64,000 bases of DNA from Lawsonibacter sp. (GCA_022791995.1 JAAWAD010000021.1:62001-126000), one strand, 5' to 3'. Shown: positions 1-64,000, counted from the stretch's first letter. Numbers and translations are program-made. The notes: a model not told the origin generated them from the sequence alone.

Positions 1-359
1 CGGTCCTTCAGCTGCTCAAAGGCAATGTAGAGATCCCCCACCCCCTCGGGGGTCAGCTTGGTGCAGTAGAGCTGATACTGACCATCCCGTGGGAAAACAG
101 TCACCCGCCCAGCCACAATGACCTGCATCCCGTCCTGAGGCCGAAAATGCACGCAGGCTGCTTCCCGCCTGAACATGACACACCGAAGGGAGCCCTCCCG
201 ATCCTTCAGGGTGAAGTAATGGTGGCCTGAGGAGTGTATTTTATAGTTGGACAGCTCCCCTCGAACCAACAGGCTGGACAGGAGCCGGTCCCGGTCCATA
301 AAGGCCTTGATATACTGGCCCACCTGACTGGGGGTCAGGACAGAGGGTTCCTGTTTCAT
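1..359 (-). CDS. xseA: Exodeoxyribonuclease VII large subunit, N-terminal part (truncated by window edge)
   Basis: Reverse-strand translation MKQEPSVLTPSQVGQYIKAFMDRDRLLSSLLVRGELSNYKIHSSGHHYFTLKD... is the XseA OB-fold N-terminus; ATGA overlap with the next gene. Confidence 0.9.
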   Translation of the reverse strand, partial: MKQEPSVLTPSQVGQYIKAFMDRDRLLSSLLVRGELSNYKIHSSGHHYFTLKDREGSLRCVMFRREAACVHFRPQDGMQVIVAGRVTVFPRDGQYQLYCTKLTPEGVGDLYIAFEQLKD

Positions 360-1285
360 CGTGTTGCCTCCTCTGCCCGCCAAGTGAGAACCGCGACGCC
401 GGCGGCGTTGTCTGTCGAGTATTGCGTAGGAGCGAACAAAGCCTGACAGGATGTGGTCAGCCGCTCCTGCAGAAGGCTGTTGGAGGCCACTCCCCCAGAG
501 CACAGTACTGGAAGCCCTGGCCAGCGCCTTTGGGCCTCTGCTGTGGCTCGAAGGACCACATCCGCCGCCGTCTCCACCGCAAAGCGGGCAACATTGGCCG
601 GAGGCTCTCCCCGTTCCGCCATCGCCTTCCCCTGGTTCTCCATACCAGACAGGGAGAAGGTAAGGCCGCAGAGCTTTACCTGGAAAGCGGCAGCTTCCCC
701 TTGACGGGACAGCGCATCCAGCGCCTTTCCCGCCGGAAAGGGCAGGCCCAGAATAGCCCCGATCCGGTCCATGAGCTGGCCAGCGGAGATGTCGCTTGTC
801 CCCCCTACAATCTCTGCCCGGACACTGGCCCCCTGGGGCTCCACCCGTAGCAACTCCGTGGTTCCGCCGGACAGATGCCACGCCAGGAAGGGGCGGTCCA
901 GCAGGTCCAGCCGTCCGGCTGACCAGGCTGCGGCGGCCAAGTGCCCCTCCTGGTGGGAAAAAGCGAAAAACGGGATATCCAAAGCAGCGGCCAGCACTTT
1001 TCCTTGAGACTCCCCTGCCAGAAAGCAGGGCATATAGGAGTCCTCCACGGCCCGTGGGCGGGTGGAAGCGCCCACAGCCTGCACATTCTTTAGCTGTCCC
1101 TCCTCCGCCAGCTGCTCCAGCAGGGCGGGAAGCCGCTTCACATGCTGAAACAGAGCATCACTCTGCCGCAGGCCCAGCTCTCCGGGCCGCACCTCCAGAA
1201 GACGGCTCCGGTTGTCTCCTTCCCGCCCGTCAAAGACGGCGGCAGAGGTGGTGTAGTTGCTGGTATCCAGCCCCAGGACCCTCAT
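356..1285 (-). CDS. TsaD/Kae1-like (O-sialoglycoprotein endopeptidase-type) paralog
   Basis: MRVLGLDTSNYTTSAAVFD, HQEGH metal-binding motif, LSGGTTELL, CSGGVASN; ASKHA fold. Confidence 0.8.
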   Translation of the reverse strand: MRVLGLDTSNYTTSAAVFDGREGDNRSRLLEVRPGELGLRQSDALFQHVKRLPALLEQLAEEGQLKNVQAVGASTRPRAVEDSYMPCFLAGESQGKVLAAALDIPFFAFSHQEGHLAAAAWSAGRLDLLDRPFLAWHLSGGTTELLRVEPQGASVRAEIVGGTSDISAGQLMDRIGAILGLPFPAGKALDALSRQGEAAAFQVKLCGLTFSLSGMENQGKAMAERGEPPANVARFAVETAADVVLRATAEAQRRWPGLPVLCSGGVASNSLLQERLTTSCQALFAPTQYSTDNAAGVAVLTWRAEEATR

Positions 1286-1773
1286 TCCGGCTGCGCCTCC
1301 ATATCCCTCTGGGGCTTGGGCGGGGCATCAGGAAACTCCGCCCGGACAAAGGAGCCCAGAATTCCATTCAGGAAGGAAACCACCTCTGGAGGTTCATAGC
1401 CCTTGGCGATTTCCACCGCCTCGTCAATAGCGGAGGCGGTGGGGACATCCGAAAGGTACAGCACCTCAAACATCGCCACCTTCATGATGGCCACAGCCAT
1501 CTTAGGGATGCGGGAGAAGGCCCAGCCCACAGCGTATTGGCTGATACGTCTGTCCAGCTCCTCTCCGTGGGAGACGGTACCCAGCACCACCTGCCGTATG
1601 TACTGCTCCTGCTTCTCCTCTGGAAACTGGTCGTACAAAGGCATCTCCTCCGCCAGCTCCTGAAAGCGTTCCTCTGTCAGCCAGCTGTTCAGTACCTCGC
1701 TGGGGTCAAAGCGTCCAACTTTTAGAGAAAATACGATCTGCATCGCAATTTCCCGGGCATTGCTCCTTGTCAT
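1282..1773 (-). CDS. nusB: Transcription antitermination factor NusB
   Basis: MTRSNAREIAMQIVFSL... IDEAVEIAKGY; downstream neighbours TsaD-like and xseA. Confidence 0.88.
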   Translation of the reverse strand: MTRSNAREIAMQIVFSLKVGRFDPSEVLNSWLTEERFQELAEEMPLYDQFPEEKQEQYIRQVVLGTVSHGEELDRRISQYAVGWAFSRIPKMAVAIMKVAMFEVLYLSDVPTASAIDEAVEIAKGYEPPEVVSFLNGILGSFVRAEFPDAPPKPQRDMEAQPE

Positions 1774-1849
1774 GAAGATGTCCTCCCCTGTCATTGGCGA
1801 TTGATTACAAGAAAACACCATTATTATAGACTGGAACGGTTAAAAAAGA

Positions 1850-1885
1850 AACCCCCAATTTTCCAAAATTGAAAAATTGAGGGCT
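1850..1885 (-). terminator. Rho-independent terminator-like hairpin after the SleB-type gene
   Basis: Minus strand CCCTCAATTTT..AAAATTGGGGG followed by TTTC. Confidence 0.5.
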
Positions 1886-1897
1886 TTGATGGCGAAT

Positions 1898-2884
1898 TCA
1901 GCCGCCGTAAAACTTATGGTTTCCAATGGAGGCAACGCATTCCTTGTTGCGGGCAGCCCAGCTGCTCTCGGTGGAATCGAAGTAGAGCGCTGTCTCCAGC
2001 CCCTCTACCATACCGCCATCCAAGACTATTTTTGCGGCAATGACACAGCTCTCCTTAGGGGTGCGGTCAGCCAGCCGCCCCCCCCGATAGGTGGTAAACT
2101 GATTTTTCTGGGCCAACACCTCCTCCACCGTATCTGGGTAAATGGAACTGGCCACCCGATTCATCACAACAATACCGACCCCGATCTGACCCTCCATGGG
2201 CTGGTTTCCGCTCTCCGCAGTAATGATGCGGGACAGCCAGAACAGCTCCTCCGCGTCATAGAAGGCATCGCCGGACTGGATGGCCCCGCTGCCGAGGACC
2301 ACGTCCAGGGCGCCGGTGGAGGCATCCACCGTCACCTGGGCGTCAAAAGCCTTTGCCACAGCCCACAGAGGCACCTCCACCCTGCCCTCGGACAGCTGCA
2401 CCCCCTCGGGAAGGTAGAGATAGCGACCGTTCGCCTCCAGGTAGAGATCTCCCACCCGGGCGGTCAGGGTCAGCTTATCGGTCGTCACCTTGGCCATATT
2501 GTTCTTCCAGGATACGGACGCAGTGGGGTCCAGCTCCTGGGCCACCGCTGCTAGGGAGACATAGGTCTGGTCCCGGCTGCTATTGGACTGGCCGGATTGT
2601 GCCGGACCGGACGGCTCAGGATCGCTGCCGGTTATATCCTCCATTCCAGAGGTCTCTTTTCCCTCCGCCAGCTTCAGGGGGTTCGTTCCCTGGAGGGCGT
2701 GGACGATATCTGGGCGCACTGGCTCAGTAAGCTCCTCGGGCTGGGGCGCAGCCTCGGATACCTCGCCGCTGTCAGCGGCGGACTCCTCCTCTGCCAATAG
2801 GGACGTCTCAGGTTCCAGGCTGGCGCCCATCAGGAGAAGCAGGGCAAATGCGCACAGCAGCATGGAAAACAGCTTGCGAAACAT
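1898..2884 (-). CDS. Spore/cell-wall hydrolase (SleB-type) with copper-amine-oxidase-like stalk domain
   Basis: Signal peptide; YVSLAAVAQEL..VEVPLWAVAKAFDAQV stalk; C-terminal LSRIITAESGNQPMEGQIGVGIVVMNRV hydrolase_2 motif. Confidence 0.85.
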   Translation of the reverse strand: MFRKLFSMLLCAFALLLLMGASLEPETSLLAEEESAADSGEVSEAAPQPEELTEPVRPDIVHALQGTNPLKLAEGKETSGMEDITGSDPEPSGPAQSGQSNSSRDQTYVSLAAVAQELDPTASVSWKNNMAKVTTDKLTLTARVGDLYLEANGRYLYLPEGVQLSEGRVEVPLWAVAKAFDAQVTVDASTGALDVVLGSGAIQSGDAFYDAEELFWLSRIITAESGNQPMEGQIGVGIVVMNRVASSIYPDTVEEVLAQKNQFTTYRGGRLADRTPKESCVIAAKIVLDGGMVEGLETALYFDSTESSWAARNKECVASIGNHKFYGG

Positions 2885-3172
2885 TGTCTACACTCCTATT
2901 ACACACAAGTTTTGCCAATATTATGACAACCAAAAGCCGTGTTTGTAACTTTTGTAACCACATTGTAACTAATATCCGCTTCTGTTGCAAGGGCAAAAGT
3001 GCCCATACTTCCACCGATAAACTTGTGCATTTTGTCTGAATTGGAGAGGAATTTCTATTCTTTTTTCTAAAAAATACAGTTTTTCCCAGTATTTGACCGG
3101 TTTCGAGGTTCTTTTTTCTTTGTGTATTCATTTCCAGAAAAAGCTGGTTTTATGGCTTTAGGGTAACATAAA

Positions 3173-3197
3173 AAGGGACAGCCTAAGGCCGTCCCTT
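3173..3197 (-). terminator. Terminator hairpin after radical SAM gene
   Basis: Inverted repeat aagggac-a-gcc / ggc-c-gtccctt followed by a T-run on minus strand. Confidence 0.65.
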
Positions 3198-3201
3198 CCA
3201 T

Positions 3202-4089
3202 CTAGATCCCGCGATTTAACGTCTTGCGCAGGCGAATTTTTCCGGCCAGAGCCTGGTCAATCAGATCCAGGAATTTCTCCCGGTCCTCCGGCAATCCTCC
3301 TTTCAGAGGCAGGTAGTTGGAGGCATGGTTGCTGGTAAAATGGAGCGGGTCCACATCCAGCTTTTCCACCAGAAGGCGGCATTCTTCCAGAATGTGGTCC
3401 GCCGAACACACCTGGAACCGGCCCGCCAGAACCTCCTCCCCCAGAGGTGTCCCCTTGGCCGGCGCGAAGGTCATAGCGGACAGATGGCGGGGCTTCATCT
3501 GGTTTATCAGGGCGGCGGTGGACAGGATGTGTTCCTTCCAGTCCCCTCCCTCCCCGTCGGCACCAGTCATCCCTAGGATCACCGTAACCCACAGGTCAAT
3601 CCCCGCCTCCACCAGCCGCTGGCCTGCCAGCAGCATCTGCTGGGCGTCCACACCCTTGTGGATGAAACGCAGCACCGCGTCGCTGCCGCTCTCCACCCCC
3701 AGGTAGGCGCGGGACAGCCCTGCCTGATGCAACGTGCGCAGCTCCTCTGAAGATTTGTCCAAGGTGCTTCTGGGTCCGGCGTACAGGGTCACCTTTTGCA
3801 GCTTGGGAAAGGTGCGGTACAGCTTTTCCAGTATACGCAGCAGATCATCCGTAGGAATGATAATGGCATCTCCATCCATAAGGAATACCCGCTCCAGCCC
3901 GGGGCCATAGTAGTCCAGGGCCATGTCGATATCCTCCAGAATTTCCTGGGTGGGACGGATGCGGAATTTCTTCTCCTTGTACATCCCGCAGAAGGTACAC
4001 TGGTTGTTGGAGCAGCCGATGGTGCATTGGAGCAGGTAGCTCTTCCACTCCCCAGGGGGGCGGTACAAAAGGTCGCTGTCATAACGCAT
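3202..4089 (-). CDS. Radical SAM protein
   Basis: CTIGCSNNQCTFCGMYKEKKFRIRP cluster motif; VFLMDGDAI; YLGVESGSD. Confidence 0.85.
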   Translation of the reverse strand: MRYDSDLLYRPPGEWKSYLLQCTIGCSNNQCTFCGMYKEKKFRIRPTQEILEDIDMALDYYGPGLERVFLMDGDAIIIPTDDLLRILEKLYRTFPKLQKVTLYAGPRSTLDKSSEELRTLHQAGLSRAYLGVESGSDAVLRFIHKGVDAQQMLLAGQRLVEAGIDLWVTVILGMTGADGEGGDWKEHILSTAALINQMKPRHLSAMTFAPAKGTPLGEEVLAGRFQVCSADHILEECRLLVEKLDVDPLHFTSNHASNYLPLKGGLPEDREKFLDLIDQALAGKIRLRKTLNRGI

Positions 4090-4096
4090 AATGGTG

Positions 4097-5161
4097 CTAT
4101 CCTTTCAAAATATCCTCACATGAGGCGGCCAAGGCCTCCATTTCCTGCTGGGTGCCGATGGTGATACGCAGATACTCCCGAATGCGGGGCCGGTCAAACC
4201 GGCGCACCAAAATTCCCCGCTCCCGCAACCCCTGCTGAAGGGTTTCGCCTGAGAGGGCGGGATGAGCGGCAAATACAAAGTTTGCGTCGGAGTCGTGGAC
4301 CCGAAAGCCCTGCGCCCGCAGCGCCTGTGTAGTCCAAGCCCGGGCATCCATCACCTTTCGACGGGTCTCCTCAAAGTAAGGTACATCCTGGATGGCAGCC
4401 TCTCCGGCAGCCAGAGCCAGCCGGTCGATGGGATAGGAGTTGAAGGAGTTCTTTACGCAGCCTATGGCGGCCGTCAGATCAGGACTGCCAAGGGCATAAC
4501 CCAGACGCATCCCCGCCAGAGAGTGGGACTTGGACATGGTGCGAACAACCACCAGATTGGGGAACTCCGGGAGAAGCGGGATGGCGGACCGGGCGCCGAA
4601 GTCGGCGTAGGCCTCGTCCACCAGAACCACAGCATCCCGGTTTGCCTCCAAAATCCGGCGTATGTCCTCCAGGGGCAGCGTCCGGCCGGTGGGGGCGTTG
4701 GGGTTGCACACCACAACCCCTCCATTTTCGCCCAGGAACCGCTCCACTGGCAGGGTGAAATCCTCGTTCAGCGGAATCTCCTCATAGTCCAGATGGAACA
4801 GCTCTGTGTAGACGGGGTAAAAGCTATAGGTGATATCGGGGAAAATTACCTTTCTTCCCGGTGTGAAAAAGGCGTAAAAGCACAGGCCCAGCACCTCGTC
4901 AGAGCCGTTGCCGCAGAAAACCTGCTCCGGGGCCAGCCCATAGCGCTCCCCAATGGCCCTCCGCAAATCCGTTGCCTCCGGGTCGGGATACAGCCTCAGG
5001 CGACTGTCAGTAGCCTGCCGGATGGCCTCCAGCACCCTGGGCGAGGGCGGGTAAGGGTTCTCGTTGGTGTTCAGCTTGATGAACACTCTGTCCCGGGGCT
5101 GCTCCCCCGGGGTGTAGGGCACCAGATTCTGAATTCTGCCACTCCAATATTTCTTGTCCAT
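4097..5161 (-). CDS. hisC: Histidinol-phosphate aminotransferase
   Basis: KLNTNENPYPPSPRV, FCGNGSDEVL, NPNAPTGR, VDEAYADF, RTMSKSHSLAGMRLGY. Confidence 0.9.
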   Translation of the reverse strand: MDKKYWSGRIQNLVPYTPGEQPRDRVFIKLNTNENPYPPSPRVLEAIRQATDSRLRLYPDPEATDLRRAIGERYGLAPEQVFCGNGSDEVLGLCFYAFFTPGRKVIFPDITYSFYPVYTELFHLDYEEIPLNEDFTLPVERFLGENGGVVVCNPNAPTGRTLPLEDIRRILEANRDAVVLVDEAYADFGARSAIPLLPEFPNLVVVRTMSKSHSLAGMRLGYALGSPDLTAAIGCVKNSFNSYPIDRLALAAGEAAIQDVPYFEETRRKVMDARAWTTQALRAQGFRVHDSDANFVFAAHPALSGETLQQGLRERGILVRRFDRPRIREYLRITIGTQQEMEALAASCEDILKG

Positions 5162-5190
5162 AGGCTTCCCCTCTTTCTGCTGGAAACTGT

Positions 5191-5394
5191 TTATTTGGAG
5201 AGCTCAATAGCCTCCCCATCCCGAAATACCTTTCGGATGTTCTTCTCTGCCTTATTTCGGGGCAGCATAACCTCGTGGCCGCAGCCCTGACAGCGCAGCT
5301 TGAAGTCCATCCCCACCCGGAGAACCAGCCACTCCGCGCTGCCGCAGGGGTGGGGCTTCTTCATTTTTAATATGTCATTGACGTGGATATCCAT
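5191..5394 (-). CDS. DUF951 domain-containing protein
   Basis: VLRVGMDFKLRCQGCGHEVMLPR...; zinc-ribbon-like small protein. Confidence 0.75.
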   Translation of the reverse strand: MDIHVNDILKMKKPHPCGSAEWLVLRVGMDFKLRCQGCGHEVMLPRNKAEKNIRKVFRDGEAIELSK

Positions 5395-5424
5395 GCCAGC
5401 CTCCTAACCGCTGATTAAAGCCTA

Positions 5425-5754
5425 TTATAAATGGAGCCCCGCCTCTTTGTCAACCGCGTCTGTCAGCCGCGCAAAGCAGGGCTCCAGCGTCTCGGCCTGG
5501 AGGATATCTTCCACCACCGCCTCAATCAGCGGCCGGGTCAGTGCCTCCACCAGAACCAGATGGGAAATGTCCAGATAGCGCCCGGACAAACACTCCCCTG
5601 TCTGGCGGTTCTTCGCCACAAGTGTCTCCACATTTCGATAGGTCACAAAGGTGGCCCCCCAGCGGCTTCCGTCCTCCAGGGTAACAATCACATCGGAATT
5701 GTCGTCCAGCGGGTCCCAGTTGGGCCACACCTCAAATTCACACCAGATCGTCAT
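5425..5754 (-). CDS. Hypothetical small protein, resembles orphan immunity-type proteins
   Basis: VIVTLEDGSRWGATFVTYRNVETLVAKNRQTGECLSGRYL..; start taken at MTIWCEFEVW. Confidence 0.5.
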   Translation of the reverse strand: MTIWCEFEVWPNWDPLDDNSDVIVTLEDGSRWGATFVTYRNVETLVAKNRQTGECLSGRYLDISHLVLVEALTRPLIEAVVEDILQAETLEPCFARLTDAVDKEAGLHL

Positions 5755-5758
5755 TGTG

Positions 5759-5773
5759 TCTACTCCACTATTT
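5759..5773. repeat. Direct repeat copy 1 (tctactccactattt)
   Basis: Exact 15-bp match to 6676..6690. Confidence 0.8.
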
Positions 5774-6671
5774 TCCAGCAGGTCAGCTCTTTTTCTCTCC
5801 AATGATAGGTAAAAATGTACTCATGAAAAACAGAAAGTCCATCCTCAAACGCGAACTCTCCCTCAAATTTGTGCTGAAATATCACGTTCTCCTCTGGGAT
5901 GGAATACAGCCATATACAGTTATCCCGAATCAAAAAAAGCCAATTCTCATCTTGAGACAGGGAAAAGTTCTGAATCAATTCCCCTGGTATGAGCTCCCGG
6001 GGGACACCGCCAACGGCGGCAGGGTAAATCACAATTTTAGACGAGATACTCCTGTCCTCGACCGGCCCCCTGCACAACAGATACAGCTGACCGGACGGAC
6101 CCAGCCTGCACCTGGAGCAGGGCTCTGTATCAACCAGCTTTTTCAGCGTATTCCCGGCCAAATCATAGCGCAGGACAGCGTCCCCGTTCAAGATAAGGAA
6201 AAATTTCTCATTCTCCCTCCAGATCCCGCAGCAGGCATCCACCTTCTTTTTTCGGGCTGTCTCGGTACTCAGACTGAACACATTCAAAAAACCGCCGTTC
6301 CAATTCATCATCAGGAGCTTGTCCCTGCCGTCGAAGCTCACATAGTCCATATACTGCGGCACGCCCTTTTGATAGGCGCGGATCACGCCGAGGCCGCCCC
6401 GGTCCATCTCCAGAATCCGTTTATTCAGAACTGCAAATATCCTGTCCCTCTCTATGTGGATACACCTTGTACTGTCCCGCGTCAAAACGCTTGCAAGCTC
6501 CTCCCCTGTCTCGACAGACAGCCTGCGCAGCCGCATGGAGGAATAGCTGGACCCCCAGCCGTCCGAAACGTAAAAGGCGGCCGGGTCAAAGGGATCCAGG
6601 ACCGGCGGCATCACTCCCCCACCGCTGATATTGTTCTTCATATGGACGGACCATTTTTTATACAGTTCCAT
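5760..6671 (-). CDS. Hypothetical protein, possible beta-propeller repeat protein
   Basis: Single long ORF, AT-richer than neighbours, repetitive short beta-strand-like segments; no named family recognised. Confidence 0.5.
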   Translation of the reverse strand: MELYKKWSVHMKNNISGGGVMPPVLDPFDPAAFYVSDGWGSSYSSMRLRRLSVETGEELASVLTRDSTRCIHIERDRIFAVLNKRILEMDRGGLGVIRAYQKGVPQYMDYVSFDGRDKLLMMNWNGGFLNVFSLSTETARKKKVDACCGIWRENEKFFLILNGDAVLRYDLAGNTLKKLVDTEPCSRCRLGPSGQLYLLCRGPVEDRSISSKIVIYPAAVGGVPRELIPGELIQNFSLSQDENWLFLIRDNCIWLYSIPEENVIFQHKFEGEFAFEDGLSVFHEYIFTYHWREKELTCWKIVE

Positions 6672-6675
6672 AACA

Positions 6676-6690
6676 TCTACTCCACTATTT
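6676..6690. repeat. Direct repeat copy 2 (tctactccactattt)
   Basis: Exact 15-bp match to 5759..5773. Confidence 0.8.
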
Positions 6691-6725
6691 CCCGGAAGCT
6701 CAAATTTTGTCCTTCCAAACCGCTG

Positions 6726-7172
6726 TTATTTTAACCTGCACACCAACAGTTCAACATCGGAACGCTGAAAGACATCCTTTATTTGCGCTGCAACGTCTTT
6801 CCACTGCAACCGGTCGAGCCCTGCGCCGATCATAGGCATTGCGATTTTCGAGATCCCCTCCTCTTCCGATATCTCCTTCATTTTCTGTAAGGCGGTTCGC
6901 ATGGTCGAGATAGTAGGCTTGTGGAAATACCGCTCTTTTGTAATCAGATTGAGCACTCTGCCCATTAAGATGCAGTCGCCTTCCATTTGCTCCGCCACAA
7001 ACCGCTCAAGGTAATTTGGATACGCCTGCCGCAGCCGCTGCTTCATTTGAAACCGTTTGTTGAACTCCACCACGATTCCCTTTCCCATCGCAAAGTCCGC
7101 GCTGATGCAGTGGGCCAAATAGTACTCCTCCGGGACAGAAAACAGGTCCCGCACATCCTCTTGGTAAATCAT
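6726..7172 (-). CDS. Macro-domain (ADP-ribose-binding) protein
   Basis: LAHCISADFAMGKGIVVEFNKRF, KIAMPMIGAGLDRLQW; macro-domain loops. Confidence 0.8.
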   Translation of the reverse strand: MIYQEDVRDLFSVPEEYYLAHCISADFAMGKGIVVEFNKRFQMKQRLRQAYPNYLERFVAEQMEGDCILMGRVLNLITKERYFHKPTISTMRTALQKMKEISEEEGISKIAMPMIGAGLDRLQWKDVAAQIKDVFQRSDVELLVCRLK

Positions 7173-7298
7173 GATATCCTAACTCCTTACGTGGCAAATA
7201 AAATATAAGGGGACGCAAAACTGCGCCCCAATCATATGATGACGGCTTATGGAGCCTGAAATCCAGGTTCCGCATTTTCAAGAGCCCAGTTTCAGAAG

Positions 7299-7520
7299 TC
7301 AAAAGAGAAAGCGAATTCCAAAAGCCGCCAGGTAGAGGACAAAGCCTGCCAAGGTGGCAGCACGGATGTAAGGAGCGTTCTCTGGATCACGGTCATTGGC
7401 CGCCTCACAGAGAGCCAGACCAATCAGGGGAATCAGAAAGGCCAGAGCGACCCGCCCCCAGGGGGACGTACCAGAACCACCATTGCCTCTCGACATGGAA
7501 CTCACCTCCCTTCTGCGCAC
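7299..7520 (-). CDS. Small hypothetical membrane protein
   Basis: Two hydrophobic segments; ORF between ackA and macro-domain gene. Confidence 0.5.
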   Translation of the reverse strand: MRRREVSSMSRGNGGSGTSPWGRVALAFLIPLIGLALCEAANDRDPENAPYIRAATLAGFVLYLAAFGIRFLF

Positions 7521-7621
7521 TGCCTAACATTGCTGCCTATAGCAGTCCTTCCAATAATACTCATAATTCTTTTTGTCACCCCCCCGAAGGGGGGTGACAG
7601 TTTCCTTAATTTTTTCGCCAA

Positions 7622-8818
7622 TTAACCCTTGACAATGGCCGCGGTGTCGATGGCGATCATCAGCTCCTCGTTGGTGGGGATGAGCAGCACCTTCACCTTG
7701 GAGTCGGCGGTGGAGAGGACAGTCTCTTTGCCCCGGACGTCGTTGGCGGCGGCGTCCAGCTTCAGGCCCATAAAGCCCAGGCCCTGGCAGACCATGGCAC
7801 GGATTGCCTTGTCGTTCTCGCCCACGCCAGCGGTAAAAATGACAGCATCCACTCCGCCCATAGCAGCGGCGTAAGCGCCCACATACTTGCGGACCTCATA
7901 AGCAAACTTCTTCTGGGCCAGCTCTGCCTTCTGGTCACCCTTGGCGGCGGCATTTTCCAGGTCACGGAAGTCAGAGCTGACACAGCTCAGACCCTCTACA
8001 CCGGATTTCTTGTTCAGCACGTTGAGCATCTTGTCAATATCCATGCCGTATTGATTCATCAGGTACTGGAGAATACCTGCGTCGATATCGCCGCAGCGGG
8101 TGCCCATAGGAAGACCAGCCAGAGGGGTAAAGCCCATGGAGGTGTCCACGCTCTTTCCGCCGTCAACGGCGGTGATGGAGGAGCCGTTGCCCAAGTGGCA
8201 GGAAATCAGCTTCAGCTCCTCGATAGGCTTGCCCAGCATAGCGGCAGCCCGTTGGGTGACATACTTGTGAGAGGTGCCATGGAAGCCGTAGCGGCGGACC
8301 TTGTCCTTCTCGTAGTACACATAGGGTAGGGCGTACATATAGGCCTCGGGAGGCATGGTCTGGTGGAAGGCGGTGTCAAAAACAGCCACCATAGGTGTGC
8401 CGGGCATAAGTGCCTGGCAGGCCTTGATCCCGATGATGTTGGCGGGGTTATGGAGAGGAGCCAGAGGATTGCACTCCTCAATGGCGGCCATGACCTCGTC
8501 GGTAATCAGAACAGACTTGGCAAACTTCTCGCCGCCATGGACCACCCGGTGTCCCACCGCGTCAATCTCCTTCATGGAACCGATGACGCCGTTGTCCTTG
8601 TGAACCAGAGCGTCCAGCACAGCCTTGATGGCCTCGCTGTGGGTGGGCATAGCCACGTCGGCCTCCTTGATGGCCTCTTTGCCAGCCGGCTTATAGGTAA
8701 ACTTGCCGTCGATGCCAATACGCTCGCACAGACCTTTGGCCAGCACCTCCTGGTTTTCGGGGTTCAGCAGCTGATATTTCAGCGAGGAGCTACCGGCGTT
8801 AATTACTAAGATGTTCAT
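7622..8818 (-). CDS. ackA: Acetate kinase
   Basis: MNILVINAGSSSLKYQLL, HRVVHGGEKF, CHLGNGSSITAV, FTAGVGEND; start trimmed from ORF start 9064. Confidence 0.95.
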   Translation of the reverse strand: MNILVINAGSSSLKYQLLNPENQEVLAKGLCERIGIDGKFTYKPAGKEAIKEADVAMPTHSEAIKAVLDALVHKDNGVIGSMKEIDAVGHRVVHGGEKFAKSVLITDEVMAAIEECNPLAPLHNPANIIGIKACQALMPGTPMVAVFDTAFHQTMPPEAYMYALPYVYYEKDKVRRYGFHGTSHKYVTQRAAAMLGKPIEELKLISCHLGNGSSITAVDGGKSVDTSMGFTPLAGLPMGTRCGDIDAGILQYLMNQYGMDIDKMLNVLNKKSGVEGLSCVSSDFRDLENAAAKGDQKAELAQKKFAYEVRKYVGAYAAAMGGVDAVIFTAGVGENDKAIRAMVCQGLGFMGLKLDAAANDVRGKETVLSTADSKVKVLLIPTNEELMIAIDTAAIVKG

Positions 8819-8983
8819 GGGATTTGATCTCCTTCCAAACAAAATTTTACAATGTTTTTTCCGTTGCCTTCCGTCCCGGAATCGTTTACAATAGGGCTTA
8901 AGGCCTCTTGCCTCTATTTTACCGCTTTTTCTCCAGGAGGACAACTGGTTTTTTGAAAATTCATCCAAAATTTTCTGGAGGGA

Positions 8984-10186
8984 GTGAGCTTTCCTGTGCG
9001 GGTGGCCGGAATTGTTGCAGAATACAACCCTTTCCACACTGGACACGCCTTTCACATTGCCCAAACACGGCGCAGGCTGGGGGAGGATACCGCCATCGTA
9101 ACCGTTATGAGCGGCAACTGGGTCCAGCGAGGGGAGTGCGCTGTCATAGACAAGTGGATGCGCGCCGGCATGGCTTTGACTGGAGGGGCAGACCTGGTGC
9201 TGGAGCTGCCTACCGTATGGGCTACTGCCTCCGCAGAGGGCTTTGCACGGGGAGCCATAGCGACCTTGGCTGCCACGGGGGTGGTGGACACGCTCTCCTT
9301 TGGCAGCGAGCTGGGGGATGTCTCCCCTCTTCAGGCACTAGCCCAGTGTATCAACAGCCCGGCATTCTCTCAGGCGCTCAGACTGGAGCTGGGCCCCAAA
9401 AAAAGCTTTGCTCTGTGCCGGCGGAATGCGGTAGAACGCCTCCTTGGCCCGGAGAAGGCTTCTCTTCTGGATTTTCCCAACAACAGTCTGGGGGTGGAAT
9501 ATCTGCGTTTTCTTCCTCCAGACATGATGGCAGTCACCATCCCACGCCGCGGAGCGGCCCACGACGGAGAAACGGTTGGAGCGTTTGCTTCTGCCTCCCT
9601 TCTACGCCGGTGGATCCGGGCGGGAGAACTGGAAAGGGCTTCTCCTTTCCTGCCCTTGCCCTGGAAGGGTGACGCCGCCGACCTGAAGCAGCTGGAGCGG
9701 GTTGCCATTGCCCGTCTGCGCTCTATGTCGCTGGCAGAGGCAGAGGCCCTTCCAGACAGCGGCGATGGTCTGGCCGCCCGCCTGCTGTACGCCGCCCGGC
9801 AGACCGCAAATCTGGAGGAGCTGTACACCCTGACAAAGACCCGGACCTATACCCATGCCCGGGTACGGCGACTGGTGCTCTATGCTCTGCTGGGTCTGCG
9901 GGCGATGGACCGCCCCGCTTCGCCCCTATACATCCGCGTGCTGGCCCTCAACAGCCGTGGGCGGCTGGTCCTGAAAGAGATGGCCCGAAAAGCTGCACTC
10001 CCCTTTTTTGTAAAGGCGGCGCACATCCACGACAGAACCTTCCATCGCTTTTCCCCAGAAGCCCAGACCCTGTTCGCTCTGGAGGAGCGGTTCACCGACC
10101 TGTTTGCCCTCTGCTTTCCCACACCCCGGCCTGGCGGACTGGAGTGGACAACCAACCCGATTGTAGAACTGAATCGAGGTGTTTGA
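8984..10186 (+). CDS. tmcAL: tRNA(Met) cytidine acetate ligase family nucleotidyltransferase
   Basis: VAGIVAEYNPFHTGHAFHIAQTR, VMSGNWVQRGECAVIDKW. Confidence 0.85.
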   Translation: MSFPVRVAGIVAEYNPFHTGHAFHIAQTRRRLGEDTAIVTVMSGNWVQRGECAVIDKWMRAGMALTGGADLVLELPTVWATASAEGFARGAIATLAATGVVDTLSFGSELGDVSPLQALAQCINSPAFSQALRLELGPKKSFALCRRNAVERLLGPEKASLLDFPNNSLGVEYLRFLPPDMMAVTIPRRGAAHDGETVGAFASASLLRRWIRAGELERASPFLPLPWKGDAADLKQLERVAIARLRSMSLAEAEALPDSGDGLAARLLYAARQTANLEELYTLTKTRTYTHARVRRLVLYALLGLRAMDRPASPLYIRVLALNSRGRLVLKEMARKAALPFFVKAAHIHDRTFHRFSPEAQTLFALEERFTDLFALCFPTPRPGGLEWTTNPIVELNRGV

Positions 10187-10188
10187 GG

Positions 10189-10740
10189 ATGAAAGGATTT
10201 TCCCGGAAAGACCAAGCATTTTCCATGTGCGGATTGAGCTGTGCCCTATGCCCAATGAAGCTAGGCGGATATTGTCCTGGCTGTGGCGGTGGAGAGGGAA
10301 ACCAGTCCTGTACTTTGGCTCGGTGCAGTTTAGAGAGAGGCGGCCTGGAGTATTGTTTCCAGTGTGGTCAATATCCCTGCGAGAAATACGAAAACTTTGA
10401 CCAATACGACTCGTTTCTTACACATCAGGGACGGGCCAGGCATGTGGAGCGTGCCCGGCAGCTTGGTGTGGCACAGTATCGACAGGAGCTTAAGGAAAAG
10501 GCCTCCCTTTTACAGACCCTTTTAACGGAGTTTTACACAGGCCGAAAAAAGACCTTTTACTGTGTCGCAGTTGACCTGCTGGAGCTGGAAGATATCCGCG
10601 CTGTGGCAGATCAGTTCCTCTCTGTTCGGGACCAGAAAGAGCGGGAGCGGAAGGCGGTCGCTTTTCTGGAGGAGCTGGCTGTTCAACGCGGTACCACACT
10701 CAAGCTGCGAAAGAAACCCAAAAAAGCCAAGCAAAATTAG
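10189..10740 (+). CDS. DUF3795 domain-containing protein
   Basis: Cys-rich N-terminus MCGLSCALCPMKLGGYCPGCGGG...CxxCGxYPCEKYEN. Confidence 0.75.
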   Translation: MKGFSRKDQAFSMCGLSCALCPMKLGGYCPGCGGGEGNQSCTLARCSLERGGLEYCFQCGQYPCEKYENFDQYDSFLTHQGRARHVERARQLGVAQYRQELKEKASLLQTLLTEFYTGRKKTFYCVAVDLLELEDIRAVADQFLSVRDQKERERKAVAFLEELAVQRGTTLKLRKKPKKAKQN

Positions 10741-10761
10741 ATCCAGAAAGGGGGAACCCAT

Positions 10762-11862
10762 ATGGGAATACAGACGAAAAAAATGGTACATTGGAGGCTA
10801 TGGACCGCTCTTCTCCTTCCGCTGGGGCTTGTAGGGCTGTTTGAACTGGTGAAAGAAAACCGGCCGCTTATGGACAGCTGGGTCTTCCATATCATGGCCC
10901 CCATGGAACAGCTGTGGGGACGGCTCTGGTCCGTTCTCCCCCTCTCTGGCCTGGAGCTGCTGGCAGTGCTTGTTTTGGCTGGGAGTGTTTTCTGGTCGGT
11001 GCGGACCGCGGTTTTTGCGTGGAGGGACCGGGGCGGATGGGCGCTGTTCCGCCGGCTGGCTGCCTTGGCTGCGGTTTGGCTATGGCTGTGGGCCGGGCTG
11101 TGCTGGCTGTGGAATGCGGCCTACTACGCCTCTCCCTTCACCCAACGTGCAGGGCTGGAGGCTGGCCCTTGCTCTGTGGAGGAGCTAACTGCTGTGACTG
11201 CATATTTTGCAGAGCAGGCTGCCCGGCTCTCCGTCCAGGTAGCCCGGGACCAGGAGGGACACTTCGCCGAGAACCTGTCCGACTGCTTTCAGCGCGGAAC
11301 CGCTGTGTACGAGGGACTGACAAGGGAATTTTCCTGCCTGGAAATACGGTCCGTTCAAGCCAAACCGCTGGTCTTTTCCCGGCTTCAGAGTATTCTGGGC
11401 TTCACCGGAATTTACTCCCCCTTCACAGGCGAGGCCAATGTGAATGTGGACGCGCCACTCTGTCTGGTCCCTGCCACCATCGCCCATGAAATGGCCCACC
11501 AACGGATGGTATCCTCCGAGCTGGAGGCCAACTTTGTGGGCATCGCCGCCTGTGCTACCAGCGAGGACCTGGTGTTTCAGTATTCCGGCTATCTGATGGG
11601 CCTGATTCAACTGTGCAATGCCCTCTACCCTGTGGACGACTCAGCCTGGCTCCGTATTGCAGAGACATACTTCACCCCTCAGCTGTCCACCGACTGGAGG
11701 GATAATAACACCTATTGGGCCGCGCTTTCCTCCCCAGTGGAGGAGGCTGCCGGCCGGGTTTACGACGGGTTTCTGAAAGGAAACGATCAGGAGCTGGGGA
11801 TTCGCTCTTATGGCGCCTGTGTGGATCTTCTGGTTTCCTATTTTGGCACCTTGCTTCCATAA
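10762..11862 (+). CDS. DUF3810-type membrane metallopeptidase-like protein
   Basis: TM segments then TIAHEMAHQRMVSSELEANFVG (HExxH). Confidence 0.7.
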   Translation: MGIQTKKMVHWRLWTALLLPLGLVGLFELVKENRPLMDSWVFHIMAPMEQLWGRLWSVLPLSGLELLAVLVLAGSVFWSVRTAVFAWRDRGGWALFRRLAALAAVWLWLWAGLCWLWNAAYYASPFTQRAGLEAGPCSVEELTAVTAYFAEQAARLSVQVARDQEGHFAENLSDCFQRGTAVYEGLTREFSCLEIRSVQAKPLVFSRLQSILGFTGIYSPFTGEANVNVDAPLCLVPATIAHEMAHQRMVSSELEANFVGIAACATSEDLVFQYSGYLMGLIQLCNALYPVDDSAWLRIAETYFTPQLSTDWRDNNTYWAALSSPVEEAAGRVYDGFLKGNDQELGIRSYGACVDLLVSYFGTLLP

Positions 11863-11866
11863 ACAA

Positions 11867-11892
11867 AACGCACCACAGGTTGTGGTGCGTTT
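11867..11892. terminator. Bidirectional terminator between convergent genes
   Basis: aaacgcaccac..tgtggtgcgttt inverted repeat. Confidence 0.7.
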
Positions 11893-11895
11893 CCT

Positions 11896-12669
11896 TTATA
11901 CCACTAAATTGTAGACCAACCGGGCCACAAGCAGCGCCAGCACCACAAAGAACATGGGGCGAATCACTTTAGCGCCCCCCTTTAAAGCCATGCTGGAGCC
12001 CACATAATTGCCCGCAATGCTGCATAATGCCGCCGGAAGACCCACGGCCCATACCACCTTTCCTGCAAGGGCAAACGCGACAAGAGCGGCAAAATTGCTG
12101 CCCAGATTGGCTGCTTTGGTATTTCCAGAGGCAGTCAGCAGGTCGAACTTGCATAGCCCTGTATAAGCAAGAATCAGAAAGGTACCAGCCCCGGGGCCAA
12201 AAAAACCGTCATACGCGCCAATGACCAGCCCAATCCCCACAGACATGGCGATGAGCTGAGGGAGGCTGAATTGACTCGAACCATTCTCCCCGCCGAAGTC
12301 CCGCTTCAAAAGGAGAAAAACCGCCATAACCGGGACAACTGCCAGCAACAGATAGTAGAGAGCCCGCTCTGGCACTACCAGATTCAACCTTGCGCCTGCC
12401 CAGGATCCGATCAGGCCTCCGACAGCTCCAGCCAATGCACTGGGCAGGTGAATGTCTCCCCGCTTTAAAAAACGGGCAGTGGACAGAACAGCACCGAAGG
12501 TGCTGCTGCACTTGTTGGTACCCGACGCGATATGTGCGGGCAGACCAGCCAACAGATAGGCCGGCAGGCTCACCAGTCCGCCGCCGCCGGCAACTGCATC
12601 AACCAGCCCGCCCAAAAAAACCAGCGGGCAGACAACGGCCCAGGTATAAACCAGATCACTCCACTCCAT
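11896..12669 (-). CDS. TauE/SafE-family membrane permease
   Basis: FLGGLVDAVAGGGGLVSLPAYLLAG, GAYDGFFGPGAGTF; start trimmed to MEWSDLVY. Confidence 0.85.
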   Translation of the reverse strand: MEWSDLVYTWAVVCPLVFLGGLVDAVAGGGGLVSLPAYLLAGLPAHIASGTNKCSSTFGAVLSTARFLKRGDIHLPSALAGAVGGLIGSWAGARLNLVVPERALYYLLLAVVPVMAVFLLLKRDFGGENGSSQFSLPQLIAMSVGIGLVIGAYDGFFGPGAGTFLILAYTGLCKFDLLTASGNTKAANLGSNFAALVAFALAGKVVWAVGLPAALCSIAGNYVGSSMALKGGAKVIRPMFFVVLALLVARLVYNLVV

Positions 12670-12745
12670 GTTTCTCCCTACTGTGTTTATAAATCTGTCT
12701 TCAGAACCACACACTGACTTGCCCAAAGCTATGGGTATAGGTGTT

Positions 12746-14017
12746 TTAGAGCTGCGTTCCCTTGATTCCCTCCCAGTACCGCCGGGCGGCCTGCTCTGTT
12801 TTATTGTCGCCGTAGCAGTAATACTGCACCCCTCGTAGCACGTCAGGAAGGTACTGCTGCGCCACCCAGTGCCCTGGGAAGCTGTGCGGGTACAGATACC
12901 CCTGCTCCCGCTCCATCCCGGAGGAGTCGGCATGGATATTTTGTAGCTCCCGTGGGATATCTCCCGTCCGCCCTGCCCGTACATCGGCGCTGGCAGCGTC
13001 AATGGCTGCACATACTGAGTTCGACTTAGGGGCAGTAGCCAGCAGTACCGCCGCCTGGGCCAGCGGAAGGCGGGCCTCTGGCAGACCAAGCTGGAGTGCG
13101 TTGTCCACCAAAGCCTTGACAATCATGGCTGCCTGCGGGTAAGCCATCCCTACATCCTCACTGGCTGAGCACAGCAGGCGGCGTATGGCAGTAATCAGAT
13201 CTCCAGCCTCCAGCAGGCGGGCCAGATAGTGAAGGGCGGCGTCCGGGTCGGAGCCTCGCAGGGACTTCATCAGGGCGGAAGCGATGTCATAGTGGGAGTC
13301 CCCCTCCCGGTCATACCGCATCGCTGACTTCTGAGCTGCCGTTTTCGCATCCTCCAGAGTGACAAGGAGTTTCCCTTGCTCCCGATTGGAAGCACTCAGC
13401 AGAAGCTCGATAGCGTTCATGGCCTTTCGGATATCGCCGCCGCAGGCCCAGGCAAGGTGCTGCTGGACCCCCTCTTCACAGACCACTTGGGACCCCAGAC
13501 GCTTTTCCATAATGGAAATCCCCCGCTCGACTGCGGGCAGTGCGTCCTCCGCCGTGATTTGTTTAAATTCAAAGACAGTGGCCCGGGAGAGCACCGCACC
13601 AAAGACTGCAAAAAAGGGGTTTTCTGTTGTGGAGGCAATCAGGGTAATGCGGCCGTCCTCCATAAACTCCAGTAGCGACTGCTGCTGCTTTTTGTTAAAA
13701 TATTGAATCTCGTCCAGGTAGAGCAGCACCCCCTCTGGAGCCAGCAGAGTGCCGATATCCGCCATAATCTCCTTGATGTCTCCAATGGAGGCGGTGGTAG
13801 CGTTTAGCCGGTGGAGCGGCCGGTTAGTTCTCTGGGCAATGATGTTGGCCACAGTGGTTTTTCCTGTCCCTGAGGGACCATAAAAAATCAGATTCGGGAT
13901 GGTTCCTCCCTCAATCACCCGACGCAAAAGGCCGTCCACCCCCAGAATATGCCGCTGTCCCACCACCTCGTCCAAGGTCTGAGGCCGTATTTCATCCGCC
14001 AAGGGCCGGTAGGCCAT
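12746..14017 (-). CDS. rarA: Replication-associated recombination protein A (AAA ATPase)
   Basis: RPQTLDEVVGQRHILG, FYGPSGTGKTTVANIIA, LYLDEIQYFNKKQQ. Confidence 0.9.
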   Translation of the reverse strand: MAYRPLADEIRPQTLDEVVGQRHILGVDGLLRRVIEGGTIPNLIFYGPSGTGKTTVANIIAQRTNRPLHRLNATTASIGDIKEIMADIGTLLAPEGVLLYLDEIQYFNKKQQQSLLEFMEDGRITLIASTTENPFFAVFGAVLSRATVFEFKQITAEDALPAVERGISIMEKRLGSQVVCEEGVQQHLAWACGGDIRKAMNAIELLLSASNREQGKLLVTLEDAKTAAQKSAMRYDREGDSHYDIASALMKSLRGSDPDAALHYLARLLEAGDLITAIRRLLCSASEDVGMAYPQAAMIVKALVDNALQLGLPEARLPLAQAAVLLATAPKSNSVCAAIDAASADVRAGRTGDIPRELQNIHADSSGMEREQGYLYPHSFPGHWVAQQYLPDVLRGVQYYCYGDNKTEQAARRYWEGIKGTQL

Positions 14018-14134
14018 GGTTGGTCACACCTTTCTTCTTTTGATTGCACCTTCAGGCCATCGCTGTCAGACCCGCGGCTGTCCACATCATTTTGAATGCT
14101 TATCTTTCTTTTTTATAGAACGCTTCCTGAACAA

Positions 14135-14770
14135 TCATCTCTCTGCCTCCAGCGCCCCAGCATATTGCCGCAGTGCTCTGCGCCGTTGCTGCCAGTCGGG
14201 CATGAGGACATCCATTTGGGCGTAAAAACTCGAGCCATGGTCGTGGTGGAGAAAATGGACCAGCTCATGTAGAGCCACATAGTCCCGCAGCGCCTCCGGG
14301 CACCTGGCCAACGCAGTGTTCAGCGTGATGTACCCCTGGGCCCAGTGGCAGTTCCCCCACTGGCTGCGCATCCGCCGCAGCTTCAGTGCAGGTTTTTCCA
14401 CGCCAAGGGGAGCAACCATGGGATAGACCCGATCCATAGCCTGTTCCAGCAACTCCTGACAGAGCAAACGGGACGGCTCCGGGGGCAGCTCCATCTGCCG
14501 AACTCCTTCCAACCGCCGAAGGTTCTCCGTCAGCCAGAGGGATTTCTCCTGGATGAACTCGTCTGCCCGCCGGGTGGAGCACCGCAGCGGCACGGACAAA
14601 ACCACTGTAAGGTTCCGTTCCACCCGCAGGTTTAAATTTTTGACCCGTTTTTTTACCAGTGTATAGGTCAACAGTCCAAATGGCGTATCCACCAAACGCA
14701 GCTGCTCCACAAGCGGTTCCTCCTTTTCCAAGAGTGGCTCTATTATACTCTCTTTTCCAGCCCCAGGCAA
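14135..14770 (-). CDS. YgjP-like M48-family metallopeptidase
   Basis: RRMRSQWGNCHWAQGYITLNTAL; VALHELVHFLHHDHGSSFY (HExxH). Confidence 0.85.
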   Translation of the reverse strand: MPGAGKESIIEPLLEKEEPLVEQLRLVDTPFGLLTYTLVKKRVKNLNLRVERNLTVVLSVPLRCSTRRADEFIQEKSLWLTENLRRLEGVRQMELPPEPSRLLCQELLEQAMDRVYPMVAPLGVEKPALKLRRMRSQWGNCHWAQGYITLNTALARCPEALRDYVALHELVHFLHHDHGSSFYAQMDVLMPDWQQRRRALRQYAGALEAER

Positions 14771-14845
14771 TTCTTTTTTCGGACAGGCAATTTTTTTGTC
14801 CCAGGGAATATTCTTAAATAAAATCCAACGGGGAGGCGGAACGCG

Positions 14846-16018
14846 GTGAGCTGTCTGATAGGGAAACAGAAATATCGGGATTGCTTCATTGGGGCGGGGC
14901 TTCTACTGGCGGCAGCCTCCTTGATTCTGTGGCCAGAGGAGGCCATTACGGCCATGCGGGATGGGCTGAAGCTGTGCGGGAATGTGATCGTCCCCTCTCT
15001 GTTCCCCTTCTTTGTTCTGTCCTCCCTGGTGGTGGAGCTGGGGATGTCCCGATATCTGGGTAAGCTGCTGGCGCCGGTCATGGTCCCTCTGTTCCGGGTC
15101 AACGGCTCCTGTGCCGCCGCGCTGGCGCTAGGCTTTGTGGGGGGCTATCCGGTGGGGGCCAAGACGGCTATCCAGCTGTACCAAAAGGGACAGTGCTCCA
15201 AAGCGGAGGCAGAACGGCTGCTGGCCTTCTGCAACAACTGCGGCCCTGCGTTTATTCTCGGCGTGGTGGGCACAGGGGTATTTGGGAGCGGGACGGCGGG
15301 GCTGCTGCTCTATTTGGCCCACCTGCTGGCCTCTCTGGCAGTGGGGCTGCTGTTCCGATTTTACCAGCCCGAAGAGGGGCCGCTGCCCGTCCGGGGCGGG
15401 GCTCAGTTTCAGACAGCCAGCTTCTCTGCTGCCTTTACCCGGTCTGTCACTGGCTCTCTCCGGTCCACCTTGAACATCTGCGCCTTTATCCTGTTTTTTT
15501 CAGTGGTCATCCGGGTTTTGACAATCTCTGGCCTGCTGACTGCCGCCGCCTCTCTCCTGGCCGCCCTGCTCGCCCCATTGGGGCTATCCCAAATCTGGGC
15601 TCAGCGGCTGCTGACTGGTCTGCTGGAGCTGTCCTCCGGGGTTTCCTCTCTTACCAGCGGGGCCCTTTCCAGCCGGCTGTCTATGGCTGCTTTCCTGCTG
15701 GGGTGGGCAGGCGTATCCGTCCACTGCCAGGTAATGGCTTTTCTGGGGGAGAGCGGTCTGTCTTTCAAAACTTATTTGACAGGAAAGCTGCTCCATGGTG
15801 GGTTGTCCGCTGTACTCATCGCCTGGCTGTTCCGCTTGTTTCCTCGGCCAGCCTCTGCCTATCTGATAGAGCAGACAGAAGCCATTGCCCGTCTGGACTT
15901 TCACAAGGCCTTAACCATCTCTGCTGGGGCCGCCTGGGGGACTTGGCTGTTCTTTTTGGCGCTGACTCTGTGGGCGGTAAAAAAAAGCAGTGGAAAAAAG
16001 CGCCTCTATAGAGTATAA
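14846..16018 (+). CDS. ylbJ: Sporulation integral membrane protein YlbJ-like
   Basis: VIVPSLFPFFVLSSLVVELG, GFVGGYPVGAKTAIQLY, nucleoside-recognition-type TM protein; GTG start. Confidence 0.8.
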   Translation: MSCLIGKQKYRDCFIGAGLLLAAASLILWPEEAITAMRDGLKLCGNVIVPSLFPFFVLSSLVVELGMSRYLGKLLAPVMVPLFRVNGSCAAALALGFVGGYPVGAKTAIQLYQKGQCSKAEAERLLAFCNNCGPAFILGVVGTGVFGSGTAGLLLYLAHLLASLAVGLLFRFYQPEEGPLPVRGGAQFQTASFSAAFTRSVTGSLRSTLNICAFILFFSVVIRVLTISGLLTAAASLLAALLAPLGLSQIWAQRLLTGLLELSSGVSSLTSGALSSRLSMAAFLLGWAGVSVHCQVMAFLGESGLSFKTYLTGKLLHGGLSAVLIAWLFRLFPRPASAYLIEQTEAIARLDFHKALTISAGAAWGTWLFFLALTLWAVKKSSGKKRLYRV

Positions 16019-16057
16019 TAGAAGGACCGAATCCAAAGCCGCAAAGGAGTGCCTTCT

Positions 16058-16270
16058 ATGAACCTGTTTCAGAAAGATATTGAGCCCCGGTGCATCTATT
16101 GTGCCCGCGGCCGTTCCATGGGCGAGGACCACGTCATCTGCCCCAAAAAGGGGGTCATGGCCGGCGGCTCCCATTGCCGCTCCTTTCAATACGACCCGCT
16201 GAAGCGGGTTCCTCCCCGTCCTGCAAAGCTGGCGGGTGCAGATATCCGGGACGAGGATTTTCAGTTGTAG
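16058..16270 (+). CDS. Small hypothetical Cys-containing protein
   Basis: MNLFQKDIEPRCIYCARGRSMGEDHVICPKKGVM...; RBS aaaggag upstream. Confidence 0.6.
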   Translation: MNLFQKDIEPRCIYCARGRSMGEDHVICPKKGVMAGGSHCRSFQYDPLKRVPPRPAKLAGADIRDEDFQL

Positions 16271-16280
16271 TACAAATGGA

Positions 16281-16307
16281 GCCCACCGCAGGTATTCTGC
16301 GGTGGGC
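16281..16307 (+). terminator. Terminator-like hairpin
   Basis: gcccaccgca / tgcggtgggc inverted repeat after the small ORF stop; no strong T-run. Confidence 0.45.
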
Positions 16308-16498
16308 CTCATCCTCTCCTTCAAAAAAATTTCCCCAATCTTCTCCACACTTTTCTCTTTTTCCAGTCCGTTCTTTCCTTCCAGCGACGAAGAAGGCCGA
16401 AGCAGGGCGGTTTTTGCGATATGTTCCTCTTCCCTCTCTGGGGTGCATACTATATAATGTGGTCATAACGCTTATTTAGAGGAGGAAGCTACAATATC

Positions 16499-16765
16499 AT
16501 GGAATTGAAAATCGCAACCCGTCAGTGTACGGACGATCAGGGGGATCTCCGCTGCTTCCACTACTTCCTCACGGTAGACCAGGAAGAGCTCCCCCATTTC
16601 TTCTGTGAAAATTATGGCGTACATATTACAGAAGAGGCCGGAGACGAGGCTTCCATCCCCCGCATTACCACCAGCGCCGCCCGCATCGACGAGCTGTTGA
16701 CCCTGCTGGTGGACAACCTGGTGGGACCTGCCGGGTTGGCTGACGTGGTTTCTGATTGGCTGTAG
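16499..16765 (+). CDS. DUF6514-like protein
   Basis: Short acidic protein FCENYGVHITE..RITTSAARIDELLTLLVDNLV. Confidence 0.55.
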   Translation: MELKIATRQCTDDQGDLRCFHYFLTVDQEELPHFFCENYGVHITEEAGDEASIPRITTSAARIDELLTLLVDNLVGPAGLADVVSDWL

Positions 16766-17344
16766 TCAAAGCGCGGCCACTGCCGCTTCAATGGCCTCCT
16801 CCTCGGCCTGCATGGCTTTCAGAGTCTGGTCCAGAAGCCTGTCAAGCTCCCAGCCCAGCAGTTCCGCCCCCCGGGCGATGACATCCCGGGAACAGCCGGC
16901 GGCAAACTTTTTGTCCTTAAATTTCTTTTTCAGAGACTTCAGCTCCATGTCGGCCACGCTTTTGGAAGGCCGCATCAGAGCTGCCGCTCCAATCAGGCCG
17001 GTGAGCTCGTCGGAAGCGAAGAGCACCTTCTCCATCTCTCGCTCTGGCTGGATATCCACCCGAAGGCCCCATCCATGGCTGGCGGTTGCCCGAACGATGG
17101 ACTCCTCTACCCCCGCCTGACGCATAAGCTCCTGTGACTTTATGCAGTGTTCCTCGGGCCACTGCTCAAAGTCCAGATCGTGGAGCAGCCCCACAATAGA
17201 CCAGTAGTCTCTCTCCTCCCCATAGCCAAGCTCCTGTGCAAACCAGCCCATAACGTGCTCTACTGTGATAGCATGGCGCAGGTGGAAGGGCTCCTTATTG
17301 TACTGAGTCAGAAGTGTCCAGGCCTGCTGGCGATCCATCGACAT
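16766..17344 (-). CDS. HD-domain phosphohydrolase
   Basis: HAITVEHVM, IVGLLHDLDFEQWPEEH (HD motif). Confidence 0.85.
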   Translation of the reverse strand: MSMDRQQAWTLLTQYNKEPFHLRHAITVEHVMGWFAQELGYGEERDYWSIVGLLHDLDFEQWPEEHCIKSQELMRQAGVEESIVRATASHGWGLRVDIQPEREMEKVLFASDELTGLIGAAALMRPSKSVADMELKSLKKKFKDKKFAAGCSRDVIARGAELLGWELDRLLDQTLKAMQAEEEAIEAAVAAL

Positions 17345-17468
17345 AACAGATTCCTCCCTGTTGTACAGATCAAAATTCGGAGACAGCCTTTCATTTGGAA
17401 AGACTGTCTCCTATTTTTACTTCATTTTCCCTCTTTTGTCAAGACATACACGTTCCATTCATAGTATC

Positions 17469-18311
17469 TTAGTATGCAGTCACAATGCCGCCATCGTAAG
17501 CATAAACAGAGGTAATACCCCCCGCCTCGGTAATGATAACGTGGGCAAACTTACATTTGGCTTCTGCCATGGCCTTCACCTGGAAGGCCCGCTCCAGACA
17601 GTTGCAGTGGCAAATCGCCAAGGTACGGCCCACATGGGCGGGGTCTGCGGCCATCTTATCCACCATCTTCCCCAGGGCCTGCTTCATAGTGAGGGCCTGC
17701 CCCAGCTTACAGATCTCCCCCTCCGGGGTAGCGCCCATCAGCAGCTTGATTTTCAGCGCCCCGGTGATCACGGCCTGGAGCTTGGTCAGCCGGCCATTTT
17801 TCCGCAGATTCTCCAGGGACTCCAACACAAACATGGTCTGCATCTGAGAAATAAATTGTTCCACTTCGGTGACGACCCGTTTGAAGGGCATCCCTGCGCT
17901 GGCCAGCCGGTGAATCGCCATTGCCACCAGCAGCTCTCCAGAGGCAGCCGAGCAGGAGTTGAACACATGGACGTTGACCTCCGGCTGTTCCTCCTCCAGC
18001 AGCAGCCGGGCTTGCTCCGCGCTGTTGTGAGAGCCGCTGAGCAGTGCGGTCAAGGTCACAACGTACACATCGTCCGCCCCCTGATAGGCGTCCAAATAGG
18101 CCTGGGGAGAGGGGCAGGAGGTGGAGGGGGCATCCTCACTCTGGTGCATGGCCCACAGCAAATCGGCCTGGTCAAAGGTCTCGTTGTCCACAAAAGTGCT
18201 TCCATTGGCCCGGATGGTCAGGGGAACCTTGACAAAGCAGGGGTCCTTCAGCAGGGCGGGGGTTAAATCGCAGCAGCTGTCCACAACAATTCTGAAACTC
18301 ATATACTTCAA
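17469..18311 (-). CDS. DegV family (fatty-acid-binding) protein
   Basis: RIVVDSCCDLTPALL, TSCPSPQAYLDA, LESLENLRKNGRL. Confidence 0.9.
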   Translation of the reverse strand: MKYMSFRIVVDSCCDLTPALLKDPCFVKVPLTIRANGSTFVDNETFDQADLLWAMHQSEDAPSTSCPSPQAYLDAYQGADDVYVVTLTALLSGSHNSAEQARLLLEEEQPEVNVHVFNSCSAASGELLVAMAIHRLASAGMPFKRVVTEVEQFISQMQTMFVLESLENLRKNGRLTKLQAVITGALKIKLLMGATPEGEICKLGQALTMKQALGKMVDKMAADPAHVGRTLAICHCNCLERAFQVKAMAEAKCKFAHVIITEAGGITSVYAYDGGIVTAY

Positions 18312-18401
18312 CTCCAGATATGGTTTTTTAAATTAGATTACAGCAAATAGTTTACCATACCTTTGGAAAGATGTAAAGGGGAAAATATGGCATTTCGCTT
18401 C

Positions 18402-19034
18402 TTATCGACGGCCTTTCCGATACAGCACCAGGGCCAAAACGGCGCCAGTGATGGCAGTCAGAAGCCCCACCGCCAAAATAACGGTGCTGATTGTCACAAA
18501 AACGCCGAACAATCCATCGACCTGTGTAGCCGGACCGATGCCCAGCTGCCCCATGATCTCCGCCTCAAGTTCAGGCGGACCGTTGTATGTAAATCCCTCA
18601 CTAAAAAATGAGGCAGTGAGGCCGTGAACACTGGCCGCCATTTTCCCGGCCACATACCGAGCCAATCCGCCCACAAGTGTGAGCCCCAAGCCACTCAGGC
18701 ATACATATACACCAAACAGCCAGCCGTACTGCCGGATCAGCCGCTCCAGCAGGCCGACTCCCAGGCCTGGACCACCACCCGGGGCTGGAGGCGTTCCTCT
18801 GTCCGGCGGAGGATCCGGAAGCTCACCGGCGTTCTGCTCCGGGGCGTTCAGCAGCTCGTCCACTGTCACCTGGAAGACATGGGCCAGGGCTACCAGCTTT
18901 TCCACATCCGGCGTGGCCTCTCCCCGCTCCCATTTACTCACGGCCTGACGCGACACGCCCACCTGCTCCGCCAGCTCCTCCTGGGAAAGCTTGGCCTGCC
19001 TGCGGAAAGTATAAATTCGTTCATTCAACTTCAT
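18402..19034 (-). CDS. XRE-type HTH transcriptional regulator with C-terminal TM segments
   Basis: FRRQAKLSQEELAEQVGVSRQAVSKWERGEATPDVEKL. Confidence 0.85.
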   Translation of the reverse strand: MKLNERIYTFRRQAKLSQEELAEQVGVSRQAVSKWERGEATPDVEKLVALAHVFQVTVDELLNAPEQNAGELPDPPPDRGTPPAPGGGPGLGVGLLERLIRQYGWLFGVYVCLSGLGLTLVGGLARYVAGKMAASVHGLTASFFSEGFTYNGPPELEAEIMGQLGIGPATQVDGLFGVFVTISTVILAVGLLTAITGAVLALVLYRKGRR

Positions 19035-19150
19035 GGCTGCTCCTCCTGTTCCGCTGCCTTTTGGCGCCTTTACCGGGAGAATATCACAATGCGCAGTTGC
19101 ATTCTAGCAAAAAGAGGTGTCATTTTGCGCAACCGCTGGTTGCGTCCGGC

Positions 19151-19717
19151 TCAGAGGAGAAATTCCCGCCTTTTATCCGGCAAAAGGCCCTGGGAAAGGC
19201 GGACCCGGAGTGTGCAGAGCTCCTCTTTCAATGGGCCCTGTATTTGTTCCAACGTTCCAACCAGCCAAACCTGCTTGAATAAACCTGAAGCGACAAGAAG
19301 CACCTGGTCCCCCACGGTCAGACCCGTCCGCTGGATCTTCTCCGAGGGAGCGGCGAGGATTAGGTCTCTTCCGCCCTCCTGCTTGGCCAGTGCGGCTTGG
19401 CAGAGTTCCGCATCCTCTCCTGCATCCTCTGGTATGGCCTGGTACTCCTCCAACAGCCGGCCGCTGCCGCGGTATGGGCTGAGGTAAAGCATTCCCCTTC
19501 TCAGCCGCTTCCAGGCAATACGCTCCGGCGCAAGCAGCCAAATCAGAACGTACACCGCCCAGATACACAGGGCACAGACAGTCCCAACCATTCCCACCAT
19601 AACCGCAATACCGGGGCTGTGCAAAATGCAGCGGAGGGCAACGAAGCTTCCGACGATCAGCCCCAGGGCCAGCAGCAAAAGGACAAAGCCCTGCCGCTGG
19701 GCCTTGTTCCACTTCAC
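19151..19717 (-). CDS. Hypothetical membrane protein
   Basis: Two N-terminal TM helices and soluble tail; overlaps trmD stop. Confidence 0.5.
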   Translation of the reverse strand: MKWNKAQRQGFVLLLLALGLIVGSFVALRCILHSPGIAVMVGMVGTVCALCIWAVYVLIWLLAPERIAWKRLRRGMLYLSPYRGSGRLLEEYQAIPEDAGEDAELCQAALAKQEGGRDLILAAPSEKIQRTGLTVGDQVLLVASGLFKQVWLVGTLEQIQGPLKEELCTLRVRLSQGLLPDKRREFLL

Positions 19718-20472
19718 AGAGCGCTTCCCTCCTGCTCCTCCTCCAGCTCAGCCAGCAGCTTTTGATCCTCCTTGGAGGACAGGTCCAGTTTCTCATACAT
19801 GTCGGGGCGGCGTTCCTTTGTGCGGAGAATAGACTGCTTTCGCCGCCACTGCTCCACTTTGGTGTGGTTGCCTGACAGGAGAATCGCCGGCACCGTCCGG
19901 TTATGCCACACCTCGGGCCGGGAGTATTGGGGGGCCTCCAGCATCCCGTTCCAGTGGCTCTCGTTCTCGTAGCAGGCGGGGTCGGACAGCACCCCGGGCA
20001 CCAGACGGCACACCGCATCAGCCACCGCCATGGCCGGAATCTCTCCCCCGGTGACCACAAAGTCCCCGATGGAGATCTCCTCGTCCACACATTCCTCAAT
20101 GAAGCGCTCGTCAATCCCTTCATAGTGGCCGCATACCAAAATCAACCGGTCATAGTCATCCTTCAGCCGTACAGCGTCCCGCTGGGTAAAGGTTTTCCCC
20201 GCTGGGGACATGTAAATCGTGTGAACTCGCTTTCCGGCCCGCTGACATATGGCATCCCAGCATCTGTAAAGGGGGTCTGCCTGCATGACAGCCCCACGTC
20301 CGCCGCCATATGGGTAATTATCCACCTGTCGCTGCTTGTTCACGGTATAGTCCCGGATCTGGTGGCACTCCACCCGGATATAGCCCCGCTCCTGGCCCCG
20401 TCCCAGCACAGACTCGCAGAGCATATCCCCTACCACATCGGGAAAAAGCGTCATAATATCAATCCAATACAT
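19714..20472 (-). CDS. trmD: tRNA (guanosine(37)-N1)-methyltransferase
   Basis: MYWIDIMTLFPDVVGDML, NKQRQVDNYPYGGGRGAVMQADPL, LVCGHYEGIDERF, SIGDFVVTGGE; start trimmed from ORF start 20658. Confidence 0.95.
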   Translation of the reverse strand: MYWIDIMTLFPDVVGDMLCESVLGRGQERGYIRVECHQIRDYTVNKQRQVDNYPYGGGRGAVMQADPLYRCWDAICQRAGKRVHTIYMSPAGKTFTQRDAVRLKDDYDRLILVCGHYEGIDERFIEECVDEEISIGDFVVTGGEIPAMAVADAVCRLVPGVLSDPACYENESHWNGMLEAPQYSRPEVWHNRTVPAILLSGNHTKVEQWRRKQSILRTKERRPDMYEKLDLSSKEDQKLLAELEEEQEGSAL

Positions 20473-21347
20473 CAGGGTCTCTCCCTTTCTTTTTTCAGGG
20501 CTGTAAAGTATATCTGCTTCATAGAAAGAGCGTCCTCCGCCTGGGTGCCCGCACTCTCGCAGATGAAGGTGGGGGACCAGCCCCGGCGGGCGATCTCCCC
20601 GGCCAGAGGGGCCCAGTCCGGGCCATAGCCGCCGCTGTCCCGAAAGGTGCGGTGACACTTCTCCCCTCCTTTGGGGGTGAACTCAATGTGGGAGAAGTGG
20701 CTGTGGAAGGTGGAGACCCGGCTGGGCCCCAGAACCTCCTCCATCCGGTCCAGCATCCGCCGGAAAGCTTCCAGGCCGTCGTCCGCCCCCAGGGAGCGGG
20801 CGTACAGGTGGCCGAAGTCGATGCAGGGAACAAGTCGCTCGTCCAGGGCGCACAGCGCCAGGACTTCCTCAAAATCCCCCAGCTGGTTGATCTTTCCCAT
20901 GGTCTCAGGGCACAGGGTGATATGCCCCAGGCCGGCACCGCCGCAGAAGTCCAGCAGGGCGGTCAGGTTCTGTTTGGCGGTGTCCAGCGCCTCCTGGCGG
21001 GAGCGGCCCATGAGGGCTCCCGTGTGGATGACCACCCGGCTGGCACCCATCCAATCCGCCACGGCGCAGGACGCCAGGATGTAGCCGTTATTTTTCATCC
21101 GGCTCTCGTGGCTGGGGTTGGCCAGATTGATGAAGTAGGGGGCGTGGATGGACAGAGAGATCCCCGCTGCCCGAGCCCTCTCCCCGATTTTCATGGCGGT
21201 GTCCTTCCCCACATGGACCCCCTTGCCGCACTGGTACTCGTAGCAGTCCAGACCGAAGTCCGCAATCCACTGAGGGGCATCCAGAGAGGAGCGGTGGACC
21301 TTAGAGAAGCTGTCGCAGTTGCCTGCCGGGCCGAATTTTGCACTCAT
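20472..21347 (-). CDS. Endonuclease IV-like TIM-barrel protein
   Basis: SIHAPYFINLANP, VVIHTGALMG, CPETMGKINQLGDFEEVL, CIDFGHLYAR. Confidence 0.8.
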   Translation of the reverse strand: MSAKFGPAGNCDSFSKVHRSSLDAPQWIADFGLDCYEYQCGKGVHVGKDTAMKIGERARAAGISLSIHAPYFINLANPSHESRMKNNGYILASCAVADWMGASRVVIHTGALMGRSRQEALDTAKQNLTALLDFCGGAGLGHITLCPETMGKINQLGDFEEVLALCALDERLVPCIDFGHLYARSLGADDGLEAFRRMLDRMEEVLGPSRVSTFHSHFSHIEFTPKGGEKCHRTFRDSGGYGPDWAPLAGEIARRGWSPTFICESAGTQAEDALSMKQIYFTALKKERERP

Positions 21348-21850
21348 AGAAAGGGCCTCCTTCTCCCCAGAAGACGGAATGGGGTCTCTCCCCAGTAGCG
21401 GAAGTACCGCCCCGGATTGCCCGCCAGCTGAATGGGCCGAACCAGCAGAGGAACAATTCCCGCCCGATGAGCCCCCAGAGTATCGGTAAAAATCTGGTCC
21501 CCCACCATAACCGTCTGGGAAGGGGTGCAGCCCATGCGCTCCATCGCCTGAAGATAGCCTACCCGCTTAGGCTTGCCCGCATGGCCCAGGAACGGAATGT
21601 CCAGGACCTGTGCAAAGTGCTGGGGCCGCCCTGGCTTCCGGCTATTGGACAACAAAAACAGCTGAACCCCTGCCTCCTCCAGCGCCGCCTTCCAGGCAAA
21701 TACTTGAGGTGTGGGCTCGGGGACCTTGTAGGCAACCAGCGTGTTGTCCAGATCGGCCAGCACCAGCCGGATGCCTCTGGCCGCCAGCTTTTTCGGGCAG
21801 ATGGCAGTGATGGAGGGGTAAACCCCGCATGGAATCAGCGAAAAGGACAT
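21344..21850 (-). CDS. YqeG-family HAD IIIA-type phosphatase
   Basis: GIRLVLADLDNTLVAYK, LLSNSRKPGR, MVGDQIFTDTLGAHRAGI. Confidence 0.88.
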   Translation of the reverse strand: MSFSLIPCGVYPSITAICPKKLAARGIRLVLADLDNTLVAYKVPEPTPQVFAWKAALEEAGVQLFLLSNSRKPGRPQHFAQVLDIPFLGHAGKPKRVGYLQAMERMGCTPSQTVMVGDQIFTDTLGAHRAGIVPLLVRPIQLAGNPGRYFRYWGETPFRLLGRRRPFL

Positions 21851-21980
21851 GGAAGGTCCTCCTTATCAAGGATCAGCCAGTTCACCCTCAGGGGCAGCCT
21901 GGCATGGTTCTATCTTCCTGTTTTGGCTCATATTATTACAGTATAGCACAGGATGCAGCCTTGGACAAGGGGGACTCTCT

Positions 21981-22775
21981 ATGGAGCACTTTATTATCAC
22001 CGTAACGCCGCAGCAGCTGCGAGCCCTTCAGGGGTGGAGCGCCACCCCTGCCCATCTGGCCTACCGCATTGGACGGGGACCGCACCTGTTTCGGGCAGGA
22101 AATAGTCCTGCACCCCGGGGTGGACTGATGGTGGTGGGTGACAGCGGGTTCGACGGCCTGGGCGGGGTATCTCCCTTTTGCCAGGAGGTCCTGCGGGAAT
22201 GTCAGGCCCGGGGCTTCTCTGGAGCGGTGCTGGATTTTGAGAGCCGTCTGCCCCCCCTGGAGCAGATGGCCTCTCAGTTGGACGATGCCTTTGCCCGCCG
22301 CCGCTGGACGCTATACGTCCCGGAGGTCTATGGTCTGTGCGCCCCTTCCGCCCGTGTGATGATCCCCTCCGCTTTGTCAGGAGGTTCCCTGGTCCAGCGG
22401 CTGGAGGAAGCCCAGGCCCGTTTCCAGAACCGGGTGGTACTGGCCCTTCAGATTGCAGCGGAGGATTTTTCCCTGCCCTCGCCCGCCGGAAGCGGAGTCC
22501 CTCTCACACAGGAGGAGCTGGAGGAACGAACGGAGCGTCTACATCCAGCTGTCTTCTTCTCAAGAGACCTGTGCGCCCGGTACTTTACCTATATGGACCA
22601 GGGGGGCGGAGCCCACTTCGTCCTCTTTGACGACGGGGATACTTTACGCCGTAAAGTAGAGGTAGCCCGACAGGCCGGAATTGACACCTTTCTCATCTCC
22701 TGGCAGGAGGCGGAAAACCACACCGCCCAGCTTGGCCTGCGGCGGCAGGGGCAGAGCGGGCGGCCGGGCCTTTGA
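21981..22775 (+). CDS. TIM-barrel (GH18-like) hypothetical protein
   Basis: GFSGAVLDFESRLPPLEQMASQLDDAF; TIM-barrel-like pattern; start trimmed to MEHFIITVTPQQ. Confidence 0.45.
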   Translation: MEHFIITVTPQQLRALQGWSATPAHLAYRIGRGPHLFRAGNSPAPRGGLMVVGDSGFDGLGGVSPFCQEVLRECQARGFSGAVLDFESRLPPLEQMASQLDDAFARRRWTLYVPEVYGLCAPSARVMIPSALSGGSLVQRLEEAQARFQNRVVLALQIAAEDFSLPSPAGSGVPLTQEELEERTERLHPAVFFSRDLCARYFTYMDQGGGAHFVLFDDGDTLRRKVEVARQAGIDTFLISWQEAENHTAQLGLRRQGQSGRPGL

Positions 22776-22781
22776 AAAAAT

Positions 22782-22817
22782 AAGGGCGGTATGACCAAAC
22801 CAGGCCATACCGCCCTT
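22782..22817. terminator. Bidirectional terminator
   Basis: aagggcggtatg..cataccgccctt between convergent genes. Confidence 0.75.
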
Positions 22818-22845
22818 GCTGTATGGAGTACCCTCCTGTCTCCGC

Positions 22846-25062
22846 CTAAAACCGGCTGTACAGCGCCAGAGCCAGAAGAATTGCCTCCTCCACAGTGGCG
22901 TTTTCCATAGGGGCCACCCGACCGTTCTCTCTCCCGGACATCAGCCCGTTGTTGGTCAACAGAGCCACCGCCTCCAAGGCCCAGTCGGCCACACTGCCGC
23001 CGTCCAGATACTGTGGATCCAGCTGGGTGCTGGTGTTGTCCAGAGAGAACGTCCCCTGTGTCTTGTCCACATATTGGATCACATGACGCAGCATAACGCA
23101 GATCTCCTGCCGGGTAATGCGGTCATCGGGGGCAAAAATGCCCTCCTCACGGCCAGACGCAACCCCGGCAGCCACTACCTTGCACACCGCCTCATCGTCA
23201 GTATCGGAAAAGGTATTCTTTGCCGGAGGAATCGTCTCACCTGTGGTCCGCTCAATCAGATTGGCAGCCAGCTCTGCAAACTGGAGCCGGGTAATGGGCG
23301 CTTGCAGATCGCTCTGCGTACGGGGTGGAATCAGCCCCCGGCTGTAGGCATTCATCAGCTGTCCCTGGGCCCAATCCGAGGCGGAGGCTATCTGGAACTC
23401 ACCAGCTCCCTCCTCCCCCATCACCAGACCAGTGTCCGAGATATACAGAGAATACGTGGGAGTACTCTGGAAAAATTGCCCCGAGGAGACCGTAGCCCAG
23501 AGGGTGTGCCGCCCGGGGAGCAAATCCTGGGCGTCCAAATCGAAGTAGTAGGGAGCGGCAGAAGGGGTATAGACAATGCTGCCATCCAGCCAGTAGGAGA
23601 CCGTGATCGGCGCTGTGCCGGGGAGACTGGCGTAGACCGCCAGACGCAGCTTGGTGCTGCTGTTGCACTCCAAATTGATTTGCTCCAGCGTATCCCAGCG
23701 TCTTGGAGAGGCGTTCCCGTTGACAAAGTAAGTCCCATTGCCAGAGACCGCAGCCCGGTAGGCCGCATCCAGACCGGCGTCGTCTGTTAGAGCTCCAGGC
23801 TCTCCCTGGGGAATATCCTCATAAAATACCGCTTTTATCTGGGGGCAGATCATATTTATATAGGCGTAAAAGCGAGTCAGCTGCTCGGCGGCAAAGGTGG
23901 ACTGCGCCTCCCCCGGGGCAGCGGCAAAGCTGCATCCGGCAACCACGATGGGCTTGTCGTGGTCCAGAGCAAACTGGAGGATAGGCCAAAGGGGCGCTAC
24001 GGGATTCCTGCTGTACAGTCCTGTACCCTGTCGGGCGTCCTCCTGATACTCGGCATACCCATAAAAATAGGCCGCAGGCTCATTGTCTTGGGACCGGGCG
24101 CTGGGGGCCTGATGGGTAATCGCACCCACCCAGTCTACATAGGGATCTCCAGGATAAAAGGCGGTGAACTCGCCTCCGGCGGCATCTGGTGCAAACAGGG
24201 TTTGTACATTTGGATACCGGTCCGCCTCCCGTGCAATCTTCTGGAATGCCTGAATATACCGGCCGCTGTCACAGCTGGGCCATGCGTTCATTCCTCCGCC
24301 AATGCGCAGCAGAACCGTGCAGTTCAGCGAAGCCATTGCCCGCAGCCCTTCGGAGATATAGCTGTCGGCAGAGGGCTCCAGCACCTTATTCACTCCGTCG
24401 GTCCCCTCTGGTTCAAAGTTCCATGCCAGCTGGATGAGCCCTCCCGGAGCCGCAGCCTGACTGAATCGGGCACTGGAGCTTTTGAATTGGCTCAGCCAGT
24501 ATTCCACGGAGTTCCCGTCCAGAAAGGGAATACTTGCCAGCACGCCGGGATCCCCGCTTTGTCCAGAATGGACACCGGAGCCGATCCAGGTGCCTTGGGT
24601 GAGGCTGGAGGAGCGGGTACTCTCCTCCCCGGCGGCCAGTGCGTAGACCGCCGGGTGGACGGCAGCGGTAAGATGCGCCAGCCTGGCAACAATGGCCTCC
24701 AGCTCATCCTGGCGGTCCTCCCCATTTTCGTGCAGCCAGCGGACAAGCTCCTCCTGCCGCTCCAGCCAGGTGACAGCCTGCTCCAGATCTCCCTCCAGCT
24801 CTGCGCACCAGGAGGCTTGGGCACATACCGTTTCCAGACTGCACACCTCGACGGAACGCTCATACTGGGACAGCATGGCATAGAGCTGCTGGGACAGATC
24901 CAGAAGGCTGCCTGTATCCCCGCTGGACCGGGCGTCCTCCCAGGCGCTGTACACGGTATCGTAGGCAGCCGGGTAAGAAAACGCCCCGGCAGAAAAAGCG
25001 GAGCCCACCGTCAAAACAGCAGTCAAAAGCAGGGCCCCCCCATACCGAACAAGCTTTTTCAT
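22846..25062 (-). CDS. S-layer-homology protein with GH26-like domain
   Basis: Signal peptide MKKLVRYGGALLLTAVLTVGSAFSAGA; GH26-like central region; C-terminal SLH repeats (ITRLQFAELAANLIER, ITRQEICVMLRHVIQYV, ATVEEAILLAL). Confidence 0.7.
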   Translation of the reverse strand: MKKLVRYGGALLLTAVLTVGSAFSAGAFSYPAAYDTVYSAWEDARSSGDTGSLLDLSQQLYAMLSQYERSVEVCSLETVCAQASWCAELEGDLEQAVTWLERQEELVRWLHENGEDRQDELEAIVARLAHLTAAVHPAVYALAAGEESTRSSSLTQGTWIGSGVHSGQSGDPGVLASIPFLDGNSVEYWLSQFKSSSARFSQAAAPGGLIQLAWNFEPEGTDGVNKVLEPSADSYISEGLRAMASLNCTVLLRIGGGMNAWPSCDSGRYIQAFQKIAREADRYPNVQTLFAPDAAGGEFTAFYPGDPYVDWVGAITHQAPSARSQDNEPAAYFYGYAEYQEDARQGTGLYSRNPVAPLWPILQFALDHDKPIVVAGCSFAAAPGEAQSTFAAEQLTRFYAYINMICPQIKAVFYEDIPQGEPGALTDDAGLDAAYRAAVSGNGTYFVNGNASPRRWDTLEQINLECNSSTKLRLAVYASLPGTAPITVSYWLDGSIVYTPSAAPYYFDLDAQDLLPGRHTLWATVSSGQFFQSTPTYSLYISDTGLVMGEEGAGEFQIASASDWAQGQLMNAYSRGLIPPRTQSDLQAPITRLQFAELAANLIERTTGETIPPAKNTFSDTDDEAVCKVVAAGVASGREEGIFAPDDRITRQEICVMLRHVIQYVDKTQGTFSLDNTSTQLDPQYLDGGSVADWALEAVALLTNNGLMSGRENGRVAPMENATVEEAILLALALYSRF

Positions 25063-25273
25063 ATCCGATGCCCTCCTTTTCACAGAGGATGAAACGTAAA
25101 AAATATCTCTGCTCTTTTACAAGTATACCAGCCTCCAGCCTGGGAAGCAAGTATTTTTCTGACATCTGCCGATGAAGTTTTTGGAAAGAAGGCTGGACAG
25201 AAGACGGCTTTTGCATTATGATAGGTGGGTATCCATACGTTCCTGTCCTATCTGTCCTTTGTGGAGGTTTTTC

Positions 25274-26602
25274 ATGCGGCATACATTTTTCGGCGGGGTT
25301 TACCCCGCTGTCCGAAAGGAGAGTACCCGGCGTAAGCCCCTCTCCCGCTTAACCAAGCCCCCGGCTCAGGTGTACATTCCCTTGACCATGAGCGCCGACG
25401 GTCCCTCCCTCCCGGCGGTCCGGCCCGGCGACCGGGTGACGGTGGGGCAGGTCATTACCCGTCCAAAAAGCGGCGGCGGCGGCGCTGCTGCCCACTCCAG
25501 CGTCTCTGGCCGGGTCAGCGCCATTGAGGATTGCCCCCACCCCTGGGGCGCTCCCTCTCCCGCCATTATCATTGACAACGACGGCCAGAATACCCGCTGG
25601 ATGGGCCGGCCCGGGTCCCTGGAGCAGGAGCAGATCACGCTGGAGCTGCTGCTGAACCGGACGCTGGAGGCCGGAATTGTGGGAATGGGAGGGGGCGCCT
25701 ATCCCACAATGGACAAGCTCCGTCAGGCCGCCGGCCGGGTGGACACCCTGATCGTCAACGCCGCTGAGTGTGAGCCCTATGTCACCGCGGATTACCGGCT
25801 TCTGCTGGAGCGCAGCGACCAGATTCTTCGGGGGGCTAGGGCCATCGCCCGGTGCCTGGGGGCCAAGCGGGCCATTCTGGTCACGGAGGGAGACAAAATC
25901 AACGCCGCCGAGCTGGTAGAGCGCCGTCTGCGCCGCCGCTCTGGCGGAGTGGAGCTGTGTACCGTCCGTACCCGATATCCTCTGGGCGCGGAGAAACAGA
26001 TTGTCCAGACTGCCACCCGGCGTGAGGTACCCCCTGGGGGTACCCCGATCCAGGCGGCCTGTCTGGTGCTGAATGTGGCTACCGTTTTCGCCATTCAGGA
26101 GGCCATTTTTAAGGGACAGGCCTTAACACATCGGGCAGTTACGGTTTCTGGCGGGGCAGTCAGCCGGCCTCGGAATCTGTGGGTCCCGATTGGCACTCCC
26201 CTCTCCCTTCTTTTGGAGGAGGCCGGGGGATTGCGGGAAGAGAACCCCCTCATACTCACTGGCGGGCCGATGATGGGGACGGTTCTTCGGGATTTGCAGG
26301 CTCCCGTGGTAAAAAACACCAACAGTCTGCTCTGTCTGTCCCCCTGGGAGCAAAAAAAGGATACCCGGGAGACCGTGTGTATCCGCTGCGGAAAATGTGT
26401 GGAGACCTGCCCCATGCACCTGGCCCCGACATTCATCCGCCGGGCCCTGCGGCGGGGCGAGCTGGACCGCCTGCCCAAATTCCATGTGGAGGACTGTATC
26501 TCCTGTGGCTGCTGCTCCTTTATCTGCCCAGCCAACATCCCGCTGGTGGAGTGGATGGTCAAGGCCCGAAACGTGGTGGAGAAAGGAGGGGATGTGTCAT
26601 GA
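25274..26602 (+). CDS. rnfC: Rnf-type electron transport complex subunit C
   Basis: MRHTFFGGVYPAVRKEST, GMGGGAYPTMDKL, VNAAECEPYVTADYRLL, two 4Fe-4S motifs CIRCGKCVETCP and CISCGCCSFICP. Confidence 0.88.
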   Translation: MRHTFFGGVYPAVRKESTRRKPLSRLTKPPAQVYIPLTMSADGPSLPAVRPGDRVTVGQVITRPKSGGGGAAAHSSVSGRVSAIEDCPHPWGAPSPAIIIDNDGQNTRWMGRPGSLEQEQITLELLLNRTLEAGIVGMGGGAYPTMDKLRQAAGRVDTLIVNAAECEPYVTADYRLLLERSDQILRGARAIARCLGAKRAILVTEGDKINAAELVERRLRRRSGGVELCTVRTRYPLGAEKQIVQTATRREVPPGGTPIQAACLVLNVATVFAIQEAIFKGQALTHRAVTVSGGAVSRPRNLWVPIGTPLSLLLEEAGGLREENPLILTGGPMMGTVLRDLQAPVVKNTNSLLCLSPWEQKKDTRETVCIRCGKCVETCPMHLAPTFIRRALRRGELDRLPKFHVEDCISCGCCSFICPANIPLVEWMVKARNVVEKGGDVS

Positions 26603-28248
26603 GTGAAGGCCGGATCCCTTCGCCCCCTCACCTGGGGCAGAACGCCACTACCCCGGCCCTGATGCGAGAGGTCATAATTGCCCTCCTCCCTGCACTGGGA
26701 ATGGCCGTCTTCTTTTTTGGCCCCCGGGTGCTGGTTCTCACCGGTATCTCGGTGATATCCTGTGTTCTGTTTGAAACCCTGTACCGTCTGTTTACCCGGC
26801 AGCCGATGACCATCGGAGACCTGTCCACCTGTGTCACCGGCCTTCTGCTGTCCATGTGCCTTCCCCCCACCGCCCCCTACTGGGCCCCCGTTTTGGGCTC
26901 GGCCTTCGGTATCATTGTGGTAAAGCAGCTCTACGGCGGCTTAGGCAAAAATTTTATCAACCCCGCTTTGGGCGGCCGGATGCTGCTGGCAACCTTCCCC
27001 ATTCTGATGACAGCCTGGTCCCAGCCTCTGGATCGTCTGCCCTTGCTGGGGGTGGATGCTGTCTCCGCCCCCACCCCTATGGCCTACCTTCACGAGGGTG
27101 TACTGCCCCCCCACTCCTTGGAGCAGCTTTTTCTGGGCTACCAGGGGGGCTGCCTGGGGGAAGTCTCCTCCTTTATGCTTCTGCTGGGAGGCGGCTATCT
27201 GATTCTGCGGCGGGTTATTTCTCCCCGTATCCCGGTCTCCTATTTAGGCACTGTGGCCCTGTTGGCCCTGCTTTTCCCAAAAGGGGACGGAAGTCCGCTG
27301 GACTGGATGCTTGCCCAGCTGCTGGGGGGCGGCCTGCTGTTGGGGGCCTTCTTTATGGCCGCTGACCCGGTCACCTCCCCGGTAACACCCAGAGGACAGA
27401 TTCTTTTCGGAATCTGCTGCGGGGGACTGACCATGCTCCTGCGGTACCACAGCTCTTACCCCGAGGGAGTAGGCTGGGCCCTTCTGGTGATGAACTGCCT
27501 GGTCTGGCTTCTGGATCGGGCGGGGAACCCGCGCAGGTTCGGTGTTCCTCCCTTTGCGGTCCTTCAAAACTGGCTGTTCCGCACAAGGGCCAGCATGGCA
27601 GAAATTAAATTTGTCAAGCCGGAGCTTCACCTGCTCCCCAGCGAAGGGGCTACTGGTGTCATTTGGCGGGACTTGCTCCACGCCTATGGCCGGCCTCTGG
27701 GCAGTCTGCTTGGCGTTATCCTGGTGACAGGGGCGGTCATTACCGGCATTCACCAGTATACCGACCTGGACACTGCCCGGCTGGAGGTACAGGTCCGCCA
27801 AGAGCTGCTGGCCCAGGTCATGCCTCAGGCCGCCACCAGCTCGGAAACTCCCTATCAGGCGAACGGCGCCTTGAGCATCACCGCCGGCTACAGTGAAGAC
27901 AACCTGCTGGTAGGCTATTGCGTCGAGGTGCAAAGCTATGGCTTCGGCGGTGTGATTACCATGGTGGTAGGCGTAGACCTGGACGGCAGCGTCACCGGAG
28001 TCTCTGTTACCGACCATAAGGAGAGTAGCGGCGTGGGTACGCTGGCAATGACCCAAGCCTTCCTCAGCCGCTATGTAGGCTTGTCGGGCACCATCCGCAC
28101 CTCGGGTAGCAATGCGGTTGATGCGGTCAGCGGAGCCACTGCCACCTCCCGCGCCATCACCGCCGGAGTCAACCGGGCACTGGCTATCATGGCAAACCTG
28201 GATATGGATGGAGAGGAGTTTTTCAACGATGAGGAAGGACAGCCCTAA
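26599..28248 (+). CDS. RnfD-RnfG fusion protein
   Basis: RnfD half: IGDLSTCVTGLLLSMCLPPTAPYWAPVLGSAFGIIVVKQLYGGLGKNFINPALGGRMLL and DAVSAPTPMAYL; RnfG half after one TM: GSVTGVSVTDHKESSGVG and VDAVSGATATSRAIT; ATGA overlap with rnfC; the 26179 ORF start is an artefact. Confidence 0.82.
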   Translation: MSEGRIPSPPHLGQNATTPALMREVIIALLPALGMAVFFFGPRVLVLTGISVISCVLFETLYRLFTRQPMTIGDLSTCVTGLLLSMCLPPTAPYWAPVLGSAFGIIVVKQLYGGLGKNFINPALGGRMLLATFPILMTAWSQPLDRLPLLGVDAVSAPTPMAYLHEGVLPPHSLEQLFLGYQGGCLGEVSSFMLLLGGGYLILRRVISPRIPVSYLGTVALLALLFPKGDGSPLDWMLAQLLGGGLLLGAFFMAADPVTSPVTPRGQILFGICCGGLTMLLRYHSSYPEGVGWALLVMNCLVWLLDRAGNPRRFGVPPFAVLQNWLFRTRASMAEIKFVKPELHLLPSEGATGVIWRDLLHAYGRPLGSLLGVILVTGAVITGIHQYTDLDTARLEVQVRQELLAQVMPQAATSSETPYQANGALSITAGYSEDNLLVGYCVEVQSYGFGGVITMVVGVDLDGSVTGVSVTDHKESSGVGTLAMTQAFLSRYVGLSGTIRTSGSNAVDAVSGATATSRAITAGVNRALAIMANLDMDGEEFFNDEEGQP

Positions 28249-28278
28249 TTTTGAAAACCGCGAGAGGGGGTATTGCTT

Positions 28279-28869
28279 ATGACTGCCGTGCTGGAGCTGG
28301 CCGGAGTAGCGATTGCCGCTCTGCTGTCAGAAAATCTGGTTCTCGTCACCTGTATGGGTATTGGCACCCGCCCCCAGTCCTTTCAGGAACCGGTGGACGC
28401 CCTGCGCACCGGCTACTGTCTGACGGTGGTCATGGTACTCAGCGCTCTGATCTCCTGGACGGCCGACCGTCTGATTTTGCTCCACTTTGGCTGGGCGCAC
28501 CTCCGCCTTCTGGTTTTCGCACTGCTGATTCCGGCCCTGGTAGCCGGTCTGCGGAGCTTCATCCAGACCTGCTTGCCCGCCCTCGCCAGACGAATGGACG
28601 GCAACCTGTCTGCCATTTCCACCAACTGTGCCGCCTTGGGCTCCGCTCTGCTCATCGCCCAGCGCAGCTACAGCTTGGGCGCTGCCCTGCTGTTCGCCTT
28701 CTTCGGCGGCTTGGGCTCGGCTGTGGCTCTGGCCAGCTTTGCCAGTCTCCAGCAGGAGGTGGCCCTGTCCCGCATCCCACGCTGCTTTCAGGGTCTGCCC
28801 ATTCAACTGATTACCGCCGGGCTGATGGCCCTGTCCCTGGTGGGCTTTTATGGGCTTCACCTTGATTGA
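28279..28869 (+). CDS. Divergent RnfA-like membrane subunit
   Basis: ENLVLVTCMGIGTRPQ, AISTNCAALGSALL, IQLITAGLMALSLVGFYGL match RnfA signature regions; six TM-like helices. Confidence 0.75.
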   Translation: MTAVLELAGVAIAALLSENLVLVTCMGIGTRPQSFQEPVDALRTGYCLTVVMVLSALISWTADRLILLHFGWAHLRLLVFALLIPALVAGLRSFIQTCLPALARRMDGNLSAISTNCAALGSALLIAQRSYSLGAALLFAFFGGLGSAVALASFASLQQEVALSRIPRCFQGLPIQLITAGLMALSLVGFYGLHLD

Positions 28870-28889
28870 ACCAGCTGCGCTGCAAAAGC

Positions 28890-28930
28890 AAGCAAGTGCC
28901 AGTCCCTTACAGGACCGGCACTTGCTTTTT
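28890..28930. terminator. Bidirectional terminator
   Basis: aagcaagtgcc..ggcacttgctttttt-type hairpin between convergent genes. Confidence 0.8.
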
Positions 28931-28932
28931 CG

Positions 28933-29103
28933 TTATTTCGCCAGCTTGAAAGAGGCACATTCCGTGCCCTCGCACCGGGTGGGGTTGCAGTCACAGCAAC
29001 CCACTTTGATCGCCTCCAGAGAACAGCAATTTTGGGGGGCGTTGTGATAGGCGCAGCTGTCCACACTGCACTTGATATTGGTATTGCAAGCTCTGTAATC
29101 CAT
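28933..29103 (-). CDS. DUF1540-like small Cys-rich protein
   Basis: Translation MDYRACNTNIKCSVDSCAYHNAPQNCCSLEAIKVGCCDCNPTRCEGTECASFKLAK; below the 60-aa cut-off so absent from the ORF track. Confidence 0.8.
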   Translation of the reverse strand: MDYRACNTNIKCSVDSCAYHNAPQNCCSLEAIKVGCCDCNPTRCEGTECASFKLAK

Positions 29104-29252
29104 GGAAAAAACCTCCTCACAGCAGGCGGTTCTCCTTTCTGCTTCCGCTCCGAAGACCGAGAGCAGAGGGGAAACCGATGTTTGTCTGCCTCAAAAATCA
29201 AAACATACATTCTGATCCATGAGCAGACATAGTATCTCCTGCCGGAAGAAGC

Positions 29253-30116
29253 TCATTCCTTTGGGGAAGAGGAATTTTTTTCTTGAACAGCCATTCCATC
29301 CTTGGAGAAAGGGGCCCGAACTTTTGGAATAAACCGACGGGCAAAGCGGCCCTTTCCCCGGCTTTTCACATAGAAATAGCCGATAAAAGAGAAGACGACC
29401 GCCCCGACAAAGTTCACCGCCAGATCTTTCATCGTATCCAACAGACCAATGTCCAAATAGCCGCCGAGGCCCAAAGGTATCTCTTCCCCATTCGCCACGA
29501 CAATGACATCGGTGATCCCCTGGATCATCACTGGCGTGTTGCCGCCGGCAGGGTCCAGCATCACAGAGGCAATGCTGTTGACCACCATATCCTTTTGCAT
29601 ATCCAGAGCAAAGAGCTGGTCCATACCGCACTCAAAGAACTCCCACAAAACGCCAATGGTCATGGAGAAGCAGAAGGCTACAATCGCCATAAACACCGGG
29701 GAGAGCGACAGAGAGAACCGCTCGTCCCGGTTCATCATATCCACCAGAGAGAAGCCGATCGCCGCACACAGGAAGCCATTCAGCGTGTGGAGCATGGTGT
29801 CCCACCCGTGGAAGCTGGTGTAAAAGGCCTGGATCTCCCCCAAAATTTCTGCTGCGTAAATGAACAGCAAAATGATAATTTCCAGGGTGTTGGGCAGCTC
29901 GATTTTCAGGGAGTGCTCTAAAATGGTTGGCATCAGGAAAAGGACAAGGGTAAGCAGACAGAGGAAAACATTTTCAAAGTTCCCATTGAAAAACTGAGCA
30001 ACCATCACAGCAATCACGGAGAAGCGAAGCAGGAGATAGACCAGCGCCACCCGCTGTTTTCTTCGCAAAGCGGAATCGGCAGCGTGAAGCAAATCCCGAA
30101 GCTTGTGTCTTGCCAT
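29253..30116 (-). CDS. Hypothetical polytopic membrane protein
   Basis: Multiple TM segments, FHGWDTMLHTLNGFLCAAIGFSLVD. Confidence 0.6.
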   Translation of the reverse strand: MARHKLRDLLHAADSALRRKQRVALVYLLLRFSVIAVMVAQFFNGNFENVFLCLLTLVLFLMPTILEHSLKIELPNTLEIIILLFIYAAEILGEIQAFYTSFHGWDTMLHTLNGFLCAAIGFSLVDMMNRDERFSLSLSPVFMAIVAFCFSMTIGVLWEFFECGMDQLFALDMQKDMVVNSIASVMLDPAGGNTPVMIQGITDVIVVANGEEIPLGLGGYLDIGLLDTMKDLAVNFVGAVVFSFIGYFYVKSRGKGRFARRFIPKVRAPFSKDGMAVQEKNSSSPKE

Positions 30117-30182
30117 AGCAGACTCCTTTCCAGCTGGTTTTGAAAGGGCGCTGTGCCGGGAAGAGGGCACAGCGCCGGGATA

Positions 30183-31331
30183 CTATTTTCGATTAAAAAT
30201 CTTCTGGAGGATATCCCAGTCGTCGTCACTGACTGTCCCCTTATCCTTTTCGGGTTCTACCTTCAGCGGCTCGGGCTGAGGCTCCTCCTGGACCGGAGCG
30301 GGGGCAGCAGGGGCCGTTGTTCCCCGTGTCTCCCGGGCAGGAATGGCCTTCAAACGAGGCGCAGGCACCTCCTGGACCTCCTCAAAGCCGGTGGCAATCA
30401 CCGTGACCCGAATCTCATCCTCCAAGCTTTCATCAAAGGTGGTTCCGAAAATGATCTCCGCATCGGGGTCGGCAGCCTCCTCCACCAGGCCGGCGGCAGT
30501 CTCTACCTCGTCCAGGTCCAGGGTCAGCGGGCCAGTGACGTTGATTACCACACCCTTTGCCCCATTGATGGAGGTCTCCAGCAGAGGACTGGAAATGGCC
30601 ATCCGTGCGGCCTCCTCCGCCTTATTTTTACCGGCGGCCCGGCCCACGCCCATATGGGCATGTCCAGCGTTTGCCATGACCTTGCAGACGTCGGCAAAGT
30701 CCAGGTTGATGAAGCCTGGATTCTTAATCAGGTCCGAGATGGACTGGACCGCCTGCTGGAGCACATCGTCCGCAATCTCGAAGGCATTGACCAGGGTGAT
30801 TTTCTGGTCGGTTGCCAGCTTCAGACGCTCGTTCGGGATAATGACCAGGGAATCCACCTTATCCTTCAGCTCTGCTATGCCGCCCTCGGCCTGTCTCATC
30901 CGGCGCATTCCCTCAAAACGGAAGGGTTTTGTCACCACGCCGATGGTAAGAATATCCAGCTTTTTGGCAATATCGGCCACAATCGGCGCCGCGCCAGTGC
31001 CGGTGCCGCCGCCCATTCCCGCGGCAATAAACACCATGTGCGCCCCTTCCAAAGCCTTGGAAATCTGGGCCTGGTTCTCCTCAGCGGACTTCCGGCCAAT
31101 CTCCGGGTCGGAACCAGCCCCCTGGCCATTGGTCAGCTTCTCGCCGATTTGGAGCTTCACAGTGGCGCTGGATACGTCCAGCACCTGCTTGTCCGTATTG
31201 ACGGCAATAAACTCTACGCCCTGCATCCCTGTGCGTACCATGCGGTTCACCACATTGTTTCCGCCGCCGCCCACGCCGATCACCTTAATATTAACAACGC
31301 TGTCCTGCCCCATATCCATTTCGAAGGCCAT
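30183..31331 (-). CDS. ftsZ: Cell division protein FtsZ
   Basis: IKVIGVGGGGNNVVNRM, GMGGGTGTGAAPIVADIAK. Confidence 0.96.
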   Translation of the reverse strand: MAFEMDMGQDSVVNIKVIGVGGGGNNVVNRMVRTGMQGVEFIAVNTDKQVLDVSSATVKLQIGEKLTNGQGAGSDPEIGRKSAEENQAQISKALEGAHMVFIAAGMGGGTGTGAAPIVADIAKKLDILTIGVVTKPFRFEGMRRMRQAEGGIAELKDKVDSLVIIPNERLKLATDQKITLVNAFEIADDVLQQAVQSISDLIKNPGFINLDFADVCKVMANAGHAHMGVGRAAGKNKAEEAARMAISSPLLETSINGAKGVVINVTGPLTLDLDEVETAAGLVEEAADPDAEIIFGTTFDESLEDEIRVTVIATGFEEVQEVPAPRLKAIPARETRGTTAPAAPAPVQEEPQPEPLKVEPEKDKGTVSDDDWDILQKIFNRK

Positions 31332-31500
31332 GCCGATTCCTCCTATGTATCATCCAATTCCCGCGTGAAAGACGGGTCTATCACAATTCGTTTCAAATCC
31401 AGATTTACGCTATCTTACATATCATAACCCACTTTTTCTTATAGGTCAAGAGAAAATCAATTATATGGGGAAAATTTCCTGAATTCCCCTGTTTTCTTCT

Positions 31501-32292
31501 CTAATCGGGGGAGTATACCAACTCATAATCCCGCTGTGTCAGGTCCATGGTCCCGGTGGAGTCCTCTCCGTGACGGCGGGTAGTCTCCTCCACTCCCTTA
31601 TCCAGCACCCGGAACTGATAGAGGAAATCCCCGTTCAGGGGCAGCTTTACCTGAAAGCGGTCCATATAGCGCAGATGGATCTGTGTCTCCCGCACCTCCA
31701 CAGAAGCGACCCTGTCCAGCTGCTCCAACTGCTCCAGGGCGTCCAGCATGGACAGTAAGGCGCTGCGTCTAGCCTGCTCCTCCTGGGGAACCTCCATAGG
31801 CATCCCTGCCTGGGGCATCAGCGGTGTAAGGCCGGATACCATCATAACTGTGCTGTCGACCGGGGCGGGCTCCAGCAGCTTTCCCCCGGTGTTAATGAGC
31901 CAGGGCTCCTGGGCCGCTCCTTCCAGACTGCTTCGAGGCGTGGCCACCTGGGCCGCCGCATCGCACTCAGTCAACTCAATGACAATGGTGTTCGGCAGGC
32001 GACGCCAGATGGACAGAGATTCCACATAGGGCAGCTTTTGAAGCACCTGTTCAGACATCTGCCCCTTGTTTCGCTGAAACAGATTTTCTCCTAACTGAAC
32101 TCCGGCAGCGGCCACCACCTCCTCTTGGGTGTACCGGCTGTTGCCCGAGACTACCACAGCCTCCACCCGAAAAAACACAGTGGCTCCCACGGTCAACGCT
32201 ATTACCAGCGCCACGATAAACAGGAATTTGAATAGAAAGCCGAAGCGACCCCTGTTTCGCCTGCGTCTGTGGTTGTTCCGTCGTACTGCCAT
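31501..32292 (-). CDS. FtsQ/DivIB-type cell division protein (POTRA)
   Basis: Basic N-term, one TM, VEAVVVSGNSRYTQEEVVAAAGVQLGENLF; start trimmed. Confidence 0.85.
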   Translation of the reverse strand: MAVRRNNHRRRRNRGRFGFLFKFLFIVALVIALTVGATVFFRVEAVVVSGNSRYTQEEVVAAAGVQLGENLFQRNKGQMSEQVLQKLPYVESLSIWRRLPNTIVIELTECDAAAQVATPRSSLEGAAQEPWLINTGGKLLEPAPVDSTVMMVSGLTPLMPQAGMPMEVPQEEQARRSALLSMLDALEQLEQLDRVASVEVRETQIHLRYMDRFQVKLPLNGDFLYQFRVLDKGVEETTRRHGEDSTGTMDLTQRDYELVYSPD

Positions 32293-32351
32293 GGAATTCT
32301 CCTGTGTTCTTCTATGTAGGGGGACGTGCACGCCGTCCCAGAGACGCTGGT

Positions 32352-33614
32352 TTACCCTTCCGGGATTTCTTGGATATCCGCCCCCAGCTGCGCCAGGTCC
32401 CGGTCCAGGCATTGATAACCCCGACAGATATGCCGCAGGCCAGAGACTCGGGTAACCCCCTCAGCCCCCAGGCCAGCCACGACCAGAGCGGCTCCTCCCC
32501 GCAGGTCCCCCCCTCGCACAGCCGCGCCGTGGAGACGGCCTGCGCCGGTGACAACCGCCACCCGGCCGGCAATCTGGATATCCGCCCCCATGCGCCGCAG
32601 CTCGTCCACGTGTCCATAGCGGCTATCAAAAATGTTTTCGACAAACATAGTTGTCCCCTCCCCTCCCGCCAAGGCCGCCATCAAAATGGCTTGGGCGTCG
32701 GTAGGGAATCCGGGGTATGGAGCTGTGCGCACCGGGGCAATTCCCTTTAATGGGGCCTGGCATGTCAGGGCAATTCGGCTCTCTCCTGTCTGAAGGGTGC
32801 ATCCGGCCTCCTCCAGGCAGGACAGCACAGCGGTCAGCGTCTCAGGCTCTACTCCAGCCAGTTCGATCTGCCCCCCGGCGGCAGCGGTTCCGCATAAGTA
32901 TGTGGCGGCGGCAATCCGATCCCCCATAACCGAGAATTCAGCCGGATGGAGGGGCCTGCCGCCCCGGATCGTGATGATGGACTCCCCCGCCCCGGCTACA
33001 TCCGCCCCCATAGCGTTGAGAAAACGCTGGAGGTCCACGATCTCTGGCTCTCGGGCCGCCCCCACTAGTGTGGTAATGCCGGAACAGCCGCAGGCGGCCA
33101 ACATGGCGTTTTCTGTGGCCCCTACGCTGGGCATGGACAGGCACAGTTCCCGCCCCGCCGGCTTTTTCCGCTGGCGGCAGCACAGGCAGCCCTGGATATC
33201 CTGGATCTCTGCCCCCAGGCTCCGCAAGGCGGACAGGTGCAGATCAATGGGACGGGGTCCCAGCTCACATCCCCCAGGGTAGGTCAGCTCTGCCGTGCCC
33301 AGTCGGGCCAACAGGGCGCCCAAGAAGATGACAGAGGAGCGCATCTCTCGCATCAGGCGCTCGGGGATGTTCACCCGGCACAGAGCAGAGGCGTCCACCA
33401 GGACTGTGTCCCCCTCTCGATCCACCCGGCAGCCCAGCAGGCGCAGGATGTCCAGGGTGGCAGCCACATCGGACAGTTGTGGGCAGTTGTGGAGTACGCT
33501 CTGCCCCGGGGCCAGAAGGGCGGCAGCCAAAATAGGCAATACGCTGTTCTTGGCCCCCTGAACGGTCAGACGGCCATCCAGGGGCCGTCCGCCTCTGATT
33601 TCATAGTAGCTCAT
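32352..33614 (-). CDS. murA: UDP-N-acetylglucosamine 1-carboxyvinyltransferase
   Basis: VQGAKNSVLPILAAALLAPG, MPSVGATENAMLAA, PYPGFPTDAQAILMAAL. Confidence 0.9.
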   Translation of the reverse strand: MSYYEIRGGRPLDGRLTVQGAKNSVLPILAAALLAPGQSVLHNCPQLSDVAATLDILRLLGCRVDREGDTVLVDASALCRVNIPERLMREMRSSVIFLGALLARLGTAELTYPGGCELGPRPIDLHLSALRSLGAEIQDIQGCLCCRQRKKPAGRELCLSMPSVGATENAMLAACGCSGITTLVGAAREPEIVDLQRFLNAMGADVAGAGESIITIRGGRPLHPAEFSVMGDRIAAATYLCGTAAAGGQIELAGVEPETLTAVLSCLEEAGCTLQTGESRIALTCQAPLKGIAPVRTAPYPGFPTDAQAILMAALAGGEGTTMFVENIFDSRYGHVDELRRMGADIQIAGRVAVVTGAGRLHGAAVRGGDLRGGAALVVAGLGAEGVTRVSGLRHICRGYQCLDRDLAQLGADIQEIPEG

Positions 33615-33696
33615 GGGATAGCCTCCAAATCATTTGGATTTGGGCTATCCTATGCGAAACACGGTACATTGGACACTTTTGGGGAAACTGCTCCTG

Positions 33697-34815
33697 CTAT
33701 TTCATGATCTCCCGAAGGGTCTCATAAATTTTCAATGCCGTGTTAGGAACCGACATGGCATTCAGGGCCCGGGCCATAGCGTCCCGTCGGTCCCGCTCCT
33801 GAATCAGGAGGACAGCGGAGTCGTAAAGGGTATTCTCCACACAGTCGGCCTCCCGCAAGAGAACCGCCGCCTTCTGATCGGCCAGCACCCGGGCGTTTTT
33901 CTCCTGGTGGTTAGCCGTAACATTGGGCGAGGGTATCAGGATAGACGGCTTGGCGATGGCGGCAATCTCCGAGATGGTGGAGGCTCCCGCCCGGCACAGG
34001 ACCACGTCAGCGGCGGCCATCACCAGGGGCATGTCGTAGATATATTCCCGGACCTCAATGCCGTTGTCCCCCAACTTCAGCCCCCGGCGGAGGATCTCCT
34101 CCTGCATCCAGGGAAAATCCCGCCCTGCTCCGTGGATGTGGCGGAAGGGGGCGCCCTCATAGCACTCCTGGGCAATAAAGTCCACCATCTTTTGGTTCAT
34201 GACCTCCGCCCCCAAGGAACCCCAGTAGGACAGCAGCAGGGGCCGGCTATCTGTCAGTCCCAGCTGCTCCCGGGCCTCCTGCTTGGTATACTTGAAGAAG
34301 TCCCCACGCACCGGTGTACCGGTGACCACCACCTTCTCGGGGTGGCTGTAGTGGACCCGGCTCTCCTCAAAGCCCACCATCACCCGGTCCACTACCTTGG
34401 ACAGTGCCTTGGTGGTCAGACCGGGAACTGCGTTGGACTCGTGGACGGCGGTGGGGATGCCACGGCGGGCAGCCTCGCTGACCACAGGGTATGAGGCGTA
34501 CCCCCCGGTACCCACCACCAGGTCGGGCTTAAATTCGTCCAGAATAGCCTGGGCCTGCTTCTTGGATTTGTGCATGTTCATTAGAGTACCCAGGTTGTGG
34601 GCAATGTCCGCCGGAGTCAGAGAGCGATGGAAGTTGGTGATGGTGACCGAGCGGATGGAGTATCCCTCCTTGGGCACCAGCTTATTCTCCATCCCCCCAT
34701 CCGCGCCCACGAACAGGACCCGGCAGCCCGGGTGCTTCTCCTGAAAGATGTGGGCCAGAGCCACGGCTGGATTCACATGGCCGGCAGTTCCACCGCAGGT
34801 AAAGAGGATATTCAT
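33697..34815 (-). CDS. murG: MurG transferase
   Basis: FTCGGTAGHVNPAVALA, VHESNAVPGLTTKALSK, CRAGASTISEIAAIAKPSILIPSP. Confidence 0.93.
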   Translation of the reverse strand: MNILFTCGGTAGHVNPAVALAHIFQEKHPGCRVLFVGADGGMENKLVPKEGYSIRSVTITNFHRSLTPADIAHNLGTLMNMHKSKKQAQAILDEFKPDLVVGTGGYASYPVVSEAARRGIPTAVHESNAVPGLTTKALSKVVDRVMVGFEESRVHYSHPEKVVVTGTPVRGDFFKYTKQEAREQLGLTDSRPLLLSYWGSLGAEVMNQKMVDFIAQECYEGAPFRHIHGAGRDFPWMQEEILRRGLKLGDNGIEVREYIYDMPLVMAAADVVLCRAGASTISEIAAIAKPSILIPSPNVTANHQEKNARVLADQKAAVLLREADCVENTLYDSAVLLIQERDRRDAMARALNAMSVPNTALKIYETLREIMK

Positions 34816-34831
34816 TGTATACCACCTCGCA

Positions 34832-36058
34832 TCAATCCTTTTTAGGCGCTTGAATCTGGCGGGAAATGCTTAAAATAACCCCCATCTCCGCCAGATGGAT
34901 CATCAGGGCAGTGCCCCCATAACTGAAGAAGGGCAGCGAAATACCGGTGTTGGGAATCAGATTGGTGACCACCCCCACATTCAGAAAAACCTGAACGGCC
35001 AGCAGCGTGATAAAACCCACAATAATCAGCGTTCCGAACTTATCCCGAGCGTGGAGGGCCAGCCAATACCCCCGCAGAATCAGCAGGGCGAAGAGGAGCA
35101 GCACCAGCGCCCCCCCGATGAATCCCAGTTCCTCCACCACAATGGGGAAAACGAAGTCATTCTCTGGCTCGGGGATGTAGAGAAATTTTTGCTTGCTCTT
35201 TCCCAATCCCAGGCCCAGAAGTCCCCCGGAGCCGATGGCATACAGGGACTGGATAGTCTGGTAGCCCAGTCCAGTGGGGTCCGTCCACGGGTCCAGCCAC
35301 AGATTGATGCGGTTGGTCATATACTTGGTATTAAAGACGATATAAGTCAGAGCGGCGATTGCCAGAGAACCCGCAGAGATAAACCATCCAAGATGAATAC
35401 CAGCCACAAAGAGGACTGAGGCCGCCCCCACCATTATCAGGATACAGCCTGACATGTGAGGCTCCAGCACCACCAGCACCAGTATTGTCCCCAGCACTGC
35501 CCCATAGGGCACCAGCTCCAGAAAACCAATCTTCTCCAGCCGGTTCAGGGTCCGGCCGGTCAGAGTACGGTTGGTGAACCGCTTCTTTTTCTCTGAATCC
35601 CGCTTGGATAAGCGGGCTGCAAAGAAAATAACAAGCGCCACCTTGGCAATCTCAGAGGGCTGAAAGGACGGAATGGGTCCCATGGAGCGAAACCACCGCT
35701 TCACACCATCGGTGCGGACGGTATGGAAGCCGGGAATCAGCACCAGCAGCAACAGAATCATGGCAAAGCCCAGAATAAAAATCGACAGGGGCCGAAGATA
35801 CTGATAATCAATCCTGGAGACAATATACATGAAAATCAGACCGGCAAAGGAGAAAAACGCCTGCCTCTTGATATAGTACATGGGGTCGTTGCGCACGGTG
35901 TTGGAGCTGTCATAATAGGCTGAGGCATAAGATGCGGAAAACATCATAATCAACCCGATGCCCAGCAGCAGAAGCAGCAGCATGAGGAAGGGCAGATCCA
36001 CCGGCCCCCGGGCCAGCTGCTCCTCCATGGTCAGATCCCGCAGCGGTTTTCGAGCCAT
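34832..36058 (-). CDS. FtsW/SpoVE SEDS-family glycosyltransferase
   Basis: SIDYQYL-type SEDS protein, FQPSEIAKVALVIFFA, IPEPENDFVFPIVVEELGF, GISLPFFSYGGTAL. Confidence 0.9.
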   Translation of the reverse strand: MARKPLRDLTMEEQLARGPVDLPFLMLLLLLLGIGLIMMFSASYASAYYDSSNTVRNDPMYYIKRQAFFSFAGLIFMYIVSRIDYQYLRPLSIFILGFAMILLLLVLIPGFHTVRTDGVKRWFRSMGPIPSFQPSEIAKVALVIFFAARLSKRDSEKKKRFTNRTLTGRTLNRLEKIGFLELVPYGAVLGTILVLVVLEPHMSGCILIMVGAASVLFVAGIHLGWFISAGSLAIAALTYIVFNTKYMTNRINLWLDPWTDPTGLGYQTIQSLYAIGSGGLLGLGLGKSKQKFLYIPEPENDFVFPIVVEELGFIGGALVLLLFALLILRGYWLALHARDKFGTLIIVGFITLLAVQVFLNVGVVTNLIPNTGISLPFFSYGGTALMIHLAEMGVILSISRQIQAPKKD

Positions 36059-36135
36059 CGGAACCACCTTCCTTTCCAGTCAAAAACAAGAGATACTGAT
36101 TCGTTGCAGATCTCTGCCCTGGGAACACAGCCCTC

Positions 36136-37122
36136 TCACATGGGGTACCGATCCATCACACCCCAAAAGGCCAGGCAACACAGGACCAGGGTAATGCCGG
36201 AGAAGACACAGAACAGCTTGGTCTCACTCCAGCCCCCCATCTCAAGGTGGTGGTGGAGGGGCGCCATCCGAAAGAAGCGCTTGCCATGGGTAGCCTTAAA
36301 GTAGGTCACTTGGATGATATCCGACAGCACCTCCGCCACATAGACCAACCCCACAATGGGCAGCACCAGAGGGATGTTCAGGGCAAAGGCCAGCCCGCAC
36401 ACCATCCCCCCCAGGAACAGAGAGCCGGTGTCCCCCATGAAGACCTTGGCCGGGTGAAAGTTGTAGATGAGGAAAGCGGACAGCCCGCCAGCCAGGGCGG
36501 CGGCCACCACAGCCACATCGTTCCGGCCGTACCAGGCGGACACGGCCATGTAAAACAGGGCAACAGGGATGGTTACGCCGGTGGCCAGGCCATCAATTCC
36601 GTCGGTGAGGTTCACCGCGTTGACCGTACCTACCATGACAAAGGCGGCAAAGACCATGTAGACCACCCATGGCAGCACCAGCTCCCGGTTGAGAAAGGGG
36701 ATATACAGATTTGGGGTAAGGTACCCCTCCCCCCGGAGCAGCACAGTGAAGGCGATAGCCGCCGAAAGCTGAAGCAGAAATTTTTGAGGCGCGGTAAGCC
36801 CCTCGTTTGCGTGGTGGCGCAGCTTCTGAAAATCGTCAAGAAAGCCGATGACTCCAAAAACCAGCGCAAAGAGAAACACATACAGATGGTTGCGGCCCTT
36901 CAGCTCCTGTCCTCCCCAGCCGGATACCAGAACCGCCACCCCAATGGCCAAAATGAACATCAGCCCCCCCATGGTCGGCGTACCCTGTTTGGACATATGC
37001 CAGGTAGGTCCGTCTGCCCGAATGGACTGCCCTGCCTTTAAACGGCGGAGGACAGGAATCAAGATCTGTCCTGCAATGGCGGCCACACCAAAGGCCACAA
37101 TGAAACTGAGGATGTATGTCAT
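36136..37122 (-). CDS. mraY: Phospho-N-acetylmuramoyl-pentapeptide transferase
   Basis: GTPTMGGLMFI, VNLTDGIDGLATG, MGDTGSLFLGG, HHHLEMGGWSE. Confidence 0.95.
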   Translation of the reverse strand: MTYILSFIVAFGVAAIAGQILIPVLRRLKAGQSIRADGPTWHMSKQGTPTMGGLMFILAIGVAVLVSGWGGQELKGRNHLYVFLFALVFGVIGFLDDFQKLRHHANEGLTAPQKFLLQLSAAIAFTVLLRGEGYLTPNLYIPFLNRELVLPWVVYMVFAAFVMVGTVNAVNLTDGIDGLATGVTIPVALFYMAVSAWYGRNDVAVVAAALAGGLSAFLIYNFHPAKVFMGDTGSLFLGGMVCGLAFALNIPLVLPIVGLVYVAEVLSDIIQVTYFKATHGKRFFRMAPLHHHLEMGGWSETKLFCVFSGITLVLCCLAFWGVMDRYPM

Positions 37123-37203
37123 AACAGATATTCCTCTCTCTTTTGAATCAAATGCCTGTTAGGGGCCCCCCTGCCCATGCCGGTGTACGGATAAGGCAAT
37201 CGG

Positions 37204-38688
37204 TTATATCACCCCGGAGGGGGTTTTTCCAGTCTTTTGTTGTCGGGCCTGTGACATAAAATAATCTGCGACAATCTTCCGCTCGTCCATTGGATATTGA
37301 ACACCGTCAATCTCCTGGTAGGTCTCATGGCCTTTGCCCGCCAACACAATCACGTCCCCCGGCCTGCCCTGCTCCAGAGTCCAGTTGATGGCGACCCGCC
37401 GGTCGGGCTCCACATGGATCTCACCCCCCTCGATACCGGAGAGGATGTCGAAAATGATTGCCTTTGAGTCCTCGGTGCGGGGGTTATCAGAAGTCACCAC
37501 CACCAGATCGGCCAGTTCCCGGGCGATAGCGCCCATAATGGGGCGTTTGGTTTTATCCCGGTCCCCGCCGCAGCCAAAGAGGCAGATCAGCCGCCCCTTT
37601 GTAAAGTCCCGGGCAGTCATCAGAATGTTCTCCAGCGCGTTTGGGCTGTGGGCATAGTCAATCAGGACAGTATAATCCCGTGGCACAGGGACCACCTCCA
37701 CCCTGCCCTTCACCCCTTGGACTACAGACAGCACTCGGGCCATATCCTCCAGCTCCAGCCCCAGGCACAGCCCCGCAGACAGGGCGGCTAGGGCATTGTA
37801 GATGGAGAAGCCCCCGGGGATGGGCAGGCGGACCCGCCGAAGCTTCCCCACGGTCAAGGCCTCGAACTCCACCCGGTCAGGAAACAGATGCAGGTTTCGG
37901 GCAGTGAGGTCCGCTTGGGCTCGATTCTCTGAGTAGGTAAAGCAGGGACAGGCGATATGCTCTTGGTACCAGCGGCCCGCCTCGTCATCCAGGTTCAGCA
38001 CCGCCCGACGGCACTGTCGGAACAGCAGGCCCTTGGCCTCCCGGTATGCCTCCATGGTATGGTGGTAGTCCAGGTGATCTTGGGTCAAATTGGTGAAAAC
38101 ACCCACCTCAAAGGTGAGCCCCGCTGTCCGGTGCTGCACCAAGGCGTGGGAAGACGCCTCCATCACCACGTGGGTGCAGCCCTCCTTCTCCATTCGCTGG
38201 AGGAGGGCCTGAAGCTCCCAGCTCTCCGGCGTGGTGCGGTGGGCAGGCAGCTCCAGGGAGCCGATCATATTCCGGTTGGTGCCCACAAGCCCCACCTTAG
38301 CCCCTGCCGCCTTCTCCAGCAGCTCTTTCATCAGACTGGTGGTGGTGGTCTTGCCATTGGTGCCAGTCACAGCTACCAGGGTCATCCGGTCTCCCGGTCT
38401 GTGAAACCAGTTGGCAGAGATCAGGGCTAAGGCCAGCCGTGGGTCCTCGGCTACCAGCCAAGGGCCCGGCTCCGGGAGGGGGGTCTGGCAGAGAACCGCC
38501 GCCGCCCCCTTTTGAAGCGCGGTTTGGATATACCGGTGTCCGTCGGTCTTCTCTCCAGGCAAAGCTACAAAGAGGGCGCCGGGCTCCAGGGTTCGGCTGT
38601 CATAGGATATGGAATTAATTTCCAGGTTTAGGTCGGGCGTGCCCCCCAGGAGGGGGACGCCGGCCAAAAGGTCGCGCAGCTTCATCAT
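37204..38688 (-). CDS. murE: UDP-N-acetylmuramyl-tripeptide synthetase
   Basis: ISYDSRTLEPGALFVALPG, VTGTNGKTTTTSLMKELL, MEASSHAL, DYAHSPNAL. Confidence 0.93.
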   Translation of the reverse strand: MMKLRDLLAGVPLLGGTPDLNLEINSISYDSRTLEPGALFVALPGEKTDGHRYIQTALQKGAAAVLCQTPLPEPGPWLVAEDPRLALALISANWFHRPGDRMTLVAVTGTNGKTTTTSLMKELLEKAAGAKVGLVGTNRNMIGSLELPAHRTTPESWELQALLQRMEKEGCTHVVMEASSHALVQHRTAGLTFEVGVFTNLTQDHLDYHHTMEAYREAKGLLFRQCRRAVLNLDDEAGRWYQEHIACPCFTYSENRAQADLTARNLHLFPDRVEFEALTVGKLRRVRLPIPGGFSIYNALAALSAGLCLGLELEDMARVLSVVQGVKGRVEVVPVPRDYTVLIDYAHSPNALENILMTARDFTKGRLICLFGCGGDRDKTKRPIMGAIARELADLVVVTSDNPRTEDSKAIIFDILSGIEGGEIHVEPDRRVAINWTLEQGRPGDVIVLAGKGHETYQEIDGVQYPMDERKIVADYFMSQARQQKTGKTPSGVI

Positions 38689-38743
38689 GTCACCCCTCAT
38701 GGGCGGGTTTTATTCTTTTTAAGTTGCGCTCAAAGTGGAATGG

Positions 38744-41194
38744 TTATCCAACATCCACCCAACCGTCCTCTACCATATTGGTAAAGCGGACGTTGACCAC
38801 TGTGCCGATGGCCGCTTGTGTTTCTCCGGCCACTCCCTGACTTTCGGCGGTAGTGGTTTTGCTGTAATAGGTGGACACGCCGGAGGCCCGCATAAAGAAG
38901 CCGGCATCCTCCAGTTTTTTTCGGGCAGCATCATAGGTCAGCCCTACCACATTGGGAACCGTTCCTGCCTCCTCCGGGGCAGCGTCTCCCAGGTACAGAA
39001 CTACAGTGGAGCCACCTGGAATCGACGCACCGGAGGCGGGCACCTGGTGGGTGATGGTGTCTCCATTCCCCACGGTTCGGAGCTTCAGATTTGCTTTCTC
39101 CAGAACGTCCTCTGCCTCCTTCACTGTCTTACCGGTTACCTTGGGGGTGGTGACATCCACGGCAGCAGACTCGTCAGCATTCAGCTTCTTTTCTACTCCC
39201 ATATAGTCCAGAATTTCTGCAATCATGGGGCCAGCCTGGACAGCGGCCATGTTGCCGCCGCTGATATACGTACCTGTGGTGCAGTACATGCTGCCAGGGG
39301 ACGCCTGTTTGGGCTCGTCAAAGGCCAGCAGAACAATCACCTGGGGGTCATCCGCAGGAGCAAAGCCTATAAAGGAGACAATATAGTGCCCCTCCTCCGT
39401 CTTCACCTCGGCGGTGCCCGTCTTGCCGCCAATGCGGTAGCCGGCTACATAGGCGTTCCGGCCAGATCCTCTGGGGGCGCTCACCACGCTCTCCAGGATG
39501 GAGGTGACGGTCTGGCTGGTCTCCTGGCTGATGACCTGGCGGACCACAGTGGGCTCCGTGTTTTTTACCACAGTCCCATCTTTGGTGCTGATGGACTGCA
39601 CCACATGGGGCTGGAGCAGCTTTCCCCCGTTGATTGCGGCGGAAAAGGCGGTAATCATCTGGAGAGGCGTGACCTCCAGGCGTTGGCCGAAGGAGCCCAC
39701 CGCCAGGTCCACCCCTGTCATTTTATTTCGGTCCCACACGCCGCCCTTGGAGCTGGCCTCACCGGGCAGATCAATACCGGTGCGCTCGGTGATGCCGAAA
39801 GCCTCCAGGTAGTCATAAAACAAATCAATGCCCAGGCGCTGTCCGATTCGGATAAAGGCGGGGTTGCAGGAGTTCTGCACCGCCTCAGCCAGAGATTCCG
39901 TGCCGTGGCCCGTCCGCCGGGCGCAGTGGATGGGCTTGTCGTATCCGTCAACCATGACGGAGCCGCTGCACTGGAAGTTGTCGCTGAGGGACACCTTCCC
40001 CTCCTCCAGGGCGGCGGACAGCACCAGGGCCTTGAAGGTGGAACCCGGCTCATACCGGGAGTCCAGGGCCCGACTGCGCCACTGGGTGTTCACCGCATCG
40101 GAGTAGGCCTGGGCCTCCGCCCGCTGCATCAGCTCGCTGTCGGTGAGGTTTTCCGTGTTGCTCTTCTTCAGCTCCTCATAGATGGAGCGGGTATTTTCCT
40201 CCATTTCCCCTTTAAGCTGGTCGCTGACCACATCGTAGTGATTCGGGTCGAAGTCCGGGGAGCTTGCAATGGCCAGAACCGCGGCGGTGTTGGGGTCCAT
40301 CACAATGCAGAAGCCGCCGTTTTGTATATCGTATGCCTCAATCCCCTTCTGGAGGGTCTTTTCTGCATAGGATTGAATCGTGGCATCCAGGGTCAGAGTC
40401 AAATCATAGCCGTCGATGGCGTCCACAAATTCCGAATAGCTGCTGAACATCTCTGCGCCGGAGGCCGTCTTGGTGGTGACCACCCGGCCCGCGGTCCCCT
40501 CCAGCACATCGTCATATTGGGCCTCAATGCCCACCGCCCCCCCGTTGGCGTTGACAAAGCCCAGGGTCTGGGCTGCCAGGCTGGAGTAGGGGTAATACCG
40601 TTTTGTGCTGGGGATGATGTATAAATAGGTGGAGGTCTTGTTTTCTGTCATGTAGATCCGAATGGCCTCGGCCTCCTCCTCCTCGATGTTGGTCTTGATT
40701 TCCCGGTAGGAGTATTTTATCGCCTTCACCTGATTGGTCACCCGCTCCCGGTCCAGGTCGGGAAACATCTCAAGAATGTCCTCCACTACCTTGACCTGCT
40801 TGGCGGCCAGAGCGGCGGCCCAGGCCTCGTGGTCCAGATTCCCCTCTGCGTCCTCATAGTCGGTCTCCTTGACCGACTTTTTCAGGTCATTGGGCGAGAC
40901 AATCAGGGTGTACACCGTGGCCGACATGGCCATCACATTGCCGTTTCGGTCGTAAATGTTTCCTCGGGAAGCGGTCACAGCCAGATCCACGGTCTGCTGC
41001 TTGGCCGCCTTCTGCTGGTAGTCATCATGGTGAAGAATCGAGATGTCCCACAGCTTCCAAAACAGAGGGACAAACAGCACCAAACCGCAGATCGCCATCA
41101 ATGCGGCGGTACGCCAGAGTATGATCCACTTGGAACGTGTCCCCCGAGTACCCGGATTGGACGGCTTGGTGCGCTGTTCATAATTTCTTCCCAA
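38744..41194 (-). CDS. SpoVD/PBP2-type penicillin-binding protein with PASTA domains
   Basis: RGNIYDRNGNVMA, EPGSTFK (SxxK), KTGTAE, C-terminal PASTA repeats. Confidence 0.9.
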   Translation of the reverse strand: MGRNYEQRTKPSNPGTRGTRSKWIILWRTAALMAICGLVLFVPLFWKLWDISILHHDDYQQKAAKQQTVDLAVTASRGNIYDRNGNVMAMSATVYTLIVSPNDLKKSVKETDYEDAEGNLDHEAWAAALAAKQVKVVEDILEMFPDLDRERVTNQVKAIKYSYREIKTNIEEEEAEAIRIYMTENKTSTYLYIIPSTKRYYPYSSLAAQTLGFVNANGGAVGIEAQYDDVLEGTAGRVVTTKTASGAEMFSSYSEFVDAIDGYDLTLTLDATIQSYAEKTLQKGIEAYDIQNGGFCIVMDPNTAAVLAIASSPDFDPNHYDVVSDQLKGEMEENTRSIYEELKKSNTENLTDSELMQRAEAQAYSDAVNTQWRSRALDSRYEPGSTFKALVLSAALEEGKVSLSDNFQCSGSVMVDGYDKPIHCARRTGHGTESLAEAVQNSCNPAFIRIGQRLGIDLFYDYLEAFGITERTGIDLPGEASSKGGVWDRNKMTGVDLAVGSFGQRLEVTPLQMITAFSAAINGGKLLQPHVVQSISTKDGTVVKNTEPTVVRQVISQETSQTVTSILESVVSAPRGSGRNAYVAGYRIGGKTGTAEVKTEEGHYIVSFIGFAPADDPQVIVLLAFDEPKQASPGSMYCTTGTYISGGNMAAVQAGPMIAEILDYMGVEKKLNADESAAVDVTTPKVTGKTVKEAEDVLEKANLKLRTVGNGDTITHQVPASGASIPGGSTVVLYLGDAAPEEAGTVPNVVGLTYDAARKKLEDAGFFMRASGVSTYYSKTTTAESQGVAGETQAAIGTVVNVRFTNMVEDGWVDVG

Positions 41195-41292
41195 GAATAC
41201 CCCCTCCTTTCATACAGAAAGTGCGGGAGCCCACGGTTCCCGCTCTCTCTGTACAGCTGTCACAGTTTTCATCGCTCATCTATATGGCGGCG

Positions 41293-41841
41293 CTACCGGA
41301 AATATGCGGCAACGCGCTCAAATATCTCCTCCACCCCGCGCAGCGCCCCATCCATTCCTCTCACAGAGGCTGGAGCATGGACCACCACAGTGTCCGGCTC
41401 GGACAGGTCAATATACACCACCTGCTCGCTGGTAGGCCGGACCATGGTATCCCCCACCGCTGCTTGAATGGTATCCAAGTCGAAAACCCTTTCATATTGG
41501 GCCGTTAAGGTGACATTTTCCTCCTGGAGGGCGGACAGCTGCCGCCGGAGTGAAACCATCTCCCCATTGGCCACAGTCAGCTGGGCATAGCTCATCACCA
41601 GCAGGACAGCAAAAACCGCCACTGCCGCAAAGCCGACCACAGCAAAGGGGGCCACCTTTCCCGCTTCCCGTACACGGACCTGGGCCCGGGTGAGGGCCTT
41701 ATGACGGGGACGAGCCTTAGGCTGGGGAACAGGCTCTTCCCTCCGGTGGGGAGCGCGAACGGCGGAACCGTCATAAGCCGGAGCATAGGCTACACTGCCA
41801 TAGGTGTCATATGTGGTTGTGGAACGCCGGCGAGATGCCAT
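41293..41841 (-). CDS. FtsL-like septum protein
   Basis: Single TM then coiled coil between rsmH and the PBP gene. Confidence 0.7.
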   Translation of the reverse strand: MASRRRSTTTYDTYGSVAYAPAYDGSAVRAPHRREEPVPQPKARPRHKALTRAQVRVREAGKVAPFAVVGFAAVAVFAVLLVMSYAQLTVANGEMVSLRRQLSALQEENVTLTAQYERVFDLDTIQAAVGDTMVRPTSEQVVYIDLSEPDTVVVHAPASVRGMDGALRGVEEIFERVAAYFR

Positions 41842-41895
41842 GTCATTCCCTCCTGCTTTTCCTTGGTGCAAAGCCCCTTGGAACGGTTGTATCGC

Positions 41896-42840
41896 CTACA
41901 GCCTGGGCTCTTTCCGTTTTTCCGCTGCACGAAGCTTGGCGCTGCGGGCACGGGGGTTCTCTTCAATCTCCTGCCGGGTAGGCAGGATTGGCTTCCGCGA
42001 GAGCAAGGTCACATCTGGGGTCCGTCCGCAAACGCACACGGGAAAGTCCGGCGGACAGATACAACCCTGGGCAAACTGGGCCAGCTGGGTTTTGACAATT
42101 CGGTCCTCCAATGAGTGGAAGGTGATGACTGCCAGCCGCCCCCCCCGGTTCAGTCGGGGCACCGCTGCCTGGAGCATCCGCTCCACACAAGCCAGCTCAT
42201 CGTTTACCGCAATGCGGATGGCCTGAAAGCTGCGTTTGGCAGGGTGCTGCTTCTCCCGCAGGGCGCGGGCCGGCATAGCCCCCTTGATTACATCCACAAG
42301 CTCCAGGGTGGTTTCCAGCGGACGCGCCCAGACAATGGCGGCAGCGATCTGGGACGCCCAGCGTTCCTCTCCATACTGTGTGAGAATGCGGCGCAGCTCC
42401 TCCTGACTCCAGGTGTTCACCACCTGAGCGGCAGTCAGCCCCTCGCTCTGGTCCATTCGCATATCCAAAGGGGCATCAGACATGTAAGAGAAGCCTCGGG
42501 TCTCGTCGTCCAGCTGCGGAGAGGACACCCCAAGGTCAAAGAGCATCCCGTCGACACCTTCCAGCCCCAGCTCATCCAAGATACTGGCTATCTGGTCAAA
42601 GTTGCTGTGAACCAGGGTAATCCGCTCCATCCAGGGGGCCAGCCGTGTCTGAGCAGCCTCCAGGGCCGCCTGGTCCCGGTCCACGCAGATCAGCCGGCCC
42701 GTGGTCAGCTGCTGGGCAATCTCCCGGCTGTGGCCCCCCCGGCCCAGGGTACCATCCAAATAGATTCCGTCAGGCCGGAGGCGCAGAGCCTGAAGGCTCT
42801 CCTCCAGCAGGACCGGACGGTGCGTGAAATTTTTCTCCAT
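41896..42840 (-). CDS. rsmH: 16S rRNA (cytosine(1402)-N4)-methyltransferase
   Basis: FTHRPVLLEESLQAL, YLDGTLGRGGHS, FDLGVSSPQLD, HSLEDRIVK. Confidence 0.95.
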   Translation of the reverse strand: MEKNFTHRPVLLEESLQALRLRPDGIYLDGTLGRGGHSREIAQQLTTGRLICVDRDQAALEAAQTRLAPWMERITLVHSNFDQIASILDELGLEGVDGMLFDLGVSSPQLDDETRGFSYMSDAPLDMRMDQSEGLTAAQVVNTWSQEELRRILTQYGEERWASQIAAAIVWARPLETTLELVDVIKGAMPARALREKQHPAKRSFQAIRIAVNDELACVERMLQAAVPRLNRGGRLAVITFHSLEDRIVKTQLAQFAQGCICPPDFPVCVCGRTPDVTLLSRKPILPTRQEIEENPRARSAKLRAAEKRKEPRL

Positions 42841-43257
42841 TTAAAATCCCAACTCCGCCATACAGGCCGCCATCTTCTCCGGGGTCATCTCTTCCTCCTC
42901 CTGGGCCTGCCAGGTGTCGGCAGCCCAGATTTCCGCCCGGTCATGGACTCCCAGGATAACTACGTCCTTCTCCAGACCGGCATATTTTCGCAGCTTTTGG
43001 GGAATCACAATACGGCCCTGGCTGTCCAGCTCGCACTTGGCTGCGTTTGCAAACAGAGGACGCATAACCTTGGACTGGCTCATGGGAAGGGAGGCAAACT
43101 TCTCTGTAAAGCGGTCCCAGGTGGCTTGGGGGTAGATCGCCAGGCAGGTGTCCACGCCCATTGCCAGGTAGAAGGTGACTCCCAGCTCCTCTCGAAGCTT
43201 GGCTGGGATAAACAGGCGGCCCTTGGCGTCAATGCTGTGCTCGTATGTGCCGGTCAC
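42841..43257 (-). CDS. mraZ: Division/cell wall cluster transcriptional repressor MraZ
   Basis: GTYEHSIDAKGRLFIPAKLRE, ELDSQGRIVIPQKLRKYAGL. Confidence 0.95.
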   Translation of the reverse strand: MTGTYEHSIDAKGRLFIPAKLREELGVTFYLAMGVDTCLAIYPQATWDRFTEKFASLPMSQSKVMRPLFANAAKCELDSQGRIVIPQKLRKYAGLEKDVVILGVHDRAEIWAADTWQAQEEEEMTPEKMAACMAELGF

Positions 43258-43274
43258 GCCCCTTCACCTCTCCT

Positions 43275-43320
43275 CCACGATCGCTCCACTTTGATGGCCT
43301 TTTTACCCACTTCACTCCAC
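43275..43320 (-). promoter_or_regulatory. Candidate MraZ-box array
   Basis: Four GTGG cores on minus strand (plus-strand ccac at 43275, 43286, 43307, 43317) between promoter and mraZ start. Confidence 0.6.
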
Positions 43321-43331
43321 TTCGCTCTCCA

Positions 43332-43360
43332 AGTATATCGTCTGCAACCAAAAAATGCAA
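43332..43360 (-). promoter_or_regulatory. Sigma-A-like promoter of mraZ/dcw cluster
   Basis: Minus strand TTGCAT - 17 nt - TATACT. Confidence 0.65.
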
Positions 43361-43396
43361 GGGTTTTTACCTTTTCCATTCCAAAAAGATTTTTAC

Positions 43397-43434
43397 AAAA
43401 AACCGCCGGTTTCAACGAAAACCGGCGGTTTTTT
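43397..43434 (-). terminator. Terminator downstream of gatB
   Basis: aaaccgccggt..accggcggttt hairpin with T-run on minus strand. Confidence 0.7.
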
Positions 43435-43641
43435 GTACGAAAGTATGTACGATGACAAAATTGGGATTTTCATCCTTTTCCTGTGGAACGTGTTCTCTTC
43501 GCTGAGGAAAACCCTTGCGCCCCTTTCCCTTGGAGAGACGGGCACAGCCATACCCACTGTCGCCCTCCCCCTGTTTTTTTCTTGAGATACGCCATCGGCT
43601 AAAAATGGAATTTCACACATTTGAGTAACTTTTGTGCAACC

Positions 43642-45108
43642 CTACAAAATTTCAAGGGGCCCTGGACCCGCCCGGGATGAATCCTCCAGCATCTCCTGGA
43701 CAGCCTGGTTTACCGCCCTGGGATCCACCTTTCCTTTCAGTGCCTTCATCACTTGCCCCACCAGAAAACCCAGCACCTTGGGGTTCCCTGCCCGGTAATC
43801 TGCCGCCGCGGCCGCATTGGCGGCAAGCACTTGCTCCACTGTGCGGGACACCAGTTCCTCATCCTGAATCTGTTCCAGGCCATGGACTCTGACATACTCC
43901 TCCGCGTCAGCGTTATCAGGGAACACCGCTCGGAATACCTTGGAGGCGGTGTTTCGGTTGATTTTCCCTTGGGACACCAGACCGATCAGTTTGACCAGAT
44001 TGCCGGGGGTCAGCTTCATGGCTTTGGGCTCCAGCTCTTCCTCCTTCAGGCGGCGCAGCATGTCCCCCAGCATCCAGTTGGTAACCTCTCGTGCCGGGGC
44101 GCCCAGGGCCACGGCCGCCTCGAAGAAGTCCACCAGGGCCTTCTGTCCGGTCAACAGGGCGGCGTCCTGCTCCGACAGGCCGTATTCGTGCTGATACCGT
44201 ACCCTTCGTTCCTCCGCCATCTCGGGCTGACGGGCGCGCAGCGCCTCCAGATACGCCTCCGACAGCTCCAAGGGCGGAAGATCAGGCTCTGGAAAATAGC
44301 GGTAGTCCTGTGCGTTCTCCTTGGAGCGCATAGAAAAGGTGGCATCCTTGTTATCATCCCACCGGCGGGTCTCCTGTACCACAGGCTTCCCCTCCTCCAG
44401 CCGTTCGATCTGCCGGCGGGTCTCATAGGCAATGGCCCGGGCAATCGCCTTAAAGGAGTTCAGGTTCTTTGTCTCCGTCCGGGTACCGAGTTCCTCCGAC
44501 CCGGCGGGGCGGACGGACAGGTTTACATCACAACGAAGGGACCCCTCCTGCATCTTGCAGTCGGATACGCCTAGGTATTCTAAGGTAGAGCGCAGCTTCT
44601 CCAGGTAGGCAATAACCTCCTCTGCCGTGCGGAAGTCGGGCTCGGTGACAATCTCAATCAGGGGCACCCCGCACCGGTTATAGTCACACCGGGTCTGGTC
44701 AATCCAGGGGTCGTGGACCAGCTTGCCCGCGTCCTCCTCCATGTGCAGCTCGTGGATACGAATGACCTTCTCCCCTGTGTCGGTGTGGATGGGCACCCGG
44801 CCATTTCGGGCAATGGGCAGATAGAGCTGGGACACCTGATAGGCCTTGGGCAGATCGGGGTAGAAGTAGTTCTTCCGGTCAAAGCGGTTTTTCCGGGTGA
44901 TCTCGCAGTTCAGCGCCAGCCCCGCCTGGACGGCGAACTCAACCACCTTCTTGTTCACCACCGGCAGCGTGCCCGGCATCCCGGTGCAAACAGGACAGCA
45001 GTGGGTGTTGGGGGCTCCGCCGAACCGGGTAGTGCAGGAGCAGAAAATTTTTGTCCTGGTGGCCAGCTCCACATGGGTCTCCAGTCCAATCACCGTTTCC
45101 CAGGTCAT
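43642..45108 (-). CDS. gatB: Asp-tRNA(Asn)/Glu-tRNA(Gln) amidotransferase subunit B
   Basis: MTWETVIGLETHVELATRTKIFC; C-terminal YqeY-like GatB domain; start trimmed. Confidence 0.95.
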   Translation of the reverse strand: MTWETVIGLETHVELATRTKIFCSCTTRFGGAPNTHCCPVCTGMPGTLPVVNKKVVEFAVQAGLALNCEITRKNRFDRKNYFYPDLPKAYQVSQLYLPIARNGRVPIHTDTGEKVIRIHELHMEEDAGKLVHDPWIDQTRCDYNRCGVPLIEIVTEPDFRTAEEVIAYLEKLRSTLEYLGVSDCKMQEGSLRCDVNLSVRPAGSEELGTRTETKNLNSFKAIARAIAYETRRQIERLEEGKPVVQETRRWDDNKDATFSMRSKENAQDYRYFPEPDLPPLELSEAYLEALRARQPEMAEERRVRYQHEYGLSEQDAALLTGQKALVDFFEAAVALGAPAREVTNWMLGDMLRRLKEEELEPKAMKLTPGNLVKLIGLVSQGKINRNTASKVFRAVFPDNADAEEYVRVHGLEQIQDEELVSRTVEQVLAANAAAAADYRAGNPKVLGFLVGQVMKALKGKVDPRAVNQAVQEMLEDSSRAGPGPLEIL

Positions 45109-45109
45109 A

Positions 45110-46573
45110 TCAGCATCCCTCCCTTTCCTTGGGCGATTGTTTGTGGTAATCTGTCTCCAGCTGGAAGGCGTGGGCCGCGTTGAGCACAGGGAAGGTGCCC
45201 AGCGCCGGACCGATGAGCTGGGCTCCAATGGGCATTCCCTTGGCGTCAAAGCCGCAGGGCATGGACAGCCCAGGCAGACCAGCCAGGTTCACCGACACAG
45301 TGTAGATATCCGACAGGTACATTTGAAGGGGGGCGGACAAGCTCTCCTCCAGTCTGGGCGCGGTGGCGGGAGCCACAGGGGTGAGCATCAAATCACAGCG
45401 GCCAAAGGCCTCGTCAAAAGCCTCCTTGATGATCCCCTTTACCTGGAGCGCCTTTTTATAGCAGGCGTCATAGTAGCCCGAGGACAGTACAAAGGTACCC
45501 AGCAGAATCCGTCGCTTCACCTCCGGGCCAAAGCCCTGGGTGCGGGTCTTGCAGTACAGGTCGGTCAGGTCTTCATAATCCGGGGCGCGCCAGCCATACT
45601 TCACCCCGTCAAACCGGGACAGGTTGGAGCTGGCCTCGGCAGCGGCAATCATATAATAGGTGGGTACCACATACTGCATGACCGGGAAGTCAAACTCCAC
45701 CAGCTCCGCTCCCCGGACCTTCAGGACATCGGCCACCCTCAGAACCGCTCGCCTTACCTCTGAATCCAGGCCGTCGCCAAAGCAGTCGGTGGGAATGCCA
45801 ATTTTCATGCCCCGTATCTCCCCATTCAGGCTTTCCAGCAGGCTGCCCTGAAATCCCAGACTGGTGCTGTCCCTGGGGTCCCGGCCGCAGATGACGTCCA
45901 GCACGGCCGCGCAGTCGGCAGCATCCTGGGCCAGGGGGCCAATCTGATCCAGAGAGGAGGCATAGGCAATCAGGCCGTACCGGGAAACCGCCCCATAGGT
46001 GGGCTTGATGCCGGTGACACCACAGTAGGAAGCAGGCTGGCGGATGGAGCCGCCTGTGTCCGAACCAAGGGCGTACCAGCAGACGCGGGAAGCCACGGCC
46101 GCCGCCGCCCCGCCGGAGGAGCCGCCGGGGACTCGCTCTGGATCCCAGGGGTTGCGGGTGGGGCCGTAGAAGGAGGTCTCGGTGGTGGATCCCATGGCAA
46201 ACTCGTCCATGTTCAGCTTGCCCAGGCAGACCGCCCCCGCCCCCTCCAACCGCTCCACCGCGGTGGCGTCGTAGGGGGGCTCAAAGTCCCCCAGGATTTT
46301 GGAGGCACAGGTGGTCCGCACCCCCCTGGTGCAGATATTGTCCTTGATGGCCATGGGCACACCGTAGAGGGGGGCGTCCGCCCCCTTTGCCCCGGCCTGG
46401 AGGGCTCTCGCCCGCTCCAGGGCCTGCTCCCCGGTGCGTGTCAGGAAGCTGTTCAGTGCCGCGGTCTCCTCGATGCGCTCCAGGGCGGAGAGGACCGTCT
46501 CCTCAATGGACACCTCGCCTTTGCGGATGGCCGCCCCTAGCTGGAGGGCGGTCCAAGTTTGCATCTCTTTCAT
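45110..46573 (-). CDS. gatA: Asp-tRNA(Asn)/Glu-tRNA(Gln) amidotransferase subunit A
   Basis: GVPMAIKDNICTRGVRTTCASKIL, GGSSGGAAAAVAS, GSDTGGSIRQPASYCG. Confidence 0.95.
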   Translation of the reverse strand: MKEMQTWTALQLGAAIRKGEVSIEETVLSALERIEETAALNSFLTRTGEQALERARALQAGAKGADAPLYGVPMAIKDNICTRGVRTTCASKILGDFEPPYDATAVERLEGAGAVCLGKLNMDEFAMGSTTETSFYGPTRNPWDPERVPGGSSGGAAAAVASRVCWYALGSDTGGSIRQPASYCGVTGIKPTYGAVSRYGLIAYASSLDQIGPLAQDAADCAAVLDVICGRDPRDSTSLGFQGSLLESLNGEIRGMKIGIPTDCFGDGLDSEVRRAVLRVADVLKVRGAELVEFDFPVMQYVVPTYYMIAAAEASSNLSRFDGVKYGWRAPDYEDLTDLYCKTRTQGFGPEVKRRILLGTFVLSSGYYDACYKKALQVKGIIKEAFDEAFGRCDLMLTPVAPATAPRLEESLSAPLQMYLSDIYTVSVNLAGLPGLSMPCGFDAKGMPIGAQLIGPALGTFPVLNAAHAFQLETDYHKQSPKEREGC

Positions 46574-46585
46574 AGTTGCTCCTCC

Positions 46586-46873
46586 TCACTCCACCGCCTT
46601 GGGAACCAGAAAGGTCTCCCCATCCGCCTCCGGTGCGTTTTTCAGTAGCTCCGCCCGGTCCGTAGAGGGCCTCACCTCGTCCTCCCGCAAGACGTTTTTC
46701 AGGCGGATGCTTTGGCTCACCGGCTCTGCACCCCCGGTATCCATCTTATTCAGCACATCCATATAGGCCAGGATCTGTTCCAGTTCCTTCGTCATTTGCT
46801 CCTTTTCCTCAGGCTCCAGCTTCAGACGGGACAGGACGGAGATATAGTCCACCATTTCCTCTGTAATTTTCAT
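46586..46873 (-). CDS. gatC: Asp-tRNA(Asn)/Glu-tRNA(Gln) amidotransferase subunit C
   Basis: MKITEEMVDYISVLSRLKLEPEEKEQMTKELEQILAYMDVLNKMDT. Confidence 0.93.
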   Translation of the reverse strand: MKITEEMVDYISVLSRLKLEPEEKEQMTKELEQILAYMDVLNKMDTGGAEPVSQSIRLKNVLREDEVRPSTDRAELLKNAPEADGETFLVPKAVE

Positions 46874-46892
46874 GTTCTGCCTCCTTCTCTCT

Positions 46893-48212
46893 TCATGGCT
46901 CCAGCCGGCCCAGGTCCCGGGGGAAAAGGCTGGCACTGCGCACGTTGTCCAGACCGCACAGCCGGGCAGTGAGCCGCTCCAGGCCGATGCCCAGGCCGCC
47001 ATGGGGCGGCAGACCATGCTTGTGGGCCATCAAATAGCTGGTAAATTCCTCCGGGTCCATGCCCCTGGAGCGCATCTTGTCTACCTGTTCCTGGTAGTCA
47101 TGGATCCGTTGGCCGCCGGTGGTCACCTCCATTCCCCGGAACAGCAAGTCAAAGGACAGGGTAAATCTGGGATCGCCGGGGTCGTCCATGGCATAAAAGG
47201 GACGCTTTTTGCTGGGATAGTGGGTGACAAAGACAAAGTCCGCCCCATACTCCTCTTGAAAATAACGGCCAATGTTGTGCTCCTCCTCGGGCTCCAGGTC
47301 ATAGGGGTCTCGAATGGGGTGGCCGTACTTCTCCGAGGCCAGCCGCTTGGCCTCGTCAAAGCGGACGGCAGGAATCTGGTCTGTCTTTGGCAGACTTACC
47401 TTCAGGCGCTGCAAATCCTCGGCGTACCGGGTCTGCAGCAGCTCCATGGCATACCGCAAAAAGCCGGTCTCCAGCGCCATCAAATCCTCAAAGGTATCCA
47501 GGTAGCCCATCTCAAGGTCCATAGAGGTATACTCGTTCAGGTGGCGGGGGGTGTTGTGCTTCTCCGCCCGGAACACAGGGGCCACCTCAAAAACCCGGGG
47601 GAAAACCCCCATCATGGTCTGCTTGTAGAACTGGGGGGACTGTGCCAAAAACGCCTTCCGCCCAAAGTAGTCCAGACGGAAGATGTTACTGCCCCCCTCC
47701 GCCCCGGCGTGGACAATCTTGGGGGTGTGGATCTCGGTGAAGCCCTCCCCGGTCAGGTACTCCCGAAAGGCCCTGGAGAACCCCTCCTGGAGCTTGAAGA
47801 CGGCACGCCGCTGGAGGCTGCGCAGCACCACAGGCCGCAGGGACAGCTCGATGTCCATGTTCAGGTTCAGCCTCCAGCTGGAAACCGGCACCGGCAGAGG
47901 GGCGGCGGGCCGGGACAGGAGCTCAATGTGCTCCAGATGCAGCTCCCGGCCCCCGGGAGCCCGTGCCTCCGCCTGCACCGCCCCGGTGACTGCGGCGGTA
48001 CACTCCTCGGTCAGTTCCTCGGGCAGAAGCCGAGGAGAGCAGACAACCTGAAGCAGGCCGTCTCCCAGACGCAGGGTAAAAAAGCTGACGCCTCCCAGCT
48101 CCCGCAGGGTATGAACCGCCCCCTTTATGCAGACAGTCTGGCCGTCCAGCTCGCCGGAAAAAATTTCCTGGCAGAGGACAGGCCGTTTGGCGTACTCTGT
48201 GATAAATTTCAT
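46893..48212 (-). CDS. aspS: Aspartate--tRNA ligase, archaeal-type (short, likely non-discriminating)
   Basis: ~440 aa class II aaRS without the bacterial GAD insertion; FTEIHTPKIVHAGAEGGSNIFRLDYFGRKAFLAQSPQFYKQ, GLGIGLERL. Confidence 0.88.
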   Translation of the reverse strand: MKFITEYAKRPVLCQEIFSGELDGQTVCIKGAVHTLRELGGVSFFTLRLGDGLLQVVCSPRLLPEELTEECTAAVTGAVQAEARAPGGRELHLEHIELLSRPAAPLPVPVSSWRLNLNMDIELSLRPVVLRSLQRRAVFKLQEGFSRAFREYLTGEGFTEIHTPKIVHAGAEGGSNIFRLDYFGRKAFLAQSPQFYKQTMMGVFPRVFEVAPVFRAEKHNTPRHLNEYTSMDLEMGYLDTFEDLMALETGFLRYAMELLQTRYAEDLQRLKVSLPKTDQIPAVRFDEAKRLASEKYGHPIRDPYDLEPEEEHNIGRYFQEEYGADFVFVTHYPSKKRPFYAMDDPGDPRFTLSFDLLFRGMEVTTGGQRIHDYQEQVDKMRSRGMDPEEFTSYLMAHKHGLPPHGGLGIGLERLTARLCGLDNVRSASLFPRDLGRLEP

Positions 48213-48247
48213 GGGACCTCTTCCTTTCTTGATACGGCCCGAAATAC

Positions 48248-48530
48248 AAAAAGTCCCGGGTCGTATCTGCAAAATACGACCCGGGACGAAATCATCCGTT
48301 TCATGATTCCGCGGTACCACCCGCGTTGCCCCTCCAACAAGGGGCCTCTTTCGAGCCCTGGTAACGGTGGGAGGCCGGACAGCCCTCAGCCCCTGCCGGG
48401 GATCGAACCGTCAGCTCAGAAGTGTTGCGCAGCCCTGTCTCTCCCAACCAGGCTTTCAGCACGGTGGCCCGGTCTCTCTGTTGGATGCCGTAGGGTGCGG
48501 TCCTCATCAACGCTTTTTCCATATGGATAC
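48248..48530 (-). ncRNA. T-box riboswitch leader of aspS-gatCAB
   Basis: Minus strand GCGGGTGGTACCGCGG (plus 48310..48324), followed by terminator GTCCCGGGTCGTAT/ATACGACCCGGGAC-TTTTT (48253..48287) and preceded by a stem I-like region with AAC ACTTCTGAGCTG. Confidence 0.9.
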
Positions 48531-48534
48531 ACTG

Positions 48535-48563
48535 ATTATACGCCGCCAGCTCTCCTCTGTCAA
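48535..48563 (-). promoter_or_regulatory. Sigma-A-type promoter of the T-box operon
   Basis: Minus strand TTGACA - 17 nt - TATAAT. Confidence 0.85.
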
Positions 48564-48621
48564 GAAAATTTTTTACCAATGTTCTTCCGTGTCAAAACTC
48601 GCCCCGACCAAACAGGGGGAA

Positions 48622-48651
48622 TTGACACAGGACCACAGGGGACGATATAAT
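48622..48651 (+). promoter_or_regulatory. Sigma-A-type promoter
   Basis: TTGACA - 18 nt - TATAAT upstream of YdeI-like gene. Confidence 0.75.
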
Positions 48652-48726
48652 AAAAAAGCCTGGAACCAGAGGCGATGCAGGCGCTCTGCCCACCGCTGGC
48701 AGGGCAGACGAGGGGAGGCAAACAAA

Positions 48727-49287
48727 ATGAGCGACATGTTGGAATTTTCCAACCGGGAAGAATTCAGAAGCTGGCTTTCTGAGCACTGCCTATCCTGCGC
48801 CGGCGTCTGGCTCCTGTTCGGCAAGGCTGGCGGACCGAAGACCATCCAGGCGGGAGAAGCTCTGGAGGAGGCTCTCTGCTTTGGGTGGATTGACGGACAG
48901 ATGCAGCGCATTGACAACAAAACCTATCGAAAATATTTTTCGATGCGCCGGGCCCAGAGTAAATGGTCGGAAAAAAATAAGGCGCTGGCCCAAATCCTGG
49001 AGGCCCGGGGGCTTATGACGGACTTCGGCAGGCAGAAAATTGAGGAGGCCAAGCAAAACGGCCAGTGGCTCGCCCCGCAGCCCCCGGCAATCACTGAGGA
49101 GCAGATTGCTTGCCTGTCCACACTGCTGGAGGGGCATGAGCCCGCCTGCGCCAACTTCCTGGCCATGCCCTTGTCGGTGAAGAAAACCTACACACGGGCG
49201 TATTTCGACGCAAAAACAGATGCTGGGCGGGAGAATCGGCTGGCCTGGATGGTGGAGCGGCTCCACAAAAACTTGAAGCCCATGTAA
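48727..49287 (+). CDS. YdeI/OmpD-associated family protein
   Basis: FSNREEFRSWLSEH..GVWLLFGKAG, EALCFGWIDGQMQRIDNKTYRKYFSMRRAQSKWSEKN. Confidence 0.85.
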   Translation: MSDMLEFSNREEFRSWLSEHCLSCAGVWLLFGKAGGPKTIQAGEALEEALCFGWIDGQMQRIDNKTYRKYFSMRRAQSKWSEKNKALAQILEARGLMTDFGRQKIEEAKQNGQWLAPQPPAITEEQIACLSTLLEGHEPACANFLAMPLSVKKTYTRAYFDAKTDAGRENRLAWMVERLHKNLKPM

Positions 49288-49360
49288 CCGCCGCTCCCCA
49301 GGAAGGCGGCGTGCGGCCTACATGATTTCAGAGGATTGATCTTGTTGGAGGGCACATGCC

Positions 49361-50284
49361 ATGTATATGAAAAATCCCGAATATTTTCTCACCATCATCA
49401 AGGAGCAGAGCATCTCTAAGGCGGCGGAGCGGCTGTACCTCTCCCAGCCCTACCTGAGCCAGTATCTGGCCAAGCTGGAGGCCAACCTGGGGGTTCAGCT
49501 GCTGGACCGATCCCATACGCCCCTGAAGCTCACCCCGGCGGGGGACCTCTTTCATGCCTATCTGGAGCGGCAGAGCTTTCTGGACCGGCAGCTGACCTGC
49601 GATCTGCGGGACCTCCAGGACAGGAAGCGACCGATGCTTCATATTGGGGTCTCCACCTGGCGGGGCTCCACCCTTCTGCCTGACATTCTGCCCCTCTTTA
49701 CCCCCCAATACCCCGACGTTCAGGTGATCCTGCACGAGGCCCCGGTCCCGGAGCTGGAGGAACTGGCGGCAGACAATGTGGTGGACTTTTGTGTTATGTA
49801 TATCCCAAACGACCAGACCGAGCTGACCTATGAACAGATCATGCAGGAGCACGTCTTTCTGGTGGGACATCGGGACCATCCCCTGCTCCAGGGGCTGAAC
49901 AGTCCCTGGGATGCCCCCGTTTCCTTCCCCGACCTGCGGCTGCTGGAGCACGAACGGGTCATCATGCTGCCCCCCGACTGGCGACTGTCCAAGCTGCTGA
50001 AAAACACCTTCTCTATCTACAATGTGGAGCTGCAAAATGTGTTGATTACCACCAACAACACCACAGCCATCCATCTGGCTGCGGAAAATATGGGCTTTGC
50101 TTTCCTTCAAGAGAGCGGCATCTCCCGCACCCCCTACCTGGACCGGCTGGCCTGCTTCACTGTAGGAGAGCCCCCGCTCACCTGCCCCACGGCGGTAGTG
50201 TACAAGAAAAACGGGTTCCTCTCCCCCGCTGCCCGTACCTTTATTGACCTGACCCGGGCCTTCTACCGCCGCTTTGACCGGTAA
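49361..50284 (+). CDS. LysR-family transcriptional regulator
   Basis: FLTIIKEQSISKAAERLYLSQPYLSQYLAKLEANLGVQLLDRS. Confidence 0.92.
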   Translation: MYMKNPEYFLTIIKEQSISKAAERLYLSQPYLSQYLAKLEANLGVQLLDRSHTPLKLTPAGDLFHAYLERQSFLDRQLTCDLRDLQDRKRPMLHIGVSTWRGSTLLPDILPLFTPQYPDVQVILHEAPVPELEELAADNVVDFCVMYIPNDQTELTYEQIMQEHVFLVGHRDHPLLQGLNSPWDAPVSFPDLRLLEHERVIMLPPDWRLSKLLKNTFSIYNVELQNVLITTNNTTAIHLAAENMGFAFLQESGISRTPYLDRLACFTVGEPPLTCPTAVVYKKNGFLSPAARTFIDLTRAFYRRFDR

Positions 50285-50380
50285 AACACCCGACAGGCGG
50301 CAGCACCCGGAAGCAGTGGAAGCCCCTTTTTCAGCGGCAGGAGTTTTTGCGAAAATGCAAAAATTTTTCCCATTACCCCC

Positions 50381-50409
50381 TTGCATTTTTGGTCAGGATA
50401 CGCTATAAT
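50381..50409 (+). promoter_or_regulatory. Sigma-A-type promoter of the glycyl-radical-enzyme operon
   Basis: TTGCAT - 17 nt - TATAAT. Confidence 0.75.
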
Positions 50410-50485
50410 AAGGATGAAACTAGAATGCAGTCTAAGACGGATTCTAGTACAAGTTTAGCGGCATAGAATGAAGGGAGTGGTCCCC

Positions 50486-51406
50486 ATGCACAAGCCCTTG
50501 ATCTTCAATATTCAAAAGTACTCTGTCCACGACGGAGACGGTATCCGCACCACCGTCTTCTTTAAGGGCTGTCCCCTCTCCTGCCGGTGGTGCCACAACC
50601 CGGAGAGCCAGAAGTACCACCAGGACCTGCTTGTCCAGAAGAGCCGCTGCACCGGCTGCGGCGCCTGCGTCCCCGCTTGTCCTGAGAAGGCCATCTCCAT
50701 TGCGGGTCCCGACCACAAGGCCCAGATCAACCGGGATGCCTGCAAGCTGTGCGGCGCCTGTGCAGACGTCTGCCTCCACAACGCCCGGGAGATGGCCGGC
50801 AAAGAGTACGACCTCAAAGAGCTGGTGAAGCTGCTGGAAAAAGACCGGATGTTTTATGAGCAGTCCGGGGGCGGCGTTACCCTCTCTGGAGGCGAGGTGC
50901 TGGCCCAGGACATGGACTATATGGAGGAGCTGGTCCGGCGGCTGTACAACAAGGGGTACAGTGTAGACATCGACACCTGTGGCCACGTTCCCTATGCGCA
51001 TATCCAGCGAGTTCTCCCCTACACAGATACTTTTTTGTACGACATAAAGCTGATGGACCCGGAGGCCCACAAGGCGTACATGGGGGTGGATAACCACCTG
51101 ATTCTGGAAAACCTGAAGCGTCTCAGCCAGGATGGCGGAAAAATCAACATCCGCCTGCCTTTGATTGCAGGAGTCAATGCCACCGACGCATATATTGAGA
51201 GCGTCATTCATTTTCTCCAGGAAAACCGGATCAACGTTTTCCGCGTCAACCTTCTGAAATACCACAACACCGGCAGCGGAAAGTATGAAAAGCTGGATCT
51301 GCCCTATGACAGCGACACCATGGGCGCGCCCGATGAGGCGTGGCTCAACCGGACCGTTGAGGTCTTCCGGCAGAACGGATTCTCAAATATTAAAATAGGA
51401 GGGTAA
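50486..51406 (+). CDS. Glycyl-radical enzyme activating protein (radical SAM)
   Basis: GDGIRTTVFFKGCPLSCRWCHNPESQ; ferredoxin-like CTGCGACVPACP and CKLCGACADVC insert. Confidence 0.92.
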   Translation: MHKPLIFNIQKYSVHDGDGIRTTVFFKGCPLSCRWCHNPESQKYHQDLLVQKSRCTGCGACVPACPEKAISIAGPDHKAQINRDACKLCGACADVCLHNAREMAGKEYDLKELVKLLEKDRMFYEQSGGGVTLSGGEVLAQDMDYMEELVRRLYNKGYSVDIDTCGHVPYAHIQRVLPYTDTFLYDIKLMDPEAHKAYMGVDNHLILENLKRLSQDGGKINIRLPLIAGVNATDAYIESVIHFLQENRINVFRVNLLKYHNTGSGKYEKLDLPYDSDTMGAPDEAWLNRTVEVFRQNGFSNIKIGG

Positions 51407-51410
51407 TACA

Positions 51411-53798
51411 ATGGCAATGGCAGAACTTGGTATGAACGACCGTATCAAAAAGCTCAGAAAGCTGAGCGTGGAGACCCAGCCCCGCATTTACATGGAGCGC
51501 GCCGTTCTGGAAACAGAGGCGTACCAGCTGTATGAGGGCAAGGTTTCCATCCCCGAGCTGCGTGCTCTGACGCTGAAGCACATCTTTGAGCATAAGACGC
51601 TCTACATCGGCGAGGGTGAACTGATTGTGGGCGAGAAGGGCGACTTCCCCCAGGCCGCTCCCAGCTTCCCCGAGCTGTGCTGCCACACAGTCGAGGATAT
51701 GCACAACATGAACGACCGTAAGGTGGTCAACTTCACCGTCACCCCCGAGGATATCAAGATCCAGGAGGAGCAGATCATCCCCTTCTGGAAGGACCGCACC
51801 ATGCGCAAAAAGATCTTGGACAGCATGACCGATGAGTGGCGTGACGCCTATGCCGCCGGCATCTTTACCGAGTTTATGGAGCAGCGCGGCCCCGGCCATA
51901 CGGTGGGCTCTGTGAAGATTTACGAGAAGGGCTATCTGGATTACCAAGAGGACATCAAGCAGGCTCTGGCCAACCTGGACTACATGAATGACCCCAAGGC
52001 CATTGACAAGCGCAACCAGCTCAATGCTATGAGCATCTGCTGCGACGCTATCATGATTCTGGGTGAGCGCTACGGCAAGCTGGCCCGGGAGATGGCGGAA
52101 ACCTGCACCGACGAGCAGCGGAAAAAGGAACTGCTCCAGATCGCCGCCAACTGTGACGTGGTCCCCGCCCACAAGCCCCAGACCTTCTATCAGGCCATCC
52201 AGACATACTGGTTCACACACCTGGCCGTCACCACCGAGCTGAACCCCTGGGACGCCTACTCCCCCGGCCACTTCGATCAGCACCTGGGCCCCTTCTATGA
52301 AAAGGACGTGGAGGACGGCACCCTCACCCGGGACCAGGCTCTGGAGCTGATGGAGTGCCTGTGGGTCAAGTTCTACAACCAGCCCGCACCGCCCAAGGTG
52401 GGCGTCACTCTGAAGGAGAGCGGCACCTATACCGATTTCGCCAACATCAACACTGGCGGTGTCACCCCCGACGGCGAGGACGGCGTAAACGAGGTCTCCT
52501 ATATTATCCTGGACTGCATGGATGAGATGAAACTGGTTCAGCCCAACTCCAACGTGCAGATCAGCCGAAAGAACCCCCGTAAGTTCCTGAAGCGCGCCTG
52601 CGAGGTCGCCCGGGAGGGCTGGGGCCAGCCCGCCTTCTACAACACCGAGGCCATCATTCAGGAGCTGATGAACGCCGGCAAGTCCCTGGAGGACGCCCGG
52701 AAGGGCGGTTGCTCCGGCTGCGTGGAGACTGGCGCCTTCGGCAACGAGGCCTATATTCTCCAGGGCTACTTCAACCTGCCCAAGATTCTGGAGATCACCC
52801 TGTACAACGGCGTGGATCCCATGACCGGCAAGCAGCTGGGTCCCCAGACCGGCGACGCCCGGAACTTCAAGACCTATGACGAGCTGTGGAACGCCTACCT
52901 CACCCAGATGAACTACTTCCTGGACATCAAGGTCCGGGGCTCCAACGTCATCGAGGCCCTGTATGCCAAGTACATGCCTGTCCCCTTCCTGTCTATCCTC
53001 ACCAACGACTGTATCGCCCGGGGCGAGGACTACAACGCCGGCGGTGCCCGGTACAACACCAGCGTGATCCAGGGCGTGGGCACTGGCACCATCACCGACT
53101 CCCTGTCCGCCATCAAGTACAATGTCTTCGACAACCAGAACTTCACCATCGCCGAGCTGATGGACGCTATGAACGCCAACTTTGAGGGCTATGACAAGAT
53201 CTACAGCTTGGTCCACGACAAGACCCCCAAATACGGCAACGACGACGACTATGCCGACAACCTGATGAAGCAGGTGTTCAACGCCTTCCTGGATAATGTG
53301 TGCGCCCGCCGCAACATGCGGGGCGGTAGCTACCGGGTGGATATGCTACCTACCACCTGCCACGTCTACTTCGGCGATGTGATGATTGCCAGCCCCAACG
53401 GCCGTCTGGCCCACAAGCCCGTGTCGGAGGGCATTTCCCCCGAGAAGGGTGCCGATACCAACGGCCCCACCGCCGTCATCAAGTCCTGTGCCAAGATGGA
53501 CCACCTGAAGACCGGCGGCACTCTGCTGAACCAGAAGTTCACCCCCGAGGTGCTGGCTGGCGAGCAGGGCTTAGATAACCTGGCTGACCTGATCCGCGCC
53601 TACTTCGACATGGATGGCCACCACATTCAGTTTAACGTGGTGGGCCGTGAAACCCTGCTGAAGGCCCAGCAGAATCCTGAGGAGTACCGTGACCTGATTG
53701 TCCGCGTGGCGGGCTACAGCGACTACTTCCGTAACCTGGATAAACCCCTTCAGGACGAGATTATTGACCGCACCGAGCAGGATTTCGGTTGCTGCTGA
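51411..53798 (+). CDS. Glycyl-radical enzyme, 4-hydroxyproline dehydratase (HypD)-like
   Basis: SGCVETG active-site Cys/Glu, C-terminal RVAGYSDYF glycyl radical motif; resembles remembered C. difficile HypD over its length. Confidence 0.8.
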   Translation: MAMAELGMNDRIKKLRKLSVETQPRIYMERAVLETEAYQLYEGKVSIPELRALTLKHIFEHKTLYIGEGELIVGEKGDFPQAAPSFPELCCHTVEDMHNMNDRKVVNFTVTPEDIKIQEEQIIPFWKDRTMRKKILDSMTDEWRDAYAAGIFTEFMEQRGPGHTVGSVKIYEKGYLDYQEDIKQALANLDYMNDPKAIDKRNQLNAMSICCDAIMILGERYGKLAREMAETCTDEQRKKELLQIAANCDVVPAHKPQTFYQAIQTYWFTHLAVTTELNPWDAYSPGHFDQHLGPFYEKDVEDGTLTRDQALELMECLWVKFYNQPAPPKVGVTLKESGTYTDFANINTGGVTPDGEDGVNEVSYIILDCMDEMKLVQPNSNVQISRKNPRKFLKRACEVAREGWGQPAFYNTEAIIQELMNAGKSLEDARKGGCSGCVETGAFGNEAYILQGYFNLPKILEITLYNGVDPMTGKQLGPQTGDARNFKTYDELWNAYLTQMNYFLDIKVRGSNVIEALYAKYMPVPFLSILTNDCIARGEDYNAGGARYNTSVIQGVGTGTITDSLSAIKYNVFDNQNFTIAELMDAMNANFEGYDKIYSLVHDKTPKYGNDDDYADNLMKQVFNAFLDNVCARRNMRGGSYRVDMLPTTCHVYFGDVMIASPNGRLAHKPVSEGISPEKGADTNGPTAVIKSCAKMDHLKTGGTLLNQKFTPEVLAGEQGLDNLADLIRAYFDMDGHHIQFNVVGRETLLKAQQNPEEYRDLIVRVAGYSDYFRNLDKPLQDEIIDRTEQDFGCC

Positions 53799-53809
53799 TT
53801 CCACAACAA

Positions 53810-53840
53810 TGCTCCCCCGCCAAGATGGCGGGGGAGCATT
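53810..53840 (+). terminator. Strong Rho-independent terminator
   Basis: atgctcccccgcc aaga tggcgggggagcat then ttttc. Confidence 0.85.
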
Positions 53841-53849
53841 TTCTTGTAT

Positions 53850-54665
53850 TTACGCAAGTAGCCAGTCCATCTCCAATTCCCAGGCCGCCAACTGGATATC
53901 CGGTTTCACTTTTTCTCCATGAAAATCGCTGCCTCCGGTGATGTGAAGGCCGTACCGCTCAGCCAACCGGAGGTAAAAGGCAGTTTGCTCCGGGGAGTGT
54001 CGTGGGTACCAGCACTCGATCCCTTCCAGGCCGTACTCCTTCAGCTGCCTGACCAGGGACTCTAGGTCTTCCTCCTCCAGACCAACCTGATAGGGGTGGG
54101 CCAGGGACGCCCGCCCGCCAGCCGTTCGGATTGCCTCCACGCAGGTTTGAGCGTCTGCCTTGAAGCGCTCAATACGCTGGTACTCCTCTGTATCCAGGTA
54201 GCGGTCGAAGGCCTCTCGGTTTGTGGAAACATAACCCCGGTGCACCATCACCTGGGCAAAGTGCGGGCGGCTGATGATATCCCCGCCAGCCGCCTCCTCC
54301 ACCTCTGCCAGAGAAATCTCCACCCCCTTTTCCCGAAGGAAGTCAATGATGCGATATTTCCTCTCGTCCCGGCCGGCCCGCATTTTTTCACACAGCTCTC
54401 TCAAACCGGGCGTTTCCTTGGAAAAACCGTACCCCAGAATATGAAGGTTCCGGTACTCCTTCGCCCCCAGCTCCACCCCTCGCAGGACAGTCAGCCCCAG
54501 CTTCTCTCCCGCCCGCTCGGCCTCCTCCAGTCCACTTAAAGTATCATGGTCGGTCAGAGCCAATACTTCAATCCCCCGTGCTTTGGCAAACTGTACCAAA
54601 GAAGCCGGAGCGTATTGCCCGTCAGAGGCGGTGCTGTGGGTATGAAGATCTGCCTTTTGAATCAT
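53850..54665 (-). CDS. PHP-domain phosphoesterase
   Basis: KADLHTHSTASDGQYAP, ALTDHDTLSGLEEA, SLAHPYQ, GGSDFHGEK. Confidence 0.9.
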   Translation of the reverse strand: MIQKADLHTHSTASDGQYAPASLVQFAKARGIEVLALTDHDTLSGLEEAERAGEKLGLTVLRGVELGAKEYRNLHILGYGFSKETPGLRELCEKMRAGRDERKYRIIDFLREKGVEISLAEVEEAAGGDIISRPHFAQVMVHRGYVSTNREAFDRYLDTEEYQRIERFKADAQTCVEAIRTAGGRASLAHPYQVGLEEEDLESLVRQLKEYGLEGIECWYPRHSPEQTAFYLRLAERYGLHITGGSDFHGEKVKPDIQLAAWELEMDWLLA

Positions 54666-54689
54666 AACAATTCCCTCCGTTTTTCATGA

Positions 54690-54722
54690 AAAAGCAGGGC
54701 GGGGTTCCCCTGCCCTGCTTTC
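54690..54722 (-). terminator. Terminator downstream of MCP gene
   Basis: aaagcagggc..gccctgcttt hairpin. Confidence 0.65.
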
Positions 54723-54819
54723 AAATCAAGTGCCAATTCTTTTTCGTATTCCTGTTCCGAGGGGACAGGACTCACAGAGGCATTTTTCCCAGAGGACCCC
54801 AAAAGCGAGTTGGGAAAAA

Positions 54820-56490
54820 TCAACTGGTAAGGCCGGCTTTTTCCCTCAGGCGGAACCGGCTGGTCTGGTCCTGCAACAGGCGAACCTGGCTGAACAGCTC
54901 GGTACTCACTGCCGCGGCCTCCTCGCTGCTGGCCGAGTTCATCTGAATAACCGAGGAAATCTGCCCAATCCCTTCTGTGACCTGGTGGATCGATTCGGCT
55001 TCTCCCTGCACCACCTCAGCGATATTGCCAATCTCATCGTTAGAAGCAGACACCAGCTGCATGGTCTTCTTCAGTGCCTCCGAGACCTCGCCCACAATCC
55101 GGCTGCCCCGGTCAGTGGCCTGAACAGAATTCTCAATCAGCTCCTTGGTGGCCTTGGCAGCCTGGTCGGACTGGGCCGCCAGGCTGCGAACCTCGTCCGC
55201 CACAACGGTGAAACCCTTTCCCGCTGTACCGGCCCGAGCAGCCTCCACGGCCGCATTCAGGGCAAGGATGTTGGTCTGGAATGCGATGTTTTCAATAGTG
55301 GCAATAATCTGCCCAATCTGCCGGGAGGTATTGCTGATGTCCTCCATGGCGGACACCATATCCTCCATCTGCTTGCCGCTGGCTGCAACCTGCTCCCCGG
55401 TCAGGATTGCCTGCTGCTGCGCGCCGGCGGCAACCTTCACGTTCTGCTGGGCACCCTTGGACAGATCGTCCAAAGTGGCGTACAGCTCCTGGACCGCGCT
55501 GGCCTGCTCAGTCGCCCCCTGGGCCAGCGCCTGTGAGCTGCTGGACAGCTGGTCTGCGTTCCCGGAGATACGATGCTCCACCTGGACAATCTGCGCCAGA
55601 GCAGAGGACATGGTGGATGTAAAGCTTTCCAGTGAGGTCTGGATGGACTGGAAGTCCCCGATAAAAGCGGTGGAGGTATGTACATCGAAGTTCCCCTGCG
55701 AGAGCTGGCCCATCATGCGGTTGATATCGCTTACGTAACTGCGGATCAGTTCCATGGACTGGTTCAGGGTCCTGGCCAGGTCTCCCAGTTCGTTCTCCGC
55801 ATGGTAGGGCAGATCCAACTCCAGATGTCCCTCCTGAAGGGGTCGGCTACTTTCTGTAATGTTGATAATCGGTTTGACCACCTGGCGGAGAACGTACTGA
55901 ATCAGGCTTGCCATACAGAACAGGGCCAGAGCCAGACAGACCGCCGAGATGATGCAGATGCTGGCAATAGTCTGCCGCATCTGGGTCTCGCTCTCCTCAC
56001 TCAGTGTGGTTCCACGGTCCACGACCTGGTCCAGATACCCCACCAGCGTGGTCAAGTTTGTCTGGATGGTGTTCTGGTAGTAGTCCTGTGCCTGGCCGGG
56101 ATTCGCCGCCAGCAGATTTAACACATAGGTAGCCGACTCATGCAGTTCCTTGTGCAGAGGCTCCAGCTTCTTATTGCGCAGATCCAGAACGGTGGAATCC
56201 TCCGTGCCTGCCTCTCCGTAAAGCCACTGCCCCAGTACACAGGTAGTGGGGTCAATGCTGCCGGTAAATTCTGTGCCGGCGTACAGGGCGTTGCTCAAAT
56301 TAGCCGACCATTTGTAGTGCGCAGATTCTGCCCGAAGGGCCCGGTCCAGCAGCGCGTTGGCCTGGGATGCGGCTGTCTGGCTGCTTTGAATACGGACAAT
56401 ACTGATTACAATCATCAGGCTGAACAGAAGGATGGAAACCAGCGCCGCAGCCACCCGGATCCCCACCATTTTCTTGATGCTTTTTCGCAT
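54820..56490 (-). CDS. Methyl-accepting chemotaxis protein
   Basis: N-terminal [49 protein letters not shown]. Confidence 0.95.
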
Positions 56491-56703
56491 AAACGCACGT
56501 CCTTTCTCTTCTCCATAATTGAACTGCCAATTCCACGCCTTCCACGTCCAAATCTTGGGTGCGCGCTTGATAAAATGGCTTCCCTCCATAACACTGGATG
56601 GTCCGCTTGCTGTCCGGCCGGCAGAAGGTCGTGGGAATGCAGGCGGCCTGCTCTTTCACAGGCAGGTCAGAGGACCAGTGGAGGTGCGCAGTCCTACTGA
56701 TAT

Positions 56704-56732
56704 AGTATACACCGCTCCGCAGAAATTTGCAA
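56704..56732 (-). promoter_or_regulatory. Promoter of MCP gene with ~200-nt leader
   Basis: Minus strand TTGCAA - 17 nt - TATACT. Confidence 0.6.
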
Positions 56733-56796
56733 CGGGAATTTTCCATTGTTCTCTTGAAAATCCCTGTAAGGTTTTTCCTGGGCTTTACACAAAGCC

Positions 56797-56825
56797 TTGC
56801 AATGGTTCTGGGAATCAGGTATAAT
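56797..56825 (+). promoter_or_regulatory. Promoter of purine genes
   Basis: TTGCAA - 17 nt - TATAAT. Confidence 0.65.
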
Positions 56826-56886
56826 AGCCCCGAAATCTCTGGACGGCCCGGAGCTGGGTCCGAATCCAGAAAAAGGAGTGCAGAAG

Positions 56887-57999
56887 ATGACCGAATTGGA
56901 ACTGAAATACGGCTGCAACCCCAACCAGAAGCCTGCCCGCATTTTTATGGAGGAGGGCGAGCTGCCTCTGGAGGTACTCAACGGTAAGCCAGGCTATATC
57001 AACTTTATGGACGCTCTCAACTCCTGGCAGCTGGTAAAGGCCCTGAAGCGGGCCACTGGTCTGCCCGCCGCCGCCTCCTTCAAGCACGTCTCCCCTGCCG
57101 GAGCTGCCCTGGGTCTTCCCCTCAGCGACACCGAACGGCACATCTGTTTTGCCCCAGAGGGAGACCTGTCCCCCATTGCCTGCGCCTACATCCGGGCCCG
57201 GGGCGCCGACCGGCTGTGCTCCTTCGGCGATTGGGCCGCCCTGTCTGACATATGCGACGAGGACACCGCCCGCTTTCTGGCTCTGGAGGTCTCCGACGGC
57301 ATCATCGCCCCTGGCTACACTGAAAAGGCCCTGGAAATCCTGAAGACCAAGCGCAAGGGGGGCTACAACGTGGTGAAAATTGACCCGGACTACTCCCCCG
57401 CTCCCATTGAGCGGCGGAGCATCTTCGGTATCACCTTCGAGCAGGGGTACAACGACCTGACCATTGACGAAAAGATGCTGGAAAATATCGTCACCCGGAA
57501 CAAGGACCTGCCCCAGCAGGCCAGACATGACATGCTGCTGGCCCTGATTACCCTGAAGTACACCCAGTCCAACTCCGTCTGCTATGTAAAGGATGGACAA
57601 ACCCTGGGCGTAGGAGCCGGTCAGCAGAGCCGCATTCACTGCACCCGTCTAGCCGGGAATAAGGCGGACATCTGGTGGCTGCGGCAGCATCCCAAGGTGC
57701 TTTCCCTCCCCTTCCCTGCCGACGTCCGCCGCCCTGACCGGGACAACGCGATTGATGATTTTATTGCCAACGGCCTCTCCTTGGAGGAAAAAGCTTCGTG
57801 GATTGACAAGCTCTCCGGCGTCACCCTGGGCTCTGACGCCTTCTTCCCCTTCGGGGACAACGTGGAACGGGCCCGCCAGTCTGGCGTGCAGTACATTGCC
57901 CAGCCCGGCGGCTCCATCCGGGACGATCAGGTCATCGAGACCGCTGACAAATACGGCATGGTCATGGCCTTCACCGGAATGCGTCTGTTCCACCACTGA
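56887..57999 (+). CDS. Phosphoribosylaminoimidazolecarboxamide formyltransferase (stand-alone)
   Basis: ELKYGCNPNQKPARIF, AAASFKHVSPAGAALG; 370 aa without IMP cyclohydrolase domain. Confidence 0.88.
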   Translation: MTELELKYGCNPNQKPARIFMEEGELPLEVLNGKPGYINFMDALNSWQLVKALKRATGLPAAASFKHVSPAGAALGLPLSDTERHICFAPEGDLSPIACAYIRARGADRLCSFGDWAALSDICDEDTARFLALEVSDGIIAPGYTEKALEILKTKRKGGYNVVKIDPDYSPAPIERRSIFGITFEQGYNDLTIDEKMLENIVTRNKDLPQQARHDMLLALITLKYTQSNSVCYVKDGQTLGVGAGQQSRIHCTRLAGNKADIWWLRQHPKVLSLPFPADVRRPDRDNAIDDFIANGLSLEEKASWIDKLSGVTLGSDAFFPFGDNVERARQSGVQYIAQPGGSIRDDQVIETADKYGMVMAFTGMRLFHH

Positions 58000-58016
58000 C
58001 CGGAAGGGGGACGCTT

Positions 58017-58198
58017 ATGTTTATCAGCAGCAACGACGGCTCCTTCCCCTGCGCCTCCTTCGAGGAGTACAAAACCCGCCTGGAGACCTGCTTCCAGCAG
58101 GAGAACGAAATCTGGTGTGCGCACTGGAATTTTTCCATACTCAGAACGCCCCCAACTGCATTGCTTGGGGAGAATTATAGAAAGGCGATTGAAATCGT
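58017..58198 (+). pseudogene. Possible truncated gene start between purine genes
   Basis: Strong RBS (aagggggacgctt-atg) and MFISSNDGSFPCASFEEYKTRLETCFQQENEIWCAHWNF..., then base composition changes and the frame runs into the next gene out of frame. Confidence 0.35.
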
Positions 58199-58783
58199 AT
58201 GGGAATTTTTGATTTTTTTAAGAAACAATCCCCGGATCCAGCGGTCCCACCCGCCCCGGCGGCGGAGCGTAAGCCCTTCGGCCCCAACGTGGTGGAAATC
58301 GCAAAGCTCATCTCCGCCGGGGACGAGGCGGTCATGGCGGACATTGCCGCCTGCACTGGGGACCCGGCGGCGTGGTTTGAGGCCCACCAGGCGCGCTATA
58401 AGGAGCGGTGTGTACTCTCTGCCGACGACCTGGAGAAGATCCAGTGGTTGGGGATGGTGGACATTCTGGAGGAGCACGGCTGGGTCTGTGAGCGGGACTG
58501 GAAGGACGAGCTGGAGGATTTTTCCTATTTCGTTCAGAATCTCCACGGTTCCCAAAAGTTGGGACTCGAGATGAACCCAGATTGGTTTGATGAAAACGAG
58601 GATATTCCCCTTTGGTGCAATATCCTGACGGAAAAATGGAGCGCCCAAGGGGTGCGCCTGGCCGCCATCAACATCAACAGCGACAGCTATGTCCTCTTCC
58701 CCGCCTCAGCCGAGCAGTATTCCGCCCTCCAGACACTGGCCAAAAGTATCGGCCAATATATTGACTATGTGGAACGAGAGTAA
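58199..58783 (+). CDS. DUF6630-like protein
   Basis: LGMVDILEEHGWVCERDWKDELEDFSYFVQNL; continuous ORF with RBS. Confidence 0.55.
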   Translation: MGIFDFFKKQSPDPAVPPAPAAERKPFGPNVVEIAKLISAGDEAVMADIAACTGDPAAWFEAHQARYKERCVLSADDLEKIQWLGMVDILEEHGWVCERDWKDELEDFSYFVQNLHGSQKLGLEMNPDWFDENEDIPLWCNILTEKWSAQGVRLAAININSDSYVLFPASAEQYSALQTLAKSIGQYIDYVERE

Positions 58784-58798
58784 AAGGAGGACACCCTT

Positions 58799-60055
58799 AT
58801 GAAAGTTTTAGTGGTGGGCGGCGGCGGGCGCGAGCACGCCATCTGCTGGAAGCTGGCCCAGTCCCCCAAGGTGACAAAGCTGTACTGTGCCCCGGGCAAC
58901 GCGGGCATCGCCCAGACGGCAGAGTGCGTCCCCATCAAGGCCACAGACGTGGATGAAATGGTGCGGTGGGCCAAAGCCAACGCCATCGACTTTGTGATGG
59001 TGGCCCCCGACGACCCCCTGGCCCTGGGGATGGTGGACGCCCTGGAGGCGGCGGGCATCCCCGCCTTTGGCCCCCGGAAGAACGCCGCTATTATCGAGGC
59101 CAGCAAGGCCTTCTCCAAGGGTTTGATGAAAAAATACCACATCCCTACTGCAAAGTATGAAACCTTTACAGAGCTTGAAAAAGCCCTGGCCTACATCCGG
59201 GCCCAGGGGGCCCCCATTGTGGTGAAGGCCGACGGTCTGGCCCTTGGCAAGGGGGTGGTGGTGGCCGCCACGGTGGAGGAGGCGGAGACCGCCGTCCGGG
59301 AGATGATGGAGGACAAAAAATTCGGAGCCTCCGGCTCCACGGTGGTCATTGAGGAGTGTATGACTGGCCCGGAGGTGACTGTGCTGGCCTTCTGCGACGG
59401 AGAGCATCTGGTGTGTATGCCCTCCAGCCAGGACCACAAGCGGGCCTATGACGGCAACCAGGGCCCCAACACTGGGGGCATGGGGGCCTTCTCCCCCTCC
59501 CCCAACTACACCCCGGAGGTCGCGGAGACCTGCATGAGAGAAATTTTCCTGCCCACTGTGGCCGCCCTGAAAGCAGAGGGCCGGCCCTTCCAGGGGGTGA
59601 TTTACTTCGGACTGATGCTCACCCCCAAGGGGCCCCGGGTGGTGGAGTACAACGCTCGTTTTGGCGACCCGGAGACCCAGGCAGTTCTCTCTCTGCTGGA
59701 CAGCGACTTGATGGATATTTTCCAGGCCTGCGTGGACGGGACGCTGGACAAGGCGGACATCCGCTGGAAGTCCGGGGCGGCCTGCTGTCTGGTGCTTGCC
59801 TCCGGGGGCTATCCGGTGAAGTATCAAAGCGGCTTCCCCATCTCCGGCCTGGAGGGGGCCGGAACATCCGCTGTGGTCTTCCATGCCGGCACCAAAGCCG
59901 GCGAAGGAGGAGAAATCCTCACAGCCGGTGGGCGTGTGCTGGGCGTCACCGCTCTGGGTGATACCCTGGAGAGGGCTATCGCCAACGCCTACGCCGCGGC
60001 AAAGCCCATCTCCTTCCAGGACATGCACTTCCGCACCGACATCGGCAGAGCATAA
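58799..60055 (+). CDS. purD: Phosphoribosylamine--glycine ligase
   Basis: MKVLVVGGGGREHAICWKLAQSP, VVKADGLALGKGVVVA, NTGGMGAFSP, EYNARFGDPETQ. Confidence 0.95.
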   Translation: MKVLVVGGGGREHAICWKLAQSPKVTKLYCAPGNAGIAQTAECVPIKATDVDEMVRWAKANAIDFVMVAPDDPLALGMVDALEAAGIPAFGPRKNAAIIEASKAFSKGLMKKYHIPTAKYETFTELEKALAYIRAQGAPIVVKADGLALGKGVVVAATVEEAETAVREMMEDKKFGASGSTVVIEECMTGPEVTVLAFCDGEHLVCMPSSQDHKRAYDGNQGPNTGGMGAFSPSPNYTPEVAETCMREIFLPTVAALKAEGRPFQGVIYFGLMLTPKGPRVVEYNARFGDPETQAVLSLLDSDLMDIFQACVDGTLDKADIRWKSGAACCLVLASGGYPVKYQSGFPISGLEGAGTSAVVFHAGTKAGEGGEILTAGGRVLGVTALGDTLERAIANAYAAAKPISFQDMHFRTDIGRA

Positions 60056-60060
60056 AAACA

Positions 60061-60086
60061 GCGGCCTCCCCCTCCAGGGAGGCCGC
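60061..60086. terminator. Hairpin between convergent genes
   Basis: gcggcctccc cctcca gggaggccgc. Confidence 0.6.
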
Positions 60087-60090
60087 CAAA

Positions 60091-60957
60091 TCACTGAACA
60101 TGGATATGGTTATTGATGTGATTCATGCAGTAGCAGTAGTATCCATTGCATTTGGAGCAGTAGCGAAACTCCATACTGGGGTCGTCCTGGTCAGTAACGC
60201 CGCACACGGCGCACTTGTGGAGGTAGCCCCGGCGCTGCTGCACCTCCCGCTGGGCCCGCTTGAAGTTGATGGTCTTGGGGTCCACCCTGTGAACCGCCCG
60301 GTCCCGGGTACGGCGGGAGAAATCGGACAGCTCGTCCCAGAAGAACAGCAGGTAGTTGAAAATGGCAATCACCGGCAGCAGTGCCAGGGCAAGCTGCCCG
60401 TTGGCCACATAGACCAGAATCTGGTAGGCGAAGAGAGCTGCCTCCACCCAGGCCAGCCACTTCATTTTCACTGGAATCAAAAAGGCCAGGAGCACCTGAA
60501 GGTCCGGGTATAGCGTGGCATAGGCGAAGAACAGGGACAGGTTCAGATACGTCATGTTGGCTGTCACCCCGTTCCTGGCGGAGGGGATGAGCAGGGCCAG
60601 CAACAAACCGACAATCACATTCAGCACCGCCCCCAGCAGGTAGTAGACGGTAAACCGGGAGGAGCCCCACACCGCCTCCAGCCGGGAGCCCATGTAGTAG
60701 TAGAACAGCAGCGACAGTACAAAGGCCAGGGGACTGAAGCTGAGGGGGACAAAAATAAAGGTCACCAGCCGCCAGATCTCCCCTCGAAAAATCAATCCGG
60801 GACTGAACACCAGAAACCGGGTGGACATCCCGTGGGTGAACAAATCCAGAAGAAAAACAAGCAGATTCCCCGCCACAATGTAGTTCATCAGCCCGTCAAT
60901 ACTCAGACGGGGATGGTTGTAGCAAAAACGGGACACCCAGCGGGAGAGGGTTTTCAT
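60091..60957 (-). CDS. Rhomboid/Derlin-like membrane protein with C-terminal Cys-rich domain
   Basis: GEIWRLVTFIFVP..YYYMGSRLEAVWGSSRFTVYYLLG rhomboid-like; C-terminal CAVCGVTDQDDPSMEFRYCSKCNGYYC. Confidence 0.65.
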   Translation of the reverse strand: MKTLSRWVSRFCYNHPRLSIDGLMNYIVAGNLLVFLLDLFTHGMSTRFLVFSPGLIFRGEIWRLVTFIFVPLSFSPLAFVLSLLFYYYMGSRLEAVWGSSRFTVYYLLGAVLNVIVGLLLALLIPSARNGVTANMTYLNLSLFFAYATLYPDLQVLLAFLIPVKMKWLAWVEAALFAYQILVYVANGQLALALLPVIAIFNYLLFFWDELSDFSRRTRDRAVHRVDPKTINFKRAQREVQQRRGYLHKCAVCGVTDQDDPSMEFRYCSKCNGYYCYCMNHINNHIHVQ

Positions 60958-61083
60958 GGGCGGTTCCTCCTTATCAGCGCTTTCACCAAGCTTCTGCCCC
61001 ATATTTTACCCGCTTCCCTGGAAAATGTCTACAATAATTTGTAAACATTTTTACAAGCGCGTGATCTGAGAGGAGATAGCCTT

Positions 61084-61803
61084 ATGCCGGAGCGCATCGA
61101 CAAGCTGTTATCGGCCACCGGCCGCTGGTCTCGGAAGGAGGTCCGGGACCTGATCCGACAGGGTCGGGTGCTGGTGGAAGGCCGCCCAGTCCAAAGGCCG
61201 GAGGAAAAATGTGACCCGACCGCCTCGATTCAGGTGGACGGCCAGACCGTGGATTGCTCCCCCTTCGTGTACCTGATGCTGCATAAGCCGGCGGGCCTGC
61301 TGTCCGCCACGAAGGACGCCCGGCAAAAAACGGTGCTGGACCTCCTCCCGGACCATCTGCGCCGCCGGGGGCTGTTTCCTGTGGGGCGGCTGGACAAGGA
61401 CACAGTGGGCCTCCTCCTCCTCACGGACGATGGAGCGCTGGCCCACAGCCTCCTCTCCCCCAAGCGCCATGTGGACAAGGTATACCTGGCACGGGTGGAC
61501 GGTTGGGTGGACCAGGACGACTGTCAGGCTCTGGCTGCCGGACTGGTCCTCGGGGATGGAACCCACTGTCTTCCCGCCGGACTGAAACCTCTGGGGGACG
61601 GCTCCGCCTGCCTTATCACCCTACAGGAGGGTAAGTATCATCAGGTCAAGCGGATGCTGGCCGCCCGCGGAAAACCGGTGCTGGCCCTGAAACGGCTGTC
61701 CATGGGGCCTCTGACCCTGGATGAGGGGCTGGAGCCAGGGGCCTGGAGGCTTCTTACAGGGGCAGAATTGGCCTCCTTACGGGCCACTGTTTCAGGCGGA
61801 TGA
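61084..61803 (+). CDS. RsuA/RluB-family pseudouridine synthase
   Basis: S4 domain; YLMLHKPAGLLSAT, PVGRLDKDTVGLLLLTDDG. Confidence 0.9.
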   Translation: MPERIDKLLSATGRWSRKEVRDLIRQGRVLVEGRPVQRPEEKCDPTASIQVDGQTVDCSPFVYLMLHKPAGLLSATKDARQKTVLDLLPDHLRRRGLFPVGRLDKDTVGLLLLTDDGALAHSLLSPKRHVDKVYLARVDGWVDQDDCQALAAGLVLGDGTHCLPAGLKPLGDGSACLITLQEGKYHQVKRMLAARGKPVLALKRLSMGPLTLDEGLEPGAWRLLTGAELASLRATVSGG

Positions 61804-61855
61804 AGCCCCTTTGGCATTTTCCACAAAAAAATAGCAAAAAAATGACAAATCCCTC

Positions 61856-61885
61856 TTGCCAAACTGGGGGGAGTTTCGTTATAAT
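61856..61885 (+). promoter_or_regulatory. Sigma-A-type promoter
   Basis: TTGCCA - 18 nt - TATAAT upstream of CdaR-like gene. Confidence 0.7.
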
Positions 61886-61922
61886 GATAACAACGCCTTT
61901 TTTAGAAATGGGAGGGATCGAT

Positions 61923-63014
61923 GTGTCAAGCAGGATGTTCCAGGGTATCGTGCTTCAAATGAAGGACAGCATCAATCGCACGGTGGGTGTGATTGATTCG
62001 GAGGGGACTGTTGTGGCCTGCAGTGAACTGTCCTGCATTGGCGAGCATTGGCCAGGCGCAGCGGCGGCAATCCGGGCATCAGAGGATGAGCCCGCCTGCT
62101 TTGAGGGAAATACCTTTAAGCCCCTCTCCGGTTGGGGACCACAGTTCGACTACGCCGCTTTTATCAAGGGCGTGGACGAAGTAGCCGCGTCGCTGTGCGC
62201 CATGTCTGTGGTCTCCTTCAACGGAGCAAAGGCCTATTATGAGGAAAAACATGACAAGGCGACCTTTGTCAAAAATATTATCTCGGACAATATTTTGTTG
62301 GGTGACATCTACACCCAAGCCAAGGAGCTCCACTTTGTCTCGGAAGCCCCCCGGGCCGCCTTTCTGGTGCGTCAGGTCGGACCGGCCGATGTGTCGATCA
62401 TCGACGTACTCCAGAACCTTTTCCCCGATAAACAGACCGACTTTGTCATCTCCATCAATGAAACCGATGTTGCCTTGATTAAGCAGCTGTCGGAAGGGGC
62501 CGACACCAAGGAGCTGCAAAAGATTGCCAAGCAGATCTCCTCTGCTGTCACCCAGGAATTGGGTATCAAGGTGGTTATCGGCATCGGCACCATTGTCAAC
62601 CATATCCGGGACCTGGCCCGGGCCTACAAAGAGGCCGGCATGGCCATCGACGTAGGCAAGGTATTCGAGACCGAGAAAACCGTCATCACCTATGAAAATC
62701 TGGGTATCGGACGGCTGATCTATCAGCTGCCCACCATCCTGTGCCAAATGTTCCTCCAGGAGGTCTTCAAGAAAAACCCCATCGACGCTTTGGATCAGGA
62801 AACCCTGCTCACCATCAACAAGTTTTTCGAGAACAACCTGAACGTGTCAGAAACGGCCCGGAAGCTCTTTGTCCATCGGAACACCTTGGTGTATCGCCTA
62901 GAGAAAATCAAGAAGCTCACCGGCCTGGATCTGCGGGAGTTCGACGACGCCATTACCTTTAAAGTGGCTCTGATGGTCAAAAAGTACCTTATCTCCCGCG
63001 GAATTGAATCCTGA
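61923..63014 (+). CDS. CdaR/PucR-type transcriptional regulator
   Basis: N-terminal sugar-diacid-recognition-like domain; C-terminal FFENNLNVSETARKLFVHRNTLVYRLEKIKKLTGLDL; GTG start with RBS ggagg. Confidence 0.85.
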   Translation: MSSRMFQGIVLQMKDSINRTVGVIDSEGTVVACSELSCIGEHWPGAAAAIRASEDEPACFEGNTFKPLSGWGPQFDYAAFIKGVDEVAASLCAMSVVSFNGAKAYYEEKHDKATFVKNIISDNILLGDIYTQAKELHFVSEAPRAAFLVRQVGPADVSIIDVLQNLFPDKQTDFVISINETDVALIKQLSEGADTKELQKIAKQISSAVTQELGIKVVIGIGTIVNHIRDLARAYKEAGMAIDVGKVFETEKTVITYENLGIGRLIYQLPTILCQMFLQEVFKKNPIDALDQETLLTINKFFENNLNVSETARKLFVHRNTLVYRLEKIKKLTGLDLREFDDAITFKVALMVKKYLISRGIES

Positions 63015-63024
63015 CGCCAAATAT

Positions 63025-63053
63025 GGGACGGGCCCTTACAGAGGACCCGTCCC
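63025..63053 (+). terminator. Terminator-like hairpin
   Basis: gggacgggccc..ggacccgtccc. Confidence 0.6.
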
Positions 63054-63140
63054 TTGCATTTAAGAGGCTATAGATCAAAAAATTTGCAGAGAATTGGTAT
63101 GGGGCTTTTGCCCGGCATCCCGCCTCCCTGCTTTTTCCCA

Positions 63141-63169
63141 TTGAAAGTCGTCACGCTCCCTGCTATAAT
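63141..63169 (+). promoter_or_regulatory. Sigma-A-type promoter
   Basis: TTGAAA - 17 nt - TATAAT. Confidence 0.75.
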
Positions 63170-63210
63170 GGAAGCTGTCCCAAATCGCCTGTTTTTAAAA
63201 AGGAGCACAT

Positions 63211-64000
63211 ATGAAAAAAACACCGATACACAGCGGCCTGCGCCGGACTCTGGCTCTGACGCTGGCCCTTCTTCTCTCCCTCCCCACGGCCTATGCTGCC
63301 GCCGGGGATCGGAAGCTTCAGACCTCCCGCACGCTGACCGAGGGGCTGGAGTACCGCAACACCGTCACAGTCAACAACGACAGCCGGGTAGAGAGCTTTT
63401 CCCTGGAGCTTCAGCCTGACAGCCCCGCCTACCCCATCCTTCTCCAGTCCTCGGGCACCATCTATACCGGGGCCACTGTCAACCGGGCGGTGAGTTACGC
63501 CCAGGCACTGGGCTATCACGTTCTGGGAGCGGTGAACACCGATTTCTTCTCTATGACCTCCGGTGTTCCCATCGGCATTGTCATTGAAGACGGGGTGTAC
63601 AAGTCCAGCGCAGAAAATGAGGACGCCATGCTTATCACCGACGGGCAGGTCTCTCTTCTGGAGGGACCCAAGGTGGAACTGACTCTGACCAACCAGAGAG
63701 ACGGCTCCCAGGTTAAGCCCCACCACCTGAACAAGTGGCGCAGCGCCACAGGCGGTCTTTACCTGCTGAACCGGGATTTCTCCACCATCTCCACCCACAC
63801 CTCCACCTCCGGCTGGTATGTACGGATGAAGCTGGCAGAGCCCGAGCAAGAGCCTGACTTCCCCCTGAACCTCCCACCCGACATCCTTCAGGATATCCAG
63901 AACTCTGGCGGCGAAGAGACGCAGTCCTCCAAGCTTACAGTAAACAGCACGCTGACCTTGGAGGTCACAGAAATGCTGAAATCTGACCAATACATTCCCA
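63211..64000 (+). CDS. Phosphodiester glycosidase family exported protein (N-terminal part, truncated by window edge)
   Basis: Signal peptide MKKTPIHSGLRRTLALTLALLLSLPTAYAAAGD; GYHVLGAVNTDFFSMTSGVPIGIVIEDGVY; open at window end so not in ORF track. Confidence 0.75.
   Translation, partial: MKKTPIHSGLRRTLALTLALLLSLPTAYAAAGDRKLQTSRTLTEGLEYRNTVTVNNDSRVESFSLELQPDSPAYPILLQSSGTIYTGATVNRAVSYAQALGYHVLGAVNTDFFSMTSGVPIGIVIEDGVYKSSAENEDAMLITDGQVSLLEGPKVELTLTNQRDGSQVKPHHLNKWRSATGGLYLLNRDFSTISTHTSTSGWYVRMKLAEPEQEPDFPLNLPPDILQDIQNSGGEETQSSKLTVNSTLTLEVTEMLKSDQYIP

Follow-up and report, generated by a model that had tools for sequence, protein, structure and literature searches.

In many anaerobes it is Rnf complexes that couple ferredoxin and NAD to an ion gradient. 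Canonical Rnf has six subunits, RnfC, RnfD, RnfG, RnfE, RnfA and RnfB, whereas the compact Rnf-like locus described here, which lies in a stretch of 64,000 nucleotides of a Lawsonibacter genome (the window), is without RnfB and RnfE. The question that it raises is what an Rnf-type system of this kind can do and, in this regard, whether the locus is a maintained unit, a fragment, or one part of a system that is completed by subunits encoded elsewhere in the genome.

Organisation of the locus

From gene reading and Pfam searches of the 64-kb window, the locus is a unit of three tightly packed genes on the plus strand. The first, an rnfC-like gene (25274..26602, +), encodes PF13375, PF01512, SLBB and 4Fe-4S dicluster domains, and is preceded by a GGAGG-type ribosome-binding site at approximately 25263..25267 (+), seen directly in the sequence. 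It overlaps by four bases (ATGA) with an rnfD-rnfG fusion (26599..28248, +), in which PF03116 (NQR2_RnfD_RnfE) is joined to PF04205 (FMN_bind). A spacing of 30 bases then leads to an rnfA-like gene encoding 196 amino acids (28279..28869, +; PF02508, Rnf-Nqr), the start codon of which is the ATG at 28279 and not the TTG at 28273. The unit is closed by an intrinsic terminator with a T tail (28888..28926, +), which is absent from the list of a simple scan and was read directly from the sequence as a hairpin at 28888-28921, with arms GCAAGTGCCAGTCC and GGACCGGCACTTGC, followed by TTTTT. Neither rnfB nor rnfE adjoins the three genes among the flanking genes in the window.

The neighbours on both sides run in the opposite direction. 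Upstream is a gene for an SLH-domain protein (22846-25068, -), a homologue of which is kept, at about 50% identity, at only one (L038) of eight related loci; in other words, the neighbour changes while the operon stays. Directly after the terminator comes a Cys-rich open reading frame of 56 amino acids (28933-29103, -), which adjoins genes for a membrane protein and FtsZ on the same strand. Chance resemblance to Rnf is excluded by the Pfam E-values and by the presence of the same layout in 13 other genomes, and the initial annotation, which had described a compact three-gene Rnf-like locus that ends in a terminator and lacks rnfB and rnfE alongside, is borne out by Pfam, by the sequence itself and by these 13 genomes.

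Conservation in relatives

The 14 compact loci compared here are that of the window, those of eight related genomes and those of five further genomes of the same genus. The eight close relatives, which include Lawsonibacter, Pseudoflavonifractor and Colidextribacter, emerged when 85,462 species genomes were scanned with the A-like protein as query, and all of them have C, fused D-G and A in this order without B or E nearby (one locus, L043, ends inside rnfC at a contig edge). The five same-genus genomes have the identical layout, such that C-DG-A is conserved without B and E in the neighbourhoods of homologues across all 14 genomes. When a GTDB family sample of 301 genomes was searched for the D-G fusion, the full-length form without internal stops was found in the window's genus only (6/6 sampled), with scores of 754-1001 bits; the next match, at 460 bits, is interrupted by stops between D and G. 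With the A-like protein as query against 297 genomes of the order, the best non-self matches are canonical RnfA proteins encoded beside RnfE, and also beside RnfB where the contig reaches that far.

The dN/dS ratio lies between 0.09 and 0.49 across all pairs of compact genes, the three frames are open in 13/13 complete loci (L043 being cut by the contig end) and the spacing is kept. Identity among the A-like proteins is 64-80%, as against 83-94% for canonical A from the same genomes, and falls in some pairwise comparisons to 51-55%. On these sequence comparisons, the compact locus is to be regarded as an old unit maintained under purifying selection and not as a fragment. A recent deletion was rejected, given that the layout is fixed in the genus despite A-like identities as low as these.

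Redox sites of RnfC and the RnfD-RnfG fusion

The best PDB match of the RnfC-like protein is the RnfC chain 7zc6_C (E 3.5e-99). In the alignment, the eight cluster cysteines of its two 4Fe-4S motifs are kept in all 14 compact loci, as is an extra cysteine, C413, which is likewise invariant. The FMN/NADH loop, on the other hand, has drifted, from GGAGFP to GGGAYP in the window, and this drift is strongest in three early-branching members (L087, L088 and L090), while ECEPY and much of the loop are retained in most members, the window included. In the three early-branching loci, a glycine of the loop is replaced by serine or aspartate (GGGAS or GRDAS), and in L088 and L090 the ECEPY motif reads ESEPY or ESDPY. 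As a result of the drift of this flavin/nucleotide loop, the assignment of NADH as donor is uncertain and that of the cytosolic partner less sure.

The fusion protein comprises, in order, a multi-transmembrane RnfD part, a linker, an RnfG anchor helix and an FMN-binding domain, with PF03116 covering residues 8-315 and PF04205 residues 448-528; its PDB matches are the RnfD and RnfG chains of 7zc6. The threonine of RnfD that carries covalent FMN (T159) and the riboflavin-contacting residues Asn121 and Asp256 are kept at all 14 loci, their equivalents in A. woodii RnfD being T156, N123 and D249 (PMC11889175). Of the RnfG flavinylation motif, (S/T)GAT, the GAT with T514 is found in 14/14, the preceding residue being Ser in nine and Ala in five. 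A Pfam search of all three locus proteins gave no match to PF00175. ApbE, which is needed for flavin attachment, is encoded elsewhere in the genome.

The RnfA-like protein

The product of the third gene matches PF02508 with an E-value of 9e-23, has RnfA proteins as its closest PDB chains, and, in a tree of RnfA and RnfE, falls on the side of RnfA, at the end of a branch of 2.4 changes per site. In the canonical complex the membrane [2Fe-2S] cluster is held by two cysteines each from RnfA and RnfE, those of RnfA being C25 and C113. The first of these ligand columns, which is Cys in 36/36 RnfA and 36/36 RnfE sequences, is Gly (Gly29) in all 14 compact loci, and a new cysteine (Cys25) four residues before the lost ligand occurs in 14/14 compact proteins but in 0/72 canonical RnfA and RnfE. 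The second ligand is retained as the invariant Cys117. The reading that both normal RnfA ligands are kept was rejected, since C25 of the A-like protein falls outside the ligand column.

The surface that would meet RnfB is also altered. Three residues that in a published account face the RnfB cluster, Lys32, Arg154 and Glu158 (PMC11889175), are not conserved in the A-like protein where the equivalences are taken from the alignment, and an arginine column near these residues has become Glu in 12 of the 14. The bias of Lys plus Arg towards the odd loops has a mean of +7.7 (range 4-11), as compared with +5.1 for canonical A and -7.4 for E. From these sequence features, the A-like protein probably keeps a single RnfA-type orientation, and probably has neither normal contact with RnfB nor a normal cluster. 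AlphaFold models built from nine sequences were poor, with mean pLDDT values of 51 and 42.

A complete operon elsewhere and the origin of the two

In the genome of the window (2.18 Mb, in 101 contigs and 80% complete), Rnf-Nqr proteins number exactly three and RnfB domains one. A complete rnfCDGEAB operon is present on contig C44 (L004, 5467-10384), and both the RnfE and the RnfB of the genome are encoded there and nowhere else; compact and canonical proteins are about 31-41% alike over their aligned parts. This arrangement is general, in that each of the 14 genomes with a compact locus has a single copy each of canonical A, E and RnfB, all in one separate cluster. One of these genomes, G415, is a single contig of 2.9 Mb with three Rnf-Nqr proteins and one RnfB, which makes a hidden rnfB or rnfE unlikely. 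The possibility that an assembly gap conceals these genes was rejected, as 14 genomes agree and one is a single contig. The sole copies of rnfB and rnfE lie inside a complete operon, which the initial annotation had left out together with the altered cysteine of the A-like protein.

The relationship between the two operons was examined with a tree of concatenated RnfC and RnfD (48 rows, 767 columns), unrooted except by the sampled order, and with tests of hypotheses that were formed after a first look at a quick tree. In this tree the compact loci are nested among six-gene operons from their own family (SH-aLRT 99, ultrafast bootstrap 100), and the complete operon of the genus clusters with operons from a different family in the order, f23 (100/100). 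An origin of the compact locus by duplication of that complete operon is rejected (AU p 3e-8), as is a clade of the family's operons with the complete one among them (p 2e-4). Since the compact loci are nested among the family's operons and the complete operon falls outside them, it was probably the native operon that was reduced; indeed, the plainest reading of the sequences would be that a native six-gene operon was reduced once, before the genus diversified. The deletion from a six-gene operon that had been considered at the outset is thereby retained, as a single reduction of the native operon, but as an old event and not a recent one. The complete operon, by the same comparison, appears to be of foreign type and may have arrived by transfer, and the grouping of L004 with the operons of another family suggests replacement by a foreign operon.

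Comparison with related systems

When set beside canonical Rnf (C. tetanomorphum 7ZC6, A. woodii 9ERI and A. vinelandii 8AHX), the compact locus encodes homologues of RnfC, RnfD and RnfG in which the residues of the 4Fe-4S, FMN and riboflavin sites are the same, and its third gene falls in the RnfA branch. It differs in the fusion of RnfD to RnfG and in its A-like protein, from which one [2Fe-2S] ligand and the charges facing RnfB have gone. The NQR/RNF-like systems of Meheust et al. (2021) are likewise partial: they pair a membrane subunit of NqrB/RnfD type with an outer flavin domain of NqrC/RnfG type, and these one-arm systems have been proposed to be unidirectional, carrying electrons from NAD(P)H to flavins on the outside (PMC8238504). 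In them, however, the NAD domain (PF00175) is fused to the NqrB/RnfD part and the RnfD flavinylation threonine is lost (PMC8238504, with a 2024 follow-up, PMC10979944), whereas the compact locus has a separate RnfC, an RnfD-RnfG fusion, the threonine and an RnfA-like gene. Na+-NQR, for its part, is thought to derive from a duplicated rnf operon minus rnfB (PMC12174285); it gained NqrF and keeps both A/E-type subunits, whereas the compact locus has no visible replacement for RnfB.

Closer to hand, the same family contains second Rnf-like loci of C, D and G only, without A, E or B: L094 (1137-6651, G085:C12), L101 (G216:C43) and L099 (4220-9516, G270:C16). As at the compact locus, these are second loci without B and E in which the redox sites of C, D and G are intact, but they have no A-like gene, their D and G are unfused, and ApbE, a lipoprotein and a small membrane protein may stand alongside; L094 and L099 carry all three of the latter, the small membrane protein being without a Pfam match. 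Common descent of the compact loci with these C-D-G-only loci is not rejected (AU p 0.30). The genome of L099, G270, has no Rnf-Nqr proteins anywhere, and with such loci in view the C-D-G arm evidently persists alone. A different layout is seen at L097 (2941-7064, G332:C15), an rnfC-D-G-E-A cluster without adjoining rnfB, in a 99% complete genome (G332) that has no RnfB-sized match; some 0.7 kb downstream of this cluster is a gene for the S component of an ECF-type (riboflavin-like) transporter. A literature search, with most subscription journals outside its reach, found no published report of the C-DG-A layout, nor in titles and abstracts any of a D-G fusion or of an Rnf without RnfB.

Proposed function and alternatives

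The electron route of Rnf is described as a U, running from ferredoxin through RnfB, the A/E cluster, RnfG, RnfD and RnfC to NAD, with ion pumping assigned to the A/E dimer (PMC11889175). Of this U, the compact locus keeps the G-D-C arm intact; what belongs to the B-A/E arm is either missing or altered. The reading that we hold with moderate confidence is that the native Rnf, reduced once, has been kept as a one-way C-D-G conduit without pumping, the foreign-type full Rnf doing the normal work. Electrons would pass from a cytosolic carrier, probably NADH, to the flavin and 4Fe-4S clusters of RnfC, from there to the riboflavin and FMN of RnfD, and on to the FMN of RnfG at the outer face, giving a one-way transmembrane flow without RnfB and without the normal A/E [2Fe-2S] gate. 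With neither of these in place, ions would not be pumped in the manner of Rnf. The fusion of D to G would keep the outer flavin beside RnfD, and the A-like protein may be a scaffold that docks the RnfG anchor, or the carrier of an altered metal site.

This one-way conduit is favoured because the G-D-C arm is intact, because published half-systems have been read as unidirectional and because C-D-G-only loci exist. Against it, no gene for an outer-face acceptor was seen at the locus, and no FMN_bind proteins besides the two RnfGs were found in the window's own and sister genomes (G000, G415 and G339). The drift of the RnfC loop, which makes NADH less certain as donor, also speaks against it, as does the conservation of the A-like gene with its invariant new cysteine, for which a mere relic would have no need. 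It is conceivable, if unlikely, that C-DG-A alone moves electrons, and perhaps ions, by way of a new metal or redox site in the A-like protein formed by Cys25 and Cys117, which would be unlike Rnf, Nqr and the known half-systems. Another reading, in which a homodimer of the RnfA-like protein with a rebuilt metal cluster completes a two-way path, draws on the invariance of C25 and C117, which would make four cysteines per dimer. Such a dimer is nevertheless very unlikely, since an inverted A/E pair requires dual topology, whereas the strong RnfA-type Lys plus Arg bias is found in 14/14, and since C25 lies four residues off the normal ligand; the A homodimer proposed in the initial annotation is disfavoured by this same positive-inside bias.

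The presence of RnfE and RnfB in the complete operon of all 14 genomes, taken with the RnfA orientation and the second ligand cysteine of the A-like protein, would permit a hybrid in which C-DG-A joins these two subunits as an alternative ferredoxin:NAD oxidoreductase. Borrowing from a second locus, although possible in principle, is nonetheless disfavoured, and the hybrid is correspondingly improbable: the A-like protein no longer has its first cluster ligand or the charges that face RnfB, the two operons are of different lineages, and the complete operon has its own RnfA. In other words, the lost ligand, the lost charges and the kept orientation together argue against both borrowed RnfB and RnfE and a rebuilt inverted homodimer. 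Slightly better placed, and still rather unlikely, is a half-path with another partner, in which the 4Fe-4S clusters of RnfC are in direct electron exchange with ferredoxin or flavodoxin and NAD(P)H is unused; the drifted RnfC loop, above all in L087, L088 and L090, would fit this, as would the eight retained cluster cysteines with the extra C413, but most members, including that of the window, keep ECEPY and much of the loop. Flow could also be inward, from an extracytoplasmic donor through RnfG, RnfD and RnfC to NAD+, given that the C-D-G chain of canonical Rnf runs in both directions (PMC11889175) and that an acceptor gene is missing from view; a donor enzyme, however, is not seen either, and outer donors near the potential of NADH are uncommon, such that this direction is quite unlikely. 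Finally, the faster evolution of the A-like protein relative to canonical A, together with the drift of RnfC, might be taken as the mark of a slowly decaying relic of the native operon, but open frames, low dN/dS, kept spacing and redox sites retained in 14/14 make this highly improbable, and the degeneration that had been suggested is disfavoured by purifying selection. What stands of the initial annotation is its view of a reduced and rewired Rnf-type module, in which the layout is fixed in the genus, the redox sites of C, D and G are intact and the B/E half is gone.

Implications

The overall picture is of a whole genus that keeps its native Rnf minus the ferredoxin-input and ion-gating parts, beside a full Rnf of apparently foreign origin. 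This constitutes a natural test of which subunits serve electron transfer and which serve pumping, in which the missing cysteine of the A-like protein is the natural counterpart of the cluster mutants called for by the pumping model. It also means that counts of rnf genes would overestimate energy conservation in gut Oscillospiraceae-type bacteria.
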